DNA from: Selaginella tamariscina
Lineage: Eukaryota; Streptophyta; Lycopodiopsida; Selaginellales; Selaginellaceae
Direction of reading: 5' to 3'
Length of the DNA: 64,000 nucleotides
Assembly: GCA_003024785.1 (NCBI GenBank)
Contig: PUQB01000515.1
Location: 81,755 to 145,754, forward strand
Part shown: one piece after another, positions 1 through 64,000 of the stretch
How the letters are laid out: every line of letters starts with the position of its first letter
How positions within the stretch are numbered: the stretch's first letter is position 1
The notes under the pieces: generated by a model
What the model was told of the DNA's origin: nothing
What the model saw: the letters and a program-made list of their open reading frames with translations, nothing else
Databases searched by the model: none
Program-made: the position numbers and the translations under genes

Positions 1-300
1 TGGTTAACAAGAAATAAAGACTTGCTTTATTCCTTAATATTAAATGCTGTTGACGACCTCTGTCGTCTAACACACAACAAGCACTTCTCAAATGCTTGAC
101 CAAAACACCTTCGCATTTCTTTGATTTTCCAATGGTCCCACATTCCACATGTTACGATATTATAGCTTACATCTATGCATCCCTCGGTTTCTCATTACCC
201 CTTTCATAAGGGTCTGCTACTATACCTATCTCTCATTAGTATATAGCTGCCAGACTAAGTATGAGACTTTTATCGGAATCAAGCTCTTTTCCGATACAAG
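1..300 (-). mobile_element. Possible tail of a Ty3 chromovirus-like element (fossil)
   Basis: Read on the minus strand, the stretch around 95-150 resembles the chromodomain end of the nested element at about 36560-36700 (a tryptophan, proline-leucine, asparagine pattern followed by a similar downstream sequence). The resemblance is short and the region is heavily decayed. It may be the last coding part of an element that continues left of the window. Low certainty. Confidence 0.25.
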
Positions 301-840
301 AGTAATTCATAAAACCCTGTTCTTTGTAAACATGTCAATCTGGCCAGAGGCGATCACAGAGGGCATGGCTGTACACATGTATACAACAAGGTCTTGCCAA
401 CCTGCCAACTACCATCCACTTGGTGTGTTATTAACATAAATTTATTCCGATAGGAATCAAATTCAGTCAAATTGTGACCAAGTGTGATAGCACTACCATT
501 TGTCTTTCGCAATCAACTTTGTACTCTTTCATAACACCGACCAGTTCAGGATCAGATAAGCTAACATATCTTTCTTAAAACCAATGTGGAAACCAGGAAA
601 TTCAACCCATCTTAGTGCTTTCAAACGCAATCTTTAGATAGCACGTGTCTTAACTAACACTCTCATTGTACTCATTCCCCAAAGAGCACAACATACTAGA
701 TGCATTCAATAATTCCTAACTCTTAATCTCGCTAAGGCCACATAACTTAATCCTAGAATTAAGTTAAGAGACTCTGGCTTTATGATAAGAGTCTCCCTAA
801 ACTCGAATACCAAATCATTATAATATTATATTTTTCCAAC
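300..840. other. No gene recognised
   Basis: AT-rich sequence with only short open frames and no recognisable domain. A plus-strand frame at 149-439 has no family resemblance and biased, low-complexity composition. Confidence 0.5.
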
Positions 841-2350
841 TCGTAAAACTAATTACACAAGATTTCAATAAGCTAATATTGAAACACACAGCAGTGTCAC
901 TAATTTGAATCATTCAACTAAAGTAACTTTTCGAATTTATCAAAAGTAATGCTTTATCGTTTGATTCAATTAGTGTTCGTGAAATACCTTTAGACAACCC
1001 TATTTCATATAACCTTTGCATTCTTGATATTATAATATTTTGTTCCCGTGATCATCGACTAACCTTGAAGTTCAGAATTTAACAAGTGATGGGTTTGTTA
1101 AATACTTCGCATACTCAAGTGCTTTGCTCTCGTGAACGCATATTTACATTATCAAACATAACTACATGAACTATCAAAATATCAAAAGCGGTAGTTATTA
1201 TGGAATGAGGACTTAGTTCTTGATATTACCCGAACTTCAGTTTCAAGACGGAAATATAATGCTATAATGCATCAAGCAACAGTTCAGGGACCAAGAGGAA
1301 TCATGACTCAGTGTTTGGTTCATCTAACTGATTTAGTAAGATATTATTTTCCACACTAATGTTATCATGACACCAAAGTATCACACTAACTTCATGTTTC
1401 AGTTATATCTCATAATTCAGCAGATCTCCCCAAACATGAATAAGATATTTAGTTCAATACGTTGAACTAAAATACATTATCCATTTAAACACCTAGCCAT
1501 CCACAAAGTACTACATTGCCCCTCAAGCAATGTATTGAGAAACACCTCATTTCTCAAATAACTTGAAAATATGTTTCAAGTTATAACACTAAGGTAGTGC
1601 CTTACCAAAGTGTTAAACTCAAGTCTGCTTGAGTCTTTCTATTATATGATTATGGCCACCTCATGTGATCATAACCAAGTTTTGATATTGAGCGCTCCAA
1701 ACTCAATATTAAGAGATACATATACTTTGACAAGTCATTTATAATCAATCTTAAAAGATTGTCACAAATTCTTTCAAAGTTTAGAATATAAATATCTCAG
1801 ATGAGGTGATAGGAAACCTCATATTTTGAATGGATATTGGACCATACGTTAGAACCTTGAACTAATCATCAAGAAGGGACACCATCTTCTTGAGCTAATC
1901 CCTCAATATTACTTTCAAGAATATTGAACCAACTCAAGGAACACCATCAAACCTTGAGATAGAACTAACAACTAACCCAAGGAATATAATCAAACCTTGA
2001 GTCAAGAATAGTTCTATTTTTTAATATTCCGAAAGATTGAAGATACATACTTTATTTGTTCTTTAAGTGCCCACATTTGCGACCATGATGCAGAGTCAAG
2101 AAACCGTCTTTTGAATAATCGTATTCGATCTAAAAAAATGATATTGAAAAACAATATCAACTTCTAATTCTCATCGAATACCGACTCTCTGAGGAGGTAC
2201 ATGCACTTAAACCTCCAATGAAATCGACTATTACTAGCTCATTGGTAATTCTCAAATAAGTTATCAAACTTAGCAAGTTTCCTTACTTAGTGATAAACAA
2301 AGTGAAGAATCCCAAATCATGCTCTTCTTAACCAAGGAATCACCCTTGTT
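840..2350. repeat. Tract of serial short hairpins
   Basis: This non-coding tract is packed with short perfect inverted repeats. Examples are 863-884 (8-bp stem, 6-nt loop), 1512-1534 (8-bp, 7-nt), 1535-1557 (8-bp, 7-nt), 1559-1583 (10-bp, 5-nt), 1617-1634 (7-bp, 4-nt), 1685-1709 (8-bp, 9-nt), 1746-1761 (7-bp, 2-nt), 1801-1822 (7-bp, 8-nt), 1869-1893 (8-bp, 9-nt), 1903-1927 (8-bp, 9-nt), 1933-1958 (7-bp) and 2139-2159 (8-bp, 5-nt). Several abut end to end. No protein-coding signal is visible. The function is unknown. It could be the non-coding part of an unnamed repeat family or a small-RNA source. Confidence 0.6.
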
Positions 2351-3546
2351 CAAGAACTTCCCCACATTGCAAACAACGTTACAGTTTCAAGATTAAAGAG
2401 TTAACAATGAAAATGCACAAGTGTGCGCCGAACGCCTTCACTATGCAAGTCTTCATTACTCAGTAAACTGAAAATGTAAACGTATGTTTCCAACATTACT
2501 CTTTCTGATAGATCATGCCATCTTCCAAAAGTTGCATTGATAGGGATGCAACATTAAATCCGTCTATTGCCAATATATTATTCTATCTTATTCTCATAAT
2601 CAAGTTAGTCGAGCTAGCTAACTTGAATACAGAGTGCGCTTTACAACTAACTAAGGTTTCATGTTATACTTTGTTCAAATCAAGGGACTTGAATTTAGTA
2701 AACTATTCACCTAATGTTACTTGTAGCTAGCATCATCAAAATATTGCAAACATCAGACAATACTTTGACTACATTGGATCTTCAAACCCATTGCTTAACA
2801 TATTTATCATATGTTAATATTTGACTTTCTGTTGTATTATAAGTTTATCACCATAGTTTACTTCTAGAGTTGCACTCTGGAAAACACACACTATAATGAG
2901 AGCTTATTTTACAACTTTTGTCAAAATGTAGTGTTCACTCTTATGTTTGAATATGCCCTTCTTTTGAAGTCAAAGACACACATTTGAACATAAGTCTTTC
3001 CCCGTTTGAACACTATTATTGGGCTTGTTATTGAATCTTGACTTACATGCAAGTTGTAACTAAAATGGGCATGGCTATAGTCCCATTTCCTAATAATTAG
3101 CAATTTTAGCTATTTAATTAGCATTTTCTAATATTAAAGGAATATTCTTTTATATGAAAAAGAATATTCTTTAGAATATTCTATTTTGTATTCTACCCTT
3201 TAATAAATTATAGCATTCATTGAACAAAAATTAATAACATTATAAAAGTAGAAGTATTAAATTATATAATATATTGCCTAATATAACAATTAAGGAAGAG
3301 CATAAGAGGTACATTATATAAATATTGATGTTGTTATTAAAATATTAATATTTAAATATAACATTATTAATTAAAAATTTGTAGTAGTAATAATATATAT
3401 ATAAATAAATCCTATAATAATATAGTCAATCTTCCATATCATTTTTTAAATTTATATAGTTAAGTAAACAATTTGGTACTATTATTAAAGAGTTTATAAT
3501 AATTATGAATATTAAATATATGATATTTTATAATTTTGTAATTGCT
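2350..3546. other. AT-rich spacer, no gene recognised
   Basis: Very AT-rich, with runs of TATA and ATTA between 3100 and 3540. Two small open frames (2515-2730 plus, 2921-3103 minus) have no recognisable features. It lies just past the 3' end of the minus-strand DUF7869-like gene, so an element terminus may lie here. I could not identify a terminal inverted repeat. Confidence 0.45.
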
Positions 3547-6500
3547 TTAAGCTTCAGAAAACATACATTCCCTTGCAGTTTTGTTAATCGTGACTTTATC
3601 AACGCTTCTTGACATCCACCCATATCGAATGGATTTAACATTTATAAAACATGCTGGGTCTTTTTGATTGGGAGACCATGTTTTCTCTAGGCATCCATTA
3701 TATCTTTCGCTCTCCTTCTCGTGTCGCCTTTTTTGTGGTTTGAACCATGCAACCTTAACAATACTATTTTTTGTGATTACTTCAGGTGTGTCGATAATTT
3801 GACCCATCCAAATAGGCTGATTATATGACGCATCTGGAGTAATGAGAACCATCATTAGTTTTTGAAGATCCTGGCAGCAATCAAAGTATGCTTTAGGTTT
3901 TTGGTTCCTTTGTCCAACAAAGTGTGGGGTTTGCACTTCCACATCACTACTGGCTTCTATGTCGTCTGTGCTCAGTGATGTCATTTCAATCTCCTCTCGC
4001 CACCTTGTTTTAGGCCAAAAAGGGTGTTGCAATTCTGTACTTGTGACAGTAGGCCCTTCCAACTCTCGAACAACAGTCTCCCAATAGTCGACCACATGCT
4101 TATATAGTTCTGAGTAACCAGTTGCCTTATCAGAATTCTTTGGCATCGATTTTTGAACCCATGCCACATATTTTTTGATGCCATCAATAATAACCTCTTG
4201 TTCCTTGAGCTGGGCACTCAATGGAATAGGGTCTGGTTGTCCTTCTGGGAGAAGTGGCTTTCCATCTCTCCACTTTTGAAGAGCATTAACCCTCTTTCGG
4301 TAACCACTCCTGCTCTGATGGCCGTAACTTGTACTGCATAATAGGTATACCATCTCGTATGGAGAAAAAGAATTGTAGCGGCACAAGGTGACCAACTAAA
4401 GAATCACTCCCTTCTTTTATATACTCCTTGAGAAATTTTTTGAAGTCTGGCACCTCAGTCACAAGCAAAGCACAACTTTTTTTGGAGATGCAATTTTCAA
4501 AAAGATTCATCATATGCGGTAAGGTAAGTGCACTTGTCCTTTTTGTAGAGTTGGAGACCTTGCTGAAGAACGCATCAATATCTTCATGAGTGTGACCAAC
4601 CATAAGGAAACTGAGCGTGATTGTTTCAAACACACCTTTGGCAACAAGCATTGACAAGTATGCTAGCACATATCTAGAAAATAAAAGTAAGTATGAGCTT
4701 GAGAAACCCTTAAGTAAAATGATTTACCTATTTTTGTTCTCGCCTGCACAATTATCCATCTGTAAAAGCAAATGACGAGGAAGCTTATTTGATGTTGAGG
4801 ACACATGTACACTATTTGAGCTAGATCCCTCCACTGAACCTGAACTCTCAACAGGGCCATCTGTTTTTTGTGCAGGTTGCTGACAATGCCTCTCATATTC
4901 CCAAGTAGCCTCAAGTGCAGACGTGTTCATGAGAGCATTATGTAAAGGTTGAAGGTGTTGTTTCTTCACTTTGAGATCACTGATAGGACTTGTCTGTGAG
5001 TGGGCTTCAAGGTTTCTGAAACACATGGCTAACGACCCAATAGTGAAATTGGAGTCGCTAGACCAATGTGGAAGTGAAAAGTGTCCATATGACTCACAAC
5101 CGTGTCCATGTGTTAGCACACCTGTCAATGAAATCGGAAGTTTCATGACATTTCCAAGGCACTTTGGTGTTGCAAAGAGCTTTGGAATGCTGGTCTTTGA
5201 ATGATCCATCTTGTCATGGATCAAGCACAGGTACTCTGATGGGCGTGACACAGAAAGCATGCGGTGTGCATAGTACTGAGACCGGCAAGTTTGTTGTGCA
5301 ATCATGTGGGCCTCCATCTTCTTTTGAATGGCAGTGATCTCCACCAAGGTTTTTGCACAAGCCTCTGCAGCCTTCAATGATGTACAAGTGTCACACTTGG
5401 AAAAGCTAGAGTGTTTTGCAATCTCCACATCCTTAAAATGAGTATTCCATATGTTGTTGAAGGTACCAGTGCAGATTGCTTGGAGCCCCATCAAACTGAG
5501 GCACTTGTTCACATGTTCACACAGCTTCAATTGAGTGTAGATTGAAGGCAAAACCTTGAGATTTTCCCTGACCCCTGCATTTGTGGTTCGGCATTTGTGA
5601 GGCATCCTGTCTGCATTTGCTTCCACAAAAGCCTTGAGTATCTCTATGGCTGCCATATGTGAGAGCGGGTTTTGACCAAGCGAGTGTTCCCATGACTGAG
5701 GTTCGCGCTCCATCTAGCCACTCATCCCTCCGACGGTAGAACGTGGTCTTTGGGATCCCGTATATACTGTACCAAGCTTTGAAGCAGATGGCCACCTTAT
5801 TAAATACCATGGATGTACTCTGATAACCTGTGTCCGAGGCCATTCCATCAATACACCCAGTTAGTGCAGCATATACAAACTCATGCCTTTGCTTTTGGGT
5901 GAGCATACGAAAGACATGTCTACATTGGGTAATTTCATTCCGGTCTGCCATCTGACAACACTTCTTCTTGCAACAGTCAATCGTGGAAATGCTCGTAACA
6001 CTTTCGGAAGATGTAGGATCCATCTTTACCCTCTTGCTGAAACTTGCAGGGGAAGATCTACAACCCATGAATCGCCTTTTTCTTACAATAGGACCAATGC
6101 AAGGAACCTCTTCAAATATGAGTTGTTCTTCCGGGTTGTTATTATTGAAATCCAACCCAGAATATGTTGAACCATCTTGCCGTCTTAATTCAGATGTTCG
6201 CCACCTCACGAGGGATCCAGGATACAAAGTGCCATTAGGTGAAACCTCTGTCACAACTACACCCACGAAGTCGGACCCTAGTTTCTCTTCTGACACTGCT
6301 TCCATTGGATTTATAGCTGTGATGATGCCTCTTCCGACTTCAATCTCACGAAGAAAGAGAATCACCTCATCCATCACAGCAGGCAAGCCATCATCTGGTA
6401 AACTCGTGCTACTATTTGTTTGTGACTCTGCATATTCTGTGTCAGCCTTGACTTCATCCAAATTCCACAATACAGGAGAACCCTCCTCAAATTCCATTCC

Positions 6501-6666
6501 CAGAACCTCAACATGCTTGAAATGGTGTTCACCCATACGTACACACAAGATCCTTGGGCAATATTGTGACATGATGCATTATTATCTCGAACTTCCACAG
6601 TTCCAGTGCCAACTATCTCGTTGTTCCGAAGAAGACATACTTTATCTCCAGTATTAACATATTGTC
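3547..6666 (-). pseudogene. DUF7869-like (DDE-nuclease-like) gene, frame-disrupted
   Basis: Reads right to left. The first visible exon begins at 6666, just after an AG acceptor, so a short upstream exon is expected. Order: two N-terminal modules with a hydrophobic-L-x(n)-V-G-x-G pattern (about 6650-6230); a basic stretch RKRRF; a cysteine cluster CCKKKCC (about 5975); a CDTC motif (about 5385); an acidic motif QMDNCAGENKN (about 4745); an intron of 54 nt (4674-4727, GT-AG, phase kept); then VGHTHEDIDAFFS (about 4570); and a C-terminal basic domain to the stop at 3547. D-N-C...NKN followed by GHTHxDID is the hallmark of plant proteins annotated DUF7869, which look like RNase H-fold nucleases. 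That function is inferred. About three frame changes (near 6540, 5705 and 4290) suggest a decaying copy or draft errors. It is divergent from the gene at 12482 and is preceded by a palindrome cluster. Confidence 0.7.
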
Positions 6667-6809
6667 CTGCACATAAATAATTGTGTTATTTATGATATCT
6701 GTTTATGCAATATTTCTAAGAAATCATAACTGCGGTTACTTAATAATATGCATGTGCAATAATACATAATTATGTTAGATAATATCTCATGTTTATTAAT
6801 ACAACTGAT

Positions 6810-7295
6810 GGGCGGGATTAATCCCGCCCACTCTCCCCCGAGGAGTCGGCGGGATTAATCCCGCCGCGACTCACCCCTCGGAGAGAGTCGGCGGGATTAA
6901 TCCCGCCACTCCTCCTGAGGAAGAGGGGGGGATTAATCCCGCCCTACTCTACGACGGAAGAGGGCGGGATTAATCCCGCCTAAACTCTCTCCGAAACTAT
7001 GATTTCAAAGAGATTCGGGATGAATCCTTCCCCAAATCCTTAAAACAGGGAAGTGTGGCGAGATTAATCCCGCCACCCTTCCTGCCTCCTAAAATGGTTG
7101 GAGATTAATCCCGCCGACAACTCTTTCTAATAAATTCAAGTAACTCTTATCAGTTGAGAAGTTATCGGCGGGATTAATCCCGCCGCTCTTTTTCAAGTGG
7201 CGGAGAAGCATTGCCGACGCCATAGAGAGATGGTGGCGGGATTAATCCCGCCACCTCTTCAAAGGCGAAAAAAAATGGCCGGATTAATCTCGCCG
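6810..7295. repeat. Palindrome cluster 1 (GGCGGGATTAATCCCGCC)
   Basis: About ten copies of an 18-bp perfect or near-perfect palindrome lie irregularly spaced in 485 bp. Exact 18-mers are at 6811, 6848, 6890, 6963, 7167 and 7235. Variants are near 6926, 7057, 7098 and 7277. Flanking bases often extend the dyad: 7232-7255 is a 24-bp perfect palindrome. The cluster begins about 145 bp upstream of the first visible exon of the minus-strand gene and is GC-rich inside very AT-rich DNA. It is likely a protein-binding array or a cruciform/hairpin-forming element. Either role is inference. Confidence 0.9.
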
Positions 7296-7900
7296 CCCTC
7301 GGTAACCAGAATATTAAGTTAAAGGATATTTAAACGGGATAAATCCCTAACAGAATATATTGTAATCCTAATGCATTCCTAAACCCTAAATTCTAAAATT
7401 TAAGAGAGAATGTAAGAGAGTGAATCTTTATAAATATATTTTAAATTTGTTTATAATATTACTTGTAAACAACATGAAGGCACCGTGCTTTCTATAAACA
7501 ATAGCGCACCCAATTTAATGTCGCTCCTGAGCTGATCACTAAGAAAGAAAAAGAAAATCTGAAAGAGTGAAAAATAAAGAACAAAGAAACCCTTGCCAGA
7601 GAAAAACCAGATCTGAATTTGAGTAGGAAATTAAATGCATTTTCAAATTTACATGTCAGACTGACATTACTTATGTCAGAAATTCAAAATTTTTGAAATA
7701 ACAAAAGAAAATTTAAGATGAGTTGAAACAATAACCGACATCTGACATATATACTCTCTAATTCCAATGAGTGTTTTAAAAGCATTTAATGTTATTCAAG
7801 TGCTTCAAGCTGTTTAATTATTAGAATTTTTGTAATGTTCTATCATTCTTAATATTCAAGTATATGTTATTAAGTTTATATATATATATATTATACACAT
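7296..7900. other. AT-rich spacer
   Basis: No coding signal. A degenerate copy of the palindrome centre may lie near 7333-7348. Otherwise this is AT-rich unique sequence between the palindrome cluster and the tandem repeats. Confidence 0.5.
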
Positions 7901-7914
7901 AAATAAATAAATTG

Positions 7915-8625
7915 ATATATTATTATGTATCATTTAAAATATATTCATAGTCTGTTTATTATTATTATTTTTAATTACTCGAGTAATTAATTTCATTTCC
8001 TACTATTAATGGGATATTCTTTATTTTTTTCTTAATATTCAAGATATTCCATATATAAACTTGATTATTCATAATTAAATTAGTCTTATTCTTAATTATC
8101 TCAGTAATTATTCTACATTTGTATATATTAATAGGATTTTCTCAATTAATTTGTTATTATTTCAAGAATATTCCTATTGTTAAACCTTATTATCATAAAT
8201 ATTAAATATATTATTTAAACTATATATGACTATATAAGATAAATATGTATATGTATAATTTAAAATATGTTCATAGTGTATTTAATTTCATTTTCTTAAT
8301 TACTTGAGTAATCAATCTTCTTTATATTAATGCGATATTCTTATTATTTACTTTATTCCAAGAATATTTCAATATTAACATGATTATCATTAATTAATTA
8401 GTTAATTATTTCAGTACTTGATCTACATTTATATATATTAATGGATTTTCTCAATTAATTTCTTATTATTTCAAGAATATTCTAATGTTAAACCCTATTA
8501 TCAATATTAAATATATATATTAAAACTATATATGGCTATATTATTAGATAAAATCATATATTATTATGTATAATTTAAAATATGTTCATAGTGTGTATAT
8601 TAATATTATTTTCTTAATTATTCGA
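7915..8625. repeat. Tandem repeat of about 325 bp, slightly over two copies
   Basis: The phrase ATTTAAAATATRTTCATAG recurs near 7931, 8257 and 8580, and the AT-rich sequence between copies matches over long stretches (for example the TCTCAATTAATTTSTTATTATTTCAAGAATATTC-type segment near 8137 and 8448). The period is about 325 bp. Non-coding, in the spacer between the divergent genes. Confidence 0.75.
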
Positions 8626-8819
8626 TGTTTGTTTTGCACATATATATATAACAGAATCATAAATTTATATATACACATGCACACGCATTAGAAGCATTTA
8701 CAAAGACACATATGCACAACATGCACATTGCCCTAACCAAACTTGAGAATTATATGTTGCTTCTTTATAAAAAACATCATGTTCGACACATGTATGATTT
8801 ATATGTACTCAGTCTGTGT

Positions 8820-9650
8820 GTATGTAACACATTGAATTTACACATGTAATATATATGTATGTCGTGTGTATACACGTGTGTATATATAGTGTACTATTAT
8901 ATGCAATGTGTACGATTTTCATTTGTTAACACTCATCTCTTCTCTCATACATCACAGTGTCACTATGCATAATCCTTCTCTCATACACACACCATGCATG
9001 ATCATGATCCATAATATGTAGCCTGTCTCTTCTTCTCATACATACACACCATGCATGATCATGATCCATAATGTAGCATGTCTCTTCTCTCATACATACA
9101 CACCATGCATGATCATGATCCATATAATCCTGTCTCTCTCTCATACTACACACCATGCATGATCATGATCCATAATATGTAGCCTGTCTCTTCTCTCATA
9201 CATACACACCATGCGTGATCCATAATATGTACTGATGTTACTATTATGTAATATGTAAATTAAATGTATATTTGTGTATACACTCCTCCTCTCATACATA
9301 TACACCATGCATGATCCATCCTAACCTTAAACCCTATGTAACACATTGAATTTACACATGTAATATATGTATGTCTGTGTGTATACACGTGTGTATGTAT
9401 ATGTGTGTACTAATATTGCAATGTGTATGAATTTAATTTGTTAACATCTTTCTCTCTTCTCTCATACATACACACCATGCATGATCCATGTAAATGTACT
9501 GACTCTCTTCTCTCAAACATACACACCATGCATGATCCATAATATGTATTGTCACTCTTCTTCATACATTATGTACACACCATACATGATCCTGTACTCT
9601 GTCTCTCTAATATAATATGTATTAATATGTATATATGTCTATGTGTATAA
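8820..9650. repeat. Duplicated block of about 515 bp with a CATGCATGATC minisatellite
   Basis: The segment starting TATGTAACACATTGAATTTA at about 8820 recurs at about 9333. Inside each copy is a minisatellite with a repeated unit of about 50-57 bp containing ACCATGCATGATCATGATCC or a shortened form, preceded by CTCTCATACATACACAC. I see about nine units (near 8990, 9047, 9101, 9150, 9207, 9302, 9475, 9526 and 9577). CATGCATG and GATCATGATC are themselves palindromes. Open frames through this stretch are repeat artefacts. Confidence 0.8.
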
Positions 9651-9939
9651 TACTATGTGTGTATATATGTATCGCTGCACGTGAAACTTTAACATTCTCA
9701 TGGACACACACGTGTTAAACCCCTGCATGATATTTATTCTTGAGGTGTATGTGATATACCCACGCACACGCACACGCTGATAATATAATGAAAGAATATT
9801 CGTTTAGGGGCGAATCTATAGTTTATTCTTTTTAGGGTTTAAGTAATTCTTAGAAGGAATATTCGATTAGGGTTATAATATATTCCATTCCTTTTAGGTT
9901 TAAGTATATTCCTAGGGTTGTAAGGCGGCGCGGCTTGAA

Positions 9940-10613
9940 ATCTCCTTCTCTCTCTCACACAGGTGAGAATCTCTCTCTCTCACACGCACACTCCTCTGAG
10001 TTTATTTATTTATTTTTATTTCACATAATATTTATATGTGTATGTATCTTATAATATAATTTAGATCTCTATCTCTCGCACACAACACCACACTCGTATA
10101 CATATACACACACACATATATATATATATTATCCTTCCTCTCTTCTTCTTCTCTATAGATCTCTATCTCGCGCACACACACGTACACTCGTATACATATA
10201 CACACACAGATAATATATATATATTATATATATATNATATATTTCCTTCTCTCTCTCTTCTCTATAGATCTCTATCTCTCGCACACACACGCACACTTGT
10301 ATACATATACACACACAGATATATATATATATATATATATCTCTGTGTGTGTTTGTGTTTGTGTATCTGTATAATTTTATTAATTTATTAATTTTATCTC
10401 TTGCACACGCACGCACACTCCTGTTTATCTGTATGATTTTATTTGTTTCGCTCACACACGCATACTCACGATATACATACACACACACACACACACACAC
10501 ACAACATATATATATACCTATATACATATAATATACATATATATATTATGTGTACCAGTATCTGTATAATTCTATTTATTTATCTATTTCTCGCACACAC
10601 ACGCACACTCCTA

Positions 10614-10677
<64 letters not shown>

Positions 10678-11130
10678 TATGTGTGTGTGTGTGTGTATCT
10701 GTTAATTTTATTGATTTGTTAATTGTATCTCTCGCACACACACGCACACTCCTGTATATATTATATGTGTGTGTGTGTGTTTTTATCTGTATGATTTTAT
10801 TTGTTTCACACGCAACACACGATTACATATACACACATATATATATACCTATGTACATATATATATACTATATTATGTGTACCAGTATCTGTATAATTTT
10901 ATTTATTTATCTATTTCTCGCACACACACGCACACTCCTATATATATATATACACACACATAAATATATATAATTTTATTGATTTGTTTGTTTATCTGTA
11001 TGATTTTATTTGTTTCACACACGCATACACACGATATACATATAATTTGTGTATCAGTATAATTTTATCTGATTTGTCTATCTCTGGTACACACACGCAC
11101 TCTCCTACACACATATACATATATATAAAT
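9940..11130. repeat. Microsatellite-rich tandem array (CA/TA, CTCTC, GCACACACACGCACAC)
   Basis: Runs of CA, TA, CATA and CTCT alternate with a recurring block reading roughly ATCTCTCGCACACACACGCACACTCC followed by CTGTATRATTTTATT. The block recurs every 100-250 bp. It includes an N at 10236. Apparent reading frames here are low-complexity repeats, not genes. Confidence 0.85.
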
Positions 11131-11142
11131 ATATATGTGCGT

Positions 11143-12146
11143 AGCGGCGGAATTAATCCCGCCGCTATATGGTGAGACGTGTGTAGCAGCGGGATTAATC
11201 CCGCCGCTATATGGTTAGACCCTCGGCGGCGTGATTAATCCCGCCGCCCTTCAGGCAGGCTATTCCGTTAGCCTCTAGATGAGCGGCGGGATTAATCCCG
11301 CCACGTACGCATGCCCTGTGTGGAATTGGGCGGGATTTATCCCGCTGCCGAAGACCTGCCTGAAGGGCCTAGGCAGTGGATTAATCCCACTCGATTTACG
11401 CAGGACATTGGCGTCCGCGGATTAATCCCGCCGCCTAGGGCCTGAGTAAAGGGCCTGGGCGCGGGATTAATCCCGCTGCCCTGCGCGGAATCGGGCGGGA
11501 TTTTCCCGCCGCCAAAGGCCTGCTTGAAGGGCCTAGGCGGCGGGATTAATCCTGCCCGATTGTGCAGGGAATTGGCGTCCGACGGGATTAATCCCGCCGC
11601 CTAGGGCCCGAGTGAAGGGCCTGGCGGCGGGATTAATCCCGCCGCCAAAGGCCTGCCTAAAGGGCCTAGGCGGGATTAATCCCGCCCGATTTCGCGCAGG
11701 GAATTGGCGTCCGGCGGGATTAATCCCGCCGCATAGGGACCGAGTGAAGGCCCTGGGCGGCGGGATTAATCCCGCCGAGCCTTCAATGCCTGTTGGAGGA
11801 ATGAATCCCGCCACCCTTCCTTTTTCTCCATTGGTGAGTCGGACCAATCCCAAACGTTTCTGTCTGAGACGTAGAAGGTTTACAACATACCAATGGAGAG
11901 AACTGGGAAGGGTGGGAAATTCATTTAACCATCCCTTACATGGTGGGCGAGATTAATCCCGCCTCCTTTCTGGAGTCACTGAAGGGGTGTGCCAAATAAA
12001 TCCTGCCCAGTTCTCTCTGAGACCGAGAAGGGTGGCAAGATTAATTCCGCACTCCCGTTCAAGGCCTCCAGAAAGGTGGCGAGATTAATCCCGCCCACTC
12101 TTTCAGGAGGCATTGAAGGGGTGGCGAGATTAATCCCGCCGCACCT
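11143..12146. repeat. Palindrome cluster 2 (GGCGGGATTAATCCCGCC)
   Basis: About twenty copies of the cluster-1 palindrome in 1 kb. Exact 18-mers start at 11285, 11626, 11669, 11713 and 11759; the others have one to four changes. 11623-11646 is a 24-bp perfect dyad. Between about 11363 and 11780 three palindromes are arranged in a higher-order repeat of about 130-165 bp, marked by recurring AGGGCCTAGG, GCAGGGAATTGGCGTCC and AAAGGCCTGCYT. The last copy ends about 335 bp before the ATG of the plus-strand gene. Together with cluster 1 it brackets the spacer between the divergent genes. Confidence 0.9.
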
Positions 12147-12253
12147 TCCATGTGAATATATATGTGTATTAGTATATATAAGTTGCATATCTCATTTTAT
12201 TTACTTTTATCATCTTATCATAATATTTCGAGTAAAAGCTAGGAACTATGTAA

Positions 12254-12340
12254 AACTGTCCAGAGCTCACATTTGTGGTGGTTCTAAAACGAAATGTTAT
12301 CTTTCTTTTGCACTAGCACAAATGTGAGCTTTGGACAGTT
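12254..12340. repeat. Long-armed hairpin (24-nt arms, 39-nt loop)
   Basis: Left arm 12254-12277 and right arm 12317-12340 are reverse complements over 24 nt with a single change that would be a G-U pair in RNA. It sits between palindrome cluster 2 and the start of the ParB-like gene. If transcribed it would fold like a small-RNA precursor. It could equally be a regulatory dyad or a tiny foldback element. Confidence 0.75.
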
Positions 12341-12481
12341 AATTCCGTCACTTCTCTCTGTGTATTATTTTTGTATATTCGGGTTTATACAAGTGTGTGT
12401 GCGTTTTTATATGATTTGTATTCATAGTGTATTATTTTGCAGAAGGACGATTTAATTAAACAAGGAGATCGAGTCATTAGT

Positions 12482-15400
12482 ATGGAGTCGTCGTCAAATT
12501 CTGGGTAAGAATTAAAATAAAATCTGTTATACTCGGATATGTGCTTGAACTAATCATTTTTGTATTCAGATGTGGAATTGAGGTGACATTAAAGACGAGA
12601 GCAGGAGAAGAGATGGGCAGGGGGATTCTGGAATCAACTTGGCCATATTTCAAACTAAACGGGAAGCGCATTGGAACAACCATGGTTGCTGTCAAACTAA
12701 CCTCTGTCACATCGCATGGACAAGCAAAACAATGGAAAGTGGGTGTGCTAGTCAAGCATCCGAAAGCATGCTGAACCCAGATTGAACGATGCTCGACACA
12801 TATGCCTTGTTCCATCCAATGTCACGTTCTCGGATCCAGAGGTCGCCAGTTACAACATTAATTTCGGGTGGTTTTGTCGACTTGTGGATAATGACGTTCA
12901 CGTGTTCACTAATGATGTTGACCTTGGAGTTCTTCTTCAACTCAACGAAAGCCCATCTATGGAGGGGATCCACTGGATGTCTACTTCGAAGATCTTCAGA
13001 CTCATCGAGTAGGTGTATTTTCAGGAGATATTGCTTCACAATACAGAAAATCACAAGTGGAGCAATCGTCCCTCTTCACATTGAAGAAGAACACAGCGAC
13101 ATCATAAAGGAGATTGAGAGGGTGGCTTGGTCTCAGGTTCTTTACAGATCACGTTCAATTTGCTTAGCAAATTTCGGGAGCTGGAAGAGTGTGCCGAGAA
13201 CATTAGAACAGCATCAATCGGGGATCACACATGTTGATTCGGATCGTAGAAGAAAATCATTAGTCGTTTTGTCAGCTGCACCTGTGGCGTCCCATGCTGC
13301 AATAAGCCACAAGGAAATGATGTTGGATGATAGATTTACAGTGTAGGGTTAAGTATTGCAGCGTCAACCCAAACTTCAATTACAGGCCACTCAATCAGGA
13401 ACGTGTAGCTGAGCTCATGGAGAAGATGAAGGACGACAATTCTTACACCGTTCCACATAATGCTGTTTTGTGCGCATACTACGAGAGAAACAAAGGCGCT
13501 GACAAAGTGTGGATCACAACACCGGAACAAATGAGGAAGGTTCAGACGGAGAATAGAAAATCAGTTAAGTACTACATCATTAGTGGCCAGCACACAATAA
13601 CGGCAGCCCAACGACTTCTCGACGAACACAACAAAGGAACGATGGCAACAAAACTTTCCGAGCATACCCGTGAGAAGCTGACGAAAAGATCGGCGTTTTT
13701 AGCGAAGCCGAATCTCACAATCGAGCAGTACCATAAGTTATCGGCGGAATGGGACGCTGCAGACACCAACCACTACAACAGCAAAATATGCGAGCCGTGT
13801 GGGAATCTCTTCAGCGACCACAAAGAGCTACCGCAGGGAATACACAATCTGCGGACTACCGGGTAAGCAAATTGTTTGGGCGGGATTTATCTCGCCGGTA
13901 TATTAATCTGTCTTTTTCTCAGAGAGTTGAAGAAATTGTAGCAGTTGATTTTGCCCAGGTGGGCGGGAAGGAAACATCCTTTTTGATGATGTTGATTTCT
14001 TGTCCCGAGGATAGGATCTTTGCAAATGGTTGGGGATTATGGAATCCTTTGCAAAAGGAACACTGAAGAAGAAGCAGACAAGTGAAGTGGAGCCCTCAGA
14101 GAAGTCTGCAAAGAAACCCAGTAAGACGCCGAAGGCTAAGTCTGTTCAATCTATAAAGGATGTAGACAACGATTTCAAGCTCACATGGTTGAAGCCTTTA
14201 AATGGAACAACGATGGAGGAGATGGAAGTCTTGGCTGATTTGGTGATTGATGGCAAATTACAGATTAACAACAGCAGCCCCACCTCTCCTTTTCATCTCA
14301 AGGCAATGGAGTTGAAGACGGTCAGGCACTTCAAGGAGTGGTTGGGAATACACTGCCACAAACTGGGTTGGATTTCGGCTTCAACATACGAAGAGGTCAG
14401 CAAATATTTGCATGTGACAAATGATGATATGCTTGTCGAATGGGTGAATCAATCGGAAGATCTGGGCAAGAATCTATTGCACGCCAACGCCAAAAGGAGA
14501 ACATTGCGATGACGCCTTCTCTTATGGCAGTCCTTCAGCAGCGGAGAACCGAGTTGAACCTTATAAAGGAGGATGCTACGAATCACGACAAGCCCTACAG
14601 ATGTTTGTTGTTGGATTCGGAGACTTTATGGGGTACCATCACTGCTTGTAGGAAACCGTTTCAATTGTTCGTGATGGATCGGCGGGTGTCAAAAAATCCT
14701 TCGACAGACAGGACACTAGAGGATTTGGTGGAGAAACTTAGCCGTGCAAGCATGTACAAAGAAGGTATTTATTATTGAATTCATACTTGCACTCTTGACT
14801 GATATCTACGTTTTCAGGTATTTATTTCTTGATTCTTGCTCATGTCACCGATACCTTTGCCTTCTCTTTGCCAAGAGGAATAAACATCGTTGGACAGGAT
14901 TTTATATGAATGATGCTGATCCGAAGTGCATTGATTCGGTTGTTCACTTGGTTGTTAGGAATGCGCCAAACAATTTCAAACTTCCAAATGACTGGCCAGG
15001 CATCTGTTTGCACTCCAACGGCCCTGAACCTCCATCCGATACACCGATAGGTAGAGTGACGTATTCGGCAATGTACGTTATCCAAACATCACAAGTCAAG
15101 CGGCACGGAGCATCGTCAACTTGATCAGGGGTCCTCACAGTGATGCGTGGGTTTTTGACTACTGCACTAGGGGGTCCGTCTTGAAGGAGTGTTACCTTCG
15201 GCATACATGTGTATTTGCCGTTGAAAAGGATAAGACCATGGTTGAGGACCTGAACAAGTGGATAGATAGGTTCTCAACTGATACCCCAACGAATCCATAA
15301 AGGAGTATTTGAGAAAGTTCCCTCCGATAAGTGCGATAGCTCTGAAGACGAATCTGGTTCAATGTCGGAGTCTGAGGACGAACTTCAATCAGATATTAGA

Positions 15401-15560
15401 CCGGAAGTTATCTCGAGGAGTACAGAACATTCGCACACTCCATTACCCATGGAAACATCAATAGAAGATAGAAGATCTTGAACCATCTCACAAGCGGCTT
15501 AGACCTTCTTCGCCTCACTCAGAAGGTAATAGCGAAGAAGAATTGTTAATGAGTTCTTAG
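12482..15560 (+). pseudogene. ParB-like plus degenerate amino-methyltransferase gene, frame-disrupted
   Basis: ATG at 12482; a 23-nt first exon splices (donor 12505, acceptor AG 12568-12569) into an N-terminal module with VTLKTRAGEEMGRG. About 13345-13640 encodes a ParB/sulfiredoxin-like domain: NPNFNYRPLNQERVAELMEK, then YIISGQHTITAAQRLLDEH in the position of the ParB 'G-Q/E-R/H' box. An intron at 13863-13922 contains one copy of the palindrome. A lysine-rich linker follows (14060-14140), then a methyltransferase-like part: a LLLDSETLWG region, an intron near 14765-14817, GIYFLILAHVT, and further on a segment WVFDYCTRGS...FAVEKD that resembles the SAM-binding motif of N6/N4 amino-methylases (canonical DFCSGSGS...EKD). 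The C-terminus is acidic, then KRLRP and stop at 15560. Several frame changes indicate decay or assembly error. Catalytic DPPW/Y is not evident. ParB-methylase fusions are known in phages; the function here is inferred. Confidence 0.6.
13878..13896. repeat. Isolated intronic copy of the palindrome
   Basis: A one-off copy with two changes (GGGCGGGATTTATCTCGCC) lies 16 bp after the donor of the intron following the ParB-like exon. It is the only copy I found outside the two clusters. Confidence 0.7.
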
Positions 15561-15668
15561 AGTGACGAATAGTTGTAAATGAGTGTAACATAAGGCATTT
15601 TTGTATATTTCGTTTATATTTGTACAGAAAATAAATTCTCAAGGATTAATGAAGCTTTTAGTTCAAAC

Positions 15669-17020
15669 ATGGGTCACACATTAACAAGGTAAATAATATA
15701 CCTTGATAATTTTAAGGTCAGCTAATTATCATTTTGCAGATGTAATGAAACAATTGAGAACATGGATTTTCAGCATTGGCATGAGGTAAGAGAGGGGTTT
15801 GGCGACAATTTCTTGTGCCACATGTCAGAATGACAGAGTTCATGCAGGAAATGGATAATAATGCAGCTCAAAACATCGTTACCATGGGGGCCACTTCAGT
15901 TTTTTCATCATCATTTTTATTGGCTTCAGTTCCGAAATCAATTTCTTCAGCGCATGCAATATCTGAATCTTGTAAGGATGATGTACAATTAAATGATGAA
16001 GGGATAGGCAACGAGATAGTGCAACGGATAAATGTGAAAGGGAGCAAACAAGTGATTTGCAAAGTATTCAAGAGGCAACGCTATCCATGTTACTCATGGC
16101 CATATTGTGTTGTTGGATGTCAATGGTGTTCTGCTTCATCGACAAAGGCCCGAGGATAGGAAAAAAGAAATCAAACAAGGAGATTTCATTCCTTGTCATG
16201 GTAAATTTCGATATGATATTATTTTTCGTCCAGGGTTGGATCGTCTCTTTCAAAAGCTTAAGGAGATGGGTGCGCTTGTGGGGATTTGGTCATGCATGCA
16301 GATTCATAACTTAACACCGCTGTTGAATTTGCTTAAGAAACATTGTAGTGTTGCAGAAGAGGTGATTCGTAAAGATTGGATTTTTGACCAGCGAATATGT
16401 TATAAACCTCTCGAATTTCACAATATAAGAAAGGAAAGCAAGCCATACTTCTTCAAGAATGAAAGAATAATTGGGACTCATGGGGAGATCAGTCGCTTAA
16501 GGATAATGAAGAATGCACATATCTTAGTAGTAGACGACTCTCCTCAGAAGGCTATGCTCAACCAAAACATTGCTTGTATTCATCCAATCACTTTCGATCC
16601 ATATTCTGATACGATATCATGGATGAGCTAGTGAACTACTTGGATACGTGCCTCAGAAAGAAGAATCTCGAAAATTTTTGTGAGCAGTATCCACCGTATC
16701 ATACATTTCCTGAAGCTTTTCTTTCTCGTGATTTTGAATTTTATAAAATGAAGGATAGCAACCGGGCGCTTTATAATATTATTCTTAAGGAACGTCATTT
16801 TTAGATGAGCCTTTATGCAGACCTGGTCTTATTACATCTTATGTATTAACAAGGATGGCAACTCCCAATTGCATTCGTGAGAGTGTTAGGTGGTGGCAAC
16901 AACATCAAGATATTGACCAAAATGATTTGATTAATCCGGAGAGTGATGATTTAGACAAAATGAGGAGATTTCTCTGTATGGTTAGGAAGAAAGTATTTAT
17001 AAATAAATTAACATGTTGAT
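15669..17020 (+). pseudogene. FCP1/NIF-type HAD phosphatase-like gene, frame-disrupted
   Basis: The proposed start ATG at 15669 opens a short exon (15669-15688), followed by an exon at 15740-15785 and, after a 62-nt intron (15786-15847), a long exon. The catalytic domain begins near 16100 with LLDVNGVLL (plant variant of the FCP1 DxDG-T/V motif), then IFRPGLDRLFQKLKEMG, GIWSCMQIHNL (motif II region) and AHILVVDDSPQKA (motif III, DD). This is the FCP1-homology/NLI-interacting-factor fold, which usually dephosphorylates phosphoserine in proteins such as the RNA polymerase II tail. The first catalytic Asp is kept; the second is Asn, as in several plant relatives, so activity is uncertain. Frame changes near 16060-16083, 16620 and 16797 point to a damaged copy or unrecognised short introns. 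It follows the ParB-methylase gene by only about 110 bp in the same direction. Confidence 0.75.
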
Positions 17021-18600
17021 AAGAAATGATTTCATTTGTAATTATGTTTGATAGTATTTCTTCATTATTGTAAACTATTTTTAGAATAATATGAATATTC
17101 TAAGATATTTTAGGAATATTCCTTACTAAGTAAGGTTATTGAAGGATTAATTAATTAATTAATTAATATTTAAGGCTTAATTACATATTAATTAAATGAT
17201 TAATTAATAATTAAAACTTAAGTATTAATTAGTAATTTATTTTATATTCCCATTTTCACGTATCATGCCCACTTTAGTTACAACATGCATAATATTACAA
17301 ATGCAAGTTGCACAGTGTTTTTGTCATCTTGTATCCTTGGACATGACTTTGAGAAGTTCGCACGGGTTTAGAGAGGTAGAATTCGTCTCTTGGCCTCCTA
17401 GGTCTTACATAGGTGGCCAATATTGGATCACAGACAAGCTCCATGTGTGTGCTTATGTTGGAGGTGGAGGTGGAGTGCATGCCCAATACCTCTTGGATGC
17501 ATATCATAACGACCTACCAAGAGTTCTCAACACTTGTTCTTGTCTTGAATAGTTCTTTTTGGGATACTTTGAGTGCCTACACCCTTGAGGATATAGAGAT
17601 CTCAGAAGGAAAGTTGGACATCCGTCTGCCAAGTACTTGGTCACTAAATATTATCTTAATTCGGGCAAAAGCAATCAAAGTGCACGCACCACTCGTGAGG
17701 AGAATGGAGTTGCAGTTGTGTATTGTGCCATATTTTGTTTATAGAAGGCACGAGCCTTGAGGTAGCAAAGTTTACAACACTGGATTATGTGACATTTATA
17801 GGGATCCCCTTTCCAAGTTGCAAACTTTGCTAGTAGGAAAATGTTATAATAAAGAATGGAGTTTGAAATTCCAATGCTCAAGCACTTCCTAAGCGTGATT
17901 GAGGAAAGGTGTCCCCTTCACCATGCATTTGAAGGAAATGCACCACCTTAAGCATATTATTAATTTGCAAGGATTGTTGTGCACATTAATTTGTCATCTC
18001 ATAGGCTCATATTTTAACTACACTTTCTAGTTTCCCTTTATGATATTTAATTTTGTGAATTATTGTGGTCAATTTTTGGGAAGTATATTTAGGAATTGTT
18101 CTGAAAATTATGTTTATATTGTGGTAAGGATGGACACCGAATTGCTAGTGCCCAAATTGACAACGAATTCAAGTTATGACATGCCTAAAAGAATGGGAGT
18201 CGTCTGAGTCTTGATCAAGTTGAAGAAAATCGAATAATTGAATGCGCTACAATGAATATGCTCATGTTAGAGGTAATGCATATAAATGTAGTATGTAATG
18301 TTTCATGTAAAACTTATTAGTTGTTTATGTATAGAACTTATTTCAAACTTTTGACTTTGTGTGAATGCTTCCTGGGACTTTAATGAACCCGGAGATCATC
18401 CTGAAAATGCTGGAGACGATCCTATACTGCAGGAGCAGAAGTAGTATTGATGAGTCACTTTGGGATGTAAGGTTTTAGTATCGTTATGTCTATATTGAGT
18501 TCGTGTGCATTGGCCAAGTTGTCCATCCCATTATCATGCTTTCTATTTTCATTTCTATTTCCGTCTCCGTCTCCATGGGAGCTTCTACACAAACTTATGC
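17021..18600. other. Unrecognised region with short open frames
   Basis: AT-rich to 17260, including a TTAATTAATTAATTAAT tract at about 17150. Overlapping open frames at 17265-17552 and 17413-17760 have no family I recognise, and their codon pattern is not convincing. A short frame near 18370-18445 ends in an acidic peptide before a stop. I call no gene. Confidence 0.4.
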
Positions 18601-18611
18601 CATATAACATT

Positions 18612-18795
18612 AAAGAGATTGTGAAGGACATGTATTTAGAGTTTAGAACAAATTGACTTAGGACATATTCATATGAGAGAGTTTGTTAAAGACATTTCTC
18701 ATTAGTTCCAAGACAGATTGGGTTGGGACATCTTCACCTTAGAGAGATTGTGAAGGACATGTGTCATGAATTTAAGGACAGATTGGCTTGGGAAT
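18612..18795. repeat. Tandem repeat, about 65 bp, three copies
   Basis: Three diverged units begin with AGAGATTGTGAAGGACATGT-like sequence at about 18613, 18676 and 18742. Each continues to a ...CAGATTG-GCTTGGGACAT-like end. Non-coding. Confidence 0.65.
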
Positions 18796-19978
18796 TAAGA
18801 ATGCATCAATAAACATTTTTACAATTGTATATTGTTTAACACACACAGTATTAAGTACTGCAGAATGTATAACATTTATAAGTTTTCCTCAACAAAACAT
18901 CACTTATTAAGGCACACACATAAAGAGAGTACAATCATACGACCCTTACTTCGTTGCCTTCTTTGTTTTCAAAATGATGTGGAAGAAATTGTTAGGTGTA
19001 ACAATAATCCTATTTAATATATTCACCTTACATATAAATGATGTAAATCCCTTTCATTTGTCCTTTGCTTGCCATTAAGAGTCTTACTATATGTCGTCTA
19101 CACAAAATGTAAGAACCCTAGAAAGAGAGTTCGAATGTTTGTATAGTACTATATATTGAATTGTTGTTTATATGTTTTGCATAAAGTTTACATTTCTCAA
19201 TCCCAGCAGTGAGCTTTTAAAACAAGAACATATGATGCTCTAGAAGATTACACACATCTATTAACTTCAATGTATTTATAGAGAGTTGGAAATAATCAAT
19301 CCGCTAGTTAAGTGTAAGAAGCATCCCACTGTAGATGTCATCAAAACCATCTACCACTGCAATTTCAACACTAAACTCAATATCAGTAGAATACAAATTG
19401 TTTTAAAGTATCGTGGAAAGGTCAAAGCTCTACATATGAGTGTGCTTGCTTCTTTAGCTTCTTTATTGAGGATGCAAATGCAAACTATAGCACGAGACAT
19501 CACTCCTCTCAAGCAACCTTTCAAAAGTGATAGTTAGAGCAGTCTACAACTTCACTTAAAGAGCTCGAGAAGCTCCACGTAATCTTTGATATTTTTATGT
19601 GAATGAGCTCAACATAAATGCATTTCATCTAATCAATCTTCATTTACATGGAGGAGGTTTTCAAAGAGGTTATAATCAACTCAATGTTCATTCCCTTGAC
19701 GTGCGTATATAGGACATGATCTTAACAATTTAAGGTTATCAACAATGGTGGCACCATCTTAGTATTTCCACATGCTACATATCAGGATGATTGGGGGTGG
19801 GATGTGTAGAGTTATTCTTGAGGCGAACTCCTAACCTTCTGCCCAAGTTTATATATCTACCACCAAAACACAAGTACGCTACCAGACAATAATAAATAAA
19901 TAATTTTGACATAAGTATTTGTCCTTACAATTAAATATTCTTATATGTATTATGAATATCCTAAGATATGCAACAGAT

Positions 19979-20022
<44 letters not shown>

Positions 20023-20150
20023 ATATCAATATAAGTGTATATGATTAATCGAAACATTACATTTATATAAAATATCCTGTATATTTCATCAACGTAGATA
20101 CATATATATGTGTGTGTACAAATGAAAACAACTTTAAAGAAATAGAGACT
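18796..20150. other. No gene recognised; CA/TA microsatellite at 19980-20027
   Basis: AT-rich sequence with one open frame at 19286-19537 that I cannot assign. A CA run followed by TATATA tracts lies at about 19980-20027. No other structure is evident. Confidence 0.45.
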
Positions 20151-21290
20151 CTACACTATGTCATTGCCCTTTAACACCAAGGATTTGTATATACCATAGG
20201 TATTGGGACATGTATAAAAACATGTTATGTGAAATGTCATTTGGTTAGCATTTAGATCCAAAGGTGGGCTATCCAAAAACTCCTCTTCAATAAATTGCTT
20301 TAGCCAAGTTAGTAATTCTTGTGATATTAAGTTTATGTTTTTAATGTCATGAGTTGTCATGTGTCCCAAAATATCTCTCAAGAATGCCAAGATGTAAAGT
20401 TGCTCAAAGCATCGTAAAGTGTTGTTTTCTTCTCATCTCGTAGTGTTTGAATGCCAAGCTTTAAATTGCTGAAAAGCTTCTTAATAGTCTCATAATGAGT
20501 AATCCATCTGATATTTTGAATTCTAATGAGCTTGTTAATATTATAATCTAATTTTTTTTTGTAAATCTCCTAAATGATTCAGCCTCTTGGCACTTTTGTA
20601 ACTACCTTATTCACTAACTTGTCAATGCGATCACAAACTCCCTTACAATTTAGTAAATTTGCTATATCCTTATACATAGGTTGGTCCTGTAAGCCAAACA
20701 ATGGACATTAATTAAAAATTAGCTTATCCATATTAAGCCTTGCCCCCTTCTACCATAACATTAAAATTGTTGCTACGTTGTTATTGCTCATGAGTTGAAC
20801 AAGCCCAAAATAGCTATTTTTAAATGTGTTCTCATGTAGATAGGTTGTATACATGATAACATTCTTTTTGCACACTAGGAAAAAAAAATAAAGAACTCAA
20901 TTAATTAAATATTAAAATAATTCTTATTTTATATCAATGTTTCATCCACCATAAGTTTAAAGAAAAGACTTTCTCTCACTTTTTGTATCACATCTTGTTC
21001 GATAACTTTAAAAGATGCTAGAAACAAAACCTATGCAGCCTTTGTGATTTTTGTATAACCTGAAGATATCTTTTACTCCGTTTAGCCTTTGAACCATTAA
21101 CAAAGGTCCTTAGTTAACACATATATTGTTTTAAAAAAGATCAACATTGTCTTTTTAATATTTCCTCTTCTTCTTAATGTCACCTCAATCTAATCACCTT
21201 TTTAGCATAAAGAGCAGCTCTACTTTCTTTGATCTATCATACCCCATAAGTGCACTAGATTTAACATTGTAACTCCCAATTATGACAAAA
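20151..21290 (-). mobile_element. hAT-like (DUF4371) transposase relic
   Basis: Reading right to left, pieces of a hAT-superfamily transposase of the DUF4371/TTF-type group are visible. An N-terminal segment with SSALMGYDRSKK lies near 21250. KVRESLFFKLMVDET near 20945-20990 matches the catalytic-core signature of this family (its first acidic residue, in ...ILVDEST...). FGLVQLMSNNN lies near 20800 and IRIQNIRWITHYETIKKLF near 20450-20520, the latter being the family's conserved R-W motif. An open terminal segment runs to 20151. Stops and frame changes occur throughout and parts of the core are missing, so it is an old inactive fragment. Terminal inverted repeats were not found. Confidence 0.6.
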
Positions 21291-22984
21291 CTAAAGGTGT
21301 TTTTGTCATCCTTCTTATAAATATCACAGAACATCAAACTAAATTCTTAAACAAAATGTACTCAATTCCATGATTTTTTCCATTTTGCCCTTTTTTATTC
21401 AATGTCATCCTTTCTTTTATTTAAATTTCTTCCTCCTTAACTACTTTAAAATATGCTATTGATGAAAAACTATCCTTTTGTCTATCTAGAATCACAAACC
21501 TTTCTCTTACCAAGGTTCACTCTTCCCATGACTCCCTAACCTAGAATGTGTTATATAGCTTTTTCTTCAAGCATTTAATTCAATGTAAGCTTTTTGTGGT
21601 GGTGCTGAGGAGCGGCTAGGGTAGACAGTGTTTCGTGAGGAAGAGTATGAGTGTGGTTGTTGGCAGCGAACTAAGGTCTGAATAACATGGACGGAGCAGG
21701 AGCAAGGTGCAACCCAACGATGATGTTGTTACTTATTAGTGCACTGAGCGTCTTTTTATGTACTGACAAATTTGATAAAGGTTTAAATAATATGTTTTAA
21801 CTATATTAAGTAAATTAATTAATACATAAAAATTCCCTATGCATTTTTTTCTGTACCGCCTATAAATATTTAATCGTACCAGTTAATTTCCTTTAAATAT
21901 TATGAAGTACCGAATCTATGCGGTAATTTCCCTATATGTTTTCATTTGTACCGGCAAAAATGGGCGTTTGGACAACACTGCTCGATTATATAAATTGATT
22001 ATTTTAATTTTATTACAAAGAAATTCGTATTTGAATATTCTTATCAATCAGATTTGTCCTTAAAAAATAATGATCAACTTTACTTTACAGAGGTATAATA
22101 AACAGCGTTGCACATACTGCAGTGTAGACACTCTTGTCCGGTATAAAAGCTCGTGGTTGTGATTAATAAGGCAATAAACAACTTCAGGTGTCTCTTCAGA
22201 ATCGGAAGGTATCTGAAGTTCAGATACCTTAAGTAGGAATTCGATTACCACAGTCATGGCCCGGTGAAAAAGCTGTACATTCCTGTATAGAGCTATATCT
22301 GATAGTTGCACACAGTTACATACATGCATATCAGTGTGTGTGTAACAACTCTGGACCTTTTGAATGGTTCCAAATTATTTAATACCACACATCATACATA
22401 CGTTATAGAATACACACGTTTTTATGTATATATGGGATACATATTCGCTCATCAGAAACGTATTTATACCTTGTATAACAAGAGCTTCAAAAGAAGAAAG
22501 GAGACCCATGACGTAGTTTGTTTTTTTTGATTCTAGAGAAGAATCTGAGCTGGAATATGTTGATTATATTGCTGATGGGAAAGGCTGGGGACTATTTTAC
22601 AAACTGGTTTGACAAGTCAAAAAGAGATCTAATTATAAGTGGACATGGAGGAATAATGTTTATTATATCTATGTGCTTTGGCAACATAATATTGTATAGA
22701 TAAAAGAAGGGACGATATACTATATTCAACTTATGCTTCCGTATTTAGTCAGAACACACACACACATGCACGCATAAGTAAAACTTCAACCGTACGTGCA
22801 CACACAGCCGTACATATTAACTGATTAATACATCAAAACAATCATAAAGAATCTTGTGGTAGATGTTTTAAGAATTGAAAATTTCAGAAATCCTAATTAT
22901 AGAAAATATTATAGGCGAGTCAATTAACCCAATCCCAACACTAATAGATGAGTTGTTCAAGGAAAAGTCGTCTTGCTGCTGAGA
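21291..22984. other. No gene recognised
   Basis: AT-rich sequence. Short open frames at 22060-22329 (minus) and 22306-22703 (plus) have no recognisable domain. A CA-rich stretch lies near 22750-22805. Confidence 0.45.
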
Positions 22985-24185
22985 GTGTCCGGAGGGTTTC
23001 TTACCTGGCATCAAACATAATGAAAAAGAACAGAAATTATTTAAACCGACTTATTATTTGAGACAATCCATACTTGAATCAATGTATAATGCATTTTTGC
23101 TTTTGCATATGCTAACTCGAGTTCGGAAGGCGCTTACAGATTCAAACTCCAAAGAAAAACTGCAACTCAAGTTCAGTGGATAAAGAGCAGCTACTCAAGA
23201 GCAAAGGTAAGATCAACTACTCATGGCATTGGGATAGTACCATTAAAAGATAGGTATGTATACGGTGGGTAGAGAATGCAAATAAATCTAGAAACTCCAC
23301 CTCAACCAATAGAGGTGTTATTTGACACTGGCAGCAACTTGGTATGGATCCAATGTGGACAAAAGGACAGCATACTGCCAGCTTAGCTGCAGCAATCACC
23401 AATGCACGGATTACACCCTCCTAAACACTCACCGAGCTGCTTGTATATGTACAGCTACGACGGTGGTAGTACAACTGCAGGTGTACTCTCTACAGACACG
23501 TAAGTTTCCAAATTGGTGTTGGTTTACAAAGCTTACCAGACAAGTTCTTTGGCTGTAGACATAGAAGCAACCACATGGGTGGTCTCTCTAGGATCGCTTG
23601 GTTTGCACGACCTCTGCGGATGGTGGCGACTTGTTTTAGGGAGCCTCTGCAAGGTGACTCTAAGCGTTTCCTTTACGACTGTATACATGTTTCAGGTTAA
23701 GTAAAGGATGGATCCAGTCAATCAAGCTCAGGAGATTACAAAGTACAACTTACTGCACTTTTTGTAGAAGGGTACCGTATCGGAGTGCAGTATAGTGAAC
23801 TAGAGGAAAGTCGTGGCATGTTATTTGACACAGGTACCGAAATGCTGGTTATACCACATGCAGTACAAGCTGTAATGACATCCATAGTTCACTTACCCAC
23901 CGTGAACGGATCGGATTTATATCTTGATTTGTGTTAAGACTCCTCTTCGAACAGAAACTTCAGGTTTCCGTTTATATCACTCGAGTTTGGGGATGCCCAT
24001 ATGGACCCGAACTACGACAATTAACTACGTTAGGCCAAATGGAGATGCCACTATTTGCCTTGCAGTTGTTTCAAGTCAGGGTTCGGAGTTAACATTGTGG
24101 GTAACATTTCACATCCTCTTTGATAGTTGATAGTGAAGGTTCTACTATCTCTTTTGCACCATCTTCGTGTCTTGACATTTGTTAA
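22985..24185 (+). pseudogene. A1 (pepsin/nepenthesin-type) aspartic protease pseudogene
   Basis: Both catalytic halves are visible. The first gives INLETPPQPIEVLFDTGSNL with its DTG at 23324-23332, then a segment SCLYMYSYDGGSTTAGVLST (about 23430-23500), the family's flap and glycine-rich region, and a KFFGC motif near 23540. The second half has LFVEGYRIGVQYSE and MLFDTGTEMLVIPH with DTG at 23827-23835. The usual ending follows: ICLAVVSSQGS (about 24055), a NIVGN-like stretch (about 24090) and ISFAPSSCLD (about 24148-24176). These are hallmarks of plant extracellular or vacuolar aspartic proteases. An in-frame stop near 23270 and later frame changes show it is non-functional, and the signal peptide and propeptide are not recognisable. 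It is probably a decayed host gene copy. Confidence 0.8.
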
Positions 24186-24735
24186 GCACGGTTCACTGTG
24201 CTTGTGCATTCTCACCACATAGGGGGTTTGATTGCAATTGTGACAACGTAATCTGGAGAGTTTCTTATGTGAGCTGGAGAGTTCTCCACAGACAACCATA
24301 TGACTCTTGTTCAAGAGTGGAACGAAGGAATATACGAAAGAGATGTGCGCTTGCATGTAAATTATTATAGATATGCCAAGATTTTCGAAGAACTGGAGGT
24401 GCATATAGCACCACCGAATGAGAAAGAGAAGCACTTGAGCGTTTTCTGTGGATACCTATTTTTATCAATTTGAGCACAAGTTTAAGCACCTTGAAATCTA
24501 AAGAGACACAGTTTGCTAAGGATACCAAGAATGAGGATGACGCGGAGATACTTAAACTGTTTGAGCAGGCGTGTGTGTCCAACTGTGAAGGCTCTCTTGC
24601 ATCAGGTCTCTATCCTATTTGAGTTTGAATTCTGAGCAACAGCAGCTCTGTTCAGATTATATAGTGACATTCTGTTTTGCCCTTGTTAGGTATGAGGTTC
24701 ATCTGGACATGATTTTAAGAACAAACCTTAACGAT
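24186..24735. other. Unrecognised region
   Basis: Open frames exist on both strands (24051-24434 and 24265-24582 minus; 24179-24370 plus). A plus-strand stretch at 24440-24620 reads as a charged peptide ending SNCEGSLASG. I cannot assign any of it. The region ends where the tandem 6.4-kb repeat units begin. Confidence 0.35.
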
Positions 24736-27700
24736 CATTCATTTTATTTTATATCTGTGGGAGAATCCATTTGGTGATTCTTTCTTGGTTATTGTCAGGT
24801 TATTAATCTCCTTATGCCTCTCCCCACTAACCTTGTTTGTTTTTCTCACAAAGTAAACAAATCTCACCATATCCCTTTGAGTATGTGTCATGTTTCCTTT
24901 ACAGTGATATATGTTGTAGTAAAGAAATGTTACGGATTAGTAATTAAACTAAATTAATAATTAAACATTTCTATACTATGGATTTAATCATTGTTCCCTT
25001 ACCAAGCTTTGCATTTATCAAGGGACGTGTGTGTGCACGTGCATGAGAGAAAATAACAAATGCATGCCAATCTAATGTATCCCTAGATCAAATATCAATT
25101 GTACTTAGATTGTTAAACATGTTTATTACAACCAACCCACCCACAGCACATGCACTCACATTCTCTCTCACACACACAAAGTTATATAATTTGGTTTTAT
25201 ATACACACACATACATATATGTATGTACATGTATTTGTGTCTAGATTGCGTATGCTTGAGCTCTTATATTTTTCAAACAATTATTTGAAACATTGTCTAG
25301 CCATTTTGTATTTCTTTTGGGTGTGAAGCTAAATTAAATTCATAATAAATAAAAACATGAACATGCATGTATATATATATATATATCTATATATATATAT
25401 AATATAATATATATATTGATGAAGAAAACTCCATTACATTAATTGTGGTCATTAGGATAGTTCACACTTCATGTATATTATAGCCTCACTCACTCGTTGT
25501 TTTCAAACAACAGTGATTGTTTATGTGGTAAAATGCTTATGAAACACAAGAAGACACATTGCTCATTTTAGCAATAATATATTATGAAGTTGGTTTACGA
25601 CTTCAATATTCATTTCGGAACAAGTTCTTTGTCTACATGTATGCTCGCCCATATGTATATACACGTTTCATTTACTATATGTATAGCATATTCCCTAGTA
25701 CACATTTATAGTCTATTGCAATAGGAAAAGTTTAATAGATTGCATTAATATGACTTGTAAGAATTAAAATTACCAATTAATAATAAAATTTAAAACATTT
25801 TTAGGACTTTATTATGTACAAGTGATCTTCATTCTACACAAAGGGCACATAAAATTGTTGTACAACCATACCCCTATGCATTCTTTGTGAAACTTATGTG
25901 CGCATGGTAAAGTGTTAAGACTTCTAATGTGTTAAACTCAGGTATGTAAATTGCACACGGCCCTACATAATTGGCATCCTCAATTGTTGCAGGTGTAAAA
26001 CGAGGAAGTAACTATACATTTATTATTGATAGAGTATTTACACATCCACTTGAAATATTATTACCCTGGTTATTACAAAAGAAACTAAATTGAATATAAT
26101 TATAACCCCTAAATGGCGGGTTCATTTGAATTTTATGAACAACAATATACAATCATGTGTGCTTTATATCATGTTCATTAGCAGTCATGGATATGATAAT
26201 TTTGCTGTCATAATACTTTTCTAATTTATTTTAGACATTTAAAATAGAAATTAATCGAATTCTTTTTAATTATTATGTGCTAAGTTATTTTCATAAAATC
26301 TAAACATTATAAAACAATATGAGATTATTGTTTACTTTTACTAAATCATATAATATACACAATCATGTTTCTTAACATGATTCAGCAATGTATCTCATAA
26401 TATATTTTGATTACCGCACCTTTTAAGAAATAAACGTTGACAGTGTTGAATTTTTGCCACGAGTGTATCTTTAGACATGATGACAAATTTTGAATATGCA
26501 TATGAGATTAAAAAATTGTGGGTGTCTCACATAAACATGTTCATGCATGGATAAGAATATTAAGTTTTGATATTCAAAGTGTTTAAAAGCTAGAATCAAT
26601 AAAAATTACACGTGAGAGTGTGCAATATCCTCCTTGCCTTGAAGAACATGAAACTACTTAATTAATATTTCTGTCGCTCACATGCACGTACCAAATAAGA
26701 ATGGGTAATCAAGGTGACTAAAGTATACTAGTATGTAAAAGATAACATTATTAATGCTTTGTGCAAGTGTGTAAGTTCTTTGCCTTTAATATTAATTAGT
26801 CTTTATATGTCTCTCTCTAGTAAGAATGTTAAGTCTTGATAAGGTAACTATGAAGTCTTGCTTACAAACACATGACACATATGTTCAATCCCTAATTAAA
26901 AAAGAAAAATTAATAGTGAATAAATGTAAATCATCATTGAGCTTATTATTATGTGGGTTGATGGACCCTTCAAGTTTTAATCATTACATATGAATACGAT
27001 TAGAATATACTAACATGTACAATGATGTGTCGTTGATCTTAAGCATGTATTTTGGGGCCTTTGAATAGTGCAATGGTGCCGAATAGTTATCTTATTTATA
27101 AATTGGGGAAGAGCCTTTTGATCGTAGCATTGGATTTAGCATCAAGGTGTTTGATTAGTAAATGAAGCAATCTGCTGGGTATTTAATTATTAGATGCAAC
27201 CAAGATTGCTTGTCTAGGTTGTTACAAAGAAACGTCTTGAACAATTTTTAAGCAAGGTGACATACTTGGTACAATTCATTCCACATTCAATTGATGAAAT
27301 GGTTTCATTATGTGATTCGCTCCAGTCCCCTTCTTTCTTATGGTCTTTTAAGTGTTAGTCTTTCTTTTAAGTCTCTTATTCAACTCCTAAACTCTTCTCT
27401 CTTCTTTGTTTCCTTATTTTTTTGTCTCTTTATTCTTTGTTTTAATGCTTGAAATGTACGTTCAAGCGTTGTCAATCTTATGTAAAAAGATTTGGAATCT
27501 AGTAAGTGAGATTCTATGGTGTGTGCAAATCGTGGAGTTTAAGTGGTGTAGAATTTCAATTATTCCACCACGAATAAAGAATGTTTAACAGTTATTTGGG
27601 CATTTCATAAGTTTCATGATTATCTCCACAGTTCTTCCAAGTTGGTGGAATGTAATCATATAACATTTCAGTCAGTGTTAAAGAAGAAGCATCAACCCCT

Positions 27701-27779
27701 TCTTTGGTCATATTGAGTTTCAAAAGTGTTGTGAACAAATTACGTTCTCATTTTATTAGTCTCATCTTCAACGCAATCT

Positions 27780-28260
27780 TCATAAGTACTTGCAAACATG
27801 TTATGTGTTTTAAGTTTGGAATCCTCGATTCATTCTTCCTAGTGGCTACTTGCAATCTTTTCAAGTCCATCATTTTTTTGAATTGATTGCATATTATGAT
27901 TTCATTGGTCCACTTGAAACTAGGATAATAAGGAATACATATGCTATTATTTTGTCTGACTAATTGATAAGGTATGTGAAGGTTTCGGTGGCCAAGGCAA
28001 CTCATGTGGTTGATTTTTTATTTCATCAAGTAGTATTACGGCATGGGTGTCCAGAGTGCATTCAAGAATCCCATTTTACATGCAGAGTTTAGGTTTGCTA
28101 ACTACTAAATTGGGGATCAAACAATCTTTTAGGACACCTTCTCATCTAGAAATCAATAATTCTTTAGGACACCTTATCATCTAGAAACCAATGATTAATG
28201 GAACGACTCAACCGTACTTTCAATTGCATATTGTTTAAATATGTGAATTAGTATCATATT
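27780..28260 (+). mobile_element. Ty3-type integrase remnant in unit 1 (fossil)
   Basis: The plus strand shows pieces of a retroelement integrase core: a DFIGPL motif near 27900, ATHVVDFLFHQVVL near 28000, and HGCPECI near 28045. These fit the catalytic core of Ty3/gypsy-type integrases. Breaks are numerous. This is the oldest-looking retroelement layer in the array and it recurs in units 3 and 4. Confidence 0.65.
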
Positions 28261-29029
28261 AACTAGGATTAATACTTACCCCTTCTTCAATTTTCTAGTC
28301 CACTTTAATTTCCCCATTTCATTTTCATATATGGTCCTAACCATGTGTTCCTTTTTATATTGGTTACCCTTCTTTTGGTCATATCTTAATAAATGCATAA
28401 AGATAGAGTCAATATTTAAATCTTCTACACGAGGAGATGTTAACCAGATTATCTCATGCTCATAAAATACAACAACAACACTATATTGCTCACCACTCTT
28501 ATGTTATTAATTATGCCATGGGTATTAAAGTTCTAGTTTTGTACCTAAATTGGTATCCAGAGGTTTAGTCTCTAGATTGACTTTGCAATGGCTTGCTCCA
28601 TATTCTATTGTGCGAAGGTTGAGTCCTCAAGTGTACACGATACATAGTTGAAATGAAATTGATCAGAATGTAAGAATGTACATGTTCAACGCATTTCTTT
28701 ATATCATCCACATTCAAGATCAAAGGGGAGTAATGATATGGAATATACCTTGTATATATTCTAAAGTATATACTATAAGTGTTGACTGGGACACCCGTAC
28801 ATCCATCCATGTAGAAGTACGTACGTCCATTCACGTACATCTACGTAGGATGCTAAATTTGGCATAGCCTCCTAATATATAAGGAAGGATTTCCTAAGCT
28901 TTTGTATGTATCCCTAAAATTGAATATACGTTCTTTTTATTACAAGCAATTTGATCATTTTTATCTTTAATTGCGTAGTTTCTCTTAGCCATCGGAATGC
29001 ATAATTTTCAAAGCTAAAAGGGCCCATGT

Positions 29030-30466
29030 GAATTAGGTTTTAGGTTTTCTGAAATTGTAAAAAATACAATGTTTCACTTTTGTAATCAGGTGAAGGACAT
29101 ATGTGATGATGTATGGACATATGTGATGATGTATGGACATATGTGTTAAGAAAGGTTATTGAGGCATGCTCAACAAAGAAGAATCTACCTTCAGCTCATG
29201 AAGATAAAGATCGTCAAGAGGAACATATTAGAAACACTTCAAATGAAGAGTATAAAGATGAAGATCATTCCAGAGAACAAATTGAATGTAATTCAGATGA
29301 CGAACATGATGACTTTGTTTTTGTCTTTGCTTCAGGTGCTCCCGTGGAGAAAATAGGATTTTAAATCTTTGATGTAAATTTTCTCAAGTATCATGAATGA
29401 AAACATATAAACTCATGAATCTGTATTTTCTGTTAACATAATCCCTTTTTCCTTTTCATGAAGTACATGAATTAAGCTTCTCAATTTGTACAATACAATG
29501 TTCCACTTGTTTAATGGGTGAAGGACATATGCAATGATGTATAAACATCTGTGTTAAAAAAGGTGCTTGAACCAAGCTTTGACTAATGAAGATGAAGATT
29601 GTAGAAACACTTGAGACAAGTAGCATGAAGATAAAGATTGTGGGAAGAATAATTCATACGAGGAGCATAAAGATGAAGATCATTGGAAGAACAAATTAGA
29701 AGCACTTTATACAAGGAGCATGAAAACTTCATTAGCATCTTTGGTTTAGGTGCTCTAGTGGAGAAAATAAAATTCTAAAGCTTTTATGTAATTTTCTCAA
29801 AAAACATACATGAAAACGTATAATCCATGGAATTTGTATTTTTTTTTTCATAATCCTTTTTCCCTTTTATGTAAATTAGGTTTTTGAAATTAATACTTGT
29901 TTAATCAGGTGAAACATATGCAATGATGTATGAATATATATGTTAAAAAACAAAGAAGAATTTGCCTTTGATTAATAAAGATAAAGATTATTAAGAAGAA
30001 CATATTAGAAGTACTTTAGATGAGGAGTATAGGGATGAAAATCCTCGGAAAAAACACTTCATGAGGAGTGTGACCACAAATATCATTGATGGAAATGTAT
30101 AATTATTATTTTTTAACATAATTTAAAAAAAAAATAAAAATTGTAGGATACAATGTTCCACTTGCATAATCAGGTGAAAGACATATGTGTTGAAAAAGGT
30201 GCCCAAGGCATATGCATGCTCAACCAAGAAAAATCAATCTTTGGCTAATGAAGATGAAGATGGTAGGGAAGAACAGATTAAGAGCCCTTTTAACAAGGAG
30301 CATGAAGACTTTGTTAACATCTTTGCTTTAAGTGTTTGAAGTGCCTTTAATTAGTGGAGAATAATATTCTAAAGCTTTTTATGTAATTCTTTTAAATATC
30401 ATCAATGAAAAAGTATAATTCATGGAATCTTTATTTTCTTTTAACATACTCCTTTTTTTCCTCATG
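29030..30466. repeat. Internal module array of unit 1 (four diverged copies, 260-450 bp)
   Basis: Modules starting near 29030, 29480, 29870 and 30135 share AATTAGGTTTT, a TACAATGTTYCACTTGTRTAATCAGGTGAAGGACATATG-type segment, GCATGCTCAACMAAGAA, and a closing part with CTTTGTTWDYRTCTTTGCTT and GAAAACRTATAA. The first module stays open for about 80 codons of acidic, lysine-rich sequence (29113-29364). Its copy in unit 3 differs mainly by amino-acid-changing substitutions, so coding is doubtful. A 20-bp step (ATGTGATGATGTATGGACAT) is locally duplicated near 29100-29140. Confidence 0.7.
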
Positions 30467-30471
30467 AATTA

Positions 30472-30693
30472 TGTTATATATGATATAACAAATTAAAGAA
30501 TATTCCTTAAAAAAGTATAAATTAGATCTAGAAGTATCAAAGAAGGGACAGATCTAGAATTAAGAATTAAGGAGGGCACCCAAGGGCACCCTAATATTGA
30601 AAGCCTTTTTTAAAAGTAGCGTATGGAGACTAGAAACAACTGGGGATGTCGAGTGGTTGTGAAGATTTTTAGTTTGTACATATTGGTACTACA
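30472..30693 (+). mobile_element. Solo LTR, Ty3 family G, unit 1
   Basis: Begins TGTTAT and ends ACA. It matches the LTRs at 43305-43649, 57045-57248 and 61407-61619 (shared segment TCTAGAATTAAGGAGGGCAC). It is flanked by the perfect 5-bp direct repeat AATTA (30467-30471 and 30694-30698), the expected target-site duplication of a Ty3 element. No internal region is present, so it is a solo LTR formed by LTR-LTR recombination. Confidence 0.85.
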
Positions 30694-31130
30694 AATTAGG
30701 TTTGTGAAATTGTATATATAGAATTTCCTTCTAGCTACAAAAGAAGGTGGTGGGGAAGAATGGATTAGAAACACTTCAAACGAGAAGCATGAAAAACTTT
30801 GTTAGCATCTTTGCTTAAGTGTTCAAGGTTTATAGTGGCGAGAATAATATTCTAAAGCTTTTATGTAATTCTCTCAAATATTGTGGATGAAAATGTATAA
30901 TCTATAGAATCTTTATTTTTCTTTTAATATAATCTTTTTTGATCAAGAAGCTCTCTTCACTCTCACAATACACGCACCGGCACACACATTAGTAAAGTTG
31001 GATGCTCTCGAATATAATACGAATCTAGTGTTGTTCCCAACATGGAGGGGAAGGTGTTCTAAAGATCCACGTCTTATCCTCCATACGAATTGCAATAGCT
31101 TGGTTAATAATTTTGATCCTTTTTTCCCAT

Positions 31131-32897
31131 TGTTCTCCTTCATTTATTTTATATTTGTGGGAGAATCCATTTGGTAGTGATTCCTTCTTAATTATTAATC
31201 TCCTTGGGCCTCCCCATTACCCTTGTTTGTATCTTTATTATTTCTCATCAAGTAAACAAATCTCCCCATATCCCTTGGTGTATATGTCATGTCTCCCTTA
31301 CCAAGCTTGAATTTATCAAGGGACGTGTGTGCACGTGCATGAGAGAAAACAACAAATGCATGCCAATCTAATGTATCTTAGAACATCTAATAGCAATTGT
31401 ACTTATGTATAATGTTCGAACTAATTGTTAAACATGTTATTGCAACCAACCCACCCACCACACATGCACACACATTCTCACACACACACAAAGTTATATA
31501 ATTTGGTTTTATATACACACATACATATATGTATGTACATGTATTTGTGTCTAGATTGGTATATGTTTAAGCTCTTATATTTTTCAAAACAATTATTTGA
31601 ACATTTTCATAGCTATATTTTGTAATTCTTTTAGGCGTGAAGCCAAATTAACATAAAACACGAACATGCAATATATATATATATATATATATATATGTGC
31701 TAATAAGCAAGCTCCATTACATTAATTGTGGTCATTAGGATAGTTCACACCTTCATATATACTATAGCCTCACTCACTCTTTGTTTTCAAACAACGGTGA
31801 TTGTCTTTGTGGTGGAATGCTTATGAAAATGAAAAACACAAAGACACATTACTCATTTTAGCAATAGTATATTATAAAGTTGATTTACGACTTCAATATT
31901 CACTTCGGAGCAAGTTCTTTGTCTACATGTATGCTCACCCATATATATACACGTTGCATTTACTATGTGTATAGCATATTCCCTAGTACACATTTATAGT
32001 CTATTGCAATAGGAAAAGTTTAATAGATCGCATTAATATGACTTGTAAGAATTAAAATTACAAATTAATAATAAAATTTAAAACATTTTAGGACTTTATT
32101 ATGTACAAGTGAACACAAAGGGCATGTAGAATTGTTGTACAAATATCCTATGCATTCTTTGTGAAACTTGCACACGGTAAGAGTGTTAAGACTTCCAACA
32201 CGTTAAACTCACTTATGTCAATTGCACACGGCCCTATAGAATTGGCATCCTCAATTGTTGTAGGTGTAAAATTAGGAAGTAACTCTACATTTACTATTGG
32301 TAGAGTATTTACACTTCCACTCGAACTATTATTACCTTAGTTGTCACGGAAGAAACAATTGGATATAACTATAACCCTTGAATGGCTAGTTCATTTGGAC
32401 TCGATAAACAATTGTGCTCTATATTATGTTCATTAGTAGCCATGGATAGATAATTTTTCTCAAGGCAAACTATCTATATGGATCTTGGGAGGATCATCTC
32501 TACATGAGGAGATATTAACCAAATTATCTCATGCTCATGAAATATAACAGCAACACTATAATGCTTGCACACTCTTATGTTCTTGATTATGCCATGGTTC
32601 TAAAGTTCTTGTTTTTACTTAAATTGGTTTCCAAAAGTTTAGCCTCTAGATTAATTTCAAAATGGCTTGGTCCATGTTATATTGTGTAGAAAGTTGAGTC
32701 CTTAAGTGTACATGGTATGTAATTCAAATGAAATTGATCACAATGTAAGAATGTTCAATGCCTTTCTTTACATTGAAGACTAAAAGGGGAGTAATGATAT
32801 GGAATATACCTTGTGTATATTCTAAGTATATACTATAGGTGCTGGGACATTGCGTACATCCATCCACGTACATCTATGTAGGATGCTAAATTTGGGA
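31131..32897. repeat. Tandem unit 2, left part (shortened)
   Basis: Matches unit 1 from its beginning to about the position equivalent of 26190, then jumps near 32420-32500 to the equivalent of 28425 and continues to ...GGATGCTAAATTTGG. At 32897 it passes abruptly into the gag region of a Ty3 element. Unit 2 therefore lost its middle, its module array, and the left LTR of the element. Confidence 0.75.
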
Positions 32898-35292
32898 GGA
32901 GTTCTCTGAGCTATTTAAGGAGTACGCTCTTTAGTTTGATGTGTCTCATGCAAGACGTGAACTATGACACTTAGAGCAAGGGAAGATGACCTTGGATGAC
33001 TATATTGAGAAGTTAAGCTAGTTATTATGCACTAGTTGAAGGATTATTTTATAGATGGGCTACGAAGTGTTAACTTGCATAGACATTTTAATGCAGTAAT
33101 TCAATTTAAGAATTTGGAGTTATTTGAATATGCTTGCTTGCTAAATGAGGAGGAGAAGGTGTTTAAAGAGAATGAGGGACATGGCAAGAAGCATGGTAGG
33201 AGTACCTCTCCAAGTCCTCGTGAGCACCAAGAGTATAGAGGGAATAGCAATTGTGCTAGGCCAAAGTTCAAGCTAGTGGCTTATAGTTCTTATCTCACTA
33301 ATAATCAGCCTGTTAAGGTGTTTGATAGCAAACGTTGTCACCTGTGTGGAGAGGTGTGACACTGGAAGGCAAATTGTCCAAGGAGGAACAAGCCCAATGG
33401 CAAAGTTTTAATGGTGGCAAGGACAAGGACAAGGACGCCTAAGAAGCTTTAGGAGATGGAACGTGGAGAGGAACACAAAAGAGATAGTTATAAATCACGA
33501 GGTAAATTTCTATTTGTTCTTGCTTGACATGTAAACTACATGGCATGAGAAGAGCCACAACACGTGCTATTGTGATGGAGGAACGACTTGGTGGACGTCC
33601 AGTGTGAATCCTCTTGGATAGTGGGAATAGCAATAACTTTGTGTTAGCAAAGTTAGTATAGGAGTGCAGCTTGCCCATGAAGACTATGCCTCATACGAGA
33701 TTGAGGGCTCAACTATCACACAAAGATGGAATGATTGTGTGAAGGAGTTACAACTGGAGGTTGGCAAAACCCAACTAGTGGAGACTTTTTTTCTTGCGGA
33801 GCTAGCGCATGTGGATTTCATCCTTGGGATGAGCTGGTTGAAGCGTGTGGATCTTGAGATCAAGTGGAGCATTAAGCAACTGAAGCTTGAGTACAGTGAA
33901 GTGAAAGACACTTGGTTTGGAACAAAGTTTGAGTCCAAACAAGTATCTTTATGTTATGTCTTTGAAGAAATATCTTCGTAATAAAGAAGATCGAGTCTTT
34001 TTGATGTATATACGAGAGTTAGATTCTTTTAATGTCACCTTGGGCAAAGTTGTTGTGAGAGTTGTTCTTGAGGAGTTTGCTAACATCTTCCCTCCTAAAC
34101 TGCCTCATGGTTTACCACTTGCAAGAGGTGTGGAGCATGAGATTATATTGGAACCGGTTACGAAGGCTAGTTATTGTAGGTCATTCCGATGATAGCTATT
34201 TCTCATTAGGAAGAAAGATGGCACCATGAGGATGTGTATAAACTACAGAGCTCTCAACAAGCAAATAGTGAAGGACATAATGCCCATGCCACATGTGGAT
34301 ACTATCATGGATCATCTCGATAAAGCCTAAGCATTCACCAAGATAGATTTGCTCAATGGGTATTATCATATTGCTGTGAAGGAGGCAGATATCTACAAAA
34401 TTGCTTTCAACACCAACTTTGGGCATTTCAAGTTCACTATTATGCCATTTGGCTTAACAAATGCCCTAGCCACAACTCGATTGATGAATGAGGTTTTTGG
34501 CAGCTACTTGCATGACTTTGTGGAGATCTTCCTCAACGATATTTTTATTTACAAAAAATATAAAGGAGCATGTGGAGCATTTGCGGAGAGTCCTTTAGTT
34601 GTTAGGGAGAACAATCTCTATGTAAAGAAGAGCAAATGTGCATTTGCTCATCGCAAAGTGGAGTATTTGGGTCAGACCTATTGCTTGTGAGAGTCATACT
34701 CTGAATCTTGCAAAGCAATGGTACTTGACGTATGAGCAAGAGCTATTGGTTATAATTAATACATTATAAGTTTGGAGGCACTATCTTTATGGTGCAAGTT
34801 TCAAGGTGTTTACAGATTATAAGCTTTTGGTGTATCTATTTATATAAAAAGAGTTAAACTCTTGGCTTGCTAGATGGTTAAGCTCATAGAATTTGGCAAA
34901 TTTCTTATTAACCATCGCCCAGGGAAAGCTAATGTGGTGGCATATGCTTTCTCATGATTTAGGAGAGCCACAGTGGTTAGAGAATTTCAAACACACTTAT
35001 GTAATGCATTAACAAAGACGGATAATGAGTTTAGCTAGGTAGTTTAACATGCTCCAGCACAAGACACTAAGGTGCAGGAGTTCAAAGGACAACTAGAGCC
35101 ACCATTCTCATTTCATGATGGAGTTTTGTACTATAATGGCCATGTATATCTTCCTCGTGTGGACCATTTGATCAACCAGGCACTATATTTCCATCATGAT
35201 TGCCAAGAGGTTGGTCATTTTGGGGGGAGGAAAACGTATGAGTTGATCAAGAGGAGGTTCTATTGGAGGAATATGAAAGTTAATATCATAAA

Positions 35293-36210
35293 TGTCAGAG
35301 TTTTTACCTGGTGCCACAAAGGCGGCTTGCCAGGTGCCAACCCTAGAATCCCCTCTCTGGAAGCTCCACAGAATCTGGTAAAGTAACCAGTATTAGGAAC
35401 TCAACCCTTAGGAACTTAAGCCCCTAGCTGACCAAGTTCATGAACGAGGCTCACCTTGTAATCAGGACATGCGGACTAGCCGAGTTATAGGTATCGTTCC
35501 TAGCTTGGCGTGGTTGAAGCGGCCGGAGCAAGGTCTCAACCACTAGTTCTGCAGGAACATGAACTTGGGCAATGCCTTTTGAGCGTGCAAGTAGGTTTTT
35601 GGGCCAGAAAATTTGACTAACTCCTTGAAAATAACGTACCCCATCATAAAGGCATGATTCTGCCAACAATAAGGATAGAAGGTGGGACATACCCCTGTCA
35701 TGTGGAAGTTAGGGCGGTACAACAGAGGGTTGAGCCTGCACTGCTAGAGGTTAACGAACTCTCTTTTAAACTCAGGAAGCCTCACCACATATACTTTACC
35801 TTATTTATGTGACGGACCCCCCCCCCCCCCTGTTTTCCTAAGTGAGTAAGTGGGCTGGCACGAAAATGCCAGCCCTTAAAGAAAATGTTGTCCTAACCTA
35901 ACCCTAAACCTAACCCTTAGGGGGGTTAGGGCAACCCTAGGGGTCCCTAACCCTTTTTAAAAGCTATACTTTTTAACAAAAAACCTACTTTGGAACATCA
36001 AATCGAGGGAGAGTTTTCTAAAAGGTAAGTACTACCTTCGTCTAGAGTTTCTTGAGGTACCTAGTGGCAGTCGATTGGACTACCCCTAAACACCTAAGTG
36101 CACTAAGTGGGGTTGTTTCTCACTACAACTAGGGTTCGTCACACATCTCAGTAGGTAACAATAGTCAAACCCCAAAGTAAAAGGTCGAGTCATAGTAAAA
36201 AACTATGACA
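35293..36210 (-). repeat. 3' LTR of the nested element
   Basis: 918 bp, TGTCAT...CTGACA on the minus strand. Contains a run of about 14 C on the plus strand (about 35816-35830) and telomere-like CCTAACCCTAAACCTAACCC sequence (35892-35917). Confidence 0.9.
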
Positions 36211-39200
36211 CACTCCCCGTCTTTGAAAATGTCAACGTGCTTGTTGATGTCTAACTCCAAGACTAGACTAGGTTAGGAAAAATTAACTGAAAACTAATGC
36301 TAATCACTCTATACGGAATCAACAAAAAGTTCACAAGTTTTATTATCCCCTTGCATTACGCGAAGCCAAGTACTTCAGAACCGTCATTCACTAAGCGACA
36401 CTCAACTGCCAAAGGCACCATCTGCAACAAGAAGTCACTTGGAGACCTTTTGCACATTTGCAAAGTCTGTCACCCGACAACAAGTTAGTTAATTTTTTAA
36501 GTTAACTAGAATTTATATTGGAAGCCTCTAGTTAAGGTTGTCTGTCGGCCCCTAGGTTAATAAGAAATAAGTTCACTTTATTTCTCATCATCATTACCAA
36601 CAGTTTGAGACCTTGCCTCAAACTCATTCACTACCTCCATTGCGTTCTGTAGATTATCCAATGGTTCCCATGTTGACTCGCATGCCGAGTAACCCTTCTA
36701 CTTAACAAGATATTCTCATTTACGTTTCCGCGACCCTCGGTGTTAATATCCTTTGCATCCAAATTGACTCAACTTTGAACTCCTTCATATTGCCGACTAG
36801 CTCAGGAAGTAGACGTAAATTTTATATCTCTGCGGATGTTTCTCATCCTTGTGGAATGGCTCGAGTAAATTAACATGAAACACATTGTGTATTGCTCTTA
36901 ATCCAGAGGAAGATCTAACCCATAAGCCACTTTTCCTACTCGCTTCACCACTCGTATGGACCTATGTAGTGCGATAGAAACTTCCTCGAAAGAGTTGTTG
37001 AAACCTTCAGGTTTTTGGTACTTAGCAATACCATATCCCCAACTTGATACTCTACATCCCATCGATGTTTTGTACTGTTGACGATACCTTTCCTGTGCTA
37101 CAACCATCGCTTAACAAGCAGCTTCCCATGTCTGATATAATTGTCCAGTGAACTCTGCTACAGATGGAACTCGATTGACATCGTCTTTCGGTAACACCAT
37201 ACTTTGAGGAATACCACCCTTATTCCCAGTTAACACTTCCATCAGGCTACATCTGATCATAGTGTGTGTCGAGTTATTAGCATATCTCATCCATATCCAA
37301 GTGTTCAGCCCAATCAAGTTGATCACCTTGAACATAGCATTTGAGATAGTCCTCGACTTGTTGGTTACCCTCTCCGTTTGACTCATTTGCGGATGGTAGG
37401 CTGTACTAAACTTCAACATTGTACCAAACTACTTAAATAATGTTCTCCAAAACTTACCCGTAAATCGAGGATCCCGATCTGAAATCATCGTTTCCAGTAG
37501 CCTGCGCACTCTTACGACTTTGTGGAAGAACAACTTTGCCTGCTTGAATTGCATTCACTGTCTCTACAGTTGGAATGAAATGAGCAACCTTTGAAAACTA
37601 ATCAACTACCACCATAAGTGCGTTAAAACTACAAGATTTTGGCAATCCCATGATGAAATCCAAAATAACACTTTGAAATGGCCGCTCTAGAATCGGTAGC
37701 ACTGCAACTTCCCAGCTCGTTTTTTTGACCGATTCTTCTCTTTTGAAATGTTGGGCATGCCCTAACATATTTGGCAACATCGTCTATCATACACGGCCAA
37801 TAAAATCCCTATTTCAACAAAGCCAACGTCTTATGCCTTCTACCATGTCCTGCAAAAGGAATGTCGTGATGCTCTCTTAACAGCCTCTCCCCATGTCCCT
37901 TTTGGAACATAAAGTCTCCTTTCTTTATAAAAGAACTCCATCTCGTACTGCAAAATGTGCCTATTTGAGTGCATCCATTCGACTCTCTATTTCTGCTATA
38001 ATTGATGAACTTGTTTCCTCTTTGTGTCAAGCCTCCTTAGCAAACTTGTCTTGAGGATACGCCGTCACAAATTCATCCACCAAAGTTGACACAGGTGCTG
38101 ACATAATACGTAGATGAACCTTCAAAGTCTACTGAGTACATCAACTACCACATTGTCCTTTCCCACTTTATATTTGATTTCAGGCTGAAATTGTGCCAAC
38201 TTCTGTTGCCATCTAGCATACTTTGGTGATAGTTCGACTGCGTTTCAAAATACCTTAGAGTTACACTATCTGTCTAAACCACATTGCCATGACTTGGAAG
38301 ATAATGACCAATACTCCAAGGAAGCAACAATAGCATACATCTCATTTTCATGAGTAGGCCACGAGTTTGCGCAGCATCTAACTTTTTTTAAGAAAAAGGA
38401 CACTGGATGTCCTTTCTGTTGCAATACACCACCAATTGCAAAGTCGAAAGCATCACATTCTACTTCAAAGGGATCTTTAAAGATGGGCAACTGCAAAACT
38501 GGCTCAGAAGAGATAGCTTCTTTGAGTTTGATGAATACACGTTGGCACTCTGGAGTCCAATGCCATGGAATGTTCTTTGTGAGCTATTATCAGGGCCACT
38601 ATCTCCGAGTAACCTTTTATGAATCTTTGGTAATACCTCGTTAGACTAAGAAATGATCTAACTTTATGCACGTCTTTCAAAGTCGTCCACTCGGTAATAG
38701 CTTGAATTTTCTTTGGATCCATGACAACCTTCCACATGAGATTGAGTGTCTCAAGAAATCTATTTTGGTTTGACCAAATGCGCACTTGCTTTCTTTAGCA
38801 TACAACTGGTTCTCCCTTAACCTCTGAAACACTCTTTCTAAGTGTTCCACATGTTCCTCAACTGTCGAACTGAAAACCAGAATGTCATCAATATACACCA
38901 CCACGAACTCGTCTAGATAGTCTCTAAACACGTCATCCATCATTATGCAAAAGTTGTTGGAGCATTGCACAACTTGAATGCAAGACTAGAAACTCAAATG
39001 ATCCATAACGCGTTCGAAAAGCGGTCTTCTCGATGTCATTCCCGAATCTAATGGTATCTGGATCTCAAGTCTATTCTTGAAAATTACTTTGCTTTTCGAT
39101 AGCCTAATCAAATAAGTCGTCCACTCGTGGAAGAGGATACTTATTTTTGATAGTTATCGCGTTCAGTGCTTGATAGTCCACACACATTCGCATCGTACCA

Positions 39201-41556
39201 TCTTTTTTCATTACAACAAGATCGGTGCACCATACAGCGATCAACTAGGTGAATGTGTCCCCACCAATCAATTCTGTCAGCTGTCTCTTTAATTTTATTA
39301 ACTCTTGAGGATTCAACCGATATGGGGCTCTTGCCGGTGAGATGAACCTAGTAAAATCTCTATCCTATGGTTCATAGCTCGACATGGAGTAACTTGGTAG
39401 CAAGTCTTCCAGCAACACATCCTTAAACATGTTCAAGACTTCCAAAATAGGTTCAGGAACAGATTCTTGACCATGTCCTATTTTGACTCCAACAGTATCC
39501 AAAATCATTACAAGAATACACGTTTCCGATGTCTTACCGCTTTATGCAACTGAGTTAAGGTAAGAAACATAATCCTTATCAGTTAGTGTTTCCATTTTAA
39601 GCGTTGTTTTTCTAATGTGATCATCTGATGGATCTAGAAAGGGAAATGAGGAATATGAAGGGAAGATGGTAAGTGAAACAAAAGTGATGCAAGCCAACCC
39701 AAAACAAAGTCAAACCCTGTCATATTCAAGACAACTAAGTCTAGCTTAGCCTTCCAACCTTTGATTTGGACAGGAACTGCCCTTGCTATATTATTAATAT
39801 TTTGAGAACCTTTGTCAAAATTGATCTTTATTTCACACATCTTTATTACATCCAAATTCAATCGATGAGCTAAACTAGTTGATATGAAGTTGTATGTTGC
39901 TCCAGTATCGATCATCATTTGAACTCGGTCCCTTCGTATCCTTCTTATCAAAATATAGCAAAGGGTCAGTTTTGTTTTGAATAGCGAATAAGGCAGGTTG
40001 TGTTTGACACAACATTACCTTTTCTGACTCATCCTCTGGATCTTCAAGCGTTTCTAGTTCAGCAACTTCTTCTTCTATCATCACCTTGAAATGTCCTAAC
40101 TGTTGTGAGGGTGCCCAATATTGTCTAGCGAACATGACCAAGCTTGTTACAATTATAACATGTCGAAACCCCCCTGCGGATTGCGCGGGAGCAAACTTTG
40201 GAGCCGAGCCCTAGCCTGCTAAGGGTGGTAACACAAATGGTTTCCGAGATCCGATGAGTCTTGATGTATCCAAAAACTTGGAACTGCCGACAAAGGGACT
40301 TGCATTTCGAATTGATGGTGATTGATCTGGTCACTTATCAAACCTTCTGAACCCAGACTTTGGAAAAAACCTCCTCGATTTAGGTTTTGCTTCCTCCCTT
40401 TGTACAAGTCTTCTAACGACATGCCATAAGCAGTTGCCACATTCCCAATAGCTTGTTGGCTTGTACCTTAAGATTTCCTTTTACATCTTCTCATTCAAGC
40501 TAGCCATGAAGCAACTTTGAACTTCATCATCGCTCATATTTGGCACCAATCGCCGTACACTTTTGAATCGATAAATGTGGTCCATTGGACTTCCCCGAAC
40601 TCCCTATTAACAAAGTGCCAGGTCAGCACGCAATCACAAACCAAGATTATTCGGCATATACTGCTTTTTGATCTCCTTTTTCATGTGTTTCCAACTGTTT
40701 CGGTATCCACGTTCACCTTTAACAATCCGCCACCAAGTCTTAGCTTCTCCTTTAAGAAACTGCTTGGCACATTCAACCTTTTCTATTTTTCTCATGGAAG
40801 CAGTCTCGAAATAGCTTTCCATATCATACAATCAGTCAGTCATCCAAAACCTGTATTCCTTTGAACCCATAAAATCCGAAGGCTTTACCGATTTGAATTT
40901 ACTGGGACCTCCACCACCTACTTCCGTTGAAGAATCTGATTCAGAGGAACCTGACTCTGAGTCACACTTCTTCTTCTTTTTCCATGTGTCTAGTTGTGGA
41001 ACATCTGGCACTATAGTATTCGTCAGAATCCGAACGGCAACATTTTCGATTCGATCGTTCAACCCCAAAACATCCCCTTAAAGTTCGTTTAGGGCATCCA
41101 TCATTATTTCTTGCCAACATGGTCATTGTCTAACTCTAGGGGGTCGACCTAAATCAACCTCATTCATCTCCTCATTTTGAGCCTCTGCGACAGCCCTCTC
41201 TGCCTCATGCTCTGGTTGCTTTCTTTTACTCATCATATTGAACTCTAGTTTCAACACTCAGAGAATATAGTTGGAATATTCCCAATATGAAGTTGAAACA
41301 CCCTGCACAGGTTATACACCCACACACATTAGCTTAAACCAGCATAAGGCTTTTGGACATACCTAAAATCTCACGCCGACTCACTGAGCAAGCTCCGAAG
41401 TTTGACAACTCATAGGATCAAACTCTCTGCACAGAATACAGACATGTCAACCGAAAGCGATAGAGTATATCAAGAATTTAGAGTTATCTAAACACTAAAA
41501 CACCCTAAGACTTAAGGCAGTCCTACTGACCACAAAGAACTTGCTCTGATACCAAT

Positions 41557-42506
41557 TGTCAGAGTTTTTATCTAGTGCCACAAAGGCGGCTTGCCAGGTG
41601 CCAACCTTGGAATCCCCTCTCTGGAAACTCCACGGAATCTGGTAAAGTAACCAGTATTAGGAACCCAACCCTTAAGAACTTAAGCCCCTAGCTGACCAAG
41701 TCTATGAACAAGGCTCACCTTATGAATCAGGACACACAGACTAGCCGAGCTACAAGTATCGTTCCTAGCTTGGCGTGGTTGAGGCGGCCGAAGCAAGGCC
41801 TCAACCACTAGTTCTGTAGAACGTGAACTCGTGCAATGCCTTTTGAGTGTGCGAGTAGGTTTTTGGGCTAAGGAATTTGACTAACTCCTTGGAAATAATG
41901 TACCTCCATCACAAAAGCGTGATCCTACCAACGATAAGGATAGTCTAACCCAAAGGTGTGACGTACCCTTGTCGTGTGGAAGTTAGGGTGGCACAATAGA
42001 GGGTTGCACCTTGACGACACAAGCTTAGCTTGCATGGTAGGAGGTTAACGAGCTCTCTTTTGAACCCAAGAAGCCTCACTACATATACTTTACCTTATTT
42101 ATGTGATTGACCCCCCCCCCCCATGTTTTCCTAAGTGAGTAAGTGGGTTGGCACAGAAATGCCAGCCCTTAGAGAAAATGAGTTGTCCTAACCTAACCCT
42201 AAACCTAACCCCTAGGGGGGGTTTAGGTCAACCCTAGGGGTGTCCCTAACCCTTTTTGACAAGCTATACTTTTTAACAGAAAACCTACTTTGGAACATCA
42301 AACCGGAGAGAGTTTTCTAAAAGGTAAGTACTACTTCGCCTAGAGTTTCTCAAGGTACCTAGTGACAGCCAGCCGGACTATCTCTAAACACCTAAATACA
42401 CTAAGCAAGGCTGTTTCTCACTACAACTAGGGTTCCTCACACATCTCAGTAGGTAACAACAGTCAAACCCAAAGTAAAGGGTCGAGTCATAGTAAAAACT
42501 ATGACA
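41557..42506 (-). repeat. 5' LTR of the nested element
   Basis: 950 bp, same ends as its partner. The C-run recurs at about 42109-42122 and the telomere-like tract at about 42187-42215. A segment of about 30 bp near 42020 is present here and absent from the partner LTR. Confidence 0.9.
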
Positions 42507-43304
42507 ATCGAGTATTGCAAGACTTGTGACAAGTGTTAGCAAGTAAAGGTGCCCAAGGAGAAACCAAGTGGGCTATTAGTACCATTACCTATTCCAGACA
42601 AGCGATGGGCAATATCTCTATGGACTTTGTCATTCATTGCTAATGACATAGAGGCAGAATTAACATGCGTGGGTCATTGTGGACAAGTTGACAAAGTTTG
42701 TCAAGTTAATTCCCTTAAAGATCACTTCTAGCTTTTTGAAGAGGCTTTTTTAAGTGCATAGAAGTGAAGCTTAACCTGTGTAGCAGAGATCATCCTAAAA
42801 CAATTGGGTAAAAAGAGAGGGTAAACCAAGTTCTGGATTATATGGAATGAGTCCATGTTTGAACGGCATCCCAAGACAGCTTTTGAATTGAACTTAGCAA
42901 GTAAGAAGGCCTAGGGAAACATGGTGAGGAAGCTAAAGAGTTGATTGTAAACTTGAGAACATTCAGAGTTTGTGCAAAAAAACTTATAAGCATCTCAAAG
43001 TCAAGCTATTAAGTTTGCTAATGAGCACATAAGCTTCCGAGAGTTCTATATGGGAGATTATGTATATTTGAATGGTATTTGCTACACAAGTAAGGCAAAA
43101 AACACTATTGTGACATTACGAAAGGGACGCAATGATAAGTTTCTCCCAGGTACTTCCTTATGAGATTCTGGAGCATATTGGTAAGGTGGCATATCAATTA
43201 TGGTTGTCATAAGGAGTGAGGGTGCACCCAATGTTTCATGTTATAGGATTAGTTGAGTATGTTATACTGCCCTTGAGAACAAGGACTTGCTAATGGGGGA
43301 AGAT

Positions 43305-43649
43305 TGTTATGACCGATATAATGAATTGAGGAATATTCCTTAGAAAGGTATAAACTAAAATATTTCATAAAGTCTATTACATAAATCTAAAACAATCCTT
43401 AGAAAGGTATAAACTAAAATATTTCATAAAGATTACATAGATCTAAAACAATTCTTAGAAAGGTATAAACTAAAATATTTCATAAAGATTACATAAATCT
43501 AAAAAAGTTTTAAAAGGATAGATCTAGAATTAAGGAGGGCACCCTAATATTGGAAGCCTTTTTAGAGCAAGTGTGGAGATTAGAAACAGCTAGGGCAAGG
43601 TCGGGTGGTCTTTGTGATGGTTTCTAGTTTGTCATATTGGTGCCTAACA
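43305..43649 (+). repeat. 3' LTR of the unit-2 family-G element
   Basis: Starts TGTTATGACC after a polypurine tract and ends CCTAACA, followed by AATTA, the same target bases as in units 1 and 3. It is longer than the other family LTRs because a segment of about 54 bp (CTTAGAAAGGTATAAACTAA...) is repeated three times at about 43340-43500. Confidence 0.85.
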
Positions 43650-45247
43650 AATTAGGTTTCTGAAATTGTATGATACAATGTTCCATTGATGTAACCATGT
43701 TATAATGATGTATAAACAAATGTATAAAATTTGCTTTCAGCTAACGAAGAAGATAGAAGAAAATTAGAAACTTCAAAGAAGGAGCATGAAGACTTTGTTA
43801 GCATCTTTGCTTAAGGTGTTCAAGTGCTATAGTGAAGAGAATAATATTCTAAAGCTTTTATATAATTTCTCAAATATCATGGATGAAAACGTATTTTTCT
43901 TTTAATATAATCTTTTTTCCTTTTTGACCAAGAAGCTCTCTTCACTCTCACATACATGCACCTACACACACATGGAAAATCTATGTTGCTCCCAACATGG
44001 AGGGAAGGTGTTCTAGAGATCCCACGTCTTGTCCTCCATACTAATTGCAATAGCTTGGATCTTTTTATTCATTCATTTTATTTTATATGTGGGAGAATCC
44101 ATTTGGTAGTGATTCTTTCTTGGTTATCATCGGGTTATTAATCTCCTCAGGCCTCCCCACTAACCTTGTTTGTATTTCTCACAAAGTAAACAAATCTCAC
44201 CATATCCCTTGGAGTATATGTCATGTTCCCTTACCAAGCTTGCATTTGTCAAGGGACGTGTGTGTGCACGTGCATGAGAGAAAACAACAAATGCATGCCA
44301 ATCTAATGTATCCCTAGAACAAAATATAATTGTACTTATGTGTATGTTCGAACTGATTGTTAAACATGTTATTGCAACCCACCCACCCACCCACCGCACA
44401 TGCACTCACATTCTCTCTCTCACACACAAAGTTATATAATTTGGTTTTATATACACACATACATATATGTATGTACATGTATTTGTGTCTAGATTGTGTG
44501 TATGTTTGAGCTCTTATATTTTTCAAACAATTATTTAAAACATTATCTAGTCATTTTGTAATTCTTTTAGGTGTGAAGCTAAATTAAATTCATAATACAT
44601 AAAAACATGAACATGCATGTATATATATATATGCTGATGAAGAAAACTCCATTACATTAATTGTGGTCATTAGGATAGTTCACACCTTCATGTATACTAT
44701 AGCCTCACTCACTCCATTATTTTCAAACAACAATGATTGTATATGTGGTGGAATGCTTATGAAACACAAAAAGACACATTGCTCATGTATATTATGAAGT
44801 TGGTTTATGACTTCAATATTCACTTCGGAGCAAGTTCTTATCTACATGTATGCTCACCCATATAATATACACGTTGCATTTACTATGTATAGCATATTCC
44901 CTAGTACACATTTATAGTCTATTGCAATAGGAAAAGTTTAATAGATCGCATTAATATGACTTGTAAGAATTAAAATTAAAATTAATAATAAATTTAAAAC
45001 ATTTTAGGACTTTATTATGTACAAGTGATCTCCATTCTACACAAAGGGCACATAGAATTGTTGTACAACCATACCCCTATGCATTCTTGTGAAACTTATG
45101 TGCACATGGTAAGAGTGTTAAGACTTCCAATGTTTTAAACTCACATATAAATTGCACACACACGGCCCTACATAATTGGCATCCTCAATTGTTGCAGGTG
45201 TAAACGAGGAAGTAACTCTACATTTACTTCTGCCTATTTAGCTTCTA

Positions 45248-45361
45248 TGTCACCATCTGATTACGTCTGCGTGTATGGTGTCCTCGTGTCACCATCTGAT
45301 TACGTCATGCGTAGTGTCCTCGTGTGGCCATCGGAGTACGTGTATGTTGCGTGGTGTCCTC
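45248..45361. repeat. Tandem repeat of about 38 bp, three copies, with ACGT cores
   Basis: Units start at 45248, 45287 and 45323 with TGTCACCATCTGATTACGTC or a diverged form, and each ends GTGTCCTC. TACGTC/TACGTG cores recur once per unit. The array lies directly before a TATA-like sequence at about 45363, so it could be a promoter-proximal repeat of the adjacent F-box-like gene. Confidence 0.65.
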
Positions 45362-45429
45362 CAATATAAAAAGGAGAAGTTAGGAACCTAATTAGGTTTA
45401 TGTTAGTTTGATTCCATTCTATGTAAACA

Positions 45430-46690
45430 ACGAATCATGGTTAATAGGGTAATTATAGAACATGGAAATGAGAAGAACATGGCCATGGTAAGAAAAGATG
45501 AGATGGCATGATCAACAAATCTAAAAGAAACATCACTTCAACTATTTGAACACAACTTCCACGAGATATTTATTCTATTTATTTCGCCACATCCACTTCC
45601 TACATTATGCAGGTTAGATGTGTTTGCAAGGACTGGAACACTCAAATCAAGAACAAATGTAAGGTTATTCGGCTTACTGGGGGAGGAAGAATCATGATAT
45701 ATGCACGTTTGGATTTTCTCTCATGGAGAGGGCTCTACATCTGGAGAAAGTTGCCACTACATATTGAAATACCTCATCATGATGATATATGTTTTCTATA
45801 GTATATCTGCTCTTCAAATGGCTTGTTTGTATCTATGTGCAGGATACAATGGTTGTGCTGTCGTTTGCAATCCCTTCAATAGATGGTTCACTTAGCTGCC
45901 CTTTACCCCATGTTCCTCACCAATGTCTTTCATGATATCAGGGGATTCCTATATTGATCTTGTAATCTTTGTCGCTATTCAAGAGTGCCTTACTATAGTA
46001 CAAGGTTCATCATAGCATGCCTTGTGGAAAGACATGGTTAGAGCCTATGTGCATGTCTACTCTAGCAATGCAAATTGGGTGGCTTCTAATGATACCATTT
46101 GGTGAAAAGGGTGGAGAAATCATTCTAAGTTTTATAGTTCATGTGTTTGCATGGCAATTTGCAACAACCACTTGTATTAATAAGTATGACTCCAGATGAT
46201 ATAAATCTATGAACATGTTTGATCCTTGTCAAGATGTGAAGTGTTTGGCAACATGGACCACGTTTCATGGCAGCCAGGATATAACTTGAACATGACTAGA
46301 AATTGTGGCAACGTATGAACTTCCAAGGACGAAGTTATGTTCAACCCTGCTTGTGTTATGTGAAATAAGTTTATGCTTGTAATGCTTGTTCCTTGAAGGA
46401 AGGGAGCAAATGGGGGACAACTTCATTTATACTTTAGAGGAAGAGAGTAAGAAATGGAGAAGATTTCACATTGCCGCTTAAGCTACTTCTTGCAAGAATA
46501 AAAAGGATTGAACTTAGATTAGAAGATTACGAGGTCGCAGGTGGAAAGACCAAGGACAATATATTCAATAAGACAAATTGGGGTGTATATGATGTGTTAA
46601 GTGGCAATTGGTATTCAATTTTTTGGCCAGGGTAAAGAGGTTATATTCTTTCCTTTCCAACCTCTCTTATTACTTGTAATGTTTTGAAGC
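45430..46690 (+). pseudogene. F-box protein pseudogene
   Basis: A plus-strand F-box signature is visible: HEIFILFISPHPLPTLCR (about 45560-45610), then in another frame RCVCKDWNTQIKNK (45615-45656), as in plant F-box motifs where VCKxW closes the box. Further on, YNGCAVVCNPFNRWF (about 45845-45890) matches the 'V.NP.T..W..LP' motif of F-box-associated/kelch-type domains, and VYSSNANWVASND lies near 46050. F-box proteins are substrate receptors of SCF ubiquitin ligases. The frame changes at the end of the F-box and several later stops make it a pseudogene. No introns are apparent, so a retrocopy or captured fragment is possible. Confidence 0.6.
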
Positions 46691-49099
46691 TTGCAATGGT
46701 TTTCTGTTTGGATCAAATCAATATTTTCATTAGTAAAAAGTTAATAAATTTTAGATTATACTATTTCGATTCAAAAGAAGTTATAGTTACTTTACTACTA
46801 TATTGAACTCGTTAGCACATCTTTGCATTGTATTAATGTTTATGAAAAACTCATGTATATGATAAACACTGTTTGTGTACACGCTATTTGTATACATTTA
46901 TATTTTTCTTATACGAAAAAACCTGAGAAGTAGAAAATTTAATTTTGAAAGAAAGAACATATTTAACTATTTTATTGAAGTCTTTATTTAATTTAAAATC
47001 TAGGAAATAACTAAAAAATTAATACCCAAACCAATCTTTTGTGACCCTCTATACAATGTTTCTCTTTCTAACTCATACTCATGATGCCATGAAAACCCTT
47101 TAGGGTCCTAGTTAGAAGTTATTGGGTTGACTTTTATAAATTACAATTATGATAAATTTATTTTAAACAGAATAAGAACACACTTTATTTTATTTTTGTG
47201 TGGTCCTTCCAATTCATAGGCACGTAGAATTGTTGTATAACCACCCCTATGCATTCTTTGTGAAACTTATGTGCGCATGGTAAAGAGGTTAAGACTTCCA
47301 ATGTGTTAAACTCATGTATGTAAATTGCACATGCACGGCCCTACATAATTGGCATCCTCAATTGTTACAGGTGTAAAACTAGGAAGTAACTCTACATTTA
47401 CTATTGGTAGAGTATTTACACTTCCACTTGAAATATTATTACCCTGGTTGTCACAGAAGAAACCAAATCAAATCTAATTATAACCCCTGAATGGCAGGTT
47501 CATTTGAACTCAATGAACAACAATATACGATTGTGTGTGCTTATATCATGTTCATTAGTAGTCATGAATATGATAATTTTGCTGTCATAATACTTTTCTT
47601 TGATTTATTTCAGACATTTAAAATAAAAATTAATTGAATTCTTTATAATTATTATGTGCTAAGTTATTTTAATAAAATCTAAACATTATAAACAATATGC
47701 AATTATTGTTTACTTTTACCAAATATATAATATACACTCATGTTTCTTAACATGATTCAGCAATGTATCCCATAATATATTTTTATTACTGCACCTTTAA
47801 GAAAATAAACGTTGACAATGTTAATTTTTGCCACGAGTGTATCTTTAAGACGTGATCAATTTTTGTATATGCATATGAGATTAAAAAATTGGGTGTCTCA
47901 CATAAACATGTTCATGCATGGATAAGAATATTAATTTTTGATATTAAAAGTGTTTAAAAGCTAGAATTGATAAAAGTTACACGTGAGAGTGTGCAATATC
48001 CTCCTTGCCTTGAAGAACATGAAACTATATAATTAATATCTCTGTCACTCACATCACGTACCAAATAAGAATGATAATCAAGGTGACTAAAGTATATTGT
48101 AAAAGATAACATTATTAATACTCTGTGCAAGTGTGTAATTCTTTATCTTTAATATTAATTAATCTTTATATGTTTCTCTCTAGTAAGAATGTTAAGTCTT
48201 GATAGGTAACTATAAGTTTTTTACAAAACGACACAATGTCCAATTGCTATTAAAAAAGAAAAATATAATAGTGATAAATATAAATCACCATTGAGCTTAT
48301 TATATATAGTTATGGACTCTTCAAGTTTATGCTTAAGATCAACGACCATCATTGTACATGTTAGTATATTCTAATCGTATTCATATGTAATGATGTATTT
48401 TGAGGCCTTTGAACAGTGCAATGGTGCTGAATAGTTATCTCAAAGTAGCACATGGATGACCTTATTTATAAATTGGAGAAGAGCCATTTGATCGTAGACA
48501 TCAAGGTATTTGATTAGTAGATGAAGCAATCTGCAAGGTAGATGCAGCCAAGATTGCTTGTCCAAGTTGTTACAAAGAACATCTTGAAAGAATCAGCAGG
48601 GTGACATACTTGGTATAGTTCATTCCACATTTAATTAATAAAATGGTTCCATTATGTGATTTGTTCCAATCCCTCTTTCTTATGCTTCTAAGTGTTAGTT
48701 TTTCTTTAAGTCTCTTATTCAACTCCTAACCTCTTCTCTCTTCTTCTTTTATTTTTTTCGTCTTTTTATCTTCATTTAATGCTTGAAATGTAGTTCAAGT
48801 GTTGTCAATCTTATGTAAAAATATTGGAGTCTAGTTAATGAGATTCTATGGGTGTGCAAGTCGGAGTCTAAGTGGTGTAGAATTCAGGAATGTAATAGTT
48901 TTGGACATTTCACAATTCCATATTTCTCCATGATTCTTCCAAGTTGATGGAATGTAATCATATAACATTTCAATCAATGTTAAAGAAGAAGCATCAACCC
49001 CCTCCTTAGTCATATCGAGTTTCAAAAGTGTTGTGGACAAATTACGTTCTCATTTTCATCTTCGACACAATCTTCATAAGTACTTGCAAACATGTTATG

Positions 49100-49530
49100 T
49101 GTTTTAAGTTCAGAATCCTCAATCCACTCCTCCTAATGGCTACTTGCAATTTATTCAAGTCCATCGTCCTTTTGAATTGATTACATATTATGATTTCATT
49201 GGTCCACTTGGAACTAGGATAATAAGAAATACATATGCTATTGTTTTGTCTAACTAATTGACAAAGTATGTGAAGGTTCTAGTGGCGACGGCAACTCATG
49301 TGGTTGATTTTTTATTTCATCAAGTGGTATTACAACATGGGTGTCCAGAGTGCATTCTTTCATATCAAGAATCCCATTTTACATGCAAAGTTTTAGGTTT
49401 GCTAATTACTAAATTGGGGATTAAGAATCTTTTAGGACACCTTATCATATAGAAATCAATAATTCTTTAGGACTTAGAAACCAATGATTAATGGAACAAC
49501 TCAATGTACTTTCAACTGTATATTGTTTAA
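49100..49530 (+). mobile_element. Ty3-type integrase remnant in unit 3 (fossil)
   Basis: Equivalent of 27780-28260. KYVKVLVATATHVVDFLFHQ and HGCPECI are readable near 49262-49350 and an SHFT motif near 49372. Broken, with many breaks. Confidence 0.65.
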
Positions 49531-50319
49531 GTATGTGCATCATACTAGCTAGGATTAATACTTATCCCTTCTTCAATTTTTTAGTCCACTTTAGTTTTCC
49601 CATTTCATTCCATGTATGGTCCTAACCCATGTGTTCCTTTTGATATTGGTTGCCCTTCTTTTGGTCATATCTTAGTAAATGCATAAAGATAGAGTCAATA
49701 TTTAAATCTTCTACACAAGAAGATGTTAATTAGATTATTTCATGCTCATGAAATACAACAACACTATAATGCTCACCACTCTTATATTCTTGATTATGCC
49801 ATGGGTATTAAAGTTCTTGTTTTGTACTTAAATTGGTATTTAAAGGTTTAGTCTTTATATTGACTTTGAAATGGCTTGGTCCATATTCTATTTGTGAAGG
49901 TTGAGTCCTTAAGTGACACGATACGTAATTCAAATGAAATTGATTAAAATGTAAAAATGTACATGTTCAATGCATTTCTTTATATCATCCACATTCAAGA
50001 CTGAAAGGGAGTAATGATATGGAATATACCTTGTATATATTCTAAAGTATATACAATAAGTGCTGACTAGGACACCTGTACATCCATCCATGTAGATGCA
50101 CGTACGTCCATTCACGTACATCTACATAGGATGCTAAATTTGGCATAGCCTCCTAGTATATAAGGAAGGGTTTCCTAAGCTTTGTATGTATCCCTAAAAT
50201 TGACTATACGCTCTTTTTGTTGCAAGCAGTTAGATCATTTTTATCTTTAATTGCATAGTTTCTCTTATTCATCGAAATGCATAATTTTCAAAGCTAAAAG
50301 GGCCCATGTGAATTAGGTT

Positions 50320-51618
50320 TTAGGTTTTCTGAAATTATTAAAAATACAATGTTTCACTTTTGTAATCAGGTGAAGGACATATGCGATGATGTATGGACAT
50401 ATGTGTTAAGAAAGGTTATTGAGGCATGCTCAACAAAGAAGAATCTACCTCCGGCTCATGAAGATAAAGATCATCAAGAGGAACATATTAGAAACACTTC
50501 AAATGAAGAGTATAAAGATGAAGATCATTCCAGAGAACAAATTGAATGCAATTCAGATGACGAACATGACAACTTTGTTTTTGTCTTTGCTTCAGATGCT
50601 TCCGTGGAGAAAATAAGATTTTAAATCTTTGATGTAAATTTTTTCAAGTATCATGAATGAAAACATATAGACTCATGAATTTGTATTTTCTATTAACATA
50701 ATCTCTTTTCCCTTTTCATGAAGTACATGAATTAAGCTTCTCAATTTGTACGATACAATGTTCCACTTGTCTAATGGGGTGAAGGACATATGCAATGATG
50801 TATGAACATTTGTGTTAAAAAAGGTGGTCGAACCAAGCCTTTGACTAATGAAGATGAAGATTGTTATAATAAACCAATTAGAAACACTTGAGACGAGTAG
50901 CATGAAGATAAAAATTGTGGGAAGAATAATTCATACGAGGAGCATGAAGATGAAGATCGTTCGGAAGAACAAATTAGAAGCACTTCATACAAGGAGCATG
51001 AAACTTCATTAGCATCTTTGGTTTAGGTGCTCTAGTGAAGAAAATAAAATTCTAAAGCTTTTATCTAATTTTCTCAAATAACATACATGAAAACGTATAA
51101 TTCATGGAATTTGTATTTTCGTTTAACATAATTCTTTTTCCCTTTTATGTAAATTAGGTTTTTAAAATTAATACTTGTGTAATCAGGTGAAGAACATATG
51201 CAATGATGTATGAATATATGTTAAAAAACAAAGAAGAATTTACCTTTGGTTAATAAAGATAAAGATTATTAAGAAGAACATATTATAAGTACTTTAGATG
51301 AGAAGTATAGGGATGAAAATTCTTGATGAAAATGTATAATTGTTTTTTTTTTAAATAATTTAAAAAAAATAAAATTATAGGATACAATGTTCCACTAATC
51401 AGGTGAAAGACATATGTGTTGAAAAAGGTGCCCAAGGCATATGCATGCTCAACCAAGAAAAATTTACCTTTGGTTAATGAAGATGAAGATGGTAGGGAAA
51501 AATAGATTTAAAGCACTTTCCACAAGGAGCATGAAGACTTTGTTAACATCTTTGTTTTAAGTGTTTGAAGCGCCTTTAATTAATAGAGAATAATATTTTA
51601 ATAATCCTTTTTTTCATG
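50320..51618. repeat. Internal module array of unit 3
   Basis: Modules starting near 50320, 50740, 51150 and 51370 correspond to the four of unit 1. The first is open for about 90 codons (50349-50624). Its differences from unit 1 are mostly amino-acid changing, which argues against a maintained protein. Confidence 0.7.
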
Positions 51619-51623
51619 AATTA

Positions 51624-52095
51624 TGTAACAAATTGAGGACTATTCCTTTCAGTATAAACTAATTGAGAAATATTCTTTAAAGTATAAACTAGAATATTTT
51701 TTAAAGGCTATTACATAGATTTAGAAGAATCCAATAAGGGATAAATCTAGAATTAAGGAGGGCACTTTAATATTGGAAGCCTTTTTTGGAAAGTAACGTG
51801 TGAAGACTAGAGAGCTCAATGGGGGTGGGGTGGTCTTGTGAGGGTTTCTAGTTTGTATTGTTGCTTTCAAAAAGAATGCCTCCCACACACACAAACTCCC
51901 CAAACTCCCCTCTATATTACTCAAGGAAAAACTTGCTACATAAAAAGAAAATTGGCTAGGCCAACTGCCTAAAAACAAACTGTTTATTAATATACTAATA
52001 TATACTATTATTATATGCCTATAGATTGCATCTAGAAGTCTGTAAAGAGCTCTGTAGAGTATCCAAATCTATCATGTACATATTGGTGCCTAACA
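51624..52095 (+). mobile_element. Solo LTR, family G, unit 3, with a 215-bp insert
   Basis: Starts TGTAACAAAT and ends CCTAACA. It is flanked by AATTA on both sides (51619-51623 and 52096-52100), the same target duplication as in unit 1. About 215 bp of unrelated sequence (about 51858-52073) sit inside the LTR shortly before its end. Confidence 0.8.
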
Positions 52096-52560
52096 AATTA
52101 GGTTTCTGAAATTGTATGATACAATGTTCATGTGACCATGTTATAATGATGTATAAACAAATGTATAGAATTTGTTTCTAGTTGAAAAAGAAGATGGTGG
52201 GGAAGAATGGATTAGAAACACTTCAAACGAGGAGCATAAAGACTTTGTTGGCATCTTTGCTTAAGGTGTTAAGGTGCTAGAGTGAATAAAATAATATTCT
52301 AAATCTTTTATGTAATTCTCTCAAATATCGTGGATGAAAATGTATAATCTATGGAATCCATATTTTTCTTTTAATATAATCTCTTTTCCCTTTTTGATCA
52401 AGAAGCTATTCACTTTCACATACACGCACCTACACACATTAGAAAAGTTGGATGCTTTCAAATATAATACGAATCTAGTGTTGTTCCTAACATGGAGGGG
52501 AAGGTGTTCTAGAGATCCCCCTCCATACGAATTGGAATAGCTTGGTTAATAGTTTTGGAT

Positions 52561-53490
52561 CCTCTTTCCCATTGTTCTCCTTCATTTTATTTTATGTTTG
52601 TGGGGAATCCATTTGTTAGTGATTCTTTCTTGGTTATCATTAGGTTATTAATCTCCTTAGGCCTCTCCCCACTACCCTTGTTTGTATCTTTTTACTTATT
52701 TCTCACAAGTAAACAAATCTCACCATATCCCTTTAAGAATCCCATTTTACAAATAAAGTTTTAGGTTTGCTAATTATTAAATTGGGGATCAAGCAATCTT
52801 TTAAGACACCTTATCATGTAGAAATCAATAATTCTTTAGGACACCTTATCATTTAAAAACCAATGATTAATGGAACAACTCAACTGTACTTTCAACTGCA
52901 TATTGTTTAAGTATGTTTAAGTATGTGAATTAGCATCATACTAGCTAGGATTAATACTTACCCCTTCTTCAATTTTCTAATCCACTTTAGTTTCTCCATT
53001 TCATTCCATGTATGGTCCTAACCATGTGTTCCTTTTGATATTGGTTACCCTTCTTTTGGTCATATCTCAGTAAATGCATAAACATAGAGTCAATATTTAG
53101 ATTTTCTACACAATGAGATGTTAATCAGATTATCTCATGCTCATGAAATACAACAACAACACTATAATGCTCACCACTCTTATGTTCTTGATTATGCCAT
53201 GGGTATTGAAGTTCTTGTTTTGTACCTAAATTGGTATCCAAAGGTTTAGCCTCTAGATTGACTTTGAAATGGATTAGTCCATATTCTATTGTGTGAAGGT
53301 TGAGTCCTCAAGTGTACAGGGTATGTAGTTCAAATAAATTGATCAGAATGTAAGAATGTACATCCTTTCTTTATATCGTCTACATTCAAGATCGAAAGGG
53401 AGTAATGATATAGAATATACCTTGTATATATTCTAAAGTATATACTATAGGTACTGACTAGGACACCACGTACATCCATCCACTTAGATG
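52561..53490. repeat. Tandem unit 4, truncated
   Basis: Starts like the other units. At about 52735 it jumps from the equivalent of 24890 to the equivalent of 28060, so it keeps only the beginning, the tail of the integrase remnant (52740-52960) and the following non-coding part. It ends near 53490, where GC-richer unrelated DNA begins. Confidence 0.75.
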
Positions 53491-55075
53491 GACGTGGTCA
53501 TTGGGGACTCTGCAGCTAGATGTGTGGTGGCTTATGTAACCTTGGTGGTCGTTAGGATGTTGTTGCCAACTTCTAGTCCTAGGGGTCTGTGTGGGTGGAC
53601 CAACCTTTACCTTGGGCGATGCTGGAATGTGTGGTGATGGCCTTTACCCAGACGCTGCAAGGGTCCCTGTACATGTGGGTAGGGTCCCCTTAGTGCAGTG
53701 TTGTTGCCTCCTTGGTGTGATACCATTGGACTAGGAGAGGGCAAAAGGAGGACGATTAAGAAATGTGATAGATAGAAGAAATCTCTATATATATAAAATT
53801 GCTTGTCCATATACAAGGTGCCCCTTCCCCAAAAAGGGTGGCGCAAGATATAAAGAAGAAGACAGATTAAAAGGACCCCGACCCACTATTTACCTTCCTA
53901 CTTATATATTGGGTCAATGGGTGCTAGACCCTAGGTCTAGGTGGTGCTCCCCTACTGGTCTGCAGCCCTATGACCAAGTCTTGTCCTATGGCCTTCATGC
54001 GCCTCCCTTGTGCGTGTTGTCCCGCGTACTGTGGTAGTTGGTCCAAACGATCAATTCCAGCCTATTGATAGTGTCGCCTGACAGCCATCATTGTCAGTTA
54101 GCACTTGCTATATTGTTCTAGCTTGGTCGTTCAGCCCTACCGCTTGACCACGCCAACAACCAGTTTGATGGTGGTCACACCACCATCAACTAGATGCCCA
54201 AAATGATTCGTTGGCACGTCCTCAAGGCCATGCCCTCAGTCGTCTTGGCCTACACCATAGTGCTTGCGGTATATAGTGACTTCGCTCTCTACTACGGTCA
54301 ACTTCAACTTCAGGGAGGCGATGGTTGCATCCCATAGTACGGTAGCCCCCGTAGTCTTGCCTCGTACCCTACCTCCTGCTGCTCCTGAATCTACTTTAGT
54401 TGGGCCTCTAGCTCCCAGGTTTGCTCATGCAAGCACTGTAACTCTTGCTCCCTTGTTGCAATTAGTTGGGCCTACAACTGGGTGTGCTCCTCTAACCTCG
54501 TGGTAGTGGTCCATGGTGGGTCTTGCTGGGCTTTGGCCAAGCCACACTCTTCATCCTTTGGAACAAGACTAATCCCAACACGGCCTCTACTTAAGTGGCT
54601 TCTGTGAGTTGAGTGGCATGCTAGTGTAGTTCTTCCTTGGTCACCACTAGCTCCCCTTGAACCTCTATGAGCTCCACCTCCCTCCGCTCGAGCCTGATGC
54701 CAAGTTCAAAGGCTTGCCTTCTTCACTATGGAATGTTCATGGTCTTGCCCAAGTTGGTTGTGGAGTTGTTGGAGGCCATCATATTTCCTCTGTAGTTGGT
54801 TCAAGGCCTTGGTTAATTCCTGGCACACCTCCTCTACTTGCTTCCTCCCAGTCTCCGTGGCCTCCCACTGTTGGACTCCTTGGAAAAGCTATTCCCATAC
54901 CCCTTGGCTTCCTAGATCGGTGTACATTGCCACCGCCTTCCTGATCTGATTGAAGGCCTTGGCTAGTTTGAGATGAGCCGGGGTGGCCCACTACCCATTG
55001 GCGTGGTAGTGCTAATAGTTCTTGCCTAGCACATTGTTTGTGTCTTCCTCGCCACCCGGCTAAAATGAACTAACC
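53490..55075 (-). other. GC-richer relic with coiled-coil-like coding on the minus strand
   Basis: The base composition differs from the surrounding AT-rich repeats. On the minus strand, 54700-54990 reads as a glutamine/leucine-rich, coiled-coil-like peptide (for example EEVCQELTKALNQLQRKY near 54790-54850), and another such stretch lies near 54390-54470. It is broken repeatedly. It may be the gag-like or accessory part of a retroelement or a host coiled-coil protein. I cannot tell which. Confidence 0.4.
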
Positions 55076-55079
55076 GAAT

Positions 55080-56035
55080 CCCCAGTTTTTTTGACTTCTC
55101 TTTACTTTAGAGGCTGACTATTGTTACCTACTAAATTATGTGACGAACCTTAGATGTAGTGAGAAATAGCCCTGCTTAGTGCATTTAGGTGTTTAGGGGT
55201 AGTCCAACTGGTTGTCCCTTATCGTGAAAAACTCTAGGCACATGTAACACTTACCTTCTAAAAATTCTCCCCCAATTTTGATGTCCCAGTTAGATTTTCC
55301 AATTAGTATAGATGAGTTTGGCATGTTAATAGGGTTAGGAACACCCCTCAAGTTGCCCTAACCCATCCCCACTTCCTCGGGTAGGGTTTAGGGGTAGGAG
55401 ATAGCTAGATCAAAACTCATTGCATTTGACAAAGGGGTTGGCATTTCGTGCCAGCCCACTTACACATATTGGAAGGGGGGGGGGGGTGGTCCATCACATA
55501 AATAAGGCAGGGTAGGGTATATGTAGTGAGAGTTTCTAAGTTCAAAAGAGAGTTTGTTATTCTCCTACCAATGCAAGTTAAGTTTGTGTCGTCAAAACAC
55601 AACTCTTCATTGTGCTACCCTAACTTCCACACAACATGGGTAGGTCTCACCTTTGGGTTAGCCTACCATTATCAATGGCAGGTTTTCACCCTTGTGACCA
55701 TGTACATCACATTAAGGAGTTAGTCAATTCTTTGGTTTGTCAACCCGCTCGCAAGCCTGCCCGAGTTCACATCTTGCAAGACTAGTGGATGAGGCCTTTC
55801 TCCGACCGCCTTATTCACCCCAAGCTAGAAACGATACTTGTAGCTCAGTTAACCCACACATCCTAAATCATGAGGTGAGTCTTGACCGTGGACTTGGCCA
55901 ATTGAGGATGTGAGTTCCTAAGAGACGGGTTCCTAACATGGGTACTTTACCAAATATCGTGGGGGTTTCTAAAAAGGGATTCCAAGGTTGGCATCTAGCA
56001 AGTCACCTTTGTGACACCAGGAAAAAACTATGATA
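55080..56035 (+). mobile_element. Solo LTR related to the nested element's LTRs
   Basis: Matches the LTRs at 35293-36210 and 41557-42506 in the opposite orientation: ACTATTGTTACCTACT near 55122, a run of G (about 55478-55490) where the others have the C-run, and an end reading CACCAGGAAAAAACTATGATA. No internal region adjoins it in the right orientation. More diverged than the nested pair, hence probably older. Confidence 0.75.
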
Positions 56036-57044
56036 AAGGTTAAGTCTCGTAACTAAGTGTGCTTTGGCACACTTGGCTAGGGGTGTTCTACTTGGGATCT
56101 AAGGGTTGAACAACCTAAGCTCATTTTCATGAGGCACTCGCAAGGTCATGTACTTAGGGTTATCCAAACCTAGCTTTAGGGAGTTTACTTAGTAGAACAC
56201 TCATGTCTACCTATGGTGCACATTCATGTTATTACTAAGTACTAGCCCTTATGACTTGGCCACTCAAACCTTAAGGGTTAGTCGTGGCTTAAAGTACCCC
56301 TTGTCGCCCTAAAGGAGTTACTTTCGGATGAGAGTGATTCCTTAAGGGGTAAGTGACGATGCCTTAGCTCTGTCACAGGGGTATGTATAAGGCACATTTC
56401 TTGATGAGGTTAGGACATGAACCTGTCTAGGTCTACTAGGACAAAATTTTAAAGTTTACTCAAGTTATCCTGTAGGGTTCAAAGGATAATCATTCTAGGG
56501 ACTTAGAGTAAGACTCTGAGTCTTCTATCTAATTAGGCATCTGAGTTAAACTCTTTGAGTCATCTTGGAAGACTTATTATTGCCTATACAAGGTGATGAC
56601 GTTGAATGGCCACTTGATAGTCACGTGTTGGCCCTTCGGGTTAAAATTGACAATGTCTCATCTCTTTCCATGAATACTTTACTCTTGGGATTGCTCTCCA
56701 AAAGCTTCTCACTAAGTATGAAGAGAGTTTTGAATAAGCCTCTACATGATTCCCATGAATCTCTTTAACTGCTTTATATTTCCCTCTTCAAACTCTCATG
56801 TACGTACATTCATATATAACATCCTTGATCGTGCTTTTCACCTTCAATCTTAATTCTTCTACTAAGGTTTGTTAAAACCTATCAACAATCCACATTGAAC
56901 TAACTTCCTTATTCCTCAAATGTGTGGCTCCTCAACATTAATAAACACTTGTGAAGGTTCAAATCAAACAAGCTGGCCCTTCTACAATTAATGTGTGCAA
57001 CTTTCAAGGCAACCCTCACTCTTGCAAACTATAGTGTACAATTT
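56036..57044. other. No gene recognised; a few strong short hairpins
   Basis: Non-coding as far as I can see. Hairpins include 56055-56074 (8-bp stem, 4-nt loop, AAGTGTGC/GCACACTT) and an AAGACT-CTG-AGTCTT dyad near 56510. A small plus frame at 56565-56768 has no recognisable domain. Confidence 0.4.
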
Positions 57045-57248
57045 TCTTAGGCACCACTATGTACAAACTAGAGACCCTCACAAAATCACTTGACCTCCCC
57101 TGAGCTGTTTATAGTCTCCACACACTGCTCTCCAAAAAGGCTTCCAATATTAGGGTGCCCTCCTTAGATCTAGGTATAGCCCTTAAGGAATATTCTAGCT
57201 TATACCTTTCTAGGGAATATTCTTTGATTTGTTATATGGGTCATAACA
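57045..57248 (-). repeat. 3' LTR of the 57-61 kb family-G element
   Basis: About 204 bp, TGTTATGACC on the minus strand, next to a polypurine tract AATGGGGGAGGAT. Confidence 0.85.
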
Positions 57249-60200
57249 ATCCTCCCCCATTCCTTGTCCTCAAGGGCAGTATAATTTACTCAATTGGTCT
57301 TGTATCGTTAGCCTCGTACATCCACAAAGAATCTACCCGAGACAAGTTCCTTATGAGTAATATCTTTAGTTGGCTAACATGAAACACTGGGTGCACCCTC
57401 ACTCCTTTTGACAGTCGTAATCGATATGCCACCTTACCAATATGCTCTAGAATCTCATATGGACCTGAGTACATGGGAGACAACTTATCATTATGTCCCT
57501 TTCGTAAGGCCACAATAGTGTTCCTTACATGTGTGTCAAATACCACTCAGAGATATACATAATCTCTCACCTGGAACTCTCGGAAGCTTCTGTGCTCATT
57601 AGTAAACTTAATAGCTCGATTCTAAGCTACTTGTAAGTTCTTCTTGCACAAACTCTAAATGTTCTCAAGCTCAACACTCATATCTTTAGCTTCCTCATTC
57701 ATGTTGCCTTGAGCCTTCTTATTTGCTAACCCCAGCTCAAAAGCTATCTTGAGATGCCGTCCAAACATAGCATTGGCTTTCCTTCTGGTTAATAGTGCAC
57801 CTTAGCATATCTTCCAAAACTTGGTTCACCCTCTCTATTTGCCCATCTGTTTTGGGATGATTTATTACACAACTTAAGCTTCACTTTCATGCACTTAGAA
57901 AAGCTTCTTCATAAGCTAAAAGTGAACTTAGAGTTCCAATCACTTACAATATCATTTGGAAATATGTGGATAGGAAATACATGTTATAAATACATTGTAG
58001 CCAGTTCAAATGCATTCACATTCTTCCCTAAGGGAAATAACTTGACAAACTTTGTCAACTGTCCACAATGACCACACATGTTCATTCTGCCTTTGTGTCC
58101 TTGGCAAATGGGTGACAAAGTCCATAGAGATACTGCCCATCGCCTGTCTGGAATAGGCAATGGTACTAATAACCTGGTTTCTTGGCACCTTTACTGTGAC
58201 ACTTGTCACAAGTCCTAGTACTCTATGATATCAGCTTTCATATTCCTCTAGTAAACCTCCTTTGATCAATCATACGTTTTCTCCCCCAAAATGACCAGCC
58301 TCCGGGCGATCATGATGAAATATAGTACCTGGTTGATCAAATGGTCCACACGAGGAAGGTACACACGGCCATTGTAGTACAAAACCCATCCTGAAATGAG
58401 AATGGTGGCTCTAGTGTCCTTGAGCTCCTGCACCTCGGCGTATTGTGCTTGAGCATGTTGAACTACTTGGCTAAACTCACTGACCGTCCTTGTTAATGCA
58501 TTACATAAGCGTGTTTGGAATTCTCCCACTACTGTGGCTCTCCTAACGTGTGACAAAGCATCTGCCACCACGTTTCTTTCCTGCGCGATGCTCAATAGGA
58601 AATTCGCCAAACTCCATGAGCTTAACCATCCAGCGAGCTTGCCGAGAGTTTAACTCTTTCTGTGTGAACAGATACACCAAAGGCTTGTGATCTGTAAACA
58701 CCTTGAAACTTGCACCATAAAGATAGTGCTCCAAATCGTAATGCATTAACAATAGCCAGTAGTTCTTGCTCATACGTTGAGTACCGTTGCTCTGCAGGAT
58801 TCAAAGTACGACTCTTAAGCAATAGGCCTTCCCTCTTGCATAAGTACAGCTCCAATGGCCACTCCACTTGCATCACACGATACCTCATAAGGCTTAGAGG
58901 GATCTGCAATACATAAAACTGGTGCACGTACCAAAGCTTAAAGAAACTGCTCTCCTCTGAAGCACTCCATGCAAAGGGAACGTCCTTCCTCAGCAACCTA
59001 GTTAACAGAAGCTTTCTTGGCATAATCCTTGACATACCGATAATAACCAGCCATGCCCAAGAAACTCCGTAACTCTTGTGCATTGCTAGGAACTGGCCAT
59101 TGCTCCACCACTGCCACCTTCTGGATCAGTCTTCACTCCACTTGGCATCACAATGTGACCCAATACCACTTCACTTGAGCAAATGCACATTTGCTCTTCT
59201 TTGCATAGAGCTTGTTCTCCCATAGCAATTGAAGAACTCTCCACAAATGCTCCACATGCTCCTTTATTCTTACTGTAAATAAGAATATCGTCGAGGAAAT
59301 CTCCACAAATCATGCAAGTAGCCCAAACACCTTAGTCATCAACTGAGTGAATGTGGCTGGGGCATTTGTTAAGCAAATGGCATAATAGTGAACTCAAAAT
59401 GCCCAAAGTAGTGTTGAAAGCAATTTTGTATATATTTATCTCCTTCACAGCAATTTGATGATACCCACTATGCAAATCTATCTTGAAACTCTGGCACCAG
59501 ATGATCCATGATAGTATCCACACATGGCATGGGCATTATGTCCTTCATTGTTTGCTTGTTGAGAGTCTATAGTCTATGCACATCCTTATGGTGCCATCTT
59601 TCTTCTTAACAAGCAATATTGGTGCACCAAATGAAGACTTGCTCAGTTGTATGAAGCCATATTCCAAAGCTCATCACTTGTTTTTAACCTCTTTCTCCTC
59701 AACATGGCTCAGTAGGAATAGTTTACGATAAATGGCTTTCATACCCTATTCCAACACAATCTCATGCTCCACACCTTTGCAGGTGATAAGCCATGAGGTA
59801 GCTCAGGAGGGAAGACGTCAGCAAATCCTCAAGACAACTTGCACAGCAGCTTTGCCTGAGGTGACATTAGAAGAATCTAACTCACGTATATATATCAAAA
59901 GACTTGATCTTCTTTATTACAGAGATATTTCTTCAAAGACATAGCAAAAAGATACTTGTTTGGAGACTCAAGCCTTGTTCCAAACCAAGTGTCTTTCACT
60001 CCACTGTACTCAAGCTTCACTCACTTGATGCTCCACTTGATCTCAGGTCCACACTCCAGCCAGCTCATCCCAAGGATGAGGTCCACACGCTAGTTCCGCA
60101 AGAAGAAAGTCTCCACCAGTTGAGTTTTACCAACTTTCAATTGTAAAAGCATTCCAGCTCTGCGTGACAGTAGCTAGCCCTCAATCTCATATTGAGGCAT

Positions 60201-61406
60201 AGTCTTCATGGGCAAGCTGCACTCTTGCACTAACTTTGCTGATACAAAGTTATCGCTACTTCCCTATCCAAGAGGATTCACACTGGATTCACCAAGTTGT
60301 CCCTCCACCACAATAGCACGTGTGTGTGGCTCCTCCCGTGCCATGCAGTTTACCTGTCGAGCAAGAACAAAAAAATTTACCTCGTGGCTTAGAACTATCT
60401 CCTTTGTTCCTCTCCACGCTCCATCTCCTGAAGCTTCTTAGGTGTCTCATTGTCCTTGCACCATTGAACCCTTGCCCTTGGGCTTGTTCCTCCTTGGACA
60501 ATTGCCTTCCAATGTCCCACTTCCACACAGGTGGCAATGTTTGCATCAAACACCTTACAATCTTCTTAGGGTAGTTATCGATGCGATAAGAACTAGAGGC
60601 TACTAGCTTGGACTTCAGTCTAGCATGATGCTATTCCCTTTGTACTCTGGTGCTCACATGGACTTGAAGAGGCGCTCCAACCACGCTTCTTGCCATGCCT
60701 CTCATTCTCCTTAAACACATTATCCTCCTCATTTAGCAAGCGGGCATATTCAAAAAGCTCCTCCAAATTCTTGAAATGAACGCCAAATTAAGATGTTTAC
60801 ACAAGTTAACACTTCATAACCTATTTATAAAATAATCCTTTTGCTAATTAATAAACACATTAGGTACACAACAAAGTAACTGACTTAACTTCTCAATGTA
60901 ATCGTTCAAGGTTATCTTCCCTTGCTCTAAGTGTCGCAATTCATGCCTTGCATGAGACACAAATCGAGGAGCATACTCCTTAAATAGCTTAGAGAACTCC
61001 TCCCAAGTTACAATCATCTCCTGGTGAGCTAATTGGCACTAATTTCGGATGCGTATCCACCACCTTGCAGCTTTATCCTTCAAGGTTACTGATACAGTTA
61101 TCATAGCTTGCTCGGTAGTCACTCCTTGTGCAGTAAGCAAGTTCGCTATTATCTCCAGCCAACTCATAGCCTCATCTGCGGATTCTCGCATGACGCAGGA
61201 TCTAGCACCTTACTTTTACCATTCACAATTTCTTAAGCAAGTTGATCTTCAATAGTATCCAACCGCTCACGAATCACCTCCAGGAGCCAGTCATGTACTC
61301 TTGAAATTGCTTGGAATCCTTCATCATAGCGTATAGTTCGATCCTGGTTCGTCCACTCCTTGTCCTCTCCTTCCCACTATATTGAACCTTGGCTTCAATA
61401 CTAAAT

Positions 61407-61619
61407 TGTTAGGCACCACTATGTACAAACTAGAGACCCTTACAAAACCACCTGACCTTCCCAAGTTGTCTTTAGTCTCCACATGCTGCTCTCCAAAAAA
61501 GCTTTTAATATTAGGGTGCCCTCCTTAATTCTCTTAGATCTAAGTATAGCCTTTAAGGAATATTTTGGCTTTATACCTTTCTAGAGAATATTCTTTTATT
61601 TGTTATAAGGGTCATAACA
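61407..61619 (-). repeat. 5' LTR of the 57-61 kb family-G element
   Basis: 213 bp, TGTTATGACC...GGTGCCTAACA on the minus strand. The flanking five bases do not form a convincing target duplication with the other end. Confidence 0.85.
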
Positions 61620-64000
61620 ATCTTTAATAATCATGTGGAATTTGTGGTGATCATGAATAACATTATTTTAACTACTTTTTACACAATAGAATTGAAGTAA
61701 TCTTTTATAGTAATCCATTAACCCCCAAATTAAGAAGAATACTATAGATTATTATAAAACGAATAAAATATTTTAAATTATTATAGTTGAAGGGTGTTGA
61801 AATGTTAAAAGGTTAAGTAAGGATACTCAAAACTTTATAGGAATAAAATTATAATTTTAAAATTTCTTGGACCAAATTTGTAATTTTATAAAATTGAAGT
61901 TTAAGGAGTTTAAAGTATTGACACTCTTATTGTAATTTTAATTCTTAGTTATATTAATAGACTATAAATATTGGGTTAAATTAGTAGGGAATATGTGTAC
62001 ATGTAGATAAGGGCTTCAATTCAATACCTACGCGCGCGCACACACACACACACAGTATTTGTGTGGACGCGCGTATGTTACTTTAAAAAGGAAAAGTGTC
62101 CGTCTTTAATTTCATTCATAGCACATGAACTGTAGAAAGGACATATATTGAATATGCATGTACTCGTGTGTGTCTATATATATATATATATGAATTTTTA
62201 TGTATGTATATATGCTGATAATTTAAAGAGAGATCACATTTAGATAGAGTGGTTTATGTAACGAACGCTCAATAACGCGTAAGAGAGTTAAAAATAAATC
62301 TTTTTGGCTGATATAGTTTGGGGTTTCTTTGTTTTTTCAATAATTAATTTAAAGAAATTAACAGCTAAAATTAATTTAAAGAAATTAACAATTTTTTTAT
62401 GAAACCAAATATATTCCGTACATGTATAGGTGTACGTTCTCACAGTAATAATTTGTGTACATATACAATGTAGATCAACACATTTAAACTACACTCTAGG
62501 CATATACAACTCAATTATATTACTCTAATAATTACTTATGATTATATGGTGTGCATTACACATTTATTAATACAAATCAGTTATATATAAATAAAATTAC
62601 CCTTGAATGCACTTGTGTCTAAGAGTACGGAATAGAATCTTCTTAAGCTCCTTGTAACATGTGATGTTGCATGTGCAACACATATTATCACCCCACTTTA
62701 CAAGGTTAGTATCTTACCAATCACAGATTCTAATCAATATATTAATCAATAATCAATATACATAATTACATCAAGTCTGTCTATTTCCGTCAACACCTCC
62801 ATATAATATTCACATGTATTTCCCACCTCCACAATCTTTCCGCATGAACCGTATCTCTTACATTAGTATTTAGTTCCGATGTGATGCGCGCATTATTAAT
62901 ATAATCTTAAGCTTGCTGTCAAAGGTTTATGAGGTACATACATCGTCCAAATGCATTGGAGTATCATTTACATTAAATTTAACTAAATTAATTAGTTTTT
63001 AATTCATTAGGGTTTAAAGAGACCACGATAACTACCTAAATTCTGTCACCTCCACAGCCAGCACTCTTTGTGTAAGATTTTGCACATGTCCAGCGGGGCA
63101 AAAGAGTTTGAAACCACAGTTAATTTCTTTTTAATTTTATGGTTGAGTCCAATGCTCCCTCTTCATGGGAAGCCATGACATGTCAGGAATCCACGCCAGC
63201 CTGCAGCTTTGGTACCTCGACACGTGTCGCTGCTTATCCCCTCCGTACACATGCGTGCTATCATTCGCTTGCACGTACGGTTTATCTAGGGCTTAAGCTA
63301 ATTATGTAAGACCATCATACTGGGGTGTTTCCTAAGTGACTGTTGCTTCCTTTGTTGCTTCCTAGTCAAGACACGTGTTTATATATTGCGTATGTGTACA
63401 TGTGTCTATACGTACGCGATTGTATAGTGAATGTTTAGCATAATATGATTATTAAGCTAATATAATGATTATGTGGATAGATATTTTTGGAACAAGTTGT
63501 GTGTAAAATATGATGCAATGGTGCTTACACTCGATTGCACCTGGTGTAACCATCACTAAAATTGTTAAATAACTCAAATTAAATACTAAATTATATTATT
63601 ATGTGCTTACCAGCCTGCTTTACCATTGTACCGCAGATTCTGCATCCGTGCTCAATGATTGCAATAGTTACTTTCTTTCTTATGTTATATTCCCAAAGAA
63701 AAAAACTCCAAGCCAATTGTCTGTGTGACATGCACAACTAACAAAATACTTAAATTACTTGCGATAAAACGACGTGATTTTAATAATTATGTCATTTTTT
63801 ATCTATTGTTAATTAAGTTGACTCTTGTTAAGAAACATGTCACCATTCTATATAACAATACATATACACGCATACATACACATGTGTATGAGTCAAACAT
63901 TGACGGAAATGGACCACACAACTTGCTCACAACTGTATGCCATACTGTTGATCTGCCTACTGTTATATATAGTTGGTTTGCAATGGTGGTTGAGGTGTTG
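61620..64000. other. No gene recognised; microsatellites and possible promoter motifs at the right end
   Basis: AT-rich. CG/CA run at 62030-62055 and TA run at about 62180. From about 63050 the composition becomes less AT-biased. Confidence 0.5.
63218..63229. promoter_or_regulatory. G-box/ABRE-like palindrome (CGACACGTGTCG)
   Basis: A 12-bp perfect palindrome centred on CACGTG, the binding core for plant bZIP and bHLH factors. A second ACACGTGT lies at 63371-63378, seven bases before a TATATATT. Together they could be part of a promoter for a gene to the right of the window. No downstream coding start is visible within the window, so this stays tentative. Confidence 0.3.

Follow-up and report, generated by a model that had tools for sequence, protein, structure and literature searches.

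A large DNA transposon of Selaginella tamariscina with a probable DUF7869 transposase and palindrome arrays

In the excerpts available of the cited papers, VANDAL elements of Arabidopsis are described as carrying arrays of VANC motifs in non-coding DNA, both ahead of genes and within introns, where tandem repeats are gained and lost (PMC5735166). For CACTA transposons, such excerpts describe how the protein TNPA binds subterminal repeats (PMC2613891). Sola elements are portrayed there with a 4-bp target-site duplication (TSD), a DDD transposase, variable terminal inverted repeats (TIRs) and sizes up to more than 15 kb, and they occur in a moss (Sola1, Physcomitrella) (PMC10741241, PMC9033089). 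Fungal DNA transposons are described as carrying an extra TET/JBP gene that is thought to counter silencing (excerpt of PMC12730594).

We analyzed a 64,000-nucleotide stretch of S. tamariscina DNA (the window; contig PUQB01000515.1), for which a sequence-only reading had proposed one mobile unit of about 12 kb at positions 3547 to 15560. Comparison with sister copies upheld the single mobile unit and corrected its size, since the proposed borders fall short at both ends and the real element measures 14.2 kb and includes a third gene. Its features are as follows.

3043..3046, no strand: left flank TTAC; the right flank of the window copy is AATATTAC
3047..17290, no strand: whole transposon, 14,244 bp, its ends shared with sister copies and found genome-wide
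3047..3073, plus strand: left TIR, ATGCAAGTTGTAACTAAAATGGGCATG, 27 bp, 2 mismatches against the right TIR, same position in sister copies
3547..6680, minus strand: gene A, encoding a DUF7869 protein that is probably a D-D-D transposase and has a TNP1/En-Spm-like module in its N-terminal part; gene start approximate
4674..4727, minus strand: 54-nt GT-AG intron of gene A, also present in copy C575; splicing joins ENKNR to YVLAYL
6811..7350, no strand: first palindrome cluster, 10 cores (at most 1 mismatch), immediately upstream of gene A
7351..11145, no strand: AT-rich spacer that contains micro- and minisatellites and evolves fast between copies
11146..12140, no strand: second palindrome cluster, 17 cores (at most 1 mismatch), upstream of gene B
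12482..15560, plus strand: gene B, four exons (borders set by visual reading) that encode an orphan protein of about 950 aa
13879..13896, no strand: GGCGGGATTTATCTCGCC, a variant of the palindrome within the second intron of gene B, also in copies C738 and C838
15830..17005, plus strand: gene C, NIF-type phosphatase, borders approximate; 403-aa open frame in copy C838
17264..17290, minus strand: right TIR, 27 bp, reading ATGCATGTTGTAACTAAAGTGGGCATG on the minus strand, from sister-copy comparison

As far as the excerpts describe VANDAL elements, the element shares with them several genes of its own, dense arrays of a short motif that lie ahead of genes and also within introns, and repeats that come and go quickly (PMC5735166, PMC10398659). 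It differs in that its motif is an 18-bp palindrome and the binding protein is a candidate only, and Pfam scans of the element genes yielded no VANC-like or Mutator-type domain. The likeness to CACTA elements (En/Spm, Tgmt*) lies in clustered repeats together with an element-made DNA-binding protein, a candidate here (excerpt of PMC2613891), and in a TNP1/En-Spm-like module found in 3 of 36 gene A relatives (best E 0.00066). However, the ends start with ATGCA instead of CACTA termini and the TSD has 4 bp instead of 3, which sets the element apart from CACTA/EnSpm, and its arrays are interior and promoter-proximal whereas CACTA repeats are subterminal. No Tnp2 domain was found in Pfam scans of the element genes. 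With Sola, compared by description, the element agrees in TSD length and D-D-D layout and fits in having TIRs and in size (excerpts of PMC10741241 and PMC9033089), but the excerpts on Sola make no mention of palindrome arrays or of accessory genes such as B and C (PMC10741241, PMC9033089). The fungal elements, so far as the excerpt describes them, are likewise DNA transposons with an extra gene (PMC12730594), although theirs encodes a dioxygenase whereas gene B is without a recognized family.

Ends, insertion sites and copy number

The 27-bp TIRs are present at both ends of dispersed copies, as in class II TIR DNA transposons. Five complete sister copies (C575, C494, C3, C838 and C993) have the same two ends enclosing genes A and B and both palindrome clusters; in C575 the first half of gene B is absent. 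An exact 4-bp TSD borders 8 of the 14 copies in which both flanks could be read (C575, C494, C3, C838, C993, C147a, C147b and C224). The complete copies bear out, within this genome, the co-occurrence of both genes and the palindrome that the sequence-only reading had proposed as a check, and both the shared ends and the target duplications for which it had proposed to align several loci were found. The exact TSD is absent from 6 of these 14 copies, including the window copy, as evident by its left flank TTAC versus its right flank AATATTAC. When the flanks of C993 are joined, at least 40 other genomic places match (40 scored of 1195 candidates), all 40 span the junction, and both places that were read are gap-free with a single GAGT. 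A TSD of fixed length combined with an empty site, known for this one insertion, is the pattern of a class II TIR transposon.

An endogenous virus or virus-derived block might also reach 14 kb and carry several genes, but the short inverted ends, 4-bp TSDs and empty sites make this origin highly improbable. Moreover, no relative of gene A (by alignment) or of gene B (by a 274-aa piece) was confirmed in viral contigs, and Pfam scans gave no viral hallmark domain above the cut-off.

Searches of the genome for the transposon ends, allowing up to 2 mismatches, returned 2,097 + 1,995 = 4,092 matches, versus 0 + 0 for the reversed patterns. Among the first 100 ends listed there are 19 convergent pairs less than 25 kb apart, 12 of which are separated by 13.8-15.0 kb. 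The palindrome GGCGGGATTAATCCCGCC has 27,128 exact copies genome-wide (0 for the reversed pattern), and six elements carry a mean of 15.2 palindromes each. As a rough estimate, these counts correspond to about 1,800-2,050 full-length equivalents (27,128 palindromes/15.2; 4,092 ends/2). The element could therefore account for several per cent of the genome (300.7 Mb), a guess on the upper side owing to truncated copies. Gene A substitutions relative to the window copy, used as an age measure, amount to 0.1-1.0% in ten copies, and the element has probably been active recently.

Some structures depart from the typical arrangement. A 6.7-kb pair, C84, has gene A alone between two left-type ends, with no TSD seen, and a 236-bp TIR-like element adjoining C738 is without an exact TSD. 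An apparent division into '1-2001' and '296-2001' copy types proved to be a broken alignment, at least in C85, a '296' copy with the same left end.

Palindrome arrays and the unity of the element

The two main genes were said to point away from each other, each preceded by a cluster of the same palindrome. This holds, with the DUF7869 gene on the minus strand and the second gene on the plus strand, and with all 27 window sites of GGGATTAATCCC (at most 1 mismatch) confined to two clusters (6814-7347, 10 sites; 11149-12137, 17 sites). We reject a chance origin in view of the mean of 0.09 sites in 100 shuffles and of the reversed-pattern control. Conservation covers the 18 bp of the palindrome GGCGGGATTAATCCCGCC, whose centre is ATTAAT. 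Positions -2 to 0 and 13 to 15, which played no part in site selection, carry 1.0-1.4 bits versus at most 0.40 in the flanks. The window together with ten sister stretches contains 382 spacings below 120 bp, of which 249 measure 40-49 bp; the mode is 44-45 bp. The ratio of observed to expected CpG is 0.82-1.30 in the arrays (0.61-1.10 with palindromes masked), 0.42 in gene A, 0.44-0.55 in the flanks, 0.80 in gene B and 0.75 in gene C; high CpG does not single out the arrays because genes B and C are also high.

The arrays travel largely with the element. None of the 11 exact copies of GGCGGGATTAATCCCGCC in the window lies outside it, and among the first 100 of the 27,128 genomic copies listed, all on contig C1, 95 adjoin an element end or a DUF7869 gene. 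The same is true for 15 of the 17 palindrome clusters on C1, among the matches listed, and the remaining 2 clusters (5 of the 100 sites) have no end or gene A nearby among those matches. In view of these figures we reject a satellite unrelated to the genes.

Whenever a gene A among the listed matches stands 6-14 kb upstream of a gene B, the two are divergent (14 of 14 cases), a test that covers half of the 28 B genes whose contig has at least one listed gene A. By the same listed matches, 14 of the 28 have no gene A at the expected place, and in 3 cases a gene A stands equally far away but on the wrong side. The proteins also have a module in common (residues 122-158 of the gene A read; 22-58 of B), with an alignment score of 58 that was equalled in 0 or 1 of 1000 shuffles in two test versions. 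The proposal of a similar module at the start of both genes is therefore right about the likeness and imprecise about the place, as only that of B is near the start and that of A lies inside its N-terminal part. Another candidate module, right at the beginning of A, resembles neither of them (416 and 388 of 1000 shuffles were as good).

Palindrome number varies between otherwise similar copies, as in minisatellites, and one might suppose that two unrelated genes share the palindromes through chance or a satellite. This is next to inconceivable and we set it aside, because order, orientation and ends are constant across the complete sister copies, the genes co-occur, and 95 of the 100 listed palindromes map to the element.

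A different question is which protein the arrays serve. The core CCCGCC and the half-sites GGCGGGA/TCCCGCC presumably resemble plant E2F sites, and the arrays might serve a host factor of cell-cycle transcription, with thousands of host sites having been spread as paired half-sites. Brassicaceae transposons provide a precedent for the amplification of E2F sites, according to an excerpt of PMC12595863 (citing Henaff 2014). However, a host factor seems unlikely, given that the conserved unit is the full palindrome with its ATTAAT centre, which is longer than one E2F site, and that the listed sites cluster with this one element (95 of 100).

Genes of the element

Gene A matches PF25273 (DUF7869) with E 1.2e-27 for one window exon and 9e-47 for the spliced read of a sister copy, and the C575 read scores 159.6 bits versus a curated cut-off of 26 bits. 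Its frames are shifted in the window copy and open in C575. Across 36 of the 66 relatives of gene A, D195 and D353 are invariant, and D393 and D395, 40-42 residues after D353, are near-invariant. From this suitable D-D-D order of aspartates, gene A is likely to be a transposase, and its motifs suggest an RNase H-like fold. The original proposal of a 'nuclease or transposase' can thus be narrowed, a transposase being more likely than a nuclease of another kind. The domain was found in two mosses, a liverwort and two bivalves, and a PMC search for DUF7869 found no paper.

Silent changes exceed replacement changes in both genes A and B, with dN/dS = 0.20 for gene A exon 1 (C575 vs C502) and 0.16 for gene B between subfamilies (window vs C102, 445 codons; 40.5/282.7 synonymous vs 26.5/1052.3 nonsynonymous sites changed; Fisher p 8e-13). 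The main exon of gene B has at least 141 copies in the genome; its frames are shifted in the window copy, and exons 2-4 are open over most of their length in C102. We reject the view that the broken frames of the window copy mark a dead gene. Many listed sister copies have the same exon open (478 aa), and the shifts vary among copies, a pattern better accounted for by assembly indels or by damage particular to single copies. Gene C matches PF03031 (E 9.3e-11 in the window, 2.4e-12 in C838), has dN/dS = 0.33 with only 7 changes to judge by, and may be a phosphatase-type helper captured by the element.

Gene B had been called a ParB-methylase, a label that found no support in any of the collections searched. 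Its composite has no relative at E <= 0.001 and its open exon none at E <= 10. Searches for ParB or methylase returned no model for its pieces or exons in Pfam (sub-cut-off matches to other families only), none in NCBIfam, and none in PHROGs, where phrog_21535 (unknown function) alone appeared at E 0.029. Neither was found among PDB sequences, where the matches were homocitrate synthase (E 1.5) and a designed repeat protein; the E of 2.8e-6 for the latter is the sum of nine insignificant repeats. The phage collection, searched with the ParB-like piece only, held no such protein, and among the PMC matches listed for ParB, fern or moss, and transposon there was no relevant literature. The catalytic motif of N6/N4 DNA methylases is (D/N/S)PP(Y/F/W); no DPPY-type motif was seen by eye in gene B, and DSETLWG alone stands at a possible place.

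The likeness to ParB-methylases is one of motifs only, comprising an ISGQHTITAAQ box, which follows an NPNFNYR...VAELMEKM stretch, and DYCTRGSVLKECYLRHTCVFAVEKD. In addition, the 44-45 bp spacing mode recalls sopC, the tandem centromere repeats of the F plasmid. A ParB-type protein might load at the palindromes as at parS/sopC and spread along the element, and so exclude silencing or hold its ends together. We judge this very unlikely, as profile searches of Pfam, PHROGs and NCBIfam matched no ParB model, the phage collection contained no relative of the piece, and PDB sequences offered only the homocitrate synthase match. The broader scenario, a lineage of an unnamed superfamily (DUF7869) whose orphan protein with a ParB-like core loads on parS/sopC-like arrays, spreads, and excludes silencing or pairs ends at about 27,000 sites per genome, is quite doubtful as well. 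Because no relative was found, we infer DNA binding by gene B from its company and its conservation rather than from a known domain.

A possible transposon-specific control system

Taken together, the data make it rather probable that the window element is a large autonomous-type cut-and-paste plant DNA transposon, an explanation that jointly includes the transposase and the docking arrays. The gene A product would cut at the inverted ends and insert with a 4-bp stagger, thereby mobilizing the element. By analogy with VANC and TNPA, and with less certainty, the arrays ahead of both genes, and once in the gene B intron, may be docking sites for an element-made sequence-specific protein, for which the gene B product is the best candidate, ahead of the gene A product or a host factor. 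Such binding could promote or shield the expression of both genes and label the element as its own target. Because the palindrome occurs about 27,000 times in the genome and an array precedes each of the two genes, a DNA-binding control system specific to this transposon is suggested.

For DUF7869, so far an uncharacterized domain, these results add a probable function as a transposase. They also open the question posed by VANC, how a transposon recognizes its own copies and protects no others, to tests with a different protein: a motif with about 27,000 copies in the genome is, in the listed sample, almost always found with one transposon, and a conserved orphan gene lies alongside it.

Borders and copies of the element

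Our survey covers the 300.7-Mb assembly of Selaginella tamariscina (1391 contigs, window included). A 2-kb piece of gene A, the minus-strand DUF7869 gene, has 41 listed matches there, every one at 99-100% identity (40 scored from 2437 candidates), and ten sister copies, named here for their contigs, were read over ~20 kb apiece. In the six that could be followed to both ends (C575, C494, C3, C838, C502 and C993), the window-like sequence starts near position 3047 and ends near 17290; copies C738, C25, C511 and C336 are rearranged, truncated or gapped. Because these borders are shared and carry 27-bp inverted repeats, we define the element as 14,244 bp. The sequence-only reading had proposed one mobile unit of about 12 kb at 3547-15560; the single unit stands, but the real element is larger and contains a third gene.

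Features of the element in the window
~3047, start of shared sequence: left terminal inverted repeat (TIR), 27 bp, ATGCAAGTTGTAACTAAAATGGGCATG
6814-7347: palindrome cluster 1, sites of GGGATTAATCCC with at most one mismatch
11149-12137: palindrome cluster 2, sites of GGGATTAATCCC with at most one mismatch
Inside the right end: gene C, a NIF-type phosphatase frame, 403 aa in C838
~17290, end of shared sequence: right TIR, 27 bp, reversed, ATGCATGTTGTAACTAAAGTGGGCATG

An exact 4-bp target-site duplication (TSD) is present in eight of the 14 copies with both ends and readable flanks, where chance would yield ~0.06 of 14 (1 in 256 each). This count leaves aside C738, C25, C511 and C336, as well as C414 (the contig ends), C102 (N at the left flank) and C3b (right end not found).

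Exact 4-bp TSDs
C575: GTGT
C494: AATG
C3: AAGT
C838: TTTC
C993: GAGT
C147a: AAAA
C147b: ATTT
C224: TCTA

No exact 4-bp TSD is found in the window copy (TTAC versus AATATTAC), C502 (whose left end is also damaged), C21, C91, C233 or C660, the last two having flanks with three of four bases in common. When the flanks of C993 are joined with one GAGT, the resulting sequence matches at least 40 places at ~90% identity, with the junction covered in 40 of the 40 listed. The two places that were read both match without gaps and contain GAGT once; the C993 copy therefore landed within another repeat, duplicating 4 bp.

With at most two mismatches allowed, the TIR end pattern has 2,097 forward and 1,995 reverse matches across the whole genome, and a reversed-pattern control yields none on either strand. 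The first 100 ends listed, all without mismatch and on contigs C1 to C91, form 19 convergent neighbour pairs less than 25 kb apart, 15 of which combine a left-type with a right-type end. Twelve pairs measure 13.8-15.0 kb, one 15.4 kb and the remaining six 6.7-22 kb. Gene matches number at least 300 for DUF7869 (150 of them listed) and at least 141 for a 274-aa piece of gene B, the plus-strand gene; these are lower bounds, as only the best candidates were scored.

Locus L054 (C84:1300-8100) is a 6.7-kb derivative carrying gene A alone between two left-type ends, without a TSD. Beside the C738 copy (locus L009, 845-1080 of the joined stretch) lies an AT-rich element of 236 bp, possibly a miniature relative, which has degenerate forms of these TIRs and no exact TSD. 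Elsewhere in the window, an open frame at 58622-59125 (minus strand) resembles by eye the RNase H region of a retrotransposon.

Palindrome arrays

All 27 window sites of GGGATTAATCCC (at most one mismatch) fall in the two clusters, and 100 shuffles of the window average 0.09 such sites and never exceed 1. The genome contains 27,128 exact copies of the 18-mer GGCGGGATTAATCCCGCC and none of its reversed pattern. All 11 exact palindromes of the window fall within the element, and six complete elements carry 7-28 each (mean 15.2). The first 100 palindromes listed all come from the opening 2.09 Mb of contig C1. Of these, 95 (15 of 17 clusters) are found up to 12 kb inside a listed element end or up to 9 kb from a listed DUF7869 gene, zones that by our estimate span at most ~11% of the sampled stretch. 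This count draws on ten of the 15 listed C1 ends; the remaining five are situated past the last listed palindrome.

In 436 sites drawn from the window together with ten sister stretches, the outer GGC/GCC bases, which played no part in site picking, are conserved and the flanks are not. Gaps of 40-49 bp make up 249 of the 382 under 120 bp, with a mode of 44-45. Otherwise similar copies differ in palindrome number, which is expected if the arrays expand and contract. The spacer of the element also holds a minisatellite of ~50-57 bp with ACACACCATGCATGATC units (window 8971-9594).

Genes of the element

As first read, two genes of the window diverge, with a cluster of one palindrome preceding each, and the minus-strand gene indeed encodes a DUF7869 protein. 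The two also co-occur at other loci, a check that the sequence-only reading had suggested. Of 141 listed gene B copies, 28 sit on contigs with a listed gene A, which lies 6-14 kb upstream in at least 14 of the 28 (observed distance 9.1-10.9 kb) and is divergent in all 14; these pairs are a floor, gene A having been taken from lists of 150 and 40 matches. A listed gene A at equal distance downstream is found for three of the 28.

In C575, gene A is open, with one intron and 1,035 residues, and matches the DUF7869 profile at E 9e-47. Its 66 relatives include proteins of the bryophytes Physcomitrium patens, Ceratodon purpureus and Riccia sorocarpa and the bivalves Mytilus edulis and Mya arenaria. 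In an alignment of 36 of them, HDKMD, QLDN...NKN and GHTHEDID are invariant or nearly so, and the second and third aspartates stand 40-42 residues apart, an order that, judged from sequence, suits an RNase H-like transposase. A TNP1/En-Spm module is matched in three of the 36 (best E 0.00066), reaches E 0.17, under the cut-off, in the window protein, and is absent from the listed Pfam matches of the full C575 gene A. Precomputed PF26133 assignments exist for many DUF7869 relatives, and our Pfam scan gave none for proteins P0004 and P0018.

Gene B of the window has GT-AG introns between its exons and several frame shifts. Exons 2-4 of C102 give open frames of 478, 304 and 248 residues, in which the frame may shift close to the C-terminus. 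Many of the at least 141 listed copies also have the 478-aa exon open. Among 5.8 billion proteins, the composite finds no relative at E <= 0.001 (5,073 candidates) and the open exon none at E <= 10 (7,528 candidates), in searches that, by choosing candidates on shared words and by limiting length, can overlook distant relatives or split gene models. The label of ParB-methylase first given to gene B is a reading of motifs, and no Pfam, PHROGs or NCBIfam profile backs it. A comparison of the two subfamilies over 445 codons gives a dN/dS of 0.16; the protein has thus been retained during the spread of the element. Gene C aligns wholly or partly in seven of ten fetched copies besides the window.

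Substitutions relative to the window divide the gene B copies into two classes: 0.1-0.6% for C494 and C502, and 4.1-4.8% for C838, C738, C993, C3 and C575. Gene A, by contrast, differs by at most 1% across the copies compared. The two genes within a single element may thus have different histories, possibly through exchange between copies. The copies differ in the frame shifts of both genes, a sign that some indel errors probably remain in the assembly.

Known systems and proposed roles

A DUF7869 transposase, orphan gene B, phosphatase gene C and palindrome arrays were not met together among the open-licence PMC papers that our literature searches listed. A review (PMC10741241) describes Sola with a 4-bp TSD, a D-D-D layout, large size and bryophyte presence, and a table places Sola1 in Physcomitrella (PMC9033089). 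The element fits this description, yet we leave it unassigned to Sola. Gene A would be the transposase, working on the inverted ends.

The palindrome arrays stand directly before genes A and B, and one variant palindrome lies within intron 2 of gene B. TNPA sites of CACTA elements (PMC2613891) resemble these arrays. The placement matches that in VANDAL21, where arrays of VANC motifs are found within introns as well as ahead of a gene and VANC expression lifts silencing (PMC5735166; PMC10398659). The main rival binder of the palindromes is a host factor, for example E2F. Gene B is the natural candidate because it is the conserved gene without another evident role, and its product may bind the arrays.
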